DNA of 44,331 nt from Candidatus Omnitrophota bacterium (GCA_016208765.1 JACQXK010000121.1:1-44331); one strand, 5' to 3'. Shown: positions 1 to 44,331, counted from the first letter of the stretch. Made by a program: numbers and translations. Notes: generated by a model from the sequence alone, not told the origin.

Positions 1-632
1 CTATCTGTAATATGGTTGTTGAAATGGGGGCTAAAGCTGGTTTTATGCCTTTTGATAAGAAAACTGCTGATTGGTTAAAACCAAGATTAAAAAATAAAAC
101 ATTAATTGAGCCGATTTATGCAGATAAAGATGCCCGTTATGAAAGTGTGCATGAATTTGATATTTCTAAGCTTAAACCTTTAGTTTCAATGCCGCATAGC
201 GTTGATAATGTTACGAGCGTAGACAAATTGAAAAAGGTAAATATAAATGAGGCGTTTTTAGGCACTTGTACCAACGCAAGGCTATCAGATTTAAGAGTGG
301 CGGCTAAGATATTAAAAGGAAAGAAAGTTGCAAATGGCGTCAAATTTATTATTGCTCCCAGCTCGCGTTCAATTTTCCTGGATGCTATTAAAGAAGGATT
401 AATTGATACATTTGTTAAGTCAGGAGCTGTGGTTGTTGCACCAGGCTGCGGCCCTTGTGTAGGGACGCATAACGGAGTCCCCGCTGACCAAGAGATTGTG
501 ATCTCAACGGCAAACAGGAATTTTAAAGGCAGGATGGGCAATCCTAATGCTTTTATCTATCTGGCTTCCCCTGCTACCGTAGCTGCTTCCGCAGTCACGG
601 GTAAAATTACTGACCCAATAAATTTTCTCTAA
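1..632 (+). CDS. Aconitase/3-isopropylmalate dehydratase family large subunit, C-terminal part
   Basis: The frame is open from the window edge (first full codon at position 3), so the N-terminus lies upstream. The visible part has the family's [4Fe-4S] cysteines: one in LGTCTNARLSD and two in PGCGPCVGTHNG. The substrate-binding segment STANRNFKGRMG lies close behind. These enzymes isomerise tricarboxylic acids by dehydration and rehydration (citrate/isocitrate, homocitrate or isopropylmalate). The matching small swivel subunit is at 1689-2189, after an inserted pilT gene. The next gene is isocitrate rather than isopropylmalate dehydrogenase, so a two-subunit aconitase or homoaconitase role is more likely than leucine synthesis. 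That choice is inference; the family is certain. Confidence 0.9.
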   Translation, partial: ICNMVVEMGAKAGFMPFDKKTADWLKPRLKNKTLIEPIYADKDARYESVHEFDISKLKPLVSMPHSVDNVTSVDKLKKVNINEAFLGTCTNARLSDLRVAAKILKGKKVANGVKFIIAPSSRSIFLDAIKEGLIDTFVKSGAVVVAPGCGPCVGTHNGVPADQEIVISTANRNFKGRMGNPNAFIYLASPATVAASAVTGKITDPINFL

Positions 633-645
633 ATGGAGGTTCGTT

Positions 646-1692
646 ATGGACATTAATGAACTGCTTTTGTTATGTATTAAAAATAAGGCTTCGGACCTTC
701 ATATTACTGAAAATGAACCTCCGATATACCGTATTGACGGAAAGTTGCATCGCCTTGAAACATCAATACTCGCTAAACAAGATATAAAGAAAATGATTTA
801 CGGGATACTTACAAATCCGCAGAAAGAAATCTTTGAGAAGGATCTAGAACTTGATTTTTCTCTTGCCCTGCCGGATATGGACAGGTTTCGTGTCAATTTA
901 CATGTGCAAAAAGGTTCGGTTGAAGGGGCATTCAGAAGGATACCTTTAAAAATCCCGACCCTTGAAGAACTTGGCTTACCGGGTATCGTAGCTGACCTTG
1001 CCCGCAGGGCAAGCGGCTTGGTCTTAGTTACCGGGCCGACCGGAGTAGGAAAAACCACCACTCTTGCTGCAATGATCAATCTTATAAATGAAGAAAGAGA
1101 GAATCTTGTTCTTTGCATTGAAGACCCGATTGAATTTGTTTTCAAAAATAAAAAGAGCGTTATTAAGCAACGCGAAGTTTACGCGGATACACATTCTTTT
1201 GCAGAAGCTCTCAGGCATGCATTAAGACAAGATCCTAATGTTATCGTTGTTGGAGAGATGCGAGACTTAGAAACTATCTCAACGGCTTTAACTGCGGCAG
1301 AAACAGGGCATTTAGTTTTAGCAACGCTGCACACACCTGACGCACCACAAACAATTGAAAGGATCATTGATGTTTTTCCTCCTTATCAACAGCAACAGGT
1401 AAAATTGCAGCTTGCGGACTGTTTACAGGGAGTAATTTCTCAATTATTGCTTCCTAGAGCAGCAGGCTCAGGAAGAATTGTTTCAACTGAAATAATGTTA
1501 GCTACTTCCGGAATAAGAAATTTAATCCGGGAGCAGGAAATTGAACAAATCCCTACGCTTATGCAAACAGGAAGCCAGTTTGGCATGAAAACAATGGACA
1601 AATCTTTAAAAGAACTAACTAAACAAGGCCTTATTACCCTTGACGTAGCTATGTCTAAGGTAAAAAATATAGAGGAGTTTAAGCAATTATGA
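646..1692 (+). CDS. pilT: PilT-family twitching/retraction ATPase
   Basis: At 348 aa this is the normal length of a PilT hexameric ATPase, which powers type IV pilus retraction at the inner-membrane base. An N-terminal PAS-like domain (about 1-100) precedes the RecA-like core. Visible motifs are Walker A GPTGVGKT (130-137), the Asp box around CIEDPIEF (157-164), Walker B VIVVGEMRD (199-207) and the His box GHLVLATLHT (221-230). The start has a GGAGG-type ribosome site about 6 nt upstream. Its 3' end overlaps the next start by 4 nt (ATGA), so it is translationally tied to the aconitase-like small subunit, an odd position for a pilus gene. No other pilus structural gene is in the window, though GspA/GspB-like proteins lie at 40.5-41.8 kb. 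Confidence 0.93.
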   Translation: MDINELLLLCIKNKASDLHITENEPPIYRIDGKLHRLETSILAKQDIKKMIYGILTNPQKEIFEKDLELDFSLALPDMDRFRVNLHVQKGSVEGAFRRIPLKIPTLEELGLPGIVADLARRASGLVLVTGPTGVGKTTTLAAMINLINEERENLVLCIEDPIEFVFKNKKSVIKQREVYADTHSFAEALRHALRQDPNVIVVGEMRDLETISTALTAAETGHLVLATLHTPDAPQTIERIIDVFPPYQQQQVKLQLADCLQGVISQLLLPRAAGSGRIVSTEIMLATSGIRNLIREQEIEQIPTLMQTGSQFGMKTMDKSLKELTKQGLITLDVAMSKVKNIEEFKQL

Positions 1693-2189
1693 TCGTAGAG
1701 GGCAAAGCAATTAAATTAGGGGATAATATTAATACTGATTTTATAATTTCAGGACGGTATAAATTTTCTATTACCGACATGAAAGAACTGAGTAAACACA
1801 TTATGGAAGACATTGACCCAAATTTCCCGACTAAGGTAACTCCCGGAAAATCTATAATCGTTGCAGGCAGTAACTTTGGAATGGGATCTTCAAGAGAACA
1901 AGCACCCAGGGTAATAAAAGAAGTGGGGATAGTGGCAGTTTTAGCCAAGTCATTTGCACGGATCTTTTATAGGAATGGTTTTAATATAGGTTTACTTTTA
2001 GTGGAAACAGATACCGATAGAATAGCAGAATCTGATGAAATAATGATAAACCTTGATAAAGGCAAGATCACAAATATTACGCAGAAGACTGAACTTGATA
2101 TTAAACCGCTGCCTGTTTTTATGCAGGCGTTGTTAAAAGAAGGCGGAATTATTAATTATTACAAGAAATTCGGAGAGTTAAAAGTTTAA
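1689..2189 (+). CDS. Aconitase/3-isopropylmalate dehydratase family small (swivel) subunit
   Basis: The product is 166 aa, the usual size of LeuD-type small subunits. Family hallmarks are the opening GDNINTDFIISGRYKF and the central GSNFGMGSSREQAPRVIK, which help close the active site over the substrate. In isopropylmalate isomerase and homoaconitase the loop after this opening (YLV versus YLR in the archaeal/Thermus enzymes) affects substrate choice. Here it reads Y-K-F, with a basic residue, which leans towards a tricarboxylate with an extra carboxylate but is not proof. It follows pilT with a 4-nt overlap and precedes isocitrate dehydrogenase by 1 nt. It pairs with the large subunit ending at 632. 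Confidence 0.9.
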   Translation: MIVEGKAIKLGDNINTDFIISGRYKFSITDMKELSKHIMEDIDPNFPTKVTPGKSIIVAGSNFGMGSSREQAPRVIKEVGIVAVLAKSFARIFYRNGFNIGLLLVETDTDRIAESDEIMINLDKGKITNITQKTELDIKPLPVFMQALLKEGGIINYYKKFGELKV

Positions 2190-2190
2190 G

Positions 2191-3279
2191 ATGAAACATA
2201 AAATTACATTGATACCCGGTGATGGGATAGGCCCGGAAGTAGCAGAAGCCGCAAAACGCTGTATCCAAGCCACAGGCGTAGATATTGAGTGGGAGAAAAT
2301 GTATGCCGGCTCAGATGCTTTTAAAGAAACAGGAAATTTGCTTCCGCAGGAAACCCTTGAATCTGTAAGAAAGAATAAAGTCGCGCTAAAAGGCCCGATT
2401 GTAACTCCTATCGGCGAGGGATTCCGTTCTGTTAACGTAGCAATCAGGCATGAGTTGGACTTATTTGCTTGTGTCAGGCCCGCAAAGACTTATCCCGGAG
2501 TAAAAAGCTACTACAAAGATATTGATCTTGTTATTATAAGAGAAAACAGCGAAGATCTATACGCCGGAATTGAGTTTGAACAAGGAAAAGACGATACCGA
2601 AAAACTTATTAAGGATATTGAAAAATATTCCGCAAAAAAGATTCATCAAGGCTCAGGCATATCCATTAAGCCGATTTCTGAGTTTGCCACCCAGAGAATA
2701 GTCAAGTTTGCTTTTGAATATGCCATAAAAAACAACCGTAGGAAGATTACCGTGGTAACTAAAGCAAATATCATGAAGTTTACTGACGGGCTTTTCTTAA
2801 AAGTTGCCCGCGCCATCAGTAAACAGTATACTCAAAAAATCCAGTTTGAAGAAGCCTTAGTTGATAATATGGCAATGCAGCTTGTGCAAAAGCCTCATAA
2901 TTTTGACATTTTGGTTTTACCTAATCTTTATGGTGATATACTTTCTGATCTTTGCGCAGGGCTTGTAGGAGGATTAGGAGTAGCTCCGGGGGCTAACTTA
3001 GGTGACGATCTTGCCGTATTTGAGGCAGTACATGGTTCTGCTCCAAAATATAAGGGGTTGAACAAGGTTAACCCGACGGCCATGATTCTATCCGGGGTAT
3101 TAATGTTAAGGCACATTAAGGAAGATAAAGCTGCAGACAGGCTTGAAAATGCCGTAAAAGAAGTAATTTCTGAAGGCAGGTTTGTTACCTATGATTTGAA
3201 AGCTGATCCTAAGGACCCGTCTTGTGTTGGAACAAAAGAAATGGCCGATGCAATTATTAATAAAATAACAGGTAGATAA
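2191..3279 (+). CDS. Isocitrate dehydrogenase (short type)
   Basis: A 362-aa beta-decarboxylating dehydrogenase that oxidises isocitrate to 2-oxoglutarate. The isocitrate signature S-x-N-x-x-x-R is present (S80, N82, R86), followed by R96 and R117, with Y124 and K192 as catalytic candidates. Isopropylmalate dehydrogenases lack the Ser-Asn pair, so this is not leuB. It is shorter than E. coli Icd (about 416 aa), like NAD-type enzymes. Yet the adenine-ribose pocket reads PKYKGLNKVNP, keeping K287, Y288 and V294, which match the E. coli NADP determinants K344, Y345 and V351. Y335 matches Y391, but the R395 position is Ala339. Cofactor preference is therefore uncertain. The order aconitase-like, IDH, MDH suggests a short TCA-type operon. 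Confidence 0.88.
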   Translation: MKHKITLIPGDGIGPEVAEAAKRCIQATGVDIEWEKMYAGSDAFKETGNLLPQETLESVRKNKVALKGPIVTPIGEGFRSVNVAIRHELDLFACVRPAKTYPGVKSYYKDIDLVIIRENSEDLYAGIEFEQGKDDTEKLIKDIEKYSAKKIHQGSGISIKPISEFATQRIVKFAFEYAIKNNRRKITVVTKANIMKFTDGLFLKVARAISKQYTQKIQFEEALVDNMAMQLVQKPHNFDILVLPNLYGDILSDLCAGLVGGLGVAPGANLGDDLAVFEAVHGSAPKYKGLNKVNPTAMILSGVLMLRHIKEDKAADRLENAVKEVISEGRFVTYDLKADPKDPSCVGTKEMADAIINKITGR

Positions 3280-3280
3280 A

Positions 3281-4201
3281 GTGAAAATATCGGTAATCGG
3301 TGCAGGAAATGTTGGTAGTTTAGCAGCAATGAGGATTGCCCAGGAGAAACTGGGCAATGTTGTTTTAGTAGATGTTGTAAAAGGTATGGCCCAAGGTAAG
3401 TCCTGTGACTTGGAAGACGCTCAAATGCTTCTGAATGTTGATTACAGCATAGAAGGAACGGATGATATAACAAAAATAAAGAGTTCTAATATCGTTGTTG
3501 TTACTGCAGGGCTTGCCCGTAAGCCAGGGATGACCCGTGAAGAACTTCTTTTAAAGAATTCTGAAATTCTCAAGAATATTTGTATTAGTATAAAAAACTA
3601 CGCTCCCGAAGCAATTGTTATAATCGTAACTAATCCTTTGGATTTGATGACTTACCTTGCTCTTAAGATTACAGGTTTTAAGCGTGAAAAGTTGTTTGGC
3701 ATGGGTATCAGCCTTGATGCGGCAAGATTTGCAAATCTTATCAGCAAAGAATTAAAGGTTCCTATAACAGAAATAGAAGCCTGTGTGATAGGTAGCCACG
3801 GAGAAGGCATGGTTCCTTTGGCAGAATTTAGCAGTGTTAAAGGAACAAGCCTGTTAAAATTACTTAATCAGGAAAAGATAGATGAGCTCTTTAAAAAAAC
3901 AGTTTACAGGGGGGCAGAGATCGTTTCTTTGCTTGGTTCTGGCAGCGCGTTTTTTGCTCCATCTGCAGCAATAGCGCAGATAGTTAAGATTATTGCAAAA
4001 GACCAAAAACAGGTAATCGGTGTTTGCGCCAGCCTTTCTGGAGAATATGGCATAGATGATATTTGTACCGGGGTGCCTGCTCGTATTGGCATCAACGGCA
4101 TTGAGCAAATAATTGAACTCAAGCTTAGCAAAGAAAATAATAATTTATTAATCAAGGCTGTGGAATCTATCCGCAGCCTTGCCAAACAATTACCTTTATA
4201 A
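3281..4201 (+). CDS. mdh: Malate dehydrogenase (LDH-like type)
   Basis: A 306-aa NAD-dependent dehydrogenase interconverting malate and oxaloacetate. It opens with the Rossmann motif GAGNVG. The substrate loop ARKPGMTREELL has the Arg that distinguishes malate from lactate dehydrogenases. The catalytic Asp and substrate Arg lie in GISLDAARF, and the catalytic His is in GSHGEGMVPLAEF. Most relatives read HGDTMVP there, so HGEGMVP is a mild variant. The start is GTG, 1 nt after the isocitrate dehydrogenase stop, and the gene continues the same operon. Confidence 0.92.
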   Translation: MKISVIGAGNVGSLAAMRIAQEKLGNVVLVDVVKGMAQGKSCDLEDAQMLLNVDYSIEGTDDITKIKSSNIVVVTAGLARKPGMTREELLLKNSEILKNICISIKNYAPEAIVIIVTNPLDLMTYLALKITGFKREKLFGMGISLDAARFANLISKELKVPITEIEACVIGSHGEGMVPLAEFSSVKGTSLLKLLNQEKIDELFKKTVYRGAEIVSLLGSGSAFFAPSAAIAQIVKIIAKDQKQVIGVCASLSGEYGIDDICTGVPARIGINGIEQIIELKLSKENNNLLIKAVESIRSLAKQLPL

Positions 4202-4202
4202 A

Positions 4203-5492
4203 ATGTACGATCTTGTTATTATCGGAGCTGGCTGGGCAGGTTTTAATGCAGCATTAAAAGCAAAAGAACTTGGATTAAAAGTTTGCTTGATTGAGCAGTC
4301 TAACGTCGGAGGAACATGCCTTAACAAAGGTTGTATTCCTACAAAAACATTGATACAATCCGCAAAAGTATTCGCATTGACAAAAAAACTACACAGTTTC
4401 GGGATAGAAGCAGGTGAATCAAAACTAATCTTTTCCAGGGTTCAAGAAAGAAAAGACAGCATTATTGATCATTTACAAAAAGGAATGAAATTTATGCTTA
4501 AGGGCATAGATTTTATTAATTCCAAGGCAGAATTTTTGTCAAGCGATGAAGTTTCTGCAGGCTCGCAAAACATAAAATCAGAATATTTCTTAATTGCTAC
4601 CGGTTCAGAAGCCATAGAATTGCCTTTTATGAAGTTTGATTCAAAAAGAATTATCTCAAGTGACGAAATCCTTAACCTTAAAGAATTACCAGATACATTA
4701 CTTATTGTTGGAGGCGGTGTAATTGGATGTGAATTTGCCAGTTTATTTTCAACCCTGGGCAGCAAAGTAACAATTGTTGAGAAAATGATGCAGTTGTTAC
4801 CGCAGGAAGATAAAGAAATTTCCAGAAGGATAGAGCTTTCATTTAAGAAAAAGAATATCATTATCCATACAAATACAGATGTTAGAAACTTGAATTTATC
4901 AGAATATGCGTTAGCCCTTGTTTGCGTAGGAAGGTCTCCCACGTTTAAAGGGCTAAAGCTGGAGAACGCCGGGTTAAAAATAGAAAATAACAAAATAACG
5001 GTTGATGATTATTTACGTACAAGTGTTAAGAATATATATGCTGCCGGAGATTGCACCGGCAAGACCATGCTTGCTCATTATGCCAGCTATCAAGGAGAAA
5101 TCGCCGCATTGAATATCGCAAAGCAGGACCAGCCTAAAAAGGCAGATAACAAATATATACCTAATTGTATTTTTACGGATCCTGAAATTGGAAGCGTCGG
5201 GTTAAACGAAGAAACGGCTAAAGCTGCTGGGATTGAAATATCGGTAAAGAAATTTGATTTTCTTGCGTCAGGTATGGCAAGAATCCTTGACGAAACAGAA
5301 GGATTTATAAAAATTATCTGCAACAATAAAACCGATGAAATAATAGGCGCATCAATACTTGGCCCGAGGGCAACAGAATTAATAGGAATTCTTACGTTAG
5401 CCGCATCCTGTAAATTAAGGCCCAATGTTTTTAGCGACATAGTATTTGCCCATCCCACGCTAACAGAGTCAATCGGAGAGATACTTAAGTGA
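4203..5492 (+). CDS. lpdA: Dihydrolipoamide dehydrogenase (E3)
   Basis: A flavoprotein disulfide reductase that reoxidises dihydrolipoyl groups with NAD+. The N-terminal FAD motif is VIIGAGWAGFNAA and the redox disulfide is GGTCLNKGCIPTK. A second dinucleotide fold, VGGGVIGCEFASLF, lies mid-protein, and the C-terminal catalytic His-Glu pair is in AHPTLTESIGEIL. I chose the ATG at 4203, just after the mdh stop; an in-frame ATG at 4179 would add 8 residues before the FAD motif and overlap mdh. The 429 aa are slightly short for the family (about 450-475). The next gene is a free lipoyl domain, a plausible substrate. No E1 or E2 catalytic subunit is visible, so the partner complex (2-oxoacid dehydrogenase or glycine cleavage) lies elsewhere. 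Confidence 0.92.
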   Translation: MYDLVIIGAGWAGFNAALKAKELGLKVCLIEQSNVGGTCLNKGCIPTKTLIQSAKVFALTKKLHSFGIEAGESKLIFSRVQERKDSIIDHLQKGMKFMLKGIDFINSKAEFLSSDEVSAGSQNIKSEYFLIATGSEAIELPFMKFDSKRIISSDEILNLKELPDTLLIVGGGVIGCEFASLFSTLGSKVTIVEKMMQLLPQEDKEISRRIELSFKKKNIIIHTNTDVRNLNLSEYALALVCVGRSPTFKGLKLENAGLKIENNKITVDDYLRTSVKNIYAAGDCTGKTMLAHYASYQGEIAALNIAKQDQPKKADNKYIPNCIFTDPEIGSVGLNEETAKAAGIEISVKKFDFLASGMARILDETEGFIKIICNNKTDEIIGASILGPRATELIGILTLAASCKLRPNVFSDIVFAHPTLTESIGEILK

Positions 5493-5553
5493 GGTTTTTT
5501 TCTTAGCCTTAGTACTTTTAAAGTAGAAGTCAAGCATAGAAAGGAGCTCTAAA

Positions 5554-5790
5554 ATGAAAAAACTAATATTACCGGAGCTGGGAGAAGGAATTTCAAAGGC
5601 GACTGTTTCTTACTGGTATTTCAAAGATGGGGACAAAGTGGGCCAAAACGATGACTTAGTGGAATTGGCTACCGACAAAGCAACTTTTAATTTACCAAGC
5701 CCTTGCTCAGGGACTATCACAGAGATCTTATTTCATGAAGGAGATACTGTAAATACCGGAGAAGTTTTAGCAGTAATTGAAGAAGCTTAA
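5554..5790 (+). CDS. Free-standing lipoyl-domain protein
   Basis: This 78-aa protein is a single lipoyl/biotinyl hammerhead domain with nothing else attached. It starts MKKLILPELGEGISKATV like the first lipoyl domain of 2-oxoacid dehydrogenase E2 subunits. The lipoylation loop is ATDKATFNLPS with the acceptor K42. DKA favours lipoate; biotin domains read AMK. The ribosome site is AAAGGAG. It follows dihydrolipoamide dehydrogenase and ends just before a strong terminator. Normal E2 proteins continue with an E1/E3-binding and an acyltransferase domain, both absent without any sign of a frameshift. It is not a typical glycine-cleavage H protein, which is longer (about 125 aa). The likely role is a mobile electron or acyl carrier; its partners are unknown. 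Confidence 0.85.
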   Translation: MKKLILPELGEGISKATVSYWYFKDGDKVGQNDDLVELATDKATFNLPSPCSGTITEILFHEGDTVNTGEVLAVIEEA

Positions 5791-5811
5791 GAAAATCTTT
5801 ATGCTTAGAAG

Positions 5812-5854
5812 CCGCAGATGCCTAAACTAATTTAAGGAATCTGCGGTTTTTTTT
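5812..5854 (+). terminator. Rho-independent terminator after the lipoyl-protein gene
   Basis: A 12-bp stem with one mismatch (CCGCAGATGCCT pairing with AGGAATCTGCGG) encloses an 11-nt loop and is followed by eight T residues. It ends the carbon-metabolism operon before the promoter at 5868. Confidence 0.9.
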
Positions 5855-5867
5855 GTTACAGTGCGAA

Positions 5868-5896
5868 TTGACATTATTGGATTTTATTAGTATAAT
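5868..5896 (+). promoter_or_regulatory. Consensus sigma-70 promoter for the fabG-ketosynthase operon
   Basis: A perfect -35 TTGACA (5868-5873), a 17-bp spacer and a perfect -10 TATAAT (5891-5896). Transcription should begin near 5903, leaving a leader of about 50 nt before the fabG ribosome site (AAGGGAG). It lies directly behind the terminator at 5812-5854, which makes it an independent transcription unit. No operator repeat stands out. Confidence 0.88.
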
Positions 5897-5951
5897 TAAA
5901 GTTTAAATAGATGTTTTCCCGTCTAAAAATAAACTATTAAGGGAGAAAAGA

Positions 5952-6698
5952 ATGCAACTTAGAAATAAAATAGCAATAATAAGCGGGGCAACAAGAGGGA
6001 TCGGGCGAGCAATCGCAATAGAGCTGGCAAAAGCAGGGGCAAACATAAGTTTCAATTACCTTAAAAGCAGCCAAAATGCCATAGAGCTTGAAGAACAAGT
6101 CAAGTCTTTCGGAGTCAAGGCAAGATCTTTTCAGTCGGATATCAGGGATTTTGAATCTGTTAAAAACTGGGTAGAAGAAAGCCGTGAGTTCTTCGGGACA
6201 ATTGATATTGTGATTAATAATGCAGGGATCATTAAAGATAAGGCGCTTGCTTTAATGGACATTTCTGACTGGACGGACGTGATTAACACCAATTTAACAG
6301 GGGCATTTAATCTTACCCGTGCCGCAGTTATTACTCTGCTAAAACAAAAAAGCGGAAGCATAATTAATATAAGCTCTGTGAGCGGAATTCGGGGCATCCC
6401 GCGTCAAACAAACTATTCTGCCTCAAAAGCCGGGCTAATCGGATTTACCAAGTCTTTAGCACAGGAATGCGCCGGTTATAATGTCAGGGTTAATGCAGTT
6501 GCTCCTGGATTTATTGAAACAGATATGTTATCTGACCTAAGGCAGGATTATAAAGAAAAAATATTAAAATTTATCCCGCTTGGCAGAATGGGAAGAGCCG
6601 AGGAAGTAGCAAAGGCAGTTAAATTTCTGGCAAGCGAAAGTTCTAATTATATTACCGGTCAAACAATTGTAGTTGACGGCGGAATGGCGATCGTATAG
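5952..6698 (+). CDS. fabG: 3-oxoacyl-ACP reductase, FabG-type SDR
   Basis: A 248-aa short-chain dehydrogenase of standard FabG length that reduces 3-oxoacyl-ACP with NAD(P)H. It shows the cofactor motif SGATRGIGRA, the NNAGI motif, and the catalytic Ser-Tyr-Lys set in ISSVSGI and YSASKAG. The C-terminal PGFIETDM and the ending TGQTIVVDGGMA are typical of FabG. It is the first gene of a cassette under the promoter at 5868 and is 2 nt from the pseudo-ketosynthase gene. It probably serves as ketoreductase for whatever chain this cassette makes. Confidence 0.92.
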   Translation: MQLRNKIAIISGATRGIGRAIAIELAKAGANISFNYLKSSQNAIELEEQVKSFGVKARSFQSDIRDFESVKNWVEESREFFGTIDIVINNAGIIKDKALALMDISDWTDVINTNLTGAFNLTRAAVITLLKQKSGSIINISSVSGIRGIPRQTNYSASKAGLIGFTKSLAQECAGYNVRVNAVAPGFIETDMLSDLRQDYKEKILKFIPLGRMGRAEEVAKAVKFLASESSNYITGQTIVVDGGMAIV

Positions 6699-6700
6699 AA

Positions 6701-7933
6701 ATGGAGCAAGACAAAATAGTAATCACCGGAGTTGGAGTAATTGCTCCTAATGGGATCGGTAAGGAAAATTTCTGGGAAGCGCTAAGGCGCGGTAAAAACG
6801 GCATAAAACCCATAACAATCTTTGATACGGCACCTTATAAAGCCAAGCTCGCGGGAGAAATTTATGATTTTGATCCTGCCGCTGTTTTAGGCCCAAAGGG
6901 CTTAAGAGACATAGACCGGGCCACTAAATTGCTTTGTTCTTCGGCAAAATTAGCTCTTGATGATGCAAATCTTGTAGTTAATGATTCTAATACCGATAAA
7001 ATCGGGGTATGCACCGGCACAACATTGTCAAGCCTTGGAAATTTAACTGAATTTAACAGACAGGTAATAAAAGACGGGCCTCTTTTTACAGACGTCGGGC
7101 TTTTTCCCGGGACAGTGATTAATGCCGCCTCAAGCCATGTTTCAATACGATTTAATATCCAGGGTTTTAATTCAACAATCTCCAATGGGTTTACCTCAAG
7201 CCTGGATGCCTTGAAATATGCTGCAGATTTTATAAAATTTGGTAAAGCAGATGTGATATTGTTATGCGGAGTTGAAAGCTTAAACTTGACCAGCTTTTGC
7301 GGGTTATTAAAGATTGGTTTTCTTGCAGGAATTAACGGCCCGGAGATATCCTGCCCGTTTGATAGAAGAAGAAATGGCATGGTCATTGGCGAAGGCGCCG
7401 CGGTTTTGATCTTAGAAAGCGAAACTCACGCAAAAAAGAGAAATGCAAATATTTATTGTGAAGTAAAAAGCGCCACAAATCGTTTTTCTTTAGGTCAATC
7501 AACTGAGAAAAAAATCAGCACTACGGATATTAGAAAATGTATGCATGCTGCTATCACTGCGGCAGGTGTCTTGGAAAATGAAATTGATTTCATCAGCGCT
7601 AACGCAAATTCAACAAATGATCAGGATAAAACAGAAGCCCTTGCCATTAAGGAAACATTCAATGATACATGCAGGAATATCCCGGTCAGCTCAATTAAAT
7701 CAATGGTTGGAGAGACTTATAGTGCATCAGGTGCGTTGCAACTTGCTGCTGCGATCGGAAACATTACAAATAATTTTATTAACCCAATTTTAAATTTTGA
7801 AAAAAGCGACATTGAATGCAGTTTAGATTTTGTCTCTAATGCCGCAAGGCAGGTTAAATTAAATACAGTTTTAGTTAATAATTTTGGCCCGGAAGGAAAT
7901 TGCGCTTCCGCGGTTATTTCCAGATACAAGTAA
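6701..7933 (+). CDS. Ketosynthase-fold protein lacking all three catalytic residues (chain-length-factor-like)
   Basis: A 410-aa thiolase-fold protein of the FabF family, colinear with the active ketosynthase at 8705-9916. The catalytic triad is gone. The nucleophile Cys is Phe164 (SNGFTSSLDA where the partner has PTACAAANYS). The first His is Asn301 (ISANANST versus ISAHGTGT). The second His is Glu338 (KSMVGETYS versus KSMLGHTMG). The fold elements around these sites, such as FDRRRNGMVIGEGAAVL and the C-terminal NNFGPEGNCA, are kept, so it is not a decaying pseudogene. This matches chain-length factors (KS-beta) of type II polyketide and aryl-polyene systems, which dimerise with an active ketosynthase. 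The usual replacement there is Gln; Phe is unusual. Product unknown. Confidence 0.85.
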   Translation: MEQDKIVITGVGVIAPNGIGKENFWEALRRGKNGIKPITIFDTAPYKAKLAGEIYDFDPAAVLGPKGLRDIDRATKLLCSSAKLALDDANLVVNDSNTDKIGVCTGTTLSSLGNLTEFNRQVIKDGPLFTDVGLFPGTVINAASSHVSIRFNIQGFNSTISNGFTSSLDALKYAADFIKFGKADVILLCGVESLNLTSFCGLLKIGFLAGINGPEISCPFDRRRNGMVIGEGAAVLILESETHAKKRNANIYCEVKSATNRFSLGQSTEKKISTTDIRKCMHAAITAAGVLENEIDFISANANSTNDQDKTEALAIKETFNDTCRNIPVSSIKSMVGETYSASGALQLAAAIGNITNNFINPILNFEKSDIECSLDFVSNAARQVKLNTVLVNNFGPEGNCASAVISRYK

Positions 7934-8023
7934 TCCAGTTGCATCTTAAAAGCCAAAGCCTTAGGCAAATTTTCTAAAATCACGGTTGCTGAAATAATCT
8001 GTTTACTAAAGAGGAGGAAATGA

Positions 8024-8266
8024 ATGCCAGATACTCAAAACACTCAAGAAGAAATCAGGCAAATGGTAAGCGAAATTACCGAGGTCCCTTTGGAAAAGCT
8101 TACTTTAGAAGCCGATTTTTTTACTGATTTAAACGTTGATTCTTTAAAAGCAATAGAAATTGTTGCTGCTTTTGAGAAAAGATACAGAATTATTATTCCT
8201 GAGCAGGATATTCCTAAGATACGCAACGTTAAACAAATAGCTGAGTATACTAAAAATATAAAGTAG
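8024..8266 (+). CDS. Acyl carrier protein
   Basis: An 80-aa acidic ACP. The phosphopantetheine site is Ser40 in DLNVDSLKAIE, a close match to the canonical D-S-L motif. It has a strong ribosome site (GAGGAGG) about 8 nt before ATG. It follows the pseudo-ketosynthase after 90 nt and precedes fabZ by 5 nt. Because it is embedded in this cassette it may be a dedicated carrier, not the housekeeping AcpP. No separate acpP is in the window for comparison. Confidence 0.9.
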   Translation: MPDTQNTQEEIRQMVSEITEVPLEKLTLEADFFTDLNVDSLKAIEIVAAFEKRYRIIIPEQDIPKIRNVKQIAEYTKNIK

Positions 8267-8271
8267 GATTT

Positions 8272-8712
8272 ATGATTTTTGACTTAGAACTAATAAAATC
8301 AATTCTTCCTCAACGCGAGCCCTTTCTTTTTATTGACGAAGTTAGCCAAACCAGCGGCGCAGAAAAAGTAGTAGCTTCAAAATTCATAGATCCTAAAGAA
8401 GCTTATTTTAAAGGGCATTTTCCTGATAATCCCGTGATGCCTGGTGTATTAATTGTTGAGGCAATGGCGCAGGCATCAATTATTCTTTACTATTTAAACA
8501 AACCTGAAATTGCCAAAAAACATCCAAGTTATTATTTAGGCAAGGTAAAAACAGAATTTCTTGCTCCTGTTTTTCCGGGAGATACCCTTATTTTAGAGTC
8601 AGTTCCGGTAAAAATGATAGAGTCTGCTGCGGTTGTAGACGCCCTGGCCAGGGTGGGAGAAAAAATTGTGGCCAAGGCCGGCTTTATTTTTGGCGTGAAG
8701 AAAAATGAATAA
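8272..8712 (+). CDS. fabZ: 3-hydroxyacyl-ACP dehydratase, FabZ type
   Basis: A 146-aa hot-dog-fold dehydratase. The catalytic His49 and Glu63 lie in KGHFPDNPVMPGVLIVEAMAQ, the FabZ signature. The N-terminal motif normally written LPHRYPF reads LPQREPF here, with His changed to Gln and Tyr to Glu, a mild deviation. It removes water from 3-hydroxyacyl-ACP made by the FabG step. It overlaps the next gene by 8 nt. With reductase, dehydratase and ketosynthase present but no enoyl reductase nearby, the cassette could build polyenoic chains; that is inference, since a reductase could be encoded elsewhere. Confidence 0.9.
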   Translation: MIFDLELIKSILPQREPFLFIDEVSQTSGAEKVVASKFIDPKEAYFKGHFPDNPVMPGVLIVEAMAQASIILYYLNKPEIAKKHPSYYLGKVKTEFLAPVFPGDTLILESVPVKMIESAAVVDALARVGEKIVAKAGFIFGVKKNE

Positions 8713-9916
8713 AAAAAGAGTAGTGGTAACCGGATTAGGCATTATATCTTCTATCGGACAAGGCAAAGATGATTTTTGGAAATCACTGATCGCAGGTAAA
8801 AGCGGCATAAGCAAAGTCAGTTCATTTGATACTGCCGGGCTAAGATGCCATTCTGCCGGAGAAATAAAGGATTTTAATCCTGATAATTATTTTCCGTCTG
8901 TTGATTTCCCGTTTTTATCGCGAACCTCACAGTTGGGTATCGCTGCAACTGCCTTAGCATTTAAGGACGCTAAAATCAGTACAGACTTAATTGATCCTGA
9001 AACAACCGGAGTGATTATCGGCACTACTATGGGAGAAAAAAACCTTGAAACCACAGTTTCGGCATGGATCAATGGAGGGTGTGAAAATATTGAAAATAGC
9101 AAGATCCTCCAGTCAACCCCAAATAATATAAGTACGAATATAGGATTTTATTTTGGGATTACAGGCTGTAATTATTTAATTCCTACTGCATGTGCCGCGG
9201 CAAACTATTCCATAGGGTATGCTTTTGATTTAATTAGTTCAGGCCAAGTCAACTCTGCTATTGCCGGAGGGGTAGATTCTTTCTCTAAGATTGCTTTTTG
9301 CGGATTTCACAGGTTGTATGCCATGGCCCCTGAAAAATGCCAGCCTTTTGATAAAAACCGCAAGGGGATGCTTGTAGGAGAAGGCAGCGCGATGCTGCAC
9401 CTTGAACTGCTTGATTCTGCTTTAAAAAGAAACGCCCATATCTATGCCGAGATTTTAGGTTATGGGTTAAGTTGCGATGCCAGCCATATGACCCAGCCAA
9501 AAACAGAAGGCATTGAAAAGGCAATTCTTAAAGCCCTGAAAGAAACCGGGCTTAAAAAAGAAAACGTCAGCTATATCAGTGCGCATGGGACCGGGACTCC
9601 GGCAAATGATAAAGCAGAATGTGCTGCCATTAAGAAAGTTTTTCCTGATAATTACGAGAACCTTCCGGTCAGTTCAATCAAATCCATGTTAGGCCATACC
9701 ATGGGGGCTGCTTCCGGAATTGAAGCAATCACGTGTTGCCTTAGCGTAGAAAATGACATTGTTCCTGCGACAATCAATTACGAAACACCGGACCCTGAAT
9801 GCGGTATTGACTGTGTGCCAAACACTGCCCGTAAACATAAAGTAGAAGTTGCTCTTAATAACGGATTTGCCTTTGGCGGCAACAATGCCTGCGTGGTATT
9901 TAAAAAGTTTTCGTAA
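8705..9916 (+). CDS. Beta-ketoacyl-ACP synthase, FabF type, with intact active site
   Basis: A 403-aa condensing enzyme, the usual FabF length. The full Cys-His-His set is present: C163 in PTACAAANYS, H294 in ISAHGTGTP and H331 in SSIKSMLGHTMG. It catalyses decarboxylative condensation of malonyl-ACP with acyl-ACP. It opens KKRVVVTGLGIIS and ends with the glycine-rich NNGFAFGGNNACVVF. It overlaps fabZ by 8 nt and is the last gene of the cassette. With the inactive paralogue at 6701-7933 it could form a KS/CLF heterodimer. Whether it serves general fatty acid synthesis or a special lipid or pigment cannot be told from sequence alone. Confidence 0.92.
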   Translation: MNKKRVVVTGLGIISSIGQGKDDFWKSLIAGKSGISKVSSFDTAGLRCHSAGEIKDFNPDNYFPSVDFPFLSRTSQLGIAATALAFKDAKISTDLIDPETTGVIIGTTMGEKNLETTVSAWINGGCENIENSKILQSTPNNISTNIGFYFGITGCNYLIPTACAAANYSIGYAFDLISSGQVNSAIAGGVDSFSKIAFCGFHRLYAMAPEKCQPFDKNRKGMLVGEGSAMLHLELLDSALKRNAHIYAEILGYGLSCDASHMTQPKTEGIEKAILKALKETGLKKENVSYISAHGTGTPANDKAECAAIKKVFPDNYENLPVSSIKSMLGHTMGAASGIEAITCCLSVENDIVPATINYETPDPECGIDCVPNTARKHKVEVALNNGFAFGGNNACVVFKKFS

Positions 9917-9980
9917 TTACAAAGTTTGATTTCTTGTTTCATAGAAACCGCTTGAGATATGCTCTAAGGAGAATGAAAAA

Positions 9981-11492
9981 GTGGATATCCGAATCGGAGT
10001 AACCCGCACAACAATTTTTGCCGCTCTTTACTCGCTCGTTCTGGGCCTGCCTTTTGCTATAGCCGGTTGGTTCAAAGAATCGCTTTTTAATTTATTTGGC
10101 CCTATATGGTGGATTGCGCCATTGAGTTTGATGGCGCTATTAGCAATAATCGGGCCTTTTTTATATATTTATATTGAGAGATTAGCAGAAGAGAGCCTGC
10201 TAAAAGAACAACGGCTCTACCACGAAACACTTAAACATGCAGCTTCAGGCATGACACGTATCCGTAACTTACGCAGGCTACTTGAATTAATCACCCATAT
10301 TGTTACTAAAACTGTAAAGATTTCTTATGCCGCTATCTACCTGTATGATGCCGACAGGAATGAATATTTATTGCAGGTAAACCGCAATAAACAAATGCGC
10401 TCAATTCCCAGGTTATCAGCAGACAATCCGTTAATCATCAGGTTTTCCAAAGACCGTTCCCCTATTTTACTGGAAGGAAACGATCACAAGCCTGAACAGG
10501 TAACTAATGATGAAAAAACAAAAATCAATGAAAATATGCGCCAGCTTTGTGCTTCTGTAGTTATTCCAAGTTATCTGGGAGATAAACTTTCCGCCGTCTT
10601 TGTCCTCGGGGATAAAACCAGCGGACAAACTTATACCCGGGATGATTTAAGCGTATTTGAAGTATTGGCAAGCCAGGCAGCCCTTGCAATTGAAAACGCA
10701 AGATTTTATGAAGAGGCAAAGGAAATGCAGGAGCAGATTGCACAGGCAGAAAAAATGTCTACAATCGGCACAATGGCTGACGGATTATCCCATCAAATCA
10801 ACAACCGTTTTTACGCACTTTCGTTAATCGCCGGAGATACTATTGATTCTATCAGAAACACAGACACATCTAATTGCTCAGATGATATTAAAGCAATGTT
10901 AAAGGGAATAAATTATGCCCTGGAACGCATCCAGGCAAATGTAATACAGGGAGGAGAAGTGGTAAAAGGTTTGTTAAAATATTCCAGAAAAGATGATAAA
11001 TCCTTCGGCCCGCTTGAACTTAACAGTGTGATTGAAAATACCATTGCTATGGTTCAGTATAAAATCAGGCTTACCGAAGTTGACATTATCCACGACATTG
11101 CCTCAAATACGCCTAAAATTAAAGGTAACGCTACTCAGTTACAAGAAGTCTTCTTTAACTTTATTGACAATGCCTATGACGCAATCATGGAACGTAAAAC
11201 TACGTTTAATGAAAAAGGATACAGGGGAAAGATTGCGATCACGGCAAGACCAATGGAAACAGAAAACTACCTTGAGATCACCGTAGAAGATAACGGCATA
11301 GGAGTAAAAGAAGCTGATACAAAGAAAATCTTTACTCCTTTTTTTTCCACTAAGGTTTCCTCTCACACAGGAACAGGGCTTGGATTGTATGTAATTAAAC
11401 GCATTATCACAGAAACCCATAATGGGAAAGTCTCATTTGAATCTAAATATAAGGCCGGAACACGTTTTCTCGTGCATCTTCCTGTCGCGTAG
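9981..11492 (+). CDS. Membrane histidine kinase with GAF domain
   Basis: A 503-aa sensor kinase with a GTG start and an AAGGAG site upstream. Two membrane spans (about 10-30 and 42-66) are followed by a GAF domain (about 85-235), a short coiled segment, a HisKA-like helix and an HATPase domain. The phosphoacceptor is H271 in GLSHQINNRF. The family consensus there is H-E-x-N-N-P, so the usual Glu is Gln and the Pro is Arg, which could change phosphatase or kinase balance. ATP-binding boxes are FFNFIDNAYDAI, EDNGIGV and TGTGLGLYVIKRI. It precedes a receiver protein and a GAF-HD-GYP protein whose GAF domain resembles this one. A weak TTGTTT/TATGCT promoter-like pair lies at 9934-9963. Confidence 0.88.
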   Translation: MDIRIGVTRTTIFAALYSLVLGLPFAIAGWFKESLFNLFGPIWWIAPLSLMALLAIIGPFLYIYIERLAEESLLKEQRLYHETLKHAASGMTRIRNLRRLLELITHIVTKTVKISYAAIYLYDADRNEYLLQVNRNKQMRSIPRLSADNPLIIRFSKDRSPILLEGNDHKPEQVTNDEKTKINENMRQLCASVVIPSYLGDKLSAVFVLGDKTSGQTYTRDDLSVFEVLASQAALAIENARFYEEAKEMQEQIAQAEKMSTIGTMADGLSHQINNRFYALSLIAGDTIDSIRNTDTSNCSDDIKAMLKGINYALERIQANVIQGGEVVKGLLKYSRKDDKSFGPLELNSVIENTIAMVQYKIRLTEVDIIHDIASNTPKIKGNATQLQEVFFNFIDNAYDAIMERKTTFNEKGYRGKIAITARPMETENYLEITVEDNGIGVKEADTKKIFTPFFSTKVSSHTGTGLGLYVIKRIITETHNGKVSFESKYKAGTRFLVHLPVA

Positions 11493-11505
11493 AAACAGAA
11501 TCTTC

Positions 11506-11534
11506 TTGTTTGGAAGTTTCGCTTATGATAATAT
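11506..11534 (+). promoter_or_regulatory. Possible promoter for the response-regulator gene
   Basis: TTGTTT (11506-11511), a 17-bp spacer and TAATAT (11529-11534) preceded by an extended TG. It matches the -35 consensus only partly. If used, the regulator and HD-GYP genes could be expressed apart from the kinase. Confidence 0.4.
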
Positions 11535-11554
11535 GTTTTTAAAGGAGGAAGAAT

Positions 11555-11929
11555 ATGGCAAAGTTGCTGATAGTTGATGACGAGTTTGATGTCCGTGAAT
11601 TTGCCGCTAATTTTTTCCGTAAACGTAAAATTGACGTATCCACTGCCTCCGGAGGGCAAGAGGCTATTGATCATATTAAAAATAATAAACCTGACCTCAT
11701 ACTTCTTGATATTAACATGAAAGACATCAATGGGATTGAAACTTTACGCCGTTTAAAATTAATGAATGAAGAAATTAATGTTATTATGGTTACCGGCAAG
11801 AAACCTGAAGAAGAAGATGCTTACCAAGAGTGCAAGCAGTTGGGCGCGATAGATTATATTCATAAGCCCTTAGAGCTTGATGAGTTGGAGAGGATTGTAT
11901 TAAACCAGCTATTTAAAACAAAAAAATAA
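11555..11929 (+). CDS. Single-domain response regulator (CheY-like receiver)
   Basis: A 124-aa receiver domain with no output domain. The acidic pair is D8-D9, the phospho-acceptor is D52 in LILLDINMKD, and the switch residues are T80 in IMVTGKK and K104 in IHKPLEL. A strong AAAGGAGG site lies 8 nt before ATG. It stops directly before the ATG of the HD-GYP gene (11930). It is the obvious phosphorylation target of the neighbouring kinase. With no DNA-binding domain it probably acts by protein contact, perhaps with the HD-GYP protein. Confidence 0.92.
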   Translation: MAKLLIVDDEFDVREFAANFFRKRKIDVSTASGGQEAIDHIKNNKPDLILLDINMKDINGIETLRRLKLMNEEINVIMVTGKKPEEEDAYQECKQLGAIDYIHKPLELDELERIVLNQLFKTKK

Positions 11930-13102
11930 ATGCGCAAAAAAATTGATTACAAGAAAGAACTGGAACAGGCCTCTAAAAGCATGATTTTAGTGCACGAGCC
12001 GGAGACCCTGATAAAAATGATTGTGCGCATGATAGTAAACAAAGTTCAGGTGACTCATGCAGGAATCCTGCTTCACGATTTTGAAAAAGACACCTACGTG
12101 CTGACTGTCTCGCGCGGAGAAAAAGGATTAAAAATACCTACTGGTTTTGCGAGGATGGATGCTGATAACCCGATGATCAGGTTTTTTTGTCAAAAACAAG
12201 ATAAAGAATTATTCGGGTATGGCGCTCTCGTTTACGAAGAAGGAGAGCGAATTTTAAAGACAAAACCTCTAAAAGAAATTCAAAAAGAAACATTAAAAAA
12301 AGTACTCTATCAAATGGAAATTTTTGATGCGACCGCCTGTATCCCAAGCTACTTCCGGAACAATTTACTGGGAGTGCTTATGTTAGGAAGCAAAAAAGAC
12401 GGCAAGAAATTTAAACAAGATGAACTGGATTTCTTTGTCGCCCTTACTTCGGATGTAGCCATGGCTATCCGTAATGCCCAGTTATTTAAGGCCCTTGCCG
12501 CAGAACTGGACAAAAAACAAAGGCTTTTTATCCATACAACTATTGCTCTTGCTGCAGCAATTGAAGCCAAAGACCGCTATACGCACGGACATACTGCGAG
12601 AGTAACGAATATCAGCCTTGAAATTACAAGAAAACTTGAATCAAAGCATAAGCTAAATTTTGATGCTAAATTCTTTGAACACCTTCATATTGCAAGCCTC
12701 CTGCATGATATAGGAAAAATCGGTATCCCGGAGGCAATTTTAAACAAAGACGGCCCATTGAATGACTCTGAAGCCAAGCGAATGCAAGAACATCCCCTGG
12801 TGGGAGTAAATATTCTTCAGCCGATCAAGGAACTTGAAGATGCCATTCTCGGAGTCAAATACCACCACGAAAAATACGATGGTTCAGGATATCCGGAAGG
12901 TTTAAAAGGCGCTCAAATACCGCTGATTGCCTCAATTATCGCAGTTGCTGATACTTTTGATGCTATGACCACGGACCGGCCTTACCGCAAGGCCCTTACC
13001 AAAGAAGAAGCAGTGAATGAGATAAAAAAACAAAGCGGCAAGCAATTTAATCCACAGGTAGCCGAGTCATTCGTTGAGCTTTTTCAGGATAACAAAATCT
13101 GA
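11930..13102 (+). CDS. GAF-HD-GYP protein, predicted c-di-GMP phosphodiesterase
   Basis: A 390-aa cytoplasmic protein with an N-terminal GAF domain (about 10-190) and a C-terminal HD-GYP domain (about 200-385). The metal and active-site motifs are intact: YTHGHTARV, HDIGKIGIPEAIL, and HHEKYDGSGYPEGL. HD-GYP enzymes hydrolyse cyclic di-GMP, some cGAMP. Its GAF domain shares telling segments with the upstream kinase: ADNPMIRFF versus ADNPLIIRF, and CIPSYFRNNLLGVLMLGSK versus VIPSYLGDKLSAVFVLGDK. The two probably arose by domain duplication and may sense related signals. It starts directly after the receiver gene. Confidence 0.9.
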   Translation: MRKKIDYKKELEQASKSMILVHEPETLIKMIVRMIVNKVQVTHAGILLHDFEKDTYVLTVSRGEKGLKIPTGFARMDADNPMIRFFCQKQDKELFGYGALVYEEGERILKTKPLKEIQKETLKKVLYQMEIFDATACIPSYFRNNLLGVLMLGSKKDGKKFKQDELDFFVALTSDVAMAIRNAQLFKALAAELDKKQRLFIHTTIALAAAIEAKDRYTHGHTARVTNISLEITRKLESKHKLNFDAKFFEHLHIASLLHDIGKIGIPEAILNKDGPLNDSEAKRMQEHPLVGVNILQPIKELEDAILGVKYHHEKYDGSGYPEGLKGAQIPLIASIIAVADTFDAMTTDRPYRKALTKEEAVNEIKKQSGKQFNPQVAESFVELFQDNKI

Positions 13103-13110
13103 TCCCGCCC

Positions 13111-14235
13111 ATGCACGCTAAAAGAATAATCCTCATGTATATTTCAGATGTTTCCGGGCACCGCAGCGCAGCTTATGCGATAGAGAATGCAATTAAGATG
13201 CTCCAACCCGATACAGAAATATTAAATATCAATGCTTTCAATTATACCAACCCTATTTCTGAAAAAATTATAAACAGCCTTTATATGGGAGTAATAAAGG
13301 TAACCCCGCAAATTTGGGATTATCTTTACGATAACCCAAAGGTAGTAAAGAAACTTGAGAAAATCAAGAAAACTATTCATAAGCTTAATTCTCCTAAGTT
13401 CAAAACCCTGTTTGAGCGCTTTAAACCAGATGCAATCATATGTACACAGGCGTTTCCCTGCGGGATGGTAGCTGATTTTAAAAAAACATATAATTCAAAC
13501 ATACCTCTAATTGCAGTCTTAACAGATTTTATCCCGCATGCCTATTGGGTGTATGATACCGTAGATTACTATATTACTCCTTCAGACGACATATCCAGCC
13601 GGCTGATTGAAAAAGGAGTTAGATCCGATAAAATCCGGCCCTTAGGCATTCCATTCAGCCATAAGTTCATTGATAAGGTTAATAAGCAGGAGCTAATAAA
13701 TAAATTCAAGCTTAATCAAAATTTGGCTACAATTTTAATTATGGGCGGCGGCCAGGGATTAGGGCCGATTAAAAGGGTCGTTAATTATCTTGAAAAGGTA
13801 AGAGAACCCATTCAAGAAATAGTTGTTTGCGGCACAAATAAGAAACTTTACAATTCCCTTAAGCGGAAAATAGATAAGTTCAAAAAGAAAATATTCCTTT
13901 TCGGCTATGCGCAAAATGTAAATGAGTTAATGACTGTATCCGATATGATCATTACTAAACCCGGAGGGGTAACTACCGCAGAAGTGCTGGCAAAAAACCT
14001 CCCCATGATTATCATAAAGCCAATTCCCGGGCAAGAAGCTAACAATGCGCTGTACTTAACCAGTAAAAACGCCGCTATAAAAGTTGATAAACCCAGGGAA
14101 ATAACCGGCATTGTTGAAAACCTGTTACAGAACCCGGCAAAGCTATCAACAATGTCAAAGTCAATTGATATAATTAAAAAACCCCAGGCAAGCATTGATA
14201 TTGCAAAGCTTGTTTTGGAACTGCCAAATGTTTAA
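13111..14235 (+). CDS. MGDG synthase/UgtP-like glycosyltransferase (GT28)
   Basis: A 374-aa GT-B glycosyltransferase. The N-terminal acceptor-side motif SDVSGHRSAAYAIENAI is typical of monogalactosyldiacylglycerol synthases and diglucosyldiacylglycerol synthases. The C-terminal nucleotide-sugar half shows ILIMGGGQGLGPIKRV and TKPGGVTTAEVLAKNLPMI, as in MurG and the GT28 family. It probably transfers a hexose to diacylglycerol on the inner membrane. The exact sugar and acceptor are not readable. It lacks an obvious ribosome site and overlaps the next gene by 8 nt. It sits with other lipid and glycan genes. Confidence 0.82.
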   Translation: MHAKRIILMYISDVSGHRSAAYAIENAIKMLQPDTEILNINAFNYTNPISEKIINSLYMGVIKVTPQIWDYLYDNPKVVKKLEKIKKTIHKLNSPKFKTLFERFKPDAIICTQAFPCGMVADFKKTYNSNIPLIAVLTDFIPHAYWVYDTVDYYITPSDDISSRLIEKGVRSDKIRPLGIPFSHKFIDKVNKQELINKFKLNQNLATILIMGGGQGLGPIKRVVNYLEKVREPIQEIVVCGTNKKLYNSLKRKIDKFKKKIFLFGYAQNVNELMTVSDMIITKPGGVTTAEVLAKNLPMIIIKPIPGQEANNALYLTSKNAAIKVDKPREITGIVENLLQNPAKLSTMSKSIDIIKKPQASIDIAKLVLELPNV

Positions 14236-15085
14236 TTTTATTTTATACAGGATCGCACAATTTGTTGCCCTGGCCCTTCCATTAAAATTTGCCTACGCAA
14301 TTGCTGTTTTTTCTTCCGATCTTCACTATCTTTTCGCAGATAAAGATCGCAAGGCTGTAAATGAGAACCTCAAAACAATCTTTCCGGAAAAAAACGATAA
14401 AGAGATAAAAAAGATACAGATCCACATGTTCAGAAACTTTGCCAAGTATTTGGTTGATTTCTTTCGTTTCAGCAGGATTAACACAGATTACATAAAAAAG
14501 AATATCCGCGTTGAAAATATCCATTACTTTGATGAAGCAATAGCAAAGAAAAAGGGCGTGATTGTTTTAACCGCGCATTTAGGAAACTGGGAACTGGGTG
14601 GGGTGGTAATTGCGCTTTCAGGATATCCTTTAGGAGTAGTTGCCCTTCCGCATAAAGACAAACTGGTAAACAATTTCTTTAATAATCAACGAGAAAGTAA
14701 AGGCATAAAGGTTATCCCGCTTGGTAAAGCTGTAAGAAGTTGCCTGAACCTTCTGAGCCAAAACAAGCTTATTGCGCTTGTTGGCGACAGGGATTTTACA
14801 GAAAGAGGGGTTGTTATGGATTTTTTTAATAAAAAGGCGATTTTTCCGGAAGGGCCCGCGGCCTTTTGTTTAAAAACCGGGGCAGATATTTTACCGGGTT
14901 TCATGATCCGTAACCCCGATGACACATTTACTTTGAAAATTGATAAACCTATTGATTTTACACCCACGGGAAACAAAGAAAAGGATACGAAAGACATAAT
15001 CTCAATTTATTTAAAGATATTTGAAGGCTATATTAGAAAATACCCGGACCAATGGTACATGTTCAGGAGATTCTGGATATCATGA
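14228..15085 (+). CDS. Lipid A-type lauroyl/myristoyl acyltransferase (LpxL/HtrB family)
   Basis: A 285-aa membrane-associated acyltransferase that adds secondary acyl chains to lipid A or a related lipid. The catalytic H-x4-E motif is in TAHLGNWELGG. An N-terminal hydrophobic stretch near FILYRIAQFVALAL anchors it. The ATG at 14228 is preferred; an ATG at 14195 lies well inside the previous gene and adds 11 residues unlike the family start. It overlaps both neighbours (8 nt and 4 nt). It supports an LPS-bearing outer membrane, although LpxL-like proteins also act on other glycolipids, and the adjacent GT28 enzyme leaves that open. Confidence 0.85.
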   Translation: MFNFILYRIAQFVALALPLKFAYAIAVFSSDLHYLFADKDRKAVNENLKTIFPEKNDKEIKKIQIHMFRNFAKYLVDFFRFSRINTDYIKKNIRVENIHYFDEAIAKKKGVIVLTAHLGNWELGGVVIALSGYPLGVVALPHKDKLVNNFFNNQRESKGIKVIPLGKAVRSCLNLLSQNKLIALVGDRDFTERGVVMDFFNKKAIFPEGPAAFCLKTGADILPGFMIRNPDDTFTLKIDKPIDFTPTGNKEKDTKDIISIYLKIFEGYIRKYPDQWYMFRRFWIS

Positions 15086-15753
15086 AAACCTGCGTTATCA
15101 TCCCTGCCTATAACGAAGAGGGGGAAATTGAGAAAGTAACCAGAGAAATCATTAAACAAGGCCTTACAGCTTTAGTAATTGATGATGGATCGTCGGATAA
15201 CACCGCTAAATTTGCCCAACAGTCAGGGGCTTTGGTAATTAAAAATGAGGTTAATGAAGGAAAAGGAGCATCGTTAATAAAAGGATTCAATTATGCCCGT
15301 GAAAACAATTTTGACGCTGTGATCACTATGGACGGAGATGGCCAACATTCACCAGCGGATATCCCATTTTTTCTGAGGCTTGCCACGTATTCCGATAGTG
15401 CTATTTTAGTCGGAAACCGCATGCTAAAAACAAAAAATATGCCTTTTCTGCGCTTATTAACGAATAAATTCATGTCTTGGTTAATTTCACTTGTAGCTAA
15501 GCAGAAAATTCCGGATACACAGTGCGGTTTTCGCCTGATAAAAAAAGAAGTGCTAAACAAAATTGATTTTTCTACGACAAAATACGAAACAGAATCAGAA
15601 ATTTTAATTAAAAGCTCACGCAAGGGATTTAAAATTGAATCTGTGCCGATTACCACAATTTACCGCGGAGAGAAAAGCCAAATTAATCCTTTTGTTGACA
15701 CGCTAAGATTTTTAAACTACATCATTAAGGAAATATGGACTACGAGACATTAA
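15082..15753 (+). CDS. Family 2 glycosyltransferase, polyprenyl-phosphate mannosyltransferase-like
   Basis: A 223-aa GT-A enzyme of the DPM1-like group. It starts MKTCVIIPAYNEEGEIE, with nucleotide-binding IDDGSSDNTAKFA and the D-x-D-containing segment TMDGDGQHSPADI, then the conserved DTQCGFRLIKK. It probably moves a sugar from a nucleotide donor to a polyprenyl phosphate or glycan. There is no C-terminal membrane domain, so it is the short soluble form. The ATG at 15082 overlaps the acyltransferase stop as ATGA; an upstream in-frame ATG at 15052 is less likely. It overlaps pcm by 19 nt. Confidence 0.87.
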   Translation: MKTCVIIPAYNEEGEIEKVTREIIKQGLTALVIDDGSSDNTAKFAQQSGALVIKNEVNEGKGASLIKGFNYARENNFDAVITMDGDGQHSPADIPFFLRLATYSDSAILVGNRMLKTKNMPFLRLLTNKFMSWLISLVAKQKIPDTQCGFRLIKKEVLNKIDFSTTKYETESEILIKSSRKGFKIESVPITTIYRGEKSQINPFVDTLRFLNYIIKEIWTTRH

Positions 15754-16379
15754 GAAACCGCATGGTGCAGGAACAATTAGTTTCCCGCGGCATACACGAC
15801 GAAAAAGTGTTGCATGCATTTTTAAGAACTCCCCGGCATTTATTTATTCCTGAGGCAGTTAAAATAAATGCCTACTCGGACTTTCCTCTTGCTATCGGCG
15901 AAGGCCAGACAATTTCGCAACCTTATATTGTCGCCCTGATGACCCAGCAACTGGAATTAACAGGAAATGAAAAGGTGCTTGAAATAGGCACAGGTTCAGG
16001 GTATCAAACTGCAATATTGTCTGAAATGGTAAAAGAAGTTCTTAGCGTTGAGCGTTTTGAATCTTTAGCAAAAAAAGCAGCAGCCATCCTTGCTGACCTG
16101 GGCTGTAATAATGTTAAGCTAAAAGCAGGCGACGGATCATTAGGCTGGCCTGAAGAAGCGCCTTTTGACAGGATAATTGTCACTGCCGCAAGTCCCAAAG
16201 TGCCTTTACCGTTAATAGACCAGCTAAAAAATGGCGGTAAACTTATTATACCCATCGGTGAATCTTACAGTCAAATGCTCACAAAGATTGAAAAAAAAGA
16301 AAATAACTTAATCTCAACAGACATCTGCGCGTGCGTATTTGTTCCTTTAATCGGTAAATTTGGCACAAAGAACGAATAA
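15735..16379 (+). CDS. pcm: Protein-L-isoaspartate O-methyltransferase
   Basis: A 214-aa SAM-dependent methyltransferase that starts repair of isoaspartyl residues in aged proteins. The family signature GEGQTISQPYIVALMTQ is followed by the SAM motif VLEIGTGSGYQTAILSE and the later FDRIIVTAAS. Length is normal. It starts inside the end of the GT2 gene and stops 1 nt before the cobalamin adenosyltransferase start. Its function does not obviously link to either neighbour. Confidence 0.93.
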   Translation: MDYETLRNRMVQEQLVSRGIHDEKVLHAFLRTPRHLFIPEAVKINAYSDFPLAIGEGQTISQPYIVALMTQQLELTGNEKVLEIGTGSGYQTAILSEMVKEVLSVERFESLAKKAAAILADLGCNNVKLKAGDGSLGWPEEAPFDRIIVTAASPKVPLPLIDQLKNGGKLIIPIGESYSQMLTKIEKKENNLISTDICACVFVPLIGKFGTKNE

Positions 16380-16380
16380 T

Positions 16381-16884
16381 ATGATCCAGGTTTATACAGG
16401 TAATGGAAAAGGGAAAACTACTGCTGCACTGGGCTTGGCCATTAGGGCAGCAGGCGCAGGGCTTAATGTTTATATAGGACAGTTCATCAAGGGTAAACAT
16501 TCAAGCGAACTTAACGCCCTTAAAAAATTCAAGAATATAAAAATAGAACAATGCGGAAGAGGTTGTTTTATAAAAAAATCTGTTAGTATCCGTGACATAA
16601 AGTGCGCCAAACTCGGGCTTAAAAGAGCTGAAGAAATTCTTGCGAATAAAAAGTTTGATATAATTATTCTTGATGAGATTAACGTAGCTTTACATTTTGG
16701 GCTGATAAAGATTCAAAAAGTTATAGAGTTAATCAGTAATGCTCGCAAGCAGACTGAAATAGTATTAACTGGACGCTATGCGCCAAAAGAAATTATAAAG
16801 CAAGCTGATTTAGTGAGCGAAATTAAAGAAATCAAGCATCCTTATTGCAGGCGAGTTAAAGCAAGAAAAGGAATTGAATATTAA
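16381..16884 (+). CDS. cobO: Cob(I)alamin adenosyltransferase, CobA/CobO/BtuR family
   Basis: A 167-aa P-loop enzyme that transfers the adenosyl group of ATP to cobalamin or corrinoids. The P-loop VYTGNGKGKTTAALGLAIRA and the later IIILDEINVALHFG are family hallmarks. I chose the ATG at 16381, right after the pcm stop; an upstream TTG at 16360 is possible but adds residues inside pcm. The next feature is a cobalamin riboswitch controlling a BtuB-like receptor, so uptake and adenosylation of B12 are encoded side by side. No de novo corrin synthesis genes are seen, consistent with salvage. Confidence 0.9.
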   Translation: MIQVYTGNGKGKTTAALGLAIRAAGAGLNVYIGQFIKGKHSSELNALKKFKNIKIEQCGRGCFIKKSVSIRDIKCAKLGLKRAEEILANKKFDIIILDEINVALHFGLIKIQKVIELISNARKQTEIVLTGRYAPKEIIKQADLVSEIKEIKHPYCRRVKARKGIEY

Positions 16885-16890
16885 TTTCTC

Positions 16891-16918
16891 TTGACAAAAT
16901 ATTTTCCTGTATTACATT
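16891..16918 (+). promoter_or_regulatory. Probable promoter for the riboswitch-btuB transcript
   Basis: A perfect TTGACA (16891-16896) followed after 16 bp by TACATT (16913-16918), 4 of 6 matches to the -10. It lies about 25 nt upstream of the riboswitch core, with no competing gene. Confidence 0.6.
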
Positions 16919-16944
16919 AAGACTGGTTCTTAAAAATTAGAAAA

Positions 16945-17110
16945 GTTATTCAGGATAAGGGAAGGTTGTGAAAATCAACCACAGTCCCGCTGCTGTAATC
17001 CTGCCCTTTTTAAAAGGGAACACTTTTACAGAAATACGCCACTATTTCAGAAATGAAGTGGGAAGGCAGTTAAAAGTGAAGGAGAGTCAGAAGACCTACC
17101 TGTGTAACAT
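16945..17110 (+). promoter_or_regulatory. Cobalamin (AdoCbl-type) riboswitch
   Basis: The 345-nt gap between 16885 and 17229 holds a B12-sensing leader. Visible elements are the 5' GGGAAGGTTGTGAAAATC-type core (16960-16977), the CCACAGTCCCGCTGCTGTAA segment (16979-16998), and the B12 box AGTCAGAAGACCTACC (17085-17100), which differs from the consensus AGYCAGRAGACCTGCC at one base. A variable stem lies between. It is followed by an intrinsic terminator and then the receptor start. Ligand binding is expected to favour the terminator and shut off uptake. Ends are approximate; a covariance search with the Rfam cobalamin model would set them. Confidence 0.92.
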
Positions 17111-17165
17111 GTCCAACAAACATCCTTTTGCCCGCGGACAGGCTTAAAAGGTCAAGAAACAGGGT

Positions 17166-17206
17166 AACCCTTGACAGCATTATTTGTGCTATCAAGGGTT
17201 TTTTGT
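17166..17206 (+). terminator. Riboswitch expression-platform terminator
   Basis: The arms AACCCTTGA and TCAAGGGTT form the outer stem, with a smaller GCA/TGC helix inside, followed by a run of six T. It sits between the B12 box and the btuB ribosome site, so it is best read as a B12-dependent attenuator, not the end of an operon. Confidence 0.85.
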
Positions 17207-17229
17207 TGTCCGAAGAAAGGTAAAGCAAC

Positions 17230-19251
17230 ATGAAGTTAGCAAAGTTTGTAGTATTCCTGGGGGTATTTAGCCTGTGTTCAAATTATGCCCTTGCAGAGAA
17301 CCAAACAAGAGAAATTGACCTTGATGAAGTTGTAATAACGCCATATCGGTATTGCGAGGGAATTTCCAATACTGCCGCAAGCGTTACAAAAATTACCCCA
17401 AAAGATATTAAGAACTCCGGGGCGGAAAAAGTAATTGATGTATTAAGGCCCGTGCCGGGTATTGTTGTCAGAGACTGGTATGGTAATGGAACCAAGGCAA
17501 GCGTTGATATGCGTGGATTCGGAGAGCAAGGCCAACTGAATGTATTGGTTTTGATTGACGGAAGAAGAATAAATGAAGTTGATCTAAGCGGAGTTGACTG
17601 GTCGCAAATCCCCTTAACCCAGGTTGAAAGCATAGAAATTATCCGCGGCGGGTCCGGATCAGTTTTATACGGAGATAACGCCACAAGCGGAGTAATCAAT
17701 ATTATTACAAAAACTCTAAAAGGAAAACCGAAGCTTGAACTTACTACTGAATATGGAAGCTACAATAAAAATTTGCAAAGTATTTCCCTCGGAGGATCAC
17801 AGAAAAAACTATCTTATTTTATACAGGCGACCCAAGATGCCACAAACGGATACCGCAGAAACAGCTTCTATAAAATACAAGATTACTTTTCTAAATTTAA
17901 TTACGATGCTGCAAAAAAGCTGTCTTTAAACTTCAGTTCCGGCTTTCATAGCTCTTCATACGGCCTGCCTGCTTCCTTATATCAAAGCAATATTGACGCT
18001 AACAGCCGCAGATACGCAAGAAACGGACAGGACCATGCAAATGACAAAGATTATTACTTTGTTATCGGGGATAAAAGCAATTTTGATAATTTTGGGTGCG
18101 TAGATGTAAACCTTTCTTTCAGGAGAAAAGAGGTTGATTCGTATTTTCTTACAAGCGGCCTAAATACGCAAAAAAGCAAAATAGATACTTTTTCTGCTAC
18201 TCCAAAATATACCTTAGAAGCGCCTGCGATGGGCCATAAGAATAAATTTATCCTTGGCCTTGACTTTTATCATTCGGATTACTCTATGAATGCCTTTGAT
18301 AAAACTACAAACATTTTGCAAAGTTTTACCGATGTAAACAAATACCAGCTTGGAGGATACCTTCAGAATGAATTATTTATTCTGGAAAAATTAATTTTGC
18401 TCGGAGGATTCAGGTATGAATCGGTAAAATACGAGTTTGATTACCATGACCAAACCGGCTGGAACCCTGCCATTGACCTGAATATCCACCCTAATAAAAA
18501 AGCCTATAACGGCGGGCTATTATATAATTTTCAGAAAGACTCCAGCATGTTTGTTGATATCAGCAAAAGTTTCCGTTTCCCTGCTGTTGATGAATTTACT
18601 TATAATGATGCCAACTGGATGCAACAGTTAAATACCAACTTAAAACCGCAAGAATCAATAAATTTTGAGTTTGGTGTAAGAAACAAGCTTTTTAATATAA
18701 TCAATTCTGAAATTTCTATTTTCAGGATGAATGTCAAAAATGAAATTTATTATAATTACAACGGCGGGCCGTTAGCAAGCGGACAAAATGAAAATTATGA
18801 CAAAACATACCATCAGGGGTTAGAAGTATCCGTAGATTCAAAAATGACTAAAAGAATCGGCGCTTTCGGCAACTACACTTTTACCCAAGCAAGATTCAGG
18901 GATGGCGTGTATAACCAAAACGATATTCCACTGGTCCCCCGGCACAAAGCAAGTTTAGGCCTCAGGTTATCATTGCCGGCTAATTTAACTTTTAATGTTC
19001 AGGGAAATTATGTGGGCAGTAGATACTTTCTTAACGACCAAAGCAATGCACAGTCGCGTTTAAACGGATACATGACCATGGACCTAAACCTGGCCTATAA
19101 GATTAAAGACCTGACTGCAACCATCGTAGTTAATAACGTGTTAAACAAATACTACTCTGAATACGCAGGATATAACGGCTTTACCAATGACAAATTTTAT
19201 TATCCTTCGCCGGGAAGGAACTTAAACCTTAAGCTGGAATATAAATTTTAA
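17230..19251 (+). CDS. btuB: TonB-dependent outer-membrane receptor, BtuB-like
   Basis: A 673-aa outer-membrane receptor, probably for cobalamin. A signal peptide (about 1-22, ending ALA) is followed by a TonB box (IDLDEVVITPYRY), a plug domain (about 45-160, with VLVLIDGRRINE and GSVLYGDNATSGVINII) and a 22-strand-type barrel with alternating aromatic strands. The protein ends in KLEYKF with the terminal Phe used for outer-membrane insertion. The B12 riboswitch just upstream is the main reason for assigning B12; the sequence alone would fit several substrates. It is followed after 30 nt by a TonB-like gene. Confidence 0.92.
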   Translation: MKLAKFVVFLGVFSLCSNYALAENQTREIDLDEVVITPYRYCEGISNTAASVTKITPKDIKNSGAEKVIDVLRPVPGIVVRDWYGNGTKASVDMRGFGEQGQLNVLVLIDGRRINEVDLSGVDWSQIPLTQVESIEIIRGGSGSVLYGDNATSGVINIITKTLKGKPKLELTTEYGSYNKNLQSISLGGSQKKLSYFIQATQDATNGYRRNSFYKIQDYFSKFNYDAAKKLSLNFSSGFHSSSYGLPASLYQSNIDANSRRYARNGQDHANDKDYYFVIGDKSNFDNFGCVDVNLSFRRKEVDSYFLTSGLNTQKSKIDTFSATPKYTLEAPAMGHKNKFILGLDFYHSDYSMNAFDKTTNILQSFTDVNKYQLGGYLQNELFILEKLILLGGFRYESVKYEFDYHDQTGWNPAIDLNIHPNKKAYNGGLLYNFQKDSSMFVDISKSFRFPAVDEFTYNDANWMQQLNTNLKPQESINFEFGVRNKLFNIINSEISIFRMNVKNEIYYNYNGGPLASGQNENYDKTYHQGLEVSVDSKMTKRIGAFGNYTFTQARFRDGVYNQNDIPLVPRHKASLGLRLSLPANLTFNVQGNYVGSRYFLNDQSNAQSRLNGYMTMDLNLAYKIKDLTATIVVNNVLNKYYSEYAGYNGFTNDKFYYPSPGRNLNLKLEYKF

Positions 19252-19269
19252 TTTACGGGATGTGTGTGA

Positions 19270-19275
19270 TATAAT
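19270..19275 (+). promoter_or_regulatory. Extended -10 element immediately upstream of the TonB-like gene
   Basis: TGATATAAT gives a perfect -10 with an extended TG, ending 6 nt before the ATG at 19282. The -35 region is weak. If active, transcription would start at or next to the ATG and give a leaderless mRNA. No Shine-Dalgarno sequence is visible. Confidence 0.5.
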
Positions 19276-19281
19276 TAAAGA

Positions 19282-19935
19282 ATGCTGAAAAATAAATTAT
19301 TTTTAATTGCTTTATCAGTATCTTTAATTATCCACGCTCTAATTTTGTTGCAGAATTCAGGTTTTCGTTTATTTGAATTTAACAAAAACAAGGAAATCCC
19401 TGAAGTTAGCTATGTTAAAACAAAAAAAGAGCCTGAAAAAGAGCGCAGAGACCTTGGGCGGAAGAAAGAACCGCTCTTAGACTTAACAAAACTTACTGTA
19501 AAAAGAAAGATACCTATCCCATCAATAACAAAAGAAGAGATCAACCTCGAGAAGCCGGCAATAGCAAAAACAGCAGAAATAACTGCTATTAAAAAGAAGG
19601 TATCTTTATCTTTTAACAAAACCGAACTACAGAAAAATGCAACCCCGGCTTACATCAGTTATGAACAAACCATACGCGAGATCATCCGCAGGGTAGGGAA
19701 TGCAAGCGGTTATTTAGGCGAAGAAAATGGGCAGGTAACTGTATCTTTTGTTGTCTCAAGCTCGGGGCAGCTCAGAGATTTTCGGATTGCAGATGAAAGC
19801 TTATCTTCAGACGATTATTTAAAAAGAACCGCACTAAGAATCCTTAAAGACGCCTCGCCATTTCCGCCATTTCCCAAGGAATTGGGAGATGAAGATGTAT
19901 CTTTTAATTTAACGATTATCTTTGAAGCAGAATAA
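19282..19935 (+). CDS. TonB-like energy transducer
   Basis: A 217-aa protein with a single N-terminal membrane anchor (about 5-25), a charged Lys/Glu/Pro linker (about 35-115) and a C-terminal TonB-like domain (about 130-217). That domain contains GQVTVSFVVSSSGQLRDFRI and ALRILKDASPFPPFP, typical of TonB C-termini. It would pass energy from an ExbB/ExbD motor to the neighbouring receptor. ExbB and ExbD are not in the window. It starts 30 nt after the receptor stop and may have its own promoter. Confidence 0.87.
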   Translation: MLKNKLFLIALSVSLIIHALILLQNSGFRLFEFNKNKEIPEVSYVKTKKEPEKERRDLGRKKEPLLDLTKLTVKRKIPIPSITKEEINLEKPAIAKTAEITAIKKKVSLSFNKTELQKNATPAYISYEQTIREIIRRVGNASGYLGEENGQVTVSFVVSSSGQLRDFRIADESLSSDDYLKRTALRILKDASPFPPFPKELGDEDVSFNLTIIFEAE

Positions 19936-19937
19936 AA

Positions 19938-19966
19938 TTGACACCCGTAAATAATAATGTTATATT
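19938..19966 (+). promoter_or_regulatory. Sigma-70 promoter for rpsU
   Basis: A perfect TTGACA (19938-19943), a 17-bp spacer and TATATT (19961-19966, 5 of 6). It begins 2 nt after the TonB-like stop and leaves a leader of about 63 nt before the TTG start of S21. I see no riboswitch or strong hairpin in that leader. Confidence 0.8.
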
Positions 19967-20035
19967 ATTTAACCTCAGAAGCAAAATAAACGCAAAATAC
20001 ACTAAATTTGCGGTTTAGGAAAGGGGTTGATCAGA

Positions 20036-20197
20036 TTGTCCGAAGTTGAAGTCAAAAAAGATGAGTCATTTGAAGCGGCACTCAGGCGTTTCAAGAAAAA
20101 AATTGAACAGGAAGGTATCTTAAGAGAAGTCCGCGACCGTAAACATTACGAAAAGCCCAGCGAGCGCAAAAGGAAGAAGGCAAAAGGAAGAAGATAA
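20036..20197 (+). CDS. rpsU: 30S ribosomal protein S21
   Basis: A 53-aa basic protein matching bS21 in size and pattern: a short N-terminus, then [38 protein letters not shown] and a basic tail. S21 contacts the 3' end of 16S rRNA near the anti-Shine-Dalgarno and helps mRNA selection. The most likely start is TTG at 20036, spaced about 9 nt from GGAAAGGGG. Another TTG at 20027 would sit too close to that site. No ATG or GTG fits the family start. The gene is followed after 2 nt by a TIM-barrel gene, so the strong promoter at 19938 probably also drives that gene. Confidence 0.92.
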
Positions 20198-20199
20198 GT

Positions 20200-21123
20200 A
20201 TGAGTTTTGCCCTTTCAACTGCGTGGAATGCTTTCCGTTATGATACAGCAAAAGGCTTGCTCTTTGAGATAAAGAAGCTTGGATTTGATGATGTTGAGCT
20301 TAGCTTTAATCTGACATCAGAAATGTTTAAAGAAATTCAGGCTGAAGCAAAAGAGGTTGGTATAAATGTAACCAGCCTGCATAATTATTGCCCGATCCCG
20401 GAAGAATTCAGTCGGAAAGAGGGTTTGCCTGATTGTTTCTCTGTAACCTCTACAAATGAAAACGAGCGCCAATTAGCACTAAAATACACAAAAAGAAGCA
20501 TTGATAATGTTTCTTTGCTGGGTGCTAAGGCACTCGTTTTACATTGTGGAAGAGTTGAGATACCTGACAGAACAAGGCAGCTAATTGATTTATGCAATTC
20601 TCAAGGCAACAAAAGCGCTGATTTTAATAAATTAAGAAACGAAATTGTCGCAGAAAGACGCGATAATGCCGGGCCATTCTTTAAACAAGCACTCGCAAGC
20701 CTTGAAGAATTAAACTCTTACGCATCAAAAAAGAATGTTTTAATTGGGGTTGAGACACGTTTTTACTATAGAGAAATCCCTATTCTTGAGGAATTTAGCA
20801 GTATCTTTAACAAATTTAAAGGTTCCAATATTTTCTATTGGCACGATATTGGCCATGCGCAGTTAATGGAAAATCTTGGATTAGCCAGGCACAAAGATTT
20901 CCTTGAATTGACTAAAGGATTCTTGATTGGCACGCACCTACATGATATCTGCGGATGTAGCGACCATAAGCCTGCAGGTAAGGGCAGTATAGATTTTAAT
21001 ATTATTAAGCCATTTTTAAATAAAGACACTCTTAAAGTTATTGAAATTCACCACCCGGCAACAGCTGAAGAAGTAATAAAAAGCAGAGAGCACCTTAAAA
21101 GAATCTTTGAAGAAAATGCCTGA
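20200..21123 (+). CDS. Sugar phosphate isomerase/epimerase-like TIM-barrel protein
   Basis: A 307-aa xylose-isomerase-like TIM barrel (AP endonuclease 2 superfamily). Candidate metal ligands lie on successive strands: the His in VLHCGRVEIP, the Glu in IGVETRFYYR, the Asp and His in YWHDIGHAQL, the His in GTHLHDICGCSDH, and the Glu and His in VIEIHHPA. It lies directly after rpsU and overlaps the MEMO-like gene by 8 nt. Substrate is unknown; family members isomerise sugars or inositols or cleave abasic DNA. DNA repair is less likely because the endonuclease IV-specific spacing is not seen. Confidence 0.82.
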   Translation: MSFALSTAWNAFRYDTAKGLLFEIKKLGFDDVELSFNLTSEMFKEIQAEAKEVGINVTSLHNYCPIPEEFSRKEGLPDCFSVTSTNENERQLALKYTKRSIDNVSLLGAKALVLHCGRVEIPDRTRQLIDLCNSQGNKSADFNKLRNEIVAERRDNAGPFFKQALASLEELNSYASKKNVLIGVETRFYYREIPILEEFSSIFNKFKGSNIFYWHDIGHAQLMENLGLARHKDFLELTKGFLIGTHLHDICGCSDHKPAGKGSIDFNIIKPFLNKDTLKVIEIHHPATAEEVIKSREHLKRIFEENA

Positions 21124-21931
21124 TATCAGAACTCCTGTAGTTGCTGGGCAATTTTATCCTGCTTCTGCTCAAAGCCTTAAGGAAGATATTGCATCGCTCA
21201 TTGACAATAAAGCAGAAAAGAAAGACTGCCTTGCCTGCATGCTGCCACACGCAGGATATGTTTACTCCGGTAAAGTTGCTGCAGAAACAGTAAGCCATGT
21301 TAGGATTAAAGACAATGTGCTTCTATTGGGCCCAAATCATACCGGAAGAGGAGCTGATTTTAGCATAATGACTAAAGGAAGCTGGCAAACTCCATTAGGA
21401 AAAGTTGAGATTAATTCAACCTTGGCGCAAGATATTCTGCAATCATCAAAACACCTAAAATCCGATAGCGTAGCTCACGCTCAGGAACATTCTCTGGAAG
21501 TTGAGCTTCCTTTTCTACAGTATTTTAAAACAGATTTTAAAATTATACCTATCGCCTTTATGTCACAAGATATAGCTGCACTTAAAGAAACCGGCAGGGA
21601 AATCGCTGATGTTATTCTAAGAAAAAACATCAAAAAAGAAACACTGATAATCGCAAGTTCTGACATGACGCATTACGAACCTCAGAATATCGCGCAAAAA
21701 AAGGACCAGCAGGCGATTCAGGCAATCATTGAGCTAAATGAAGACAAGCTTGTAGAAAAAGTCGGTGAATTTGAAATAAGTATGTGCGGAATTTATCCGG
21801 CTATAGTTATGTTATCAGCAGTAAGAGCATTAGGCGCTAAAAATGCAAAGTTAATAAAATATCAGACTAGCGCAGATGCCACCGGAGACAAAAATAGCGT
21901 AGTAGGATATGCAGGTATAATCATTTATTAA
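21116..21931 (+). CDS. MEMO1-like protein (AmmeMemoRadiSam system protein B family)
   Basis: A 271-aa member of the MEMO family, related in fold to extradiol dioxygenases. Typical segments are TPVVAGQFYPAS, the His in MLPHAGYVYSGKVAAE, LLGPNHTGRG, AHAQEHSLEVELPFLQ and IIASSDMTHYEP. I chose the ATG at 21116; an upstream TTG at 21107 would add three residues. MEMO proteins often co-occur with AMMECR1 and a radical SAM protein. Neither lies next to this gene, and the radical SAM protein at 43421 belongs to another family. Enzymatic role in bacteria is not settled. Confidence 0.9.
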   Translation: MPDIRTPVVAGQFYPASAQSLKEDIASLIDNKAEKKDCLACMLPHAGYVYSGKVAAETVSHVRIKDNVLLLGPNHTGRGADFSIMTKGSWQTPLGKVEINSTLAQDILQSSKHLKSDSVAHAQEHSLEVELPFLQYFKTDFKIIPIAFMSQDIAALKETGREIADVILRKNIKKETLIIASSDMTHYEPQNIAQKKDQQAIQAIIELNEDKLVEKVGEFEISMCGIYPAIVMLSAVRALGAKNAKLIKYQTSADATGDKNSVVGYAGIIIY

Positions 21932-21943
21932 AAAGGACAAAAC

Positions 21944-22297
21944 ATGGCTGAAGAAATCAAGAAGAATGTTGACGAGAGCTGGAAAAACGAAGCAAAAAGT
22001 GATAAAGAGAAAATAGCCAAGCAGCCAGAGGAATTCGCGCCTCCTGAGCCGGATTTTAGCTTTTTTGTTACAACGCTTTCTCTTCAGGCTTCCATTGCTT
22101 TAGGGATCATCCCAAATCCCGGCACCAATCAAAAAGAAGAAAGTTTAACACAAGCAAAATTTATTATAGATACTCTTTCTATGCTTAAAGATAAAACAAC
22201 TGGTAACCTTAACGCTGAAGAAGACAACCTTTTGGAAAATGTACTTTATGAATTAAGAATGACTTATGTTTCCAAAACAAAGGGGGAAGTAAAATGA
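21944..22297 (+). CDS. DUF1844 family protein
   Basis: A 117-aa protein with a charged N-terminal tail and a helical DUF1844 core (about 40-117) marked by FVTTLSLQASIALGIIPNP and AKFIIDTLSMLKDKTTGNL. The family is widespread in deltaproteobacteria and PVC-type bacteria and has no established function. The stop overlaps the next start as ATGA, so it is translationally coupled to the Trm112-like gene. Confidence 0.85.
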   Translation: MAEEIKKNVDESWKNEAKSDKEKIAKQPEEFAPPEPDFSFFVTTLSLQASIALGIIPNPGTNQKEESLTQAKFIIDTLSMLKDKTTGNLNAEEDNLLENVLYELRMTYVSKTKGEVK

Positions 22298-22449
22298 TTG
22301 ACAAAGAGCTATTAGATATTTTAGCCTGCCCTGCCTGTAAGGCCGATGTTGTGCTAAAGGATAATAAAATTGTTTGCACAAAATGCGGGAAAAAATACCC
22401 GATTCGCGACGGTATCCCAATAATGCTTATTGATGAAGCAGAAGGTTAA
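22294..22449 (+). CDS. Trm112-like small zinc protein
   Basis: A 51-aa protein starting MIDKELLDILACPACK, with a second pair at VCTKCGKKYPI, so two C-x2-C pairs that likely bind one zinc. The ending IRDGIPIMLIDEAE is typical of the YcaR/Trm112-like family. Eukaryotic Trm112 activates methyltransferases; the bacterial proteins are poorly understood. Its ATG overlaps the DUF1844 stop. Confidence 0.9.
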   Translation: MIDKELLDILACPACKADVVLKDNKIVCTKCGKKYPIRDGIPIMLIDEAEG

Positions 22450-22469
22450 TTACTAAATTACCATAAAAT

Positions 22470-22907
22470 ATGAAGAAAATCCTTGTGATACACGGGCCTA
22501 ATTTAGACCTGTTAGGGCAGAGAGAACCGCAAGTTTACGGTAAAACCACCTTAAAGCAGATTAATGAACAACTGCAAAAATTAGCAAAGAAAAAAACGGT
22601 TAGTTTAAAGATTTTTCAGTCAAACCATGAGGGAAAAATAGTAGACCTGATCGGAAAAAGCAAAGAAAGATTTGACGCTATTTTAATTAACCCTGCAGCC
22701 TACACACATACCAGTGTTGCAATCCGTGATGCCATAGCTGCTTCAGGAGTGCTAACCGTTGAGGTTCATCTTTCAAATATCTATTCACGCGAAGAATTCC
22801 GCCACAAATCACTTATTAGCCCTGTTGCAAAAGGAACAATCCTGGGCTTTGGCCCAAAAAGTTATTTGCTTGGGCTTGAAGCGATCATTGACCTAATCAA
22901 TCCCTGA
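22470..22907 (+). CDS. aroQ: Type II 3-dehydroquinate dehydratase
   Basis: A 145-aa enzyme converting 3-dehydroquinate to 3-dehydroshikimate in aromatic amino acid synthesis. The signature [17 protein letters not shown] carries the lid Arg and the catalytic Tyr. [28 protein letters not shown] and [15 protein letters not shown] hold the substrate-binding Asn and His residues. Length is normal. It starts without a clear ribosome site. The preceding shikimate step, aroB, is 17 kb downstream in the same window. Confidence 0.94.
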
Positions 22908-22914
22908 TAAAATT

Positions 22915-23970
22915 ATGAGCAGGCTCCAAAATACCCTTTTACAATTAAAAACAAAAGGCCTGGACAGCCTGATTGTCTCGTCTGATTCTGACATTACCTA
23001 TCTTACCAACTATCCAAGCAGAGACTCCTTGCTTTTATTATCTGAGAAATTAAGGATTTTTCTTACTGACGGCAGGTATTTTGACGAAGCAAAAAGCCGG
23101 ATTGATAAAAAGATCAGGATTGAGAAGAATAATGGCCCTTTGCTTGAAGCAGCTGCCAATATTTGCAACAAATCCGGGCTCAAGCGCATAGGCTTTGACG
23201 AACACGCCTTTAACTTTGCTCAATATAACAAATTACACAGCTTGCTTGTAAAGAATGCGAAACTACTGCCTGCCCATGGGTTAATTGCTGATCTAAGACA
23301 GCTAAAAGATGAATATGAAATCAAAAAAATCAGAAAAGCAATTCAAATCACTAAAGAAACACTGCGCTTCATCCAGAAATTCATTAAACCAGGAATAAAA
23401 GAAATTGAAATAGCAGGAGAGATTGAACGCTTCATCCGCTACAAAGGCGCTAATTCGCCTGCTTTTGATATTATTGTGGCATCAGGCACAAATTCCTGCT
23501 ATCCGCACCATATCAGCTCACAAAGAAAATTACGGCCTGATGAGCCGGTATTAATTGACCTCGGTGTCGACTATGAAGGCTATAAATCAGACTTGACAAG
23601 AGTATTCTTTTTGGGTAAAATTAATACTCTTGTGCGCGATGTTTACAAACTAATACTTAAGGCGCAGGAACATGCTTTTGGCTTGATTAAACCAGGCATA
23701 AACAGCAAACAGATAGATTCAGCAGCGCGTTTAATCATCAAAGAAGCGGGTTACGGCGATAAATTCTCCCACAGTTTAGGGCATGGGGTCGGCTTAGACA
23801 TTCATGAAAACCCAAGAATTTCCCCGAAATCCAACACCATTATGCAACCGGGCATGGTTTTCACGATTGAACCGGCGGTTTATCTGCCAAATAAATTTGG
23901 CATCAGGATTGAAGACATGGTTTTAGTTACAGAAAAGGGAGGCGAGGTCTTAAGTGGCGCTATCAATTAA
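22915..23970 (+). CDS. pepP: Xaa-Pro aminopeptidase (M24 family)
   Basis: A 351-aa metallopeptidase with a creatinase-like N-terminal domain (about 1-125) and a pita-bread M24 catalytic domain. The five metal ligands are visible: Asp in VLIDLGVDYEG, Asp in YKSDLTRVF, His in SHSLGHGVGLDIHE, Glu in FTIEPAVYLP and Glu in IRIEDMVLV. It removes N-terminal residues before proline. The neighbourhood aroQ-pepP-efp-accB-accC is a common order in many bacteria. The next gene overlaps its 3' end by 17 nt. Confidence 0.93.
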   Translation: MSRLQNTLLQLKTKGLDSLIVSSDSDITYLTNYPSRDSLLLLSEKLRIFLTDGRYFDEAKSRIDKKIRIEKNNGPLLEAAANICNKSGLKRIGFDEHAFNFAQYNKLHSLLVKNAKLLPAHGLIADLRQLKDEYEIKKIRKAIQITKETLRFIQKFIKPGIKEIEIAGEIERFIRYKGANSPAFDIIVASGTNSCYPHHISSQRKLRPDEPVLIDLGVDYEGYKSDLTRVFFLGKINTLVRDVYKLILKAQEHAFGLIKPGINSKQIDSAARLIIKEAGYGDKFSHSLGHGVGLDIHENPRISPKSNTIMQPGMVFTIEPAVYLPNKFGIRIEDMVLVTEKGGEVLSGAIN

Positions 23971-24517
23971 TGAAATTAAAGCGGGAGTAACTATTTTAGT
24001 AGACGAAGATGTCTATGTAGTTATAGACACTGAACATGTAAAACCCGGAAAAGGCTCGGCATTCGTGCGCGCAAAAATGCGCAACTTGAGAAATTCAAAC
24101 GTACAGGAAAAAACGTTCAGGGGAGACGAAAAAATTGACCAGGCTTTTGTAGAAGAACGCAAACTACAATACCTTTATAAATCAGGAAGCATGTACCATT
24201 TCATGGACCAGGATAATTTTGATGAAGTGGCTATTTCAGAAGAGAGCGTTGGAGAAAAAAAGAAATTCCTTAAAGATAATTTAGATGTTTCGGGCAACTT
24301 CTATAAAAATGAAACCTTAAACATTAATCTTCCTTTTTTTATTGAATTTACCATCACTCATACTGAACCTGGAATTAAAGGAGATACCGCAAAAAGCGGG
24401 ACAAAACCGGCAGAGATTGAAACCGGGGCCACCATTCAGGTCCCTTTATTTATTGACGTCGGAGACAAGATAAAAGTTGATACACGGACCGGTTCTTATG
24501 TTGAAAGAGTATCTTAA
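23954..24517 (+). CDS. efp: Elongation factor P
   Basis: A 187-aa three-domain factor that helps ribosomes through polyproline. The tip loop HVKPGKGSAFVRAK carries the modifiable K33. Domain III ends TGATIQVPLFIDVGDKIKVDTRTGSYVERV as expected. The start is GTG inside the end of pepP, giving MALSINEIKAG. No later start would keep the N-terminal strand. A Lys tip is compatible with beta-lysylation by EpmA/EpmB, with 5-aminopentanol-type modification, or with no modification; no such enzymes are seen nearby. Confidence 0.95.
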   Translation: MALSINEIKAGVTILVDEDVYVVIDTEHVKPGKGSAFVRAKMRNLRNSNVQEKTFRGDEKIDQAFVEERKLQYLYKSGSMYHFMDQDNFDEVAISEESVGEKKKFLKDNLDVSGNFYKNETLNINLPFFIEFTITHTEPGIKGDTAKSGTKPAEIETGATIQVPLFIDVGDKIKVDTRTGSYVERVS

Positions 24518-24533
24518 CAGATGAGGTGCGTAC

Positions 24534-24989
24534 GTGAATATTAAAGAAATAAAAGAAATGATTAATCTTATGAACGAGAACAATCTCATGGAACTTGAGA
24601 TTGAAAAAGAAGGTATGCGCATAAGGCTGAAGAAAACAGTTTCTGGAATGGAAGGTTTTTCTGGCCCTATTGTCGTTGAACGGGGAAAAACCGTTGAAAC
24701 CACTCAAAAACAGGAAACTCCGGAAATTTCAGAAAAAGCAGCCGCTAAAACTGTTGAGATTAGAGCGCCTATGGTTGGAACATTCTATCGGGCACCGAAC
24801 CCTGAAGCACCACCTTACGTTGAAGTAGGCCAGACCATAGAGGCCGGACAGGTAATTTGCATCATTGAAGCAATGAAGTTAATGAATGAGATTAAATCTG
24901 AGGTCCGGGGAAAACTTCTGGAAATCCTTGTTGACAATGCTGAGCCGGTTGAATTTGGCCAGCCAATGTTTTTAATTGATCCTCTCTAA
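24534..24989 (+). CDS. accB: Biotin carboxyl carrier protein of acetyl-CoA carboxylase
   Basis: A 151-aa BCCP with a GTG start, an N-terminal helical region, a variable linker (about 45-72) and the C-terminal biotinyl domain. The biotin acceptor is K115 in [14 protein letters not shown], and the thumb-bearing [19 protein letters not shown] is present. It carries carboxybiotin for malonyl-CoA synthesis. It is 2 nt from accC, the usual accBC operon. Confidence 0.95.
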
Positions 24990-24991
24990 GA

Positions 24992-26353
24992 ATGTTTTCC
25001 AAAATTCTGATTGCTAACCGGGGCGAAATAGCCCTAAGAATAATACGAGCATGCCGTGAGCTTGGAATACGCACGGTAGCTGTGTTTTCTGAAGCTGATC
25101 ATAGCTCCCTCCATGTGCGCTTTGCCGATGAGGCTATTTGCATCGGGCAAGCAGCGAGCTCTAATAGTTATCTCAATATTCCGGCAATAATAAGCGCTGC
25201 AGAGATTACAGACGTGGAAGCAATTCACCCTGGATATGGTTTCCTGGCTGAAAATGCCCATTTTGCAGAAATTTGCGAATCATGCAAAATTACCTTTATC
25301 GGGCCGACTCCGGAAAATATCCGCCTGATGGGCGATAAAATGGCAGCACGCACTAATATGAAAAAAGCAGGCCTTCCGATTGTGCCCGGAAGCCCCGGAG
25401 TAGTTAAAGCTAAAGACGAAGCGCTAAAATTAGCAAAACAAATAGGTTATCCTGTAATTATAAAAGCTGCTGCGGGTGGCGGAGGAAAGGGCATGCGCAT
25501 CTGTCACAATGACCTGACACTGGTATCCAGCTTAATGACCGCACAGGCTGAGGCAGAAGCAAATTTTGGCAATGCAAACTGTTACATAGAAAAATATATT
25601 GAAGCTCCGCGGCATATTGAAATTCAACTCCTTGCCGATAAGTTCGGCCAAACTGTTTATTTAGGCGAAAGAGACTGCAGCATCCAAAGGAGGCACCAGA
25701 AACTTTTAGAAGAATCCCCTTCCCCTGTGATTGATGCTAAGCTGCGTAAACGCCTCGGAGAGACAGCTGTACGCGGAATAAAAGCATTCAATTACGTAAG
25801 CGCCGGGACCATAGAATTTTTACTTGATAAATACAACAATTTTTATTTTATGGAAATGAACACCCGAATTCAGGTAGAACACCCGGTTACTGAAATGGTC
25901 ACCGGGATTGACCTGATAAAAGAGCAGATTCGTATTGCTGCCGGCGAAAAATTAAAAGTCCAGCAGGATAATATTCATATCAAAGGCGCTGCCATAGAAT
26001 GCCGTATCAATGCCGAAGACTACGAAAATAATTTTATGCCTTCTCCAGGAAAGATTGAAACCCTCAACCTGCCCGGAGGCCCAAACATACGAGTTGACAC
26101 GCATATTTATCAGGGATATACAATTTCCCCTTACTATGATTCATTAGTTGCCAAAGTCATTGCCTACGGTAACAACCGGCAGGAAGCAATTAAAACAATG
26201 CACCGCGCGCTCAATGAATTCCATGTCTCGCCAATCAAAACCACAATTCCTTTCCATATTAAACTGCTGGAAAACCCGCTTTTCTTAAAAGGAGAAATTT
26301 CTACACATTTCGTTCAGGAAATGCTCAGAGAAGAATCAAAAGGAGAGGCATAA
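24992..26353 (+). CDS. accC: Biotin carboxylase subunit of acetyl-CoA carboxylase
   Basis: A 453-aa ATP-grasp enzyme of standard length. It opens [20 protein letters not shown] and contains the glycine-rich ATP loop [13 protein letters not shown], the [16 protein letters not shown] segment, and [20 protein letters not shown] with metal- and bicarbonate-binding residues. It carboxylates biotin on AccB. The carboxyltransferase genes accA and accD are not in the window. The stop overlaps the Asp23 start. Confidence 0.95.
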
Positions 26354-26706
26354 TGGAAACAGAAGGATCCCGCACAGATTTAGGAAGTATCAAGATCCAT
26401 AAGAATGTAATTGCCTCAATCTCATCATTGGCTGCAATTGAGATTGAAGGCGTGAAAAGAATCGGCGGTAACTTTAAAAGCGTGCTTTTAGAGTTAGCCG
26501 GTAAAAAAAATTTAGCGGCCATTCATGTTGAAATAAATAAAAACGAAGAAGTTAAGGTTGATGTTCCGCTTGTGATCAGATACGGTTTTAATATCCCTGA
26601 AGTTGCAAACAAAGTTCAGGAGAATGTGCGTAACGCCCTTGAAAAAATGACCAATCTTTCAGTAAAAGACATTAATATCAGCGTGCAGGGAATTGAAAGG
26701 GGGTAA
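26353..26706 (+). CDS. Asp23/Gls24 family envelope stress protein
   Basis: A 117-aa member of the Asp23/Gls24 family (DUF322). Typical pattern: IKIHKNVIASISSLAAIEIEGV, then VDVPLVIRYGFNIPEVANKVQENVRNALEKMT and the ending VKDINISVQGI. In Gram-positive bacteria Asp23 is tethered under the membrane by AmaP and linked to cell-wall stress. Here the following gene is AmaP-like, so the pair is kept in an apparent diderm. It follows accC directly, as in many Firmicutes. Confidence 0.88.
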   Translation: METEGSRTDLGSIKIHKNVIASISSLAAIEIEGVKRIGGNFKSVLLELAGKKNLAAIHVEINKNEEVKVDVPLVIRYGFNIPEVANKVQENVRNALEKMTNLSVKDINISVQGIERG

Positions 26707-26708
26707 AA

Positions 26709-27314
26709 ATGCGTTTTTTCACAGTGATAGGGGTTTTATTTTATGCCGCAATTATTATTTTAATTGGTTTGGTATTTATTGTTTTTGCCCTGAATTTATT
26801 AAATCCTACTGACATCAGTTCATTCCTTGGTTTAATTCAATCAAATCTTAATTCACGGCTAATTACAGGATTATCAGGGATATTGCTCATTTTGATCAGC
26901 TTTTCTTTTGCGCAGTTGATCCTTGGCCGTTTCCAGAGAGAAAAAACCATTGCTTTTACAACATCCTCAGGACAAGTAACCATCGCCCTTTCTGCTGTTG
27001 AGGATTTAATTAAAAGAATTGCGGGGGTCTTACCAGAAATCAAAGAATTGCGCCCTGATGTCATTGCTACAAAAAAAGGAATTATTGTTGATTTACGGGT
27101 TGTGTTAAGATCAGAAGCAAATATCCCTGACCTGACAGAACGTTTACAGGAAATTACCAAGAATAAAATCCAGGAAGTTCTTGGCATTGAAGAACAGATC
27201 ATTATTAAGATTCATGTAGCCAAAATTATTTCACACGAAGATAAAGATAAAAAACGGAGAGAACCTGAAAAAGAACAACCAAACATGCCGTTTGGCGGAT
27301 ACAACAGAAGTTAA
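26709..27314 (+). CDS. AmaP-like alkaline shock response membrane anchor
   Basis: A 201-aa protein with two N-terminal membrane spans (about 5-28 and 50-73) and a cytoplasmic Asp23-like domain (about 85-180), including TSSGQVTIALSAVEDLIKRI and a KIHVAKI ending. The tail is Lys/Glu-rich. It starts 2 nt after the Asp23 gene, so membrane tethering of that protein is the likely role. Confidence 0.85.
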   Translation: MRFFTVIGVLFYAAIIILIGLVFIVFALNLLNPTDISSFLGLIQSNLNSRLITGLSGILLILISFSFAQLILGRFQREKTIAFTTSSGQVTIALSAVEDLIKRIAGVLPEIKELRPDVIATKKGIIVDLRVVLRSEANIPDLTERLQEITKNKIQEVLGIEEQIIIKIHVAKIISHEDKDKKRREPEKEQPNMPFGGYNRS

Positions 27315-27339
27315 AGAAATCAAATAGGAGGAAACAAGA

Positions 27340-28371
27340 ATGGCGAAGATAGGGATACTTACTGGCGGAGGAGATTGTCCTGGGCTAAACCCTGTAATCA
27401 GAGCAGTGGTAAGAAAAGCTCATCTTGAAGGTTATGATGTTATAGGAATCAAGAATGGCTGGAAGGGCTTGGTGGAAAATGACACCATTGAATTGAATTT
27501 AGATTCAGTTTCCGGTATCTTGCCAAAGGGAGGAACAATTTTAGGCACAAGCCGCACTAATCCTTATAAAAAAGAAGGCGACTTGCAGAAGGTGAAAGAT
27601 AATTTTAAGAAAATCGGTTTAGATGCGCTTGTCGCAGTAGGCGGGGAAGATACATTAGGCGTCGCATCAAGATTGACTAAAGACGGAATTACAAATATAG
27701 TCGGAGTACCTAAAACTATTGACAATGATCTTTCAGCTACTGACTATACCTTTGGTTTTGATACAGCATTAAACATTGCAACAGAATGTATAGATCGCCT
27801 GCACAGCACCGCTGAAAGCCATCATCGTGTCATTGTGGCTGAAATAATGGGAAGGCATGCGGGATGGATTGCTCTTGAAGCAGGCATAGCCGGAGGAGCC
27901 GATGTAATCTTGATCCCGGAAATCCCGATAAATATAGAAGAGGTATGCGAAATTATAAAAAAACGGCACTCAAGAGGAAAAACCTTTAGCATCGTGGCTG
28001 TTGCAGAGGGCGCTCATTTTGCAAAAAGCGAATTAGTTACTCAGGAACAAAAGCTTGATGCATTTGGTCATGTCAGGCTCGGAGGCATAGGAGAAACCCT
28101 TGGGGAGGAAATTGAAAAACGCACAGGATTTGAAACCCGGGTAAGCGTATTAGGGCATATTCAAAGAGGAGGGTCACCAACTGCGTTTGACAGGGTTTTA
28201 GGAACACGTTTTGGAGTAAAGGCCGTAGAGTTGGTGAAAAATAAAAAATTCGGAAGAATGGTTGCGTTATCCGGAGTAAAAATAATTGACGTAGCTCTTG
28301 AAGAAGCAGTAAAAGCTTTAAAAACAGTAGATATGGAACTTTACGAAGTTGCCAAAGTATTTTTTGGTTAA
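27340..28371 (+). CDS. pfkA: 6-phosphofructokinase with PPi-type active-site residues
   Basis: A 343-aa PFK-family enzyme for the fructose 6-phosphate to fructose 1,6-bisphosphate step. The N-terminal phosphoryl-donor loop is TGGGDCPGLNPVIRAV and the catalytic base is D128 in PKTIDND. At the two diagnostic positions the sequence has D104 (GGEDT; E. coli ATP enzyme has Gly104) and K125 (PKTIDND; E. coli has PGTIDND). Asp plus Lys is the pattern of PPi-dependent PFKs, so a reversible PPi enzyme is predicted. The later AEIMGRHAGWIALEAGIAGGAD is conserved. It has a strong AGGAGG site and stands slightly apart from the Asp23 pair. Confidence 0.9.
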   Translation: MAKIGILTGGGDCPGLNPVIRAVVRKAHLEGYDVIGIKNGWKGLVENDTIELNLDSVSGILPKGGTILGTSRTNPYKKEGDLQKVKDNFKKIGLDALVAVGGEDTLGVASRLTKDGITNIVGVPKTIDNDLSATDYTFGFDTALNIATECIDRLHSTAESHHRVIVAEIMGRHAGWIALEAGIAGGADVILIPEIPINIEEVCEIIKKRHSRGKTFSIVAVAEGAHFAKSELVTQEQKLDAFGHVRLGGIGETLGEEIEKRTGFETRVSVLGHIQRGGSPTAFDRVLGTRFGVKAVELVKNKKFGRMVALSGVKIIDVALEEAVKALKTVDMELYEVAKVFFG

Positions 28372-28394
28372 TTAGCCCAACCCAAGAGGTCAAG

Positions 28395-28973
28395 ATGAGG
28401 GACAGAATTAAAGATATTCTGTTAGAAAGCATCCAGGTCAAGGAAGAATTAATCCGCACCTCTATCGGCCAAATCAAAGAAATTGCCGATTTGCTGATTG
28501 AGAGCCTGAAAAAAGGCGGGAAGATCATTCTTTTCGGTAATGGCGGTTCAGCAAGTGACGCCCAGCATATTGCAGCAGAATTCATCGGAAGATTTAAAAA
28601 GGACAGGACTGCCCTGGCAGCGATCTCTCTGACAGTAAACACTTCGGTTTTAACAAGCCTGGCCAATGATTACGGTTATGAAGTTGTTTTTTCAAAACAA
28701 ATTGAGGCTTTGGGGAAAAAGAATGATATTGTTATCGGTATATCCACCAGCGGTAAGGCAAAAAATGTAAATTTTGGTTTACGCCAAGCCAAGAAAATGG
28801 GTTTGAAATCTATTGCCTTTACAGGGTGTGATGGAGCAGATGCAGCAAAGATCGCTGATACCGCGTTTATCGTGCCATCTTTGGTTACAGCCAGGATACA
28901 AGAAGCCCATATAACTGTGGGGCACATCATTTGTGAACTTGTGGAGCAAGAACTTTGCCAGGAACAAAAATAA
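28395..28973 (+). CDS. gmhA: Sedoheptulose 7-phosphate isomerase
   Basis: A 192-aa SIS-domain isomerase making D-glycero-D-manno-heptose 7-phosphate, the first step to ADP-heptose for LPS core. The signature FGNGGSASDAQHIAAEFIGRF holds the substrate-binding Ser and His, and GISTSGKAKNV is the second phosphate loop. The C-terminal ARIQEAHITVGHIICELVE carries the catalytic Glu and His. The next gene, overlapping by 19 nt, is the heptose adenylyltransferase. Confidence 0.93.
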   Translation: MRDRIKDILLESIQVKEELIRTSIGQIKEIADLLIESLKKGGKIILFGNGGSASDAQHIAAEFIGRFKKDRTALAAISLTVNTSVLTSLANDYGYEVVFSKQIEALGKKNDIVIGISTSGKAKNVNFGLRQAKKMGLKSIAFTGCDGADAAKIADTAFIVPSLVTARIQEAHITVGHIICELVEQELCQEQK

Positions 28974-29440
28974 AACCTTTATCTAAATTAGAAAAAATCG
29001 CAGCTTCCTTAAGAAAAAAAGGGAAGAAAATAGTTTTTACTAACGGCTGCTTTGACATCCTGCATTACGGGCATGTAATGTATTTGGAAAGAGCAAAGAA
29101 GAGCGGAGATATCCTGATCGTCGGAGTTAATTCAGATTCTTCAATCAGAAAGATAAAAGGCAAACTCAGGCCGATTGTAAATGAGAATGACCGGATCCGG
29201 GTTATTTCCGGCCTTCAAAGCGTAGATTATGCGGTGCTGTTTAAAGAAAACACTCCATTAAATTTAATTACGGCAATTAAACCCGATGTTCTGGTTAAAG
29301 GCGCTGATTGGTCAAAGAACAATATTGTAGGAGCAGATTTTATCAAAAGCTACGGTGGAAAGATTAAAACCATCAACTTGGCAAAAGGGCGTTCAACAAG
29401 CAGTATAATTGAAAAAATTGGCAAATTATACCGACAATAA
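28955..29440 (+). CDS. hldE: Heptose 1-phosphate adenylyltransferase (HldE C-terminal type)
   Basis: A 161-aa nucleotidyltransferase that adenylates heptose 1-phosphate. Motifs are FTNGCFDILHYGHVMYLERAKK with the HxGH site, VGVNSDSSIRKIKG, and the C-terminal KGRSTSSIIEKI (ISSTxxI-like). It is the stand-alone form; E. coli HldE also has an N-terminal kinase domain, which is absent here. The start is TTG at 28955, inside the end of gmhA, because no ATG or GTG precedes the first motif. Heptose kinase and GmhB are not seen nearby. Related cytidylyltransferases share the fold, but the gmhA neighbour favours heptose. Confidence 0.88.
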   Translation: MPGTKIKPLSKLEKIAASLRKKGKKIVFTNGCFDILHYGHVMYLERAKKSGDILIVGVNSDSSIRKIKGKLRPIVNENDRIRVISGLQSVDYAVLFKENTPLNLITAIKPDVLVKGADWSKNNIVGADFIKSYGGKIKTINLAKGRSTSSIIEKIGKLYRQ

Positions 29441-29861
29441 TAAAATAAACAGGATAATTGACGCAAACATTAATCGCACAAAAGAAGGGCTTCGTGTCTG
29501 CGAAGAGATCGCCCGGTTTATTTTAAGTGACCGTACTTTAACTGCCGGGTTTAAAGAGATACGGCATAAAATAACCTCAGAGGTAAAAAAACTTTTTTTA
29601 ACCAAAGAATTGCTTGCGGCAAGAGAAAGCAGATTTGATGCCGGAAGGAATATCCAGGCAAATGAACTGAACAGAAGAAACCTTTCTGATATTTTCTTAG
29701 CCAATATTCAAAGGGTCAAGGAATCAATCAGGGTGCTTGAAGAATTCAGCAAGCTAACCTCCAAAAAAAGCGCATTGAAGTTTAAAAAGATGCGTTATAA
29801 CATATATGAAATTGAGAAAAAGGCTCTTAGAAAAATCGCGGCTTTACGTAATCTTAGATAA
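29409..29861 (+). CDS. thiD2: ThiD2-like hydroxymethylpyrimidine phosphate kinase
   Basis: A 150-aa all-helical protein whose RIIDANINRTKEGLRVCEEIARF and RVKESIRVLEEFSKL match the ThiD2 domain, usually found fused to the N-terminus of ThiE in cyanobacteria and others. ThiD2 is a kinase for HMP phosphate, unrelated to ThiD. Here it is a separate gene whose 3' end overlaps thiE by 56 nt in another frame. No ATG fits; TTG at 29409 (or 29418) is the likely start, inside the hldE gene. The order thiD2-thiE-thiC covers HMP formation, phosphorylation and coupling. The family name is from memory and worth an HMM check. Confidence 0.75.
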   Translation: MKKLANYTDNNKINRIIDANINRTKEGLRVCEEIARFILSDRTLTAGFKEIRHKITSEVKKLFLTKELLAARESRFDAGRNIQANELNRRNLSDIFLANIQRVKESIRVLEEFSKLTSKKSALKFKKMRYNIYEIEKKALRKIAALRNLR

Positions 29862-30444
29862 AAAATTACTGAATAAATTTAGCTTGAAAGATACGGTAAA
29901 GAAACTGAGCAGCTCCAAAACTGATATAATCCAGCTCAGAGATAAATTCGCAAATAAGAAAACACTGCTTAAAGAAGCAGCAGAAACGCAAAGATTTTTA
30001 AACAAGACAAATACTCTTTTTATAATTAACGACCACATAGACATTGCAAAAATTGCTGATTGTGACGGGTTGCATCTGGGGCAAAGGGATTTATCATTAA
30101 AACTGGCACGTAAAATTTTAGGGCCAGATAAAATTATTGGAATTTCCTGCCACAATCTAAAACAAGCATTAAAAGCACAGAACGAAGGAGCAGACTACAT
30201 TGGTATCGGCCCGATTTTTAAAACAGCCACAAAGCCGGAATATGCGCCAATCGGACAAGAAATATTAAAAAAAGTAAACAAGAACATTAAAATCCCTTAT
30301 TTTGCAATCGGAGATATAAATATTAAAAATATTGAAACAGTTGTTAAAAAGGGTGCAAAAAGAATTGCAGTAGCAAGGGCCGTCTTAAAAACAAAGAATA
30401 TAAATAACGCTGTTAAGAATTTATCACAAAAATTACCTTCATGA
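29806..30444 (+). CDS. thiE: Thiamine-phosphate synthase
   Basis: A 212-aa TIM-barrel enzyme joining HMP-PP and thiazole phosphate. Motifs: DIIQLRDKFANKK, FIINDHIDIAKIADCDGLHLGQRDL with metal and pyrophosphate ligands, GISCHNLKQALKAQNEGADYIGIGPIF, and the ending AIGDINIKNIETVVKKGAKRIAV. The ATG at 29806 lies in the thiD2 gene; a downstream start such as TTG 29812 is possible, since the first residues are not conserved. The stop overlaps the thiC start by 4 nt. Confidence 0.92.
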   Translation: MKLRKRLLEKSRLYVILDKKLLNKFSLKDTVKKLSSSKTDIIQLRDKFANKKTLLKEAAETQRFLNKTNTLFIINDHIDIAKIADCDGLHLGQRDLSLKLARKILGPDKIIGISCHNLKQALKAQNEGADYIGIGPIFKTATKPEYAPIGQEILKKVNKNIKIPYFAIGDINIKNIETVVKKGAKRIAVARAVLKTKNINNAVKNLSQKLPS

Positions 30445-31724
30445 CACAGTTAGAAAACGCAAATAACAATACAACTACAAAATTAATGCGCAGCATTGCC
30501 AAAAATGAATCTGTTAATGCTGAATTTATACAGAAAAATATTAAAAACGGAAAGATAGTTATTCCGCTTAACAAAAATCATAAAATTTCTAAGCCTTGCG
30601 GAATAGGATCAGGGCTATCAACAAAAGTCAATGCCAATATCGGCACATCGCCTGATAAGGTAAACTTAAGCTTTGAATTAAAAAAACTTCAGACAGCCAT
30701 TGAAAACGGGGCCGATGCGGTTATGGATTTAAGCGTCGGAGGAAACCTCGCAAAAATCAGAAAAGAGGTTTTAAGGGCCTCATCAATTCCTGTGGGAACC
30801 GTACCAATATACGAAATTGCAGTTAATGCCCAGGAGAAAAACGGTAATTTTCTCAAATTCAGGAATACGGACGTCTTAAGTGTTTTAGAAGAACAAGCAA
30901 AGCAAGGTGTAGATTTTTTTACAATCCATGCCGGAGTTACAAAACAAAGCGTTGCCGCCTTGACAAAACAAGGCAGGATCTTAGGAATAGTTTCAAGAGG
31001 AGGGGCAATTCTGGCAGCCTGGATAAAACAAAATAATAAGGAAAATCCGTTTTACGAATATTTTGACCAAATTCTTGATATAGCCTATAATTATGACATT
31101 ACTCTAAGCTTAGGAGATGGATTGCGTCCGGGGTCAATACTTGACGCCACGGATGAAGCGCAAATAACAGAATTAAAAATACTCGGGGAACTTGCTAAAA
31201 GAGCAAGAAATAAAAATGTTCAAGTCATAATTGAAGGGCCCGGGCACGTTCCATTGGACCAGATCAAAAAAAACATAGAATTAGAGAAGAAATATTGTAA
31301 CTGTGCGCCTTTCTATGTCTTAGGGCCTTTAGTAACTGACGTAGCCTGCGGTTATGACCATATCAGTGGAGCAATCGGTGGAGCATTAGCCGCAAGTTAC
31401 GGAGCTGATTTTCTATGTTACGTTACAGCCTCGGAACATTTGAGGCATCCTTCAATTGAAGATGTAAAAGAAGGCGTGATTGCTTCACGTATTGCAGCAC
31501 ACGCTGCGGATTTGGTAAAAAATCGCAAAAAGGCCATTAAATGGGACCAAGAAATTTCAATTGCAAGAAGAAACCGTAATTGGAAAAAACAAATTGAACT
31601 TTCAATTGACCCGGCAAAAGCCAAGGCTTACAGACTTTCATCAAAACCGGATCTTTCTGATGTCTGCACGATGTGCGGGAAATATTGTTCTATTAAGCTA
31701 ACAGAAGAATGCTTGCGGGTGTAA
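30441..31724 (+). CDS. thiC: Phosphomethylpyrimidine synthase
   Basis: A 427-aa radical SAM enzyme converting aminoimidazole ribotide to HMP phosphate. The C-terminal cluster motif CTMCGKYCSIK (C-x2-C-x4-C) is complete. Conserved segments include NGADAVMDLSVGGNL, FFTIHAGVT, LGDGLRPGS, IEGPGHVPLDQ and CDHIS-like YDHISGAIGGALAASYGADFL. It is the short form without the long N-terminal domain seen in E. coli. Its last codons and stop lie inside tRNA-Gly. No TPP riboswitch is visible upstream; the gene is deep in the thi operon. Confidence 0.94.
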   Translation: MTQLENANNNTTTKLMRSIAKNESVNAEFIQKNIKNGKIVIPLNKNHKISKPCGIGSGLSTKVNANIGTSPDKVNLSFELKKLQTAIENGADAVMDLSVGGNLAKIRKEVLRASSIPVGTVPIYEIAVNAQEKNGNFLKFRNTDVLSVLEEQAKQGVDFFTIHAGVTKQSVAALTKQGRILGIVSRGGAILAAWIKQNNKENPFYEYFDQILDIAYNYDITLSLGDGLRPGSILDATDEAQITELKILGELAKRARNKNVQVIIEGPGHVPLDQIKKNIELEKKYCNCAPFYVLGPLVTDVACGYDHISGAIGGALAASYGADFLCYVTASEHLRHPSIEDVKEGVIASRIAAHAADLVKNRKKAIKWDQEISIARRNRNWKKQIELSIDPAKAKAYRLSSKPDLSDVCTMCGKYCSIKLTEECLRV

Positions 31725-31785
31725 TTCAGTGGTAGAATGACAGCTTCCCAAGCTGTATATGGCGGTTCGATTCCGCTCACCCGCT
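31715..31785 (+). tRNA. tRNA-Gly (anticodon CCC)
   Basis: A 71-nt cloverleaf: acceptor GCGGGTG pairs fully with CACCCGC, D arm ATTC/GAAT with GG in the loop, anticodon stem ACAGC/GCTGT around loop TTCCCAA (anticodon CCC), a 4-nt variable loop, and a T arm with TTCGATT. One G-U pair closes the T stem. CCA is not encoded. The first 10 nt overlap the end of thiC, including its TAA stop at 31722-31724, and the next gene starts 10 nt after the tRNA. Confidence 0.95.
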
Positions 31786-31795
31786 TAATATAAAG

Positions 31796-32458
31796 ATGAC
31801 AAATAAAAATATTTCTTTTCTTGTGTTGATGCTTCTTGTATTATCCGGCTGTGTCAGCGCGCCTATTGTTCAAAAACCTTCCACACCACCAATAACCTCT
31901 ATTCCCGGAATATACCACCGGGTGGAAAAAGGGCAGACCTTATGGAGGATCTCTAAAATTTACGATATTGACTTGGAAGAATTGGCTCAAATAAATAAAA
32001 TAAGCGACACGTCTTCCATTGAAATTGGACAGCTTATTTTTATACCGCATCGTAAACAGCAACAACCTGTACCGGTTGATACCGCCACTGATGATTTTAT
32101 TTGGCCTGTCCGGGGGAAGATCATCTCCGGTTTCGGTAAAATTTATAAGAACATGGTAAATAAAGGCATCAACATACGGCCAGAGAGCAACGATAATGTC
32201 GTAGCCTCCAGAAGCGGAAAAGTTGTTTTTTATGCAGAACACTTCGGGCCATTCGGGAAAACCGTAATCATCAACCACGGAGACGGTTTATCAACTGTTT
32301 ATGCCAGGAATAGCCAGGTTTTTATCAAAGCTGGCGATACCGTACAGAAGGGCTCTTTAATAGCAAAAACAGGGGCTGGCTATAACGATGATATTTACTT
32401 GCATTTTGAAGTCAGAAAAGGGCATGTGTCTCAAAATCCGTTATTCTATCTGCCATGA
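31796..32458 (+). CDS. NlpD-like LysM/LytM lipoprotein (degenerate M23 peptidase)
   Basis: A 220-aa predicted lipoprotein with lipobox LSGC (Cys19), one LysM domain (about 40-85, HRVEKGQTLWRISKIYDI) for peptidoglycan binding, and a LytM/M23 domain (about 100-220). The zinc-enzyme residues are mostly lost: Asn122 and Asn126 stand where active enzymes have His and Asp (NKGINI versus HKGID), YARN replaces YAH, and Tyr201-Leu-His203 replaces HLH. E. coli NlpD and EnvC show the same kind of degeneration and activate cell-splitting amidases, so that role is likely here. It starts just behind the tRNA and overlaps the ATPase gene by 4 nt. Confidence 0.87.
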   Translation: MTNKNISFLVLMLLVLSGCVSAPIVQKPSTPPITSIPGIYHRVEKGQTLWRISKIYDIDLEELAQINKISDTSSIEIGQLIFIPHRKQQQPVPVDTATDDFIWPVRGKIISGFGKIYKNMVNKGINIRPESNDNVVASRSGKVVFYAEHFGPFGKTVIINHGDGLSTVYARNSQVFIKAGDTVQKGSLIAKTGAGYNDDIYLHFEVRKGHVSQNPLFYLP

Positions 32459-34053
32459 TAAAAGATAATTTTTTTGACCGGGAAGCCTACCTGCAAACAA
32501 TTGAAAAACGCATTATCGGGTTAAAAGACGGTTATCGGCAGAATCTTGCTATTATCGGAGATGAGCTCGTCGGGAAAACCTCAATAATCTTTAAACTGTT
32601 AAACAGGTTTTGCGATAACAAAACTATCGTGTTTTATATTGAGGCGCGCCACGAATCATATGCGTCTTTTGCAAAAAGGTTCATAGGAATTATGCTTTAT
32701 AATTTTATGGCGAACAGTAACACGCCGCTAAAAGAAGACATTGATTACCTTAAGCAAAAAGCTGCAAAGTTTATCCCGAAAACAGTAGAAAAAATAGAAA
32801 ATATCCTCGGCTCTTTAGAAAAAAGAAAAAAGAAAGATATTTTCACTGAATTGCTCTTTTTATGCGAGTTAATCAATCAAGAAACAGGGAAATTCTGCGT
32901 AGTAGTCTTTGATGAATTTCAGAATTTAGAAAATCTCGGCCTGGGGGATTTTTACAAAGAATGGTCAAAACTCTTGCTTGTTCAGAAAACTACGATGTAT
33001 ATTATTATCAGCTCTCAAAAACACAAAGCAAGGACTATTCTTTCCAAACAATTATCGCTTTTATTTGGAAACTTTGAGATAATTAATATTGAGCCTTTTG
33101 ACACCAAAACAAGCGAAAGATATATTGAAGAAAGAATTAAGCTGGCAAAACCAGACGTCAATCAAGGGATCAAAAACTTTATTATTCATTTTACCGGCGG
33201 CAATCCATTTTATCTTGAGATAGTAACAGAGGCCATAATTAAATCAAATAAAGAAAACCTTTCACAAATTTTGGAACACTTGCTTTTTGATATTTCAGGA
33301 ATATTGAACCAGAGATTTTCAAATTTTATGAAACGTTTTCAGGACATTCCTGATGCCAATGAATATATTTCAATTTTATACCTTGTTTCTAACGGGCAAA
33401 ACAAAATCAGGGATATTGCCCATCTTCTGAAAAAAAAGCAAAGCGAATTAAATTCCAAGGTCATCCGCCTGATTGAAATGGACACCATTAGTAAAAACGG
33501 TGATTTTTTAAAGATCAACGACCGGGTTTTTGGTTTTTGGCTGAAATTTGTGTACCATGGAAAACTAAATTCTTTGACCTTTGACTCAAAAAACCAAAAA
33601 ATACTATTTAGAAGCAACATTGACGCAGCAATACAGGATTTTCTTTTACATACGCAGAAACCTGTAATGCAAAGGTTAATGGAACTGTTACACATGTTTG
33701 AAGACCAGACAATCCAGCTTGAAAAAAAGAAAATAAGGCTGCACCAGTTTAGGGAAATCAAACCACTGGAATTCGGCCACAGCGCTTTGAAATACGGACT
33801 TTTGGGGCGTTCAAACGAAAGCCTCTGGATTATGGCATTGAAAACAGAATCAATCACAGAAGAGGACATTACAGAGTTTGTTAAAGAATGCAAGAAATTC
33901 CGGCATAAATCACAAAGAAATATAATTATCACCCTAAACGATATTGACATGAATACGCGCCTTAAGGCATTAGAAGAAAAGATCTGGGCATGGGATATTG
34001 ACAGCCTGAATCAAATCTTTGATTTATTTTCAAGGCCGGGGGTAATAGCATGA
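32455..34053 (+). CDS. Archaeal-type AAA/P-loop ATPase of unknown function
   Basis: A 532-aa protein with an NTPase core: Walker A GDELVGKTS (35-43), Walker B VVVFDEFQNLEN (149-160), and the later NPFYLEIVTEAI segment typical of the archaeal-ATPase/STAND-like group. A winged-helix-like region follows (about 315-345), and the last 150 residues resemble the DUF234-type, possibly nuclease-like, domain often joined to these ATPases (FGHSALKYGLLGRSNE). I do not recognise a specific function. It is coupled by 4-nt overlaps to the NlpD-like gene before it and the phosphodiesterase after it. Members elsewhere are often called orphan ATPases. Confidence 0.75.
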   Translation: MIKDNFFDREAYLQTIEKRIIGLKDGYRQNLAIIGDELVGKTSIIFKLLNRFCDNKTIVFYIEARHESYASFAKRFIGIMLYNFMANSNTPLKEDIDYLKQKAAKFIPKTVEKIENILGSLEKRKKKDIFTELLFLCELINQETGKFCVVVFDEFQNLENLGLGDFYKEWSKLLLVQKTTMYIIISSQKHKARTILSKQLSLLFGNFEIINIEPFDTKTSERYIEERIKLAKPDVNQGIKNFIIHFTGGNPFYLEIVTEAIIKSNKENLSQILEHLLFDISGILNQRFSNFMKRFQDIPDANEYISILYLVSNGQNKIRDIAHLLKKKQSELNSKVIRLIEMDTISKNGDFLKINDRVFGFWLKFVYHGKLNSLTFDSKNQKILFRSNIDAAIQDFLLHTQKPVMQRLMELLHMFEDQTIQLEKKKIRLHQFREIKPLEFGHSALKYGLLGRSNESLWIMALKTESITEEDITEFVKECKKFRHKSQRNIIITLNDIDMNTRLKALEEKIWAWDIDSLNQIFDLFSRPGVIA

Positions 34054-34538
34054 AAATAGGTGTTATTTCGGACACCCACATACCTGACAGGGCAAAAAGC
34101 ATACCTAACGATCTACTTGAGGCGCTCAAAGGCGTTGACATGATTATTCATGCCGGAGATTTCGCTGAATTAAGCCTATTAGATAAATTAAAATCCGTTT
34201 GCGGCAATATCAAAGCAGTCTCAGGAAATATGGATCCTGCTGAAATTAAAGACCAGCTTCCTGAAAAAGAAGTTTTTAAAGTCGGTAAGTTTAAAATAGG
34301 ACTGATGCACGGCTGGGGGCAACCGGATAAACTGCCAGGCTTACTTGCTGAAAAGTTCAAAGGTGACAATGTTGACGTAATTGTCTTCGGGCATTCTCAC
34401 CAGGCAATTAACGAAAAGAGAGAAGGAATCTTATTTTTTAATCCGGGAAGCCCGACGGATAATATTTTTGCCCCTTATAAATCTTACGGTATCATAGAAA
34501 TTAACGATAAAATAACTGCGAAAATCATAAAATTATAA
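34050..34538 (+). CDS. Metallophosphoesterase, MJ0936/YfcE family
   Basis: A 162-aa calcineurin-like phosphodiesterase. All metal motifs are visible: ISDTHIPD, IHAGDFAE, SGNMDP, LMHGWG and FGHSHQA. YfcE and MJ0936 hydrolyse phosphodiesters in vitro, with the natural substrate unclear. It overlaps the ATPase gene by 4 nt and is 1 nt from the HIT gene. Confidence 0.92.
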   Translation: MKIGVISDTHIPDRAKSIPNDLLEALKGVDMIIHAGDFAELSLLDKLKSVCGNIKAVSGNMDPAEIKDQLPEKEVFKVGKFKIGLMHGWGQPDKLPGLLAEKFKGDNVDVIVFGHSHQAINEKREGILFFNPGSPTDNIFAPYKSYGIIEINDKITAKIIKL

Positions 34539-34539
34539 C

Positions 34540-35031
34540 ATGGATAAACTCTGGGCACCCTGGAGAATCAAATACATAACCTCAACTAAGAAACAAAAAA
34601 GCTGCATTTTTTGCCAAGCCGCAAAACTAAAAAATAAGCACTATGTAGTTTTCAAAACAAAACATTCAGTAGTCTTGTTAAATATTTTTCCTTATAATAA
34701 CGGGCACCTTATGGTTTGCCCGATAAGGCACATAAAAGATTTAACTGCATTAAAACAAGAGGAAACCTTAGACCTGTTTGATTCATTAAAAACATCGCAG
34801 CTGCTTTTGCAAAAAACCTTGCGCCCAGAAGGCTTTAACATAGGAATAAATTTATCAAAAAGCGCAGGAGCCGGCATTACCGGGCACATGCACATTCATA
34901 TTGTGCCGCGTTGGAGGGGAGATACAAATTTTATGCCCGTAATTGGTGAAACAAAAATCATATCACAGTCATTAAAAGAACTGCTAAAACTGCTTAAAGA
35001 TGCTTACAAAAAATCAGATAAAAATATTTGA
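34540..35031 (+). CDS. HIT family nucleotide hydrolase/phosphorylase
   Basis: A 163-aa HIT protein. The triad H116, H118, H120 sits in GHMHIHIVPRW, and an N-terminal C22-x2-C25 pair with His34 may bind zinc. The opening MDKLWAPWRIKYI is typical of the Ap4A phosphorylase-like branch. It probably acts on dinucleoside polyphosphates or AMP-adducts. It overlaps the dGTPase-like gene by 32 nt. Confidence 0.92.
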   Translation: MDKLWAPWRIKYITSTKKQKSCIFCQAAKLKNKHYVVFKTKHSVVLLNIFPYNNGHLMVCPIRHIKDLTALKQEETLDLFDSLKTSQLLLQKTLRPEGFNIGINLSKSAGAGITGHMHIHIVPRWRGDTNFMPVIGETKIISQSLKELLKLLKDAYKKSDKNI

Positions 35032-36154
35032 AGATAAATTCATGGCCCCTTACGCCATGAAAAGCCATGAAAGCCGGGGCAGAATTTATAAGGAGGCTGA
35101 GCATTCTTACCGCAGCCCTTATCAGCGCGACCGCGACAGGATCATTCATTCTGCTGCTTTCAGAAGGCTGGAATACAAAACACAGGTTTTTGTCAACCAT
35201 GAGGGCGATTACTACCGGACGAGGCTGACGCATACAATTGAAGTAGCGCAAATTGCAAGGACAATTTCCCAAGCGCTTCGCCTGAATACAGACCTGACTG
35301 AAGCAATTGCATTGGCTCACGATCTTGGCCATACGCCGTTCGGGCATGCCGGAGAAGAGGCGCTCAACGAATTAATGGCAAGAAACGGAGGGTTTAATCA
35401 TAATTTACAGAGTTTAAGAGTAGTGGACTATCTGGAAGAAAGATATCCTGATTTCTTAGGCTTAAACTTAACATGGGAAGTCAGGGAAGGAATCGTGAAA
35501 CACTCAACAGCATTTGACCTGCCTGTTAGAATTCAAGGCCTTCGCCCAAAAGAACCCCCGACATTAGAAACACAGGTAGTTGACATCGCCGATGAAATAG
35601 CCTATGATAATCACGATCTTGACGATGGATTAACCTCTGGCATGATAACCGAAGCTGACCTTGAAAACCTTGAAATATGGAAAGACATTAATAGAAAGAT
35701 TTCTGAAAAATATACAAATATAAGCGCTGAAAAAAGAAAATACCTGATTATTAGATCCCTTATCAATATACAAGCAACTGATTTAATTCAACAGACTGAA
35801 AAGAATATAAATAAATTCCAAATAAAATCTGTTCAAGAAGTAAGAAAAATAAATAAAAAGATTGTATCTTTTAGCCCTGGTATGTTAAACTTAAGAAAGC
35901 CATTACGCTCTTTTTTAATGGCTAATTTATATCATCATTACCGCGTAATGAGGATGAGCATTAAGGCGAAAAGGTTTATTAAAGAGCTTTTTGATGTATA
36001 CTTAAACAACCCCGAACAGCTGCCGACAGATTCACAAAATAAGATCAAAAAAGACGGCTTAAAAAGGGTGGTCTGCGATTATATCGCAGGCATGACTGAT
36101 AGGTGCGCGTTAGATGAATACAAAAAATTATTTAACCCATACGAAAAAGTATAA
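35000..36154 (+). CDS. dgt: dGTPase-like HD-domain triphosphohydrolase
   Basis: A 384-aa HD protein that by family hydrolyses dGTP or other dNTPs to nucleoside and triphosphate. The metal site is H78 in RTRLTHTIEV and H107-D108 in LAHDLGHTPFGHAGEE, with a later Asp in VVDIADEIAYDNHDLDDG. The conserved SYRSPYQRDRDRIIHSAAFRRL is present. It resembles the shorter Thermus-like dNTPases more than the 505-aa E. coli Dgt. It overlaps both neighbours. Substrate preference is not readable. Confidence 0.9.
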   Translation: MLTKNQIKIFEDKFMAPYAMKSHESRGRIYKEAEHSYRSPYQRDRDRIIHSAAFRRLEYKTQVFVNHEGDYYRTRLTHTIEVAQIARTISQALRLNTDLTEAIALAHDLGHTPFGHAGEEALNELMARNGGFNHNLQSLRVVDYLEERYPDFLGLNLTWEVREGIVKHSTAFDLPVRIQGLRPKEPPTLETQVVDIADEIAYDNHDLDDGLTSGMITEADLENLEIWKDINRKISEKYTNISAEKRKYLIIRSLINIQATDLIQQTEKNINKFQIKSVQEVRKINKKIVSFSPGMLNLRKPLRSFLMANLYHHYRVMRMSIKAKRFIKELFDVYLNNPEQLPTDSQNKIKKDGLKRVVCDYIAGMTDRCALDEYKKLFNPYEKV

Positions 36155-37178
36155 ATCGTTAATTTCTTCAATTCATAGTATCTACCGCCTTGTAAATTCT
36201 ACTTATGAATTAAAAGATTTGATCAGCAGGCTTTCACGGCTTGTCTGCCAGATATTTAATAGTCAATTTTGCCTTGTTTTATTACTGGATGCTTCAAAAA
36301 AACACTCTTTCCTGAAATGTATCACTAAGAAGAAAAGACGTTTTATTTTTGACCATAAAACACCTCTATCTAGTAACATAGAAAAACGTATAACCAAAAA
36401 CCTATCCTGCATAAGAAAAGGCAATCTTTTAGGTATTCCGCTTATCTGCGAAGATATCATCGGGCTGATAATTATTAAACGCGATAAGAGCGGGCAGCCT
36501 TATGATTCTTACGACCAAGAGATGCTGATGACGCTTGCCGAGCAGGCTATTATTGGCATAAAGAATTTGCAACTTTACGAAGAACAACAAAAAATAGTTT
36601 TTGGCAGCATTAAATCACTGGTAACGCTTTTAGACACCCGCGTCCCCCAGGAATACACTCATTCACCGTATTTCAGCCGCTTAGTTACAGCAATAGGACA
36701 AGAAATGCACCTTGATGAAAAGCAAATTGAAAGCTTAAAATACGCCAGCCTTTTGCATGACACCGGCAAAGTTGATATTCCAGTAGAAATTCTCACTAAA
36801 ACAACCAAACTTACTCAAAAAGAATACGACATCATTAAGAAACACCCTGTAAAAGGCGCACAGATCCTGCGCCCGCTACAAATATTAAAACCGGCAATAC
36901 CTATTATTATGCACCATCATGAGAAATACGATGGAACAGGCTATCCTTCGCGGCTCAAAAAAGGGCAAATTCCCCAGGGAGCAAGAATCATGGCAGTAGC
37001 AGATGCATTTGAAGCAATGGTTTACGGCAGGCCTTACCGGGAAAGAATGGATATAGGTGCCGCAATAAAAGAAATTAAGAAAAAAAGTGACACTCAATTT
37101 GACCCTAAGGTAGTTGAGGCATTCCTTAAAGTAATAAAGAAAGTAAATTCAAAAAATTACTTGAAAGCTCCCAAATAA
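36114..37178 (+). CDS. HD-GYP domain protein with altered first metal motif
   Basis: A 354-aa protein with a divergent GAF-like sensor (about 20-160) and an HD-GYP domain (about 165-345). HDTGKVDIPVEIL and HHHEKYDGTGYPSRL are intact. The first helix, which in the paralogue at 11930 reads YTHGHTARV, reads YTHSPYFSRL: the usual G-H-[ST]-x-R-V His is replaced or displaced. It may still hydrolyse c-di-GMP with fewer metals, or act as a binding protein. It overlaps the dGTPase gene by 41 nt. Confidence 0.85.
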   Translation: MNTKNYLTHTKKYKSLISSIHSIYRLVNSTYELKDLISRLSRLVCQIFNSQFCLVLLLDASKKHSFLKCITKKKRRFIFDHKTPLSSNIEKRITKNLSCIRKGNLLGIPLICEDIIGLIIIKRDKSGQPYDSYDQEMLMTLAEQAIIGIKNLQLYEEQQKIVFGSIKSLVTLLDTRVPQEYTHSPYFSRLVTAIGQEMHLDEKQIESLKYASLLHDTGKVDIPVEILTKTTKLTQKEYDIIKKHPVKGAQILRPLQILKPAIPIIMHHHEKYDGTGYPSRLKKGQIPQGARIMAVADAFEAMVYGRPYRERMDIGAAIKEIKKKSDTQFDPKVVEAFLKVIKKVNSKNYLKAPK

Positions 37179-37190
37179 TAGATATATAAT
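37161..37190 (+). promoter_or_regulatory. Promoter upstream of the SPOR-protein gene
   Basis: TTGAAA (37161-37166), an 18-bp spacer and a perfect TATAAT (37185-37190), inside and just after the HD-GYP gene end. The ATG at 37199 is only 8 nt past the -10, so the transcript should be leaderless or nearly so. No Shine-Dalgarno is seen. Confidence 0.65.
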
Positions 37191-37198
37191 ATAAAGTT

Positions 37199-37750
37199 AT
37201 GGAAAAAGAGAATAATTTACAGTTAGAACTATTTACCCAGCCTGAAGGAACAAGCATCCCTGGAGGGCAAAATATAAACAGTTCATTTTGGCGGTTTATC
37301 CGCACTTTTGAAAAAACTATCATGATTATTATTGCAACTGCGGTAATCAGTATCATTTCTTTTTCTTTAGGGGTTGAAAAAGGCAAGCACCTTTCAAAGC
37401 TGGATTTAAAAAAAGACAGACAATTAGACATCTCTACAATAAAACAACGCGTAGAAACCCCTGTTGTTAGTCCTGTCCAGACACAAACAGTGCCTCAACA
37501 AATAAAAACTCCTGCTCCTGCTATCTTAGAAAAACAAGGCTACACAATACAGTTAGCAAGCTATAAGACCAAGATTAGCGCTCAGAAAGAAGCAGAGTCG
37601 CTAAAGAAACGCGGGCTTTTACCTTTTGTCATTATAAAAGGATCCTATGCAGTGCTATGTGTAGGAAATTTTAACAACAAAGAAACTGCGCAGTCTCTAT
37701 TATCACAGTTAAAAAACCGTTATAGGGGTTGCTATATAAGGAGGTTGTAA
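37199..37750 (+). CDS. SPOR-domain membrane protein
   Basis: A 183-aa protein with a cytoplasmic N-terminus, one membrane span (about 40-58), a Pro/Gln-rich linker, and a C-terminal SPOR domain (about 115-183, YTIQLASYKTKISAQKEAESL and VLCVGNFNNKETAQSLLSQL). SPOR domains bind denuded peptidoglycan, often at division sites. This agrees with the NlpD-like protein 5 kb upstream. It precedes the small basic protein by 3 nt. Confidence 0.88.
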   Translation: MEKENNLQLELFTQPEGTSIPGGQNINSSFWRFIRTFEKTIMIIIATAVISIISFSLGVEKGKHLSKLDLKKDRQLDISTIKQRVETPVVSPVQTQTVPQQIKTPAPAILEKQGYTIQLASYKTKISAQKEAESLKKRGLLPFVIIKGSYAVLCVGNFNNKETAQSLLSQLKNRYRGCYIRRL

Positions 37751-37753
37751 GAA

Positions 37754-38035
37754 ATGTCTATTCATCCGTCACTCACCGAATCAGAAAAAGATAAAAAACA
37801 AAGGTCTGTCCTTAAGCGCACAGAGCGCATCAGAATGATGATGGAAAAAGGACAATGGAAGCAAGGAGATAAGGTATTTGGCCTTCCTAAGATCAAAACT
37901 TTAAAAATAAAGATCAAGAAAGAAAAAGCTGAAAAAGCTGAAACCACAACAGCCGAAGGAGCAGCGGCACCTGCTGCAGGAGCAAAAGAGGCCACTGGAA
38001 AAACTGCCCCAGCCAAGACCCAGGAAAAGAAATAA
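37754..38035 (+). CDS. PVC-type small basic protein with Ala/Lys-rich tail
   Basis: A 93-aa protein. Residues 1-60 (SIHPSLTESEKDKKQRSVLKR, then TERIRMMMEKGQW and FGLPKIKTLKIKIKK) resemble a small basic protein I know from Verrucomicrobia, Planctomycetes and Chlamydiae (consensus RNVLxRxERI, FGLPK). Function is unknown; association with ribosomes or nucleic acids is a guess from charge. The last 35 residues are low-complexity Ala/Glu/Lys/Thr, beyond the usual length. It sits between the SPOR gene (3 nt) and the SH3 gene (3 nt) and has an AAGGAGG site. Confidence 0.72.
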   Translation: MSIHPSLTESEKDKKQRSVLKRTERIRMMMEKGQWKQGDKVFGLPKIKTLKIKIKKEKAEKAETTTAEGAAAPAAGAKEATGKTAPAKTQEKK

Positions 38036-38038
38036 CAG

Positions 38039-38839
38039 ATGCAAAAAATAATAAGCCTATTTCTTAAGATAAACGCATTAAGCGTAATACTACTTTATGG
38101 GACAATTTGCTTTGCGCAAGAAACAACTTTTCCTTTTATAGGGCAATCTGAATCGGAAAACGTTAACTTACGCACTGATGCTACAATTAACTCACAGGTT
38201 ATATGCACTCTTTCAAAAAATGAACAGATAGAGGTAATTTCAGAATCATTTGAATGGTATAAAATCAGGCTTCCCAACAACGCCCCGTCTTTTGTAAAGA
38301 AAAACCTCACTGAATGCATCGGACAAAAACCCGCAATTAGCCCGGAAGAAAAAACAGAATGCAAAACTGCAAAGATCACCAAAAACCGGGTCAATATCAG
38401 GCTCGCTCCAAATGAAACAGCGCCTATATTAGGCGTATCCCTGAATAACGAAGCCGTAAATATTATTTCAGAAGAACAAGGCTGGTATAAAATTGAACCA
38501 ATACCAAACAGCTTCGGCTGGGTACACAAGAAATTTATCTCAAAGATAGAAATAAAGAAAGAGGAGCCAAAACCGGAAGAACCAAAGAAAGTAGAAGCTG
38601 ACGTTCAAGAAAACCTGATCAACTTGGAAGGGATCATTAAACCCTACGGGCGGTTCTTTAAACGTTCAGCAACTCATAAAATTATTACTGCTGACAACAA
38701 AATATTTCTTTTAAAAGCTGACAAGAAAATCCTTAATGCCGCAAATCAGCAAAAAGTAAAAATAAAAGGAAGACTTGTTGAAGATATAAAAGAAAAATAC
38801 CCTGTAATTGAAGTAACCGGGCTTGAGGTTATAAAGTGA
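38039..38839 (+). CDS. Secreted protein with two bacterial SH3 domains
   Basis: A 266-aa exported protein. A signal peptide (about 1-26, ending CFAQE) is followed by two SH3b domains (about 36-92 and 112-172; ENVNLRTDATINSQVI and NRVNIRLAPNETAPIL), then a Lys/Glu/Pro linker and a C-terminal OB-like beta domain (about 195-266). SH3b domains commonly bind cell-wall peptides. The gene overlaps the M50 protease gene by 4 nt. It may be a periplasmic wall-associated factor; partner unknown. Confidence 0.82.
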   Translation: MQKIISLFLKINALSVILLYGTICFAQETTFPFIGQSESENVNLRTDATINSQVICTLSKNEQIEVISESFEWYKIRLPNNAPSFVKKNLTECIGQKPAISPEEKTECKTAKITKNRVNIRLAPNETAPILGVSLNNEAVNIISEEQGWYKIEPIPNSFGWVHKKFISKIEIKKEEPKPEEPKKVEADVQENLINLEGIIKPYGRFFKRSATHKIITADNKIFLLKADKKILNAANQQKVKIKGRLVEDIKEKYPVIEVTGLEVIK

Positions 38840-39459
38840 ACCTTTCCGGGCTCATTCTTTCCTTCGGCATATCTTTCGCTTTACTTATGATCTCGGTGAG
38901 CGTACATGAATTTGCTCATGCCCTTGTGGCATTTAAACTGGGAGACCAGACCGCAAAATTCTCAGGTAGGCTTACCCTGAACCCTCTTTCACACATTGAT
39001 CCATTCTGGACGTTGATATTACCATTATTTTTATTCATCAGTTCTGGGGGGCGTTTTCTTTTCGGAGCGGCAAAACCTGTACCAATCAACTACTGGGCGC
39101 TGCGTAATCCGCGGCGCGATATTATCTGGGTAGGTGCAAGCGGGCCGGCGGCTAATTTTATTTTTGCAGCAATCATATCTTTTGTCCTGAAGATCGCGCC
39201 TATTAGCGGGGTTACCGGATCACTCTTGGCGCAATTAGCTATAATTAATATCGTCCTCGGTGTTTTTAACCTGATCCCCATTCCTCCGCTTGATGGTTCG
39301 CGAATCTTAACCGGTATCCTGCCGCCTAATCTATCCGCCTTATATTTAAAGATTGAACCTTTTGGCTTTATAATTCTTATGCTGCTTTTATGGTCTGGCG
39401 TATTTAACAGTTTTATCTGGAAATCAGTCCATTTTATCTTAAATTTATTTGGGATCTGA
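38836..39459 (+). CDS. Site-2 protease family (M50) membrane metalloprotease
   Basis: A 207-aa multi-span protein. The zinc motif HEFAH (H24, E25, H28) is in the first long span and the third-ligand motif is NLIPIPPLDGSRIL. It is the short YwhC-like form with no PDZ domain, so its substrate may be a small membrane protein or peptide. The start is GTG overlapping the SH3 gene stop. It ends 1 nt before the aroB ATG. Confidence 0.9.
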   Translation: MNLSGLILSFGISFALLMISVSVHEFAHALVAFKLGDQTAKFSGRLTLNPLSHIDPFWTLILPLFLFISSGGRFLFGAAKPVPINYWALRNPRRDIIWVGASGPAANFIFAAIISFVLKIAPISGVTGSLLAQLAIINIVLGVFNLIPIPPLDGSRILTGILPPNLSALYLKIEPFGFIILMLLLWSGVFNSFIWKSVHFILNLFGI

Positions 39460-39460
39460 A

Positions 39461-40546
39461 ATGAAAACAATTAAGGTTAATCTCGGTAAACGTTCATACA
39501 ATATCATTATCGGAACAGGCATAATTAACAGCATTGGAAGGATTATTTCCGGCTTAAGCCTGGGTAAAGACGCTTATATCATTACCAACAAACGCATAAA
39601 AGATCTTTATGGTAAAGACATTTCCAGCTCGCTATCAAGAAGCGGATTTAACTTTAAGTTTAAATTAATCCAAGACTCGGAAAAAAGTAAATCGTTAGAA
39701 AATGCCTGTGTGATTATTAAAGACCTTGCTCTTTTTGCAAGAAAAAAGAATGTTTGTATTATTGCCATGGGAGGCGGGGTAGCAGGAGATCTTGCCGGAT
39801 TTGTTGCCGCAGTGTTCAAAAGAGGCATTCCTTACATTCAAATACCTACGACACTGCTTGCCCAGGTAGATTCAGCTATCGGAGGAAAAACTGCAGTAGA
39901 TTTAAAAGAAGGCAAGAACCTTGTAGGCGCCTTTTATCAACCTCGCGCGGTAATAAGCGACACAGGCTTGCTTACATCCTTAAACAAACGCCATATTCGC
40001 TCGGGGCTTGCTGAAATTATAAAATACGCTATCATCAAAGACAAAAACCTGTTTTCTTATCTTGAAAATAACCTTAAAGGCCTGCTTAATTTAAAACCAT
40101 CATCTTTAGAACACGTTATTACTGCATCATGCAAAATTAAAGCCTCAATAGTAGAACAGGACGAAAGAGAAGAGCGAGGAATAAGAACCATACTTAATTT
40201 TGGGCACACCATCGGCCATGCCATTGAAACAGCCAGTAATTATGATTTATATTCTCATGGGGAGGCAATCGCATTAGGCATGTTAACAGCTTGTGCCGTC
40301 AGCAAAAAACTTGGGCTAATCAATGCAAGCACAGTAAAAAGAATTGATAATTTAATTAAGGCGTCGGGCTTGCCGACAAAAATTAGAGGTACTGCCTTAA
40401 ATAAAATAATCTATGCACATTACTTTGATAAAAAATTTATTGGCAAGAAAAACAGATTTATACTTATTGATGATATAGGCAAGGCCAAAGTAAAAGAAGC
40501 TGTTTCTTTAGAAATTATAAAAGAGGCTGTAAAAGAAAGGTTGTAA
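39461..40546 (+). CDS. aroB: 3-dehydroquinate synthase
   Basis: A 361-aa NAD- and metal-dependent enzyme of the shikimate pathway, turning DAHP into 3-dehydroquinate. Hallmarks: MGGGVAGDLAGFVAAVFKRG, QIPTTLLAQVDSAIGGKTAV, KNLVGAFYQPRAVI, and the metal ligands in LNFGHTIGHAIE and YSHGEAIALGM. I chose the ATG at 39461; an upstream TTG at 39449 overlaps the protease. Together with aroQ at 22470 it gives consecutive shikimate steps in one window. It converges on the GspB-like gene with only 3 nt between. Confidence 0.94.
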   Translation: MKTIKVNLGKRSYNIIIGTGIINSIGRIISGLSLGKDAYIITNKRIKDLYGKDISSSLSRSGFNFKFKLIQDSEKSKSLENACVIIKDLALFARKKNVCIIAMGGGVAGDLAGFVAAVFKRGIPYIQIPTTLLAQVDSAIGGKTAVDLKEGKNLVGAFYQPRAVISDTGLLTSLNKRHIRSGLAEIIKYAIIKDKNLFSYLENNLKGLLNLKPSSLEHVITASCKIKASIVEQDEREERGIRTILNFGHTIGHAIETASNYDLYSHGEAIALGMLTACAVSKKLGLINASTVKRIDNLIKASGLPTKIRGTALNKIIYAHYFDKKFIGKKNRFILIDDIGKAKVKEAVSLEIIKEAVKERL

Positions 40547-40549
40547 TTT

Positions 40550-40996
40550 CTACTTTTCTTGATTAGAAAGCTTTATAATAGAGCCCTGATTTTCAAGCTC
40601 AACTTCCTGCAGACTAACACTCTTTAACGTAGCCCCATTAATTACTTCACCCTTTTTTACGATTTGGTTATTGATTAACGCGTGCCACTGGTTATCCGCA
40701 AGAAACACGCCATTTAATACCAGGGCTTGGGAAGCAGGGGCCTTCAAAACAGGCTGATTTGGAATATTTATCTTTTCCTCTACCTTAGGAAGCTCAACAA
40801 CCTTTGCTATCTTTTTCTCAGGAGAGTATTTTAACAAAAAGTTTAAAAAAAACATTCCGGTAATTACCGCAAGAACAACGAATAACAAATTTCTTCTCAC
40901 CGCATGCTTTGGCCTGTCTTCAGGAATATTTAACTCTTGAATATTATTGCGTTGCGCCTGCTCAACTTTTTTTAAAGCATCGTGTATTATGCTCAT
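40550..40996 (-). CDS. GspB/PulC-like general secretion pathway protein
   Basis: A 148-aa bitopic protein: a short cytoplasmic N-terminus (MSIIHDALKKVEQAQRN), one membrane span (about 36-55) and a periplasmic domain ending LNGVFLADNQWHALINNQIV and GATLKSVSLQEVELENQG, the T2SSB fold. GspB pairs with the GspA/ExeA ATPase to place the secretin in the peptidoglycan. The gene is read after the GspA-like gene with a 4-nt overlap. Confidence 0.85.
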   Translation of the reverse strand: MSIIHDALKKVEQAQRNNIQELNIPEDRPKHAVRRNLLFVVLAVITGMFFLNFLLKYSPEKKIAKVVELPKVEEKINIPNQPVLKAPASQALVLNGVFLADNQWHALINNQIVKKGEVINGATLKSVSLQEVELENQGSIIKLSNQEK

Positions 40997-41817
40997 TGCC
41001 TGCCTCCTGCAAAGTGATAGCCAAACTCTTCAATACACTTTTTCATAATTCCGGCATTGATTTTTTTTACATCATTGGTAAAACCTGCCAATAATGCCCT
41101 GTCACAAAGCATATTGATCAAACGCGGTGTCCCGACGCTAAAATCCATGATCTCCTTAATTGCATCATCGCAAAATTCTATTTCCTTGCCTGCGCCTGCG
41201 GCGCTTAAACGGTGATAGATATAATCTTTTATCTCATTATCCCCAAGAGGATTAATATGGTACTTCACCATAATTCTCTGCCTGATCTGCCTTAACTCAT
41301 GCAGATTTAGTTTATCGTTAAGCTCAGGCTGCCCAACTAGAACTATTTGCAGTAATTTTGATTTTTCAGTTTCAAGATTAGAGAGCAAGCGCACCTGTTC
41401 AAGCATGCCGACAGGCAGGTTTTGAGCCTCGTCAATAATCAGAACCACATTGTTCCCTGCCTCAGATTCATTTAAAAGAAACCTATTCAGTTCCCAGATA
41501 AAACCCAGCCTTGTTTTTTCTTTGGGAACAAGGCCAAAATCGTTCAATATTGCATCAAGTAATTCAGTGTCGGATAAGTACGGATTCAGAATGAAAGCGG
41601 TTTTTACATTTTTTTCCAGCTGATTAATGAAGAAGCGCGTTAGCGTGGTTTTTCCTGTGCCAATCTCTCCTGTGAGCACAATAATTCCCTTTCTTTCATT
41701 GACACCGTAGAGAAGATGAGACAGCGCCTCTTTGTGTTTACTACTAAAGAAGAAAAAAGCGGGATCCGAAGTAACATTAAAAGGCTTTTCTTTTAAACCG
41801 TAGAATTTACAGTACAT
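40993..41817 (-). CDS. ExeA/GspA-like AAA ATPase
   Basis: A 274-aa AAA+ ATPase. It starts MYCKFYGLKEKPFNVTSDPAF, the usual ExeA start, with Walker A GEIGTGKT (50-57), Walker B VVLIIDEAQNLP, and the C-terminal IMDFSVGTPRLINMLCDRAL. I chose the ATG at 41817 with AGAGGTG upstream; an upstream start at 41874 adds 19 unrelated residues. ExeA normally also has a C-terminal peptidoglycan-binding domain; it is missing here, a short form common next to GspB. It is divergent from the PilZ operon. Confidence 0.9.
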   Translation of the reverse strand: MYCKFYGLKEKPFNVTSDPAFFFFSSKHKEALSHLLYGVNERKGIIVLTGEIGTGKTTLTRFFINQLEKNVKTAFILNPYLSDTELLDAILNDFGLVPKEKTRLGFIWELNRFLLNESEAGNNVVLIIDEAQNLPVGMLEQVRLLSNLETEKSKLLQIVLVGQPELNDKLNLHELRQIRQRIMVKYHINPLGDNEIKDYIYHRLSAAGAGKEIEFCDDAIKEIMDFSVGTPRLINMLCDRALLAGFTNDVKKINAGIMKKCIEEFGYHFAGGRQ

Positions 41818-41833
41818 TTGCACCTCTGATGAA

Positions 41834-41861
41834 ATTATAACAAAAAGAGCCAATTTGTAAA
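41834..41861 (-). promoter_or_regulatory. Promoter for the GspA-GspB-like operon
   Basis: On the minus strand, TTTACA (41861-41856), a 16-bp spacer and a perfect TATAAT (41839-41834), followed by AGAGGTG and the ATG at 41817. It lies nearly back-to-back with the plus-strand promoter at 41868. Confidence 0.7.
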
Positions 41862-41867
41862 CAATAA

Positions 41868-41896
41868 TTGACACCGTAAACTAAATATGCTAATAT
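41868..41896 (+). promoter_or_regulatory. Promoter for the PilZ operon
   Basis: A perfect TTGACA (41868-41873), a 17-bp spacer and TAATAT (41891-41896) with an extended TG. It starts only 7 bp from the minus-strand -35, so the two promoters face away from a shared short region that could hold one regulator site. Confidence 0.75.
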
Positions 41897-41950
41897 TTTA
41901 ACCATAAGAGGCAATAAAGCCACGGCTCTTCCTAAAATTCAAGGGTGAAA

Positions 41951-42313
41951 ATGGCATTTAGCCTTCAGGAAAAAAGGCAATTCCCGCGAATCTCTGTTCA
42001 TGCGCCTATTCGTTACCAAATCAGAGGGCAGGGTGAGTTTGAAAATCTAACTTGCGATAATCTCAGTACAGGAGGAGCATGCCTGATAAGCGATAAAATG
42101 CTGCCTCCGGCAACAACGCTGATGATTGAAATACAGCTACTATCCCGGGTCTTTAAAGCAATTGGAAGGATTGTCTGGGCAAATAGTTTGGCGCATTCTT
42201 ATAATACACAATTAGGTGTGCAATTTATTGAAGTAGACCCAAAAGAAGGAAAGTTTTTGAAAGACTTTGTCAACATGAAGCTATCTAACAATCAAACAGG
42301 AAAGGAACAATAA
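41951..42313 (+). CDS. PilZ-domain protein, first copy
   Basis: A 120-aa single PilZ domain. The c-di-GMP-binding elements are present: R-x3-R in KRQFPRISV and D-x-S-x2-G in CDNLSTGGACL. PilZ proteins bind c-di-GMP and switch pilus or secretion machines. The ATG at 41951 is favoured over a GTG at 41945 because of AAGGGTG spacing. It heads an operon with a zinc-type small protein and a second PilZ gene, opposite the GspA-like gene. Confidence 0.88.
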   Translation: MAFSLQEKRQFPRISVHAPIRYQIRGQGEFENLTCDNLSTGGACLISDKMLPPATTLMIEIQLLSRVFKAIGRIVWANSLAHSYNTQLGVQFIEVDPKEGKFLKDFVNMKLSNNQTGKEQ

Positions 42314-42319
42314 ACAGAC

Positions 42320-42520
42320 ATGGCCCAAGAACAAGCAAACACACAAACAGAAGCAAAACCAAAAGCAGAAAAACAAACCAATTGCCCGGTTTGTAATAAA
42401 CCTATTAAAAGATTAAAACGTTTTTACCGTAACGGTATATTTTACTGTGCAAGAAAATGCTGGCTTGCCAATAAAAAGAAAACAGCCGAAGAAAAGAACG
42501 CCGCAGAAAATAAAAAATGA
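42320..42520 (+). CDS. Small zinc-binding-type protein
   Basis: A 66-aa protein with a Gln/Lys/Ala-rich N-terminus, a cysteine pair CPVC, a basic stretch, a second pair C-x3-C in YCARKCW, and a Lys/Glu tail. Four cysteines suggest one zinc. I do not recognise the family. It sits between two PilZ genes and overlaps the second by 4 nt. Confidence 0.7.
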   Translation: MAQEQANTQTEAKPKAEKQTNCPVCNKPIKRLKRFYRNGIFYCARKCWLANKKKTAEEKNAAENKK

Positions 42521-42891
42521 AAAGGTTAAATCCGAAAGATAAAAGGCAACATCCAAGGATTGAAAGCGAACTTCCTATAAAAGTGGCTGCAAATGGTTAT
42601 GATTTCTCTACCACCACCCAAAACGTAAGCTGCCTTGGCGCCTATTGCACGATCACAAAATACATTCCGCCCTTTACAAAGGTGCTCATTAAATTAACGC
42701 TTCCAATAGGCAAGGCCCACACCGGGGTTAATTGCAAAGGGGTCGTCGTAAGAAGTGAAGATGAAGCTACGGGGCATTTTAATATTGCGATTTTCTTTAA
42801 CGACATAAAAGAAAACCAACGTAAAAAGATTGAACAATATGTGAATCAATTCCTTCCGAAGGATACTGCTGTTTCCCGCTTAGCCTGTTAA
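42517..42891 (+). CDS. PilZ-domain protein, second copy
   Basis: A 124-aa PilZ domain similar in layout to the first copy. KRQHPRIES supplies R-x3-R. The second motif reads QNVSCLGAYC, so the usual Asp of D-x-S-x2-G is Asn, which may weaken c-di-GMP binding. It overlaps the small zinc protein gene by 4 nt and precedes DUF4416 by 9 nt. Confidence 0.85.
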   Translation: MKRLNPKDKRQHPRIESELPIKVAANGYDFSTTTQNVSCLGAYCTITKYIPPFTKVLIKLTLPIGKAHTGVNCKGVVVRSEDEATGHFNIAIFFNDIKENQRKKIEQYVNQFLPKDTAVSRLAC

Positions 42892-42900
42892 TTCTAAAAT

Positions 42901-43428
42901 ATGGGCGAAATAAAAAAAACTCCAGTTGTAAAATTATTCATCGGTTTTATTTTTAAAGAAGAACAAGTTTATAATAAAGCAAAGGCCGTTCTTGAAAATA
43001 AATTCGGCAAGGCCGACTTTGAAAGCCGGATTATTAATTTTACACACACCAATTATTACGAAAACGAGCTGGGAAGCAATCTAAAAAAGAGATTTATCAG
43101 TTTTAAGAAATTAATACCGGCAGACAAGCTGGCCCGGATAAAAGTTTTCACAAATAAGCTTGAGAAGAAGTTCTCAAAGAATGCTAAACGATTGATCAAT
43201 ATTGACCCCGGGTACATTGACCTGCCGAAAGTAGTCCTTGCCTCAGCAAAAGATTTTAGCCACCGGATTTACCTGGAAAAAGGCATATTTGCTGAAATAA
43301 CGCTGTTATACCAAAACAGTGCTTTTCGCCATCTTGATTGGACCTTCCCTGATTTTAGGACACAAACTTACTTTCAAATATTAAACCAAATCAGAGAAAT
43401 ATTTCAGAAACAACTTAAAGATGAATAA
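42901..43428 (+). CDS. DUF4416 family protein
   Basis: A 175-aa protein matching DUF4416: VKLFIGFIFKEEQVYNKAK, FTHTNYYENELGSNLKKRF, NIDPGYIDLPKVVLASAKDF and HLDWTFPDFRT are the conserved parts. Function is not known. The family is common in deep-branching and deltaproteobacterial genomes. It overlaps the radical SAM gene by 8 nt, which suggests they work together. Confidence 0.86.
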   Translation: MGEIKKTPVVKLFIGFIFKEEQVYNKAKAVLENKFGKADFESRIINFTHTNYYENELGSNLKKRFISFKKLIPADKLARIKVFTNKLEKKFSKNAKRLINIDPGYIDLPKVVLASAKDFSHRIYLEKGIFAEITLLYQNSAFRHLDWTFPDFRTQTYFQILNQIREIFQKQLKDE

Positions 43429-44331
43429 CAGCTTAGCTATAACCGCAAAAAAATCTCTTGGGCTTCTTGAGTCGTGCTCTATCTGCCCCCGGAAATGCAG
43501 AGTAAACAGGATCAGGAACAACCAAGGATTTTGCAGGACAGGGCTTAAACCAAAAGTTTATAGTTTTATGAGCCATCATGGCGAAGAGCCTCCGATCTCC
43601 GGAACCCAAGGCTCAGGCGCCATTTTTTTCTCAGGATGCAATATGTCCTGTGTATACTGTCAAAATTTCAAATTTAGCCAAGAAGGAGAGGGAAGAGAGG
43701 TAGATTTTAGCGAGTTAGCCCATTTTATGCTTGAATTGCAATCTGCCGGATGCCACAACATTAATCTTGTGACCCCTACTCATGTAATACCACAAATACT
43801 GGCAGCGTTAAACATTGCTGTTTCTGCCGGATTAAAGATACCCATAATTTATAATTCAAGCGGGTATGAATTGCCGCAAACAATCAGAATGTTAGAGAAT
43901 ATCATTGGTGTATACCTTGTGGACATGCGCTATGCCGATGCCAAGATCTCAGAAAAATATTCCAATGCCCCCGACTATCCAAGATACAACCAGGAATCTG
44001 TCAAAGAAATGCACCGGCAGGTAGGAGTTGCTGAATTTAATAACAATGATATAATTAAAAAAGGCTTAATAATAAGGCACTTGGTCCTGCCGGATAATAT
44101 TTCAGGTACCGAGAAAATCATGAAATTTATCGCAGAAGAGGTTTCCACAGAAACATACATAAGCTTAATGAGCCAGTACACGCCTTATTACAAAGCAGGG
44201 AAAATGAACAAGATCTCCCAAAGAATCACCCTTAAAGAATACGAAGAAGCAAAGGAAATTATGAATTCATTTGGGTTATATAACGGCTGGACGCAGGATT
44301 CTTACGGGCTTGAGCATTTAGCAGGCGTACA
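43421..44331 (+). CDS. PflX/COG1313-type radical SAM protein, 3' end beyond window
   Basis: The frame is open to the window edge (303 codons visible). The radical SAM cluster motif is C73-x3-C77-x2-C80 in FFSGCNMSCVYCQN. Further cysteines C19, C22, C26 and C38 (CSICPRKCRV and GFCRTG) may hold a second iron-sulfur cluster. The layout matches uncharacterised PflA homologues (PflX), not the AmmeMemoRadiSam enzyme. The ATG at 43421 overlaps the DUF4416 stop. The target protein is unknown. Confidence 0.88.
   Translation, partial: MNNSLAITAKKSLGLLESCSICPRKCRVNRIRNNQGFCRTGLKPKVYSFMSHHGEEPPISGTQGSGAIFFSGCNMSCVYCQNFKFSQEGEGREVDFSELAHFMLELQSAGCHNINLVTPTHVIPQILAALNIAVSAGLKIPIIYNSSGYELPQTIRMLENIIGVYLVDMRYADAKISEKYSNAPDYPRYNQESVKEMHRQVGVAEFNNNDIIKKGLIIRHLVLPDNISGTEKIMKFIAEEVSTETYISLMSQYTPYYKAGKMNKISQRITLKEYEEAKEIMNSFGLYNGWTQDSYGLEHLAGV

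What the first reader, a model, noticed from the sequence alone, without database searches (positions are those of the whole stretch)
5868..9916. Compact ketosynthase / pseudo-ketosynthase cassette
Seen: FabG, a KS-fold protein with Cys, His and His replaced by Phe164, Asn301 and Glu338, ACP, FabZ and an intact KS (C163, H294, H331), all under one consensus promoter and bounded by a terminator. Known: type II polyketide, aryl-polyene and some ladderane-type systems pair an active KS with a catalytically dead chain-length factor. Inference: this is a minimal KS-CLF module making an unusual acyl chain, perhaps polyenoic because no enoyl reductase is adjacent. No starter ligase, thioesterase, acyltransferase or exporter is visible, so it does not match a described cluster completely. 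Phe at the nucleophile position is unusual.
Basis: partly seen in the sequence, partly recalled or inferred. Interest (0 to 1): 0.72.

Follow-up and report, generated by a model that had tools for sequence, protein, structure and literature searches.

The report
Ladderane-type paired ketosynthase cassette
These five genes probably build an unusual, likely polyunsaturated, fatty chain with one working and one inactive condensing enzyme; they belong to the same family as the unexplained lipid genes of anammox bacteria and are found widely in a class of uncultured bacteria.

Summary
In detail: FabG, a KS-fold protein lacking Cys/His/His, ACP, FabZ and an intact KS form one block behind a perfect sigma-70 promoter. 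The terminator lies upstream of that promoter, not at the cassette's end. The pseudo-KS is not a decayed FabF: it belongs to a 100/100-supported clade present in 67 of 285 sampled genomes of the phylum, evolves with its partner KS (r=0.73; 0 of 5000 permutations) and is under purifying selection (dN/dS about 0.09). Replacements are patterned: Cys163 to Phe/Tyr (58/63), Thr300 to Asn (63/63), His333 to Glu/Asp (63/63). Its closest solved relative, PDB 9s5h chain C, carries the residues published for anammox Kuste3606; the window's residues nearly match Kuste2805. So this is a ladderane-type KS/pseudo-KS cassette, not an actinorhodin-, aryl-polyene- or ishigamide-type KS-CLF. The genome has a separate fab operon and two more cassettes, one with acyl-ACP-reductase-like and CrtI-like enzymes. 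Best reading: a heterodimeric KS-CLF making a fixed-length, probably polyunsaturated acyl-ACP. The product is unknown; ladderanes are not implied. AntiSMASH "ladderane" clusters in such phyla are already reported, so this is a new member of a known kind.

The parts
5812..5854 (+). Intrinsic terminator ending the upstream lipoyl-domain operon (outside the cassette)
   Evidence: -20.8 kcal/mol, z -5.4; coordinates
5868..5896 (+). Sigma-70-type promoter TTGACA-17-TATAAT
   Evidence: 12/12
5952..6698 (+). FabG, 3-oxoacyl-ACP reductase; TGxxxGIG-like, Ser and YxxxK motifs present
   Evidence: TIGR01830 309 bits, above cut-off 297.75
6701..7933 (+). Pseudo-ketosynthase (CLF-like): F164, N301, N303, K333, E338; starts 2 bases after FabG
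   Evidence: (9s5h_C 9e-101)
8024..8266 (+). Acyl carrier protein with DSL phosphopantetheine site
   Evidence: (PF00550)
8272..8712 (+). FabZ dehydratase; best PDB hits 7qv0 and 8ayb
8705..9916 (+). Active ketosynthase C163/H294/H331, overlapping FabZ by 8 bases
   Evidence: (9s5h_B 7e-141)
9981..11492 (+). Histidine kinase (HK6 family) recurrently linked to these cassettes; possibly co-transcribed
11555..11929 (+). Response regulator receiver protein (not a core part; similar neighbourhood in G001 and G014)

Best explanation
The cassette encodes a ladderane-type (anammox Kuste3605/3606-like) heterodimeric ketosynthase. The intact KS condenses malonyl-ACP onto the growing chain; the pseudo-KS is a non-catalytic, chain-length-factor-like partner that completes the dimer, probably shapes the far end of the acyl tunnel, and may help dock the dedicated ACP. 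FabG and FabZ reduce and dehydrate each round; no enoyl reductase is linked, so double bonds are probably kept, and the product is a fixed-length, (poly)unsaturated acyl-ACP made beside normal fatty acid synthesis. In sister cassettes the acyl-ACP probably goes on to a CrtI-like flavin oxidoreductase and a thioester reductase (acyl-ACP-reductase/PigE-like or thioester-reductase-like). Shown: gene content, residue signature, clade, co-evolution, purifying selection. Inferred: heterodimer, tunnel role, polyunsaturation, downstream chemistry.
For: PDB 9s5h/9s5i holds a KS and a pseudo-KS as separate chains (with an ACP in 9s5i) that are the best hits of the window KS (7e-141) and pseudo-KS (9e-101); 9s5h_C carries V-N-Y-G-K-E-Q and R, the eight residues listed for Kuste3606. 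Window F-N-N-T-K-E-Q resembles Kuste2805 F-N-N-C-K-E-Q. FabZ best hits are 7qv0/8ayb. 23 pseudo-KSs including 9s5h_C form one clade, 100/100. Mirror-tree r=0.731 over 45 pairs, 0 of 5000 permutations, and the true own-paralogue assignment scores best of 72. Partner KS is CHH in 48/48 and is found in 32 of 40 well-covered loci. dN/dS 0.09 against G001, with NGFTSSLDALKYA unchanged. Same five-gene order in seven loci, including UBA6902. Separate fab operon. No FabK found.
Against: No biochemical evidence. Ten loci have the pseudo-KS with FabG but no linked KS; in four of those genomes (G168, G164, G227, G205) no partner-type KS was found at all. The KS lacks the Asp113 that ishigamide KS uses for intermediate release (Met in 36/48), so polyene formation cannot simply be copied across. 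The congeneric G001 copy has a frameshift near residue 66. The window cassette itself has no CrtI-like enzyme or thioester reductase. Absence of an enoyl reductase genome-wide is not settled: the FabV search had no working control.
Confidence: 0.72

Rival explanations
1. The pseudo-KS is a decayed or neofunctionalised FabF duplicate with no obligate partner; the cassette is an accessory fatty-acid elongation operon.
For: Faster evolution than the other cassette proteins (72-77% vs 83-92% identity to G001) and a frameshift in G001; ten loci without a linked KS.
Against: Single clade 100/100, patterned replacements (N300 63/63, K328 63/63, E/D333 63/63), dN/dS about 0.09, co-evolution with the KS.
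Confidence: 0.12
2. The pseudo-KS is itself a priming or decarboxylating enzyme, like the KSQ / Gln-type CLF that decarboxylates malonyl-ACP.
For: Lys328 is kept in all 63 and several residues are invariant, which could mean residual catalysis.
Against: Both decarboxylation histidines are lost in every member (H298 to N/S/C/A/G/T, H333 to E/D) and no Gln occurs at the nucleophile position.
Confidence: 0.06
3. It is a conjugated-polyene KS-CLF that works as the ishigamide or aryl-polyene enzymes do.
For: The partner KS clusters with Iga11 and a Streptomyces KS (99/96); gene set KS, CLF-like, ACP, KR, DH without a linked ER.
Against: The pseudo-KS does not group with the Streptomyces CLF found next to an Iga11-like KS (long branch); ApeC is half-size; Iga11 Asp113 is absent; no ligase, thioesterase or exporter in the cassette.
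Confidence: 0.2
4. It makes ladderane-like (cyclobutane) lipids outside anammox bacteria.
For: Same KS/pseudo-KS family as anammox; cobalamin radical SAM next to one related cassette (L087).
Against: Desulfotalea psychrophila has a similar cluster but no detectable ladderanes and makes C31:8/C31:9 hydrocarbons instead; no radical SAM in the window cassette or in most loci.
Confidence: 0.04

Closest known systems
Anammox FASII clusters kuste3603-3608 and kuste2802-2805 (Rattray 2009 PMC2649909; Javidpour 2016 PMC4790861) and PDB 9s5h/9s5i
   Same: Active KS plus non-canonical KS with Phe/Val-Asn-Glu signature, dedicated ACP and FabZ; best sequence relatives in PDB for KS and pseudo-KS, with FabZ nearest 7qv0/8ayb
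   Different: Window cassette has FabG inside and no CrtI-like or radical SAM gene; those occur only in some sister cassettes. No ladderane evidence
Desulfotalea psychrophila C31:8/C31:9 polyunsaturated-hydrocarbon clusters (PMC2649909)
   Same: Described as syntenic with the anammox clusters, with several FabF paralogues and phytoene-dehydrogenase-like genes, in an anaerobe
Ishigamide KS-CLF Iga11-Iga12 (PDB 6kxd)
   Same: KS is second-best PDB hit (2e-96) and falls in the same KS group (99/96)
   Different: CLF appears to be of a separate lineage; Asp113 absent; different accessory genes
Actinorhodin-type and aryl-polyene KS-CLF
   Same: Architecture of KS plus dead partner
   Different: Aromatic CLFs group with this genome's other (C5) pair, not with the pseudo-KS; CLF nucleophile position is Gln there; ApeC is half-size

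Membership tests
Ladderane-type (anammox) KS/pseudo-KS cassette | Pseudo-KS in one clade with 9s5h_C (Kuste3606-like) | tested here: met
   23 rows, 100/100
Ladderane-type (anammox) KS/pseudo-KS cassette | Cys163 and both His replaced, with Asn298 and Glu333, Lys328 kept | tested here: met
Ladderane-type (anammox) KS/pseudo-KS cassette | Intact partner KS of the 9s5h_B type | tested here: met
   (group also holds Iga11, 99/96)
Ladderane-type (anammox) KS/pseudo-KS cassette | Dedicated FabZ and ACP of the same type | tested here: inconclusive
   FabZ best hits 7qv0/8ayb; short ACP not discriminating
Ladderane-type (anammox) KS/pseudo-KS cassette | CrtI-like desaturase and radical SAM enzyme in the cluster (full ladderane cluster) | tested here: not met
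   absent in window; CrtI-like in 19 of 40 covered loci and in this genome's C79 cassette; radical SAM in 1 of 40. Hence filed as member of the KS/pseudo-KS core family, not as a ladderane cluster
Ladderane-type (anammox) KS/pseudo-KS cassette | Ladderane lipids | not testable with these tools
   no lipid data
Aromatic type II PKS KS-CLF | CLF of the act lineage with Gln at the nucleophile position, plus cyclases | tested here: not met
   Streptomyces CLF has Gln and groups with the C5 CLF, 100/99; no cyclase in window cassette
Aryl polyene | Half-size ApeC with ApeO, plus ligase, thioesterase, MMPL exporter | tested here: not met
   pseudo-KS is full length (410 aa; model pTM 0.90); gene set absent
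Ishigamide-type polyene KS-CLF | KS Asp113 and Iga12-type CLF | tested here: not met
   Met 36/48, Asp 0/48; Streptomyces CLF beside an Iga11-like KS lies outside the clade (long branch)
Ordinary degenerate FabF | No clade of its own, relaxed selection, no partner | tested here: not met

The most novel reading that the evidence does not exclude
A whole class of uncultured bacteria makes an undescribed polyunsaturated lipid or hydrocarbon by a modular pathway whose chain-building step is homologous to that of anammox ladderanes, with several paralogous cassettes per genome feeding different terminal reductases, and in some lineages with the partner KS taking the fabF position of the housekeeping fab operon.
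Probability: 0.3. Interest if true: 0.75.

Novelty: new member of a known kind. Interest (0 to 1): 0.45.

Why it matters
How anammox bacteria begin ladderane synthesis is unresolved. Dozens of divergent relatives of the same KS/pseudo-KS pair, mostly without radical SAM enzymes and sometimes reduced to five genes, give a minimal system for asking what that pair makes and why the dead subunit carries an invariant Asn and an acidic residue, with Phe or Tyr in place of the nucleophile. The residue pattern (63 sequences) turns the 2009 table of odd anammox proteins into a testable family signature.

Tried and rejected
Plasmid searches gave only ordinary FabF and actinomycete KS-CLF, no close relative of the pseudo-KS. 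Actinorhodin and aryl-polyene membership was tested and rejected. ApeC was left out of the tree (half-size); ApeO and the Streptomyces Iga-neighbour CLF are long branches, so their exact position is unsure. Foldseek of the pseudo-KS model returned FabF-type structures first (TM 0.93); 9s5h was not among the listed hits, so the fold search adds only that the fold is intact. The nearby LpxL-like and MGDG-synthase-like genes were considered as the cassette's acyl acceptors, but the MGDG-like gene has matches in all 40 relatives with or without a cassette. FabV absence could not be judged (control silent). The organism name was not obtainable; genome size and content suggest an Omnitrophota-like lineage, which is my guess only.

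Full report
OBSERVATION. FabG and pseudo-KS are 2 bases apart, ACP and FabZ 5 bases apart, FabZ and KS overlap by 8 bases, and there are 90 bases between pseudo-KS and ACP. The promoter at 5868 is a 12/12 match with a 17-base spacer. The terminator is upstream of that promoter (5812-5854, z -5.4) and closes the lipoyl-domain gene; no terminator was found between the KS and the following histidine kinase.

OWN GENOME. The 2.41 Mb genome carries three paralogous pseudo-KS/KS cassettes. C112 is the window. C79 holds a helix-turn-helix gene, a pseudo-KS with Met, an acyl-ACP-reductase/PigE-like reductase, ACP, KS, a CrtI-like oxidoreductase and a histidine kinase. C121 holds a helix-turn-helix gene, a pseudo-KS with Phe, FabZ, KS, ACP and a divergent third KS. 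The genome also has a separate housekeeping operon plsX-fabH-fabD-fabG-acpP-fabF (L023) and a fourth KS-CLF pair on C5 that groups with aromatic type II enzymes. So the window is not the only elongation locus. No FabK was found; none of the six SDR hits was shown to be FabI (not each tested); FabV could not be judged.

FAMILY. The best solved relatives are the chains of PDB 9s5h/9s5i: chain B for the KS (7e-141) and chain C for the pseudo-KS (9e-101), with an ACP in 9s5i. The tool gives no organism, but chain C shows V-N-Y-G-K-E-Q plus Arg at the eight positions that Rattray et al. list for Kuste3606 (PMC2649909). I therefore take it to be the Kuenenia Kuste3605/3606 complex or a close anammox homologue; this is an inference. 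The window pseudo-KS, F-N-N-T-K-E-Q, is one letter from the Kuste2805 pattern at the first seven positions of that table (at the eighth, Phe392 in Kuste2805, the window has Pro). FabZ is nearest to 7qv0/8ayb, which I recall as anammox FabZ structures. Kuste3603-3608 is ACP, FabZ, FabF, non-canonical FabF, phytoene desaturase-like and radical SAM (PMC4790861).

TREE. In a 73-sequence maximum-likelihood tree all 23 pseudo-KSs, 9s5h_C included, are one clade (100/100). The aromatic Streptomyces CLF groups with the C5-type CLF instead (100/99). The partner KSs form a group with 9s5h_B, Iga11 and a Streptomyces KS (99/96). FabFs are apart. Long branches make the placing of ApeO and the Streptomyces Iga-neighbour CLF unsure.

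CONSTRAINT. Across 63 pseudo-KSs: Cys163 is Phe 45, Tyr 13, Met 3, Ile 1, His 1; Thr300 is Asn in 63; Lys328 is kept in 63; His333 is Glu 59 or Asp 4; the residue at the FabF gating Phe position is Pro in 58. Partner KSs are Cys-His-His in 48 of 48. Pseudo-KS and KS distances correlate at r=0.731 over 45 cassettes (0 of 5000 permutations; maximum 0.218). Shared ancestry inflates such correlations; among 72 within-genome reassignments of paralogues the real pairing scores best, but by a narrow margin (0.731 against 0.726). Against the congeneric G001, dN/dS is about 0.09 for the pseudo-KS and 0.02-0.11 for the other genes (dS is near saturation, so values are rough). G001 has one frameshift in its pseudo-KS near residue 66, real or an assembly error.

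DISTRIBUTION. 67 of 285 sampled genomes of the phylum, in 60 of 224 genera and all in one class, hold a pseudo-KS of this type (E <= 1e-90). Outside it, UBA6902 (labelled Nitrospirota) has the same order FabG-pseudoKS-ACP-FabZ-KS. The exact window order occurs in seven loci. Within about 6.5 kb of the pseudo-KS in 40 well-covered loci: partner KS 32, SDR 32, FabZ 31, ACP 30, CrtI-like 19, thioester-reductase-like 13, acyl-ACP-reductase-like 9, radical SAM 1. Ten loci are split: the pseudo-KS and FabG (with FabZ in nine) have no linked KS; the two read in full stand in a riboflavin operon. In five of those genomes a partner-type KS lies elsewhere; in three of them it follows plsX-fabH-fabD, the usual fabF position, with CrtI-like and reductase genes. 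In one (G215) only fragments, and in four none, were found.

MECHANISM. Shown: conserved pairing, a dead and a live active site, purifying selection, co-evolution, a dedicated ACP, FabG and FabZ. Inferred: that the two form a heterodimer (supported by the homologous 9s5h entry, in which both chains are present), that the pseudo-KS sets chain length as CLFs do (PMC8358021), and that the chain keeps double bonds because no enoyl reductase is linked. The polyene inference is weakened because Asp113 of ishigamide KS is absent. Ladderanes are not implied: D. psychrophila, described as syntenic with the anammox clusters, makes C31:8/C31:9 hydrocarbons and no detectable ladderanes.

NOVELTY. AntiSMASH 'ladderane' clusters have already been reported from Omnitrophota and other phyla (PMC9902471), and KS-CLF pairs from Ca. 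Omnitrophica and Nitrospirae (PMC10132072). I did not find the residue signature, the co-evolution or the split arrangement described in the papers read, though the library is incomplete. Verdict: new member of a known kind, with an unknown product.

Noticed in passing
L024 (G000:C5:10000-25753); L060-L067: A second, aromatic-type KS-CLF pair (CLF nucleophile position Arg) with ACP, a B12-binding-type radical SAM protein and cyclase-like genes (the last judged by eye); the KS-CLF pair is about 69-96% identical across relatives of the order, so it looks like a conserved core trait of these bacteria.
   Followed up: partly
L132, L138, L148, L149, L152, L153, L154, L155, L161, L163; L195, L196, L199: Split arrangement: pseudo-KS-FabG(-FabZ) without a linked KS, in a ribD/ribE...ligA neighbourhood in the two loci read in full; in L195, L196 and L199 the partner KS follows plsX-fabH-fabD in the fabF position, with CrtI-like and reductase genes.
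   Followed up: partly
L022:9957-11267; also L054, L076, L082, L090, L092: A very divergent third ketosynthase (about 435 aa, Cys-His-His intact, own clade 100/100 on a 2.08 branch) recurs at the end of several cassettes; role unknown.
   Followed up: partly
window 2191-5790 and L081, L091, L092: The TCA/lipoyl block (IDH, MDH, dihydrolipoyl dehydrogenase, free-standing lipoyl-domain protein of 78 aa) or part of it stands directly upstream of a cassette in four loci, although the cassettes belong to different sub-clades.
   Followed up: no
window 9981-11492; L021, L074, L075, L076, L078, L079, L091, L092: A particular histidine kinase family with response regulators is repeatedly adjacent to cassettes, suggesting regulated expression.
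   Followed up: partly
L074 (G001:C64): The congeneric copy of the cassette has a frameshift in the pseudo-KS near residue 66, and the MGDG-like gene there is also in two pieces; assembly error or decay not resolved.
   Followed up: partly
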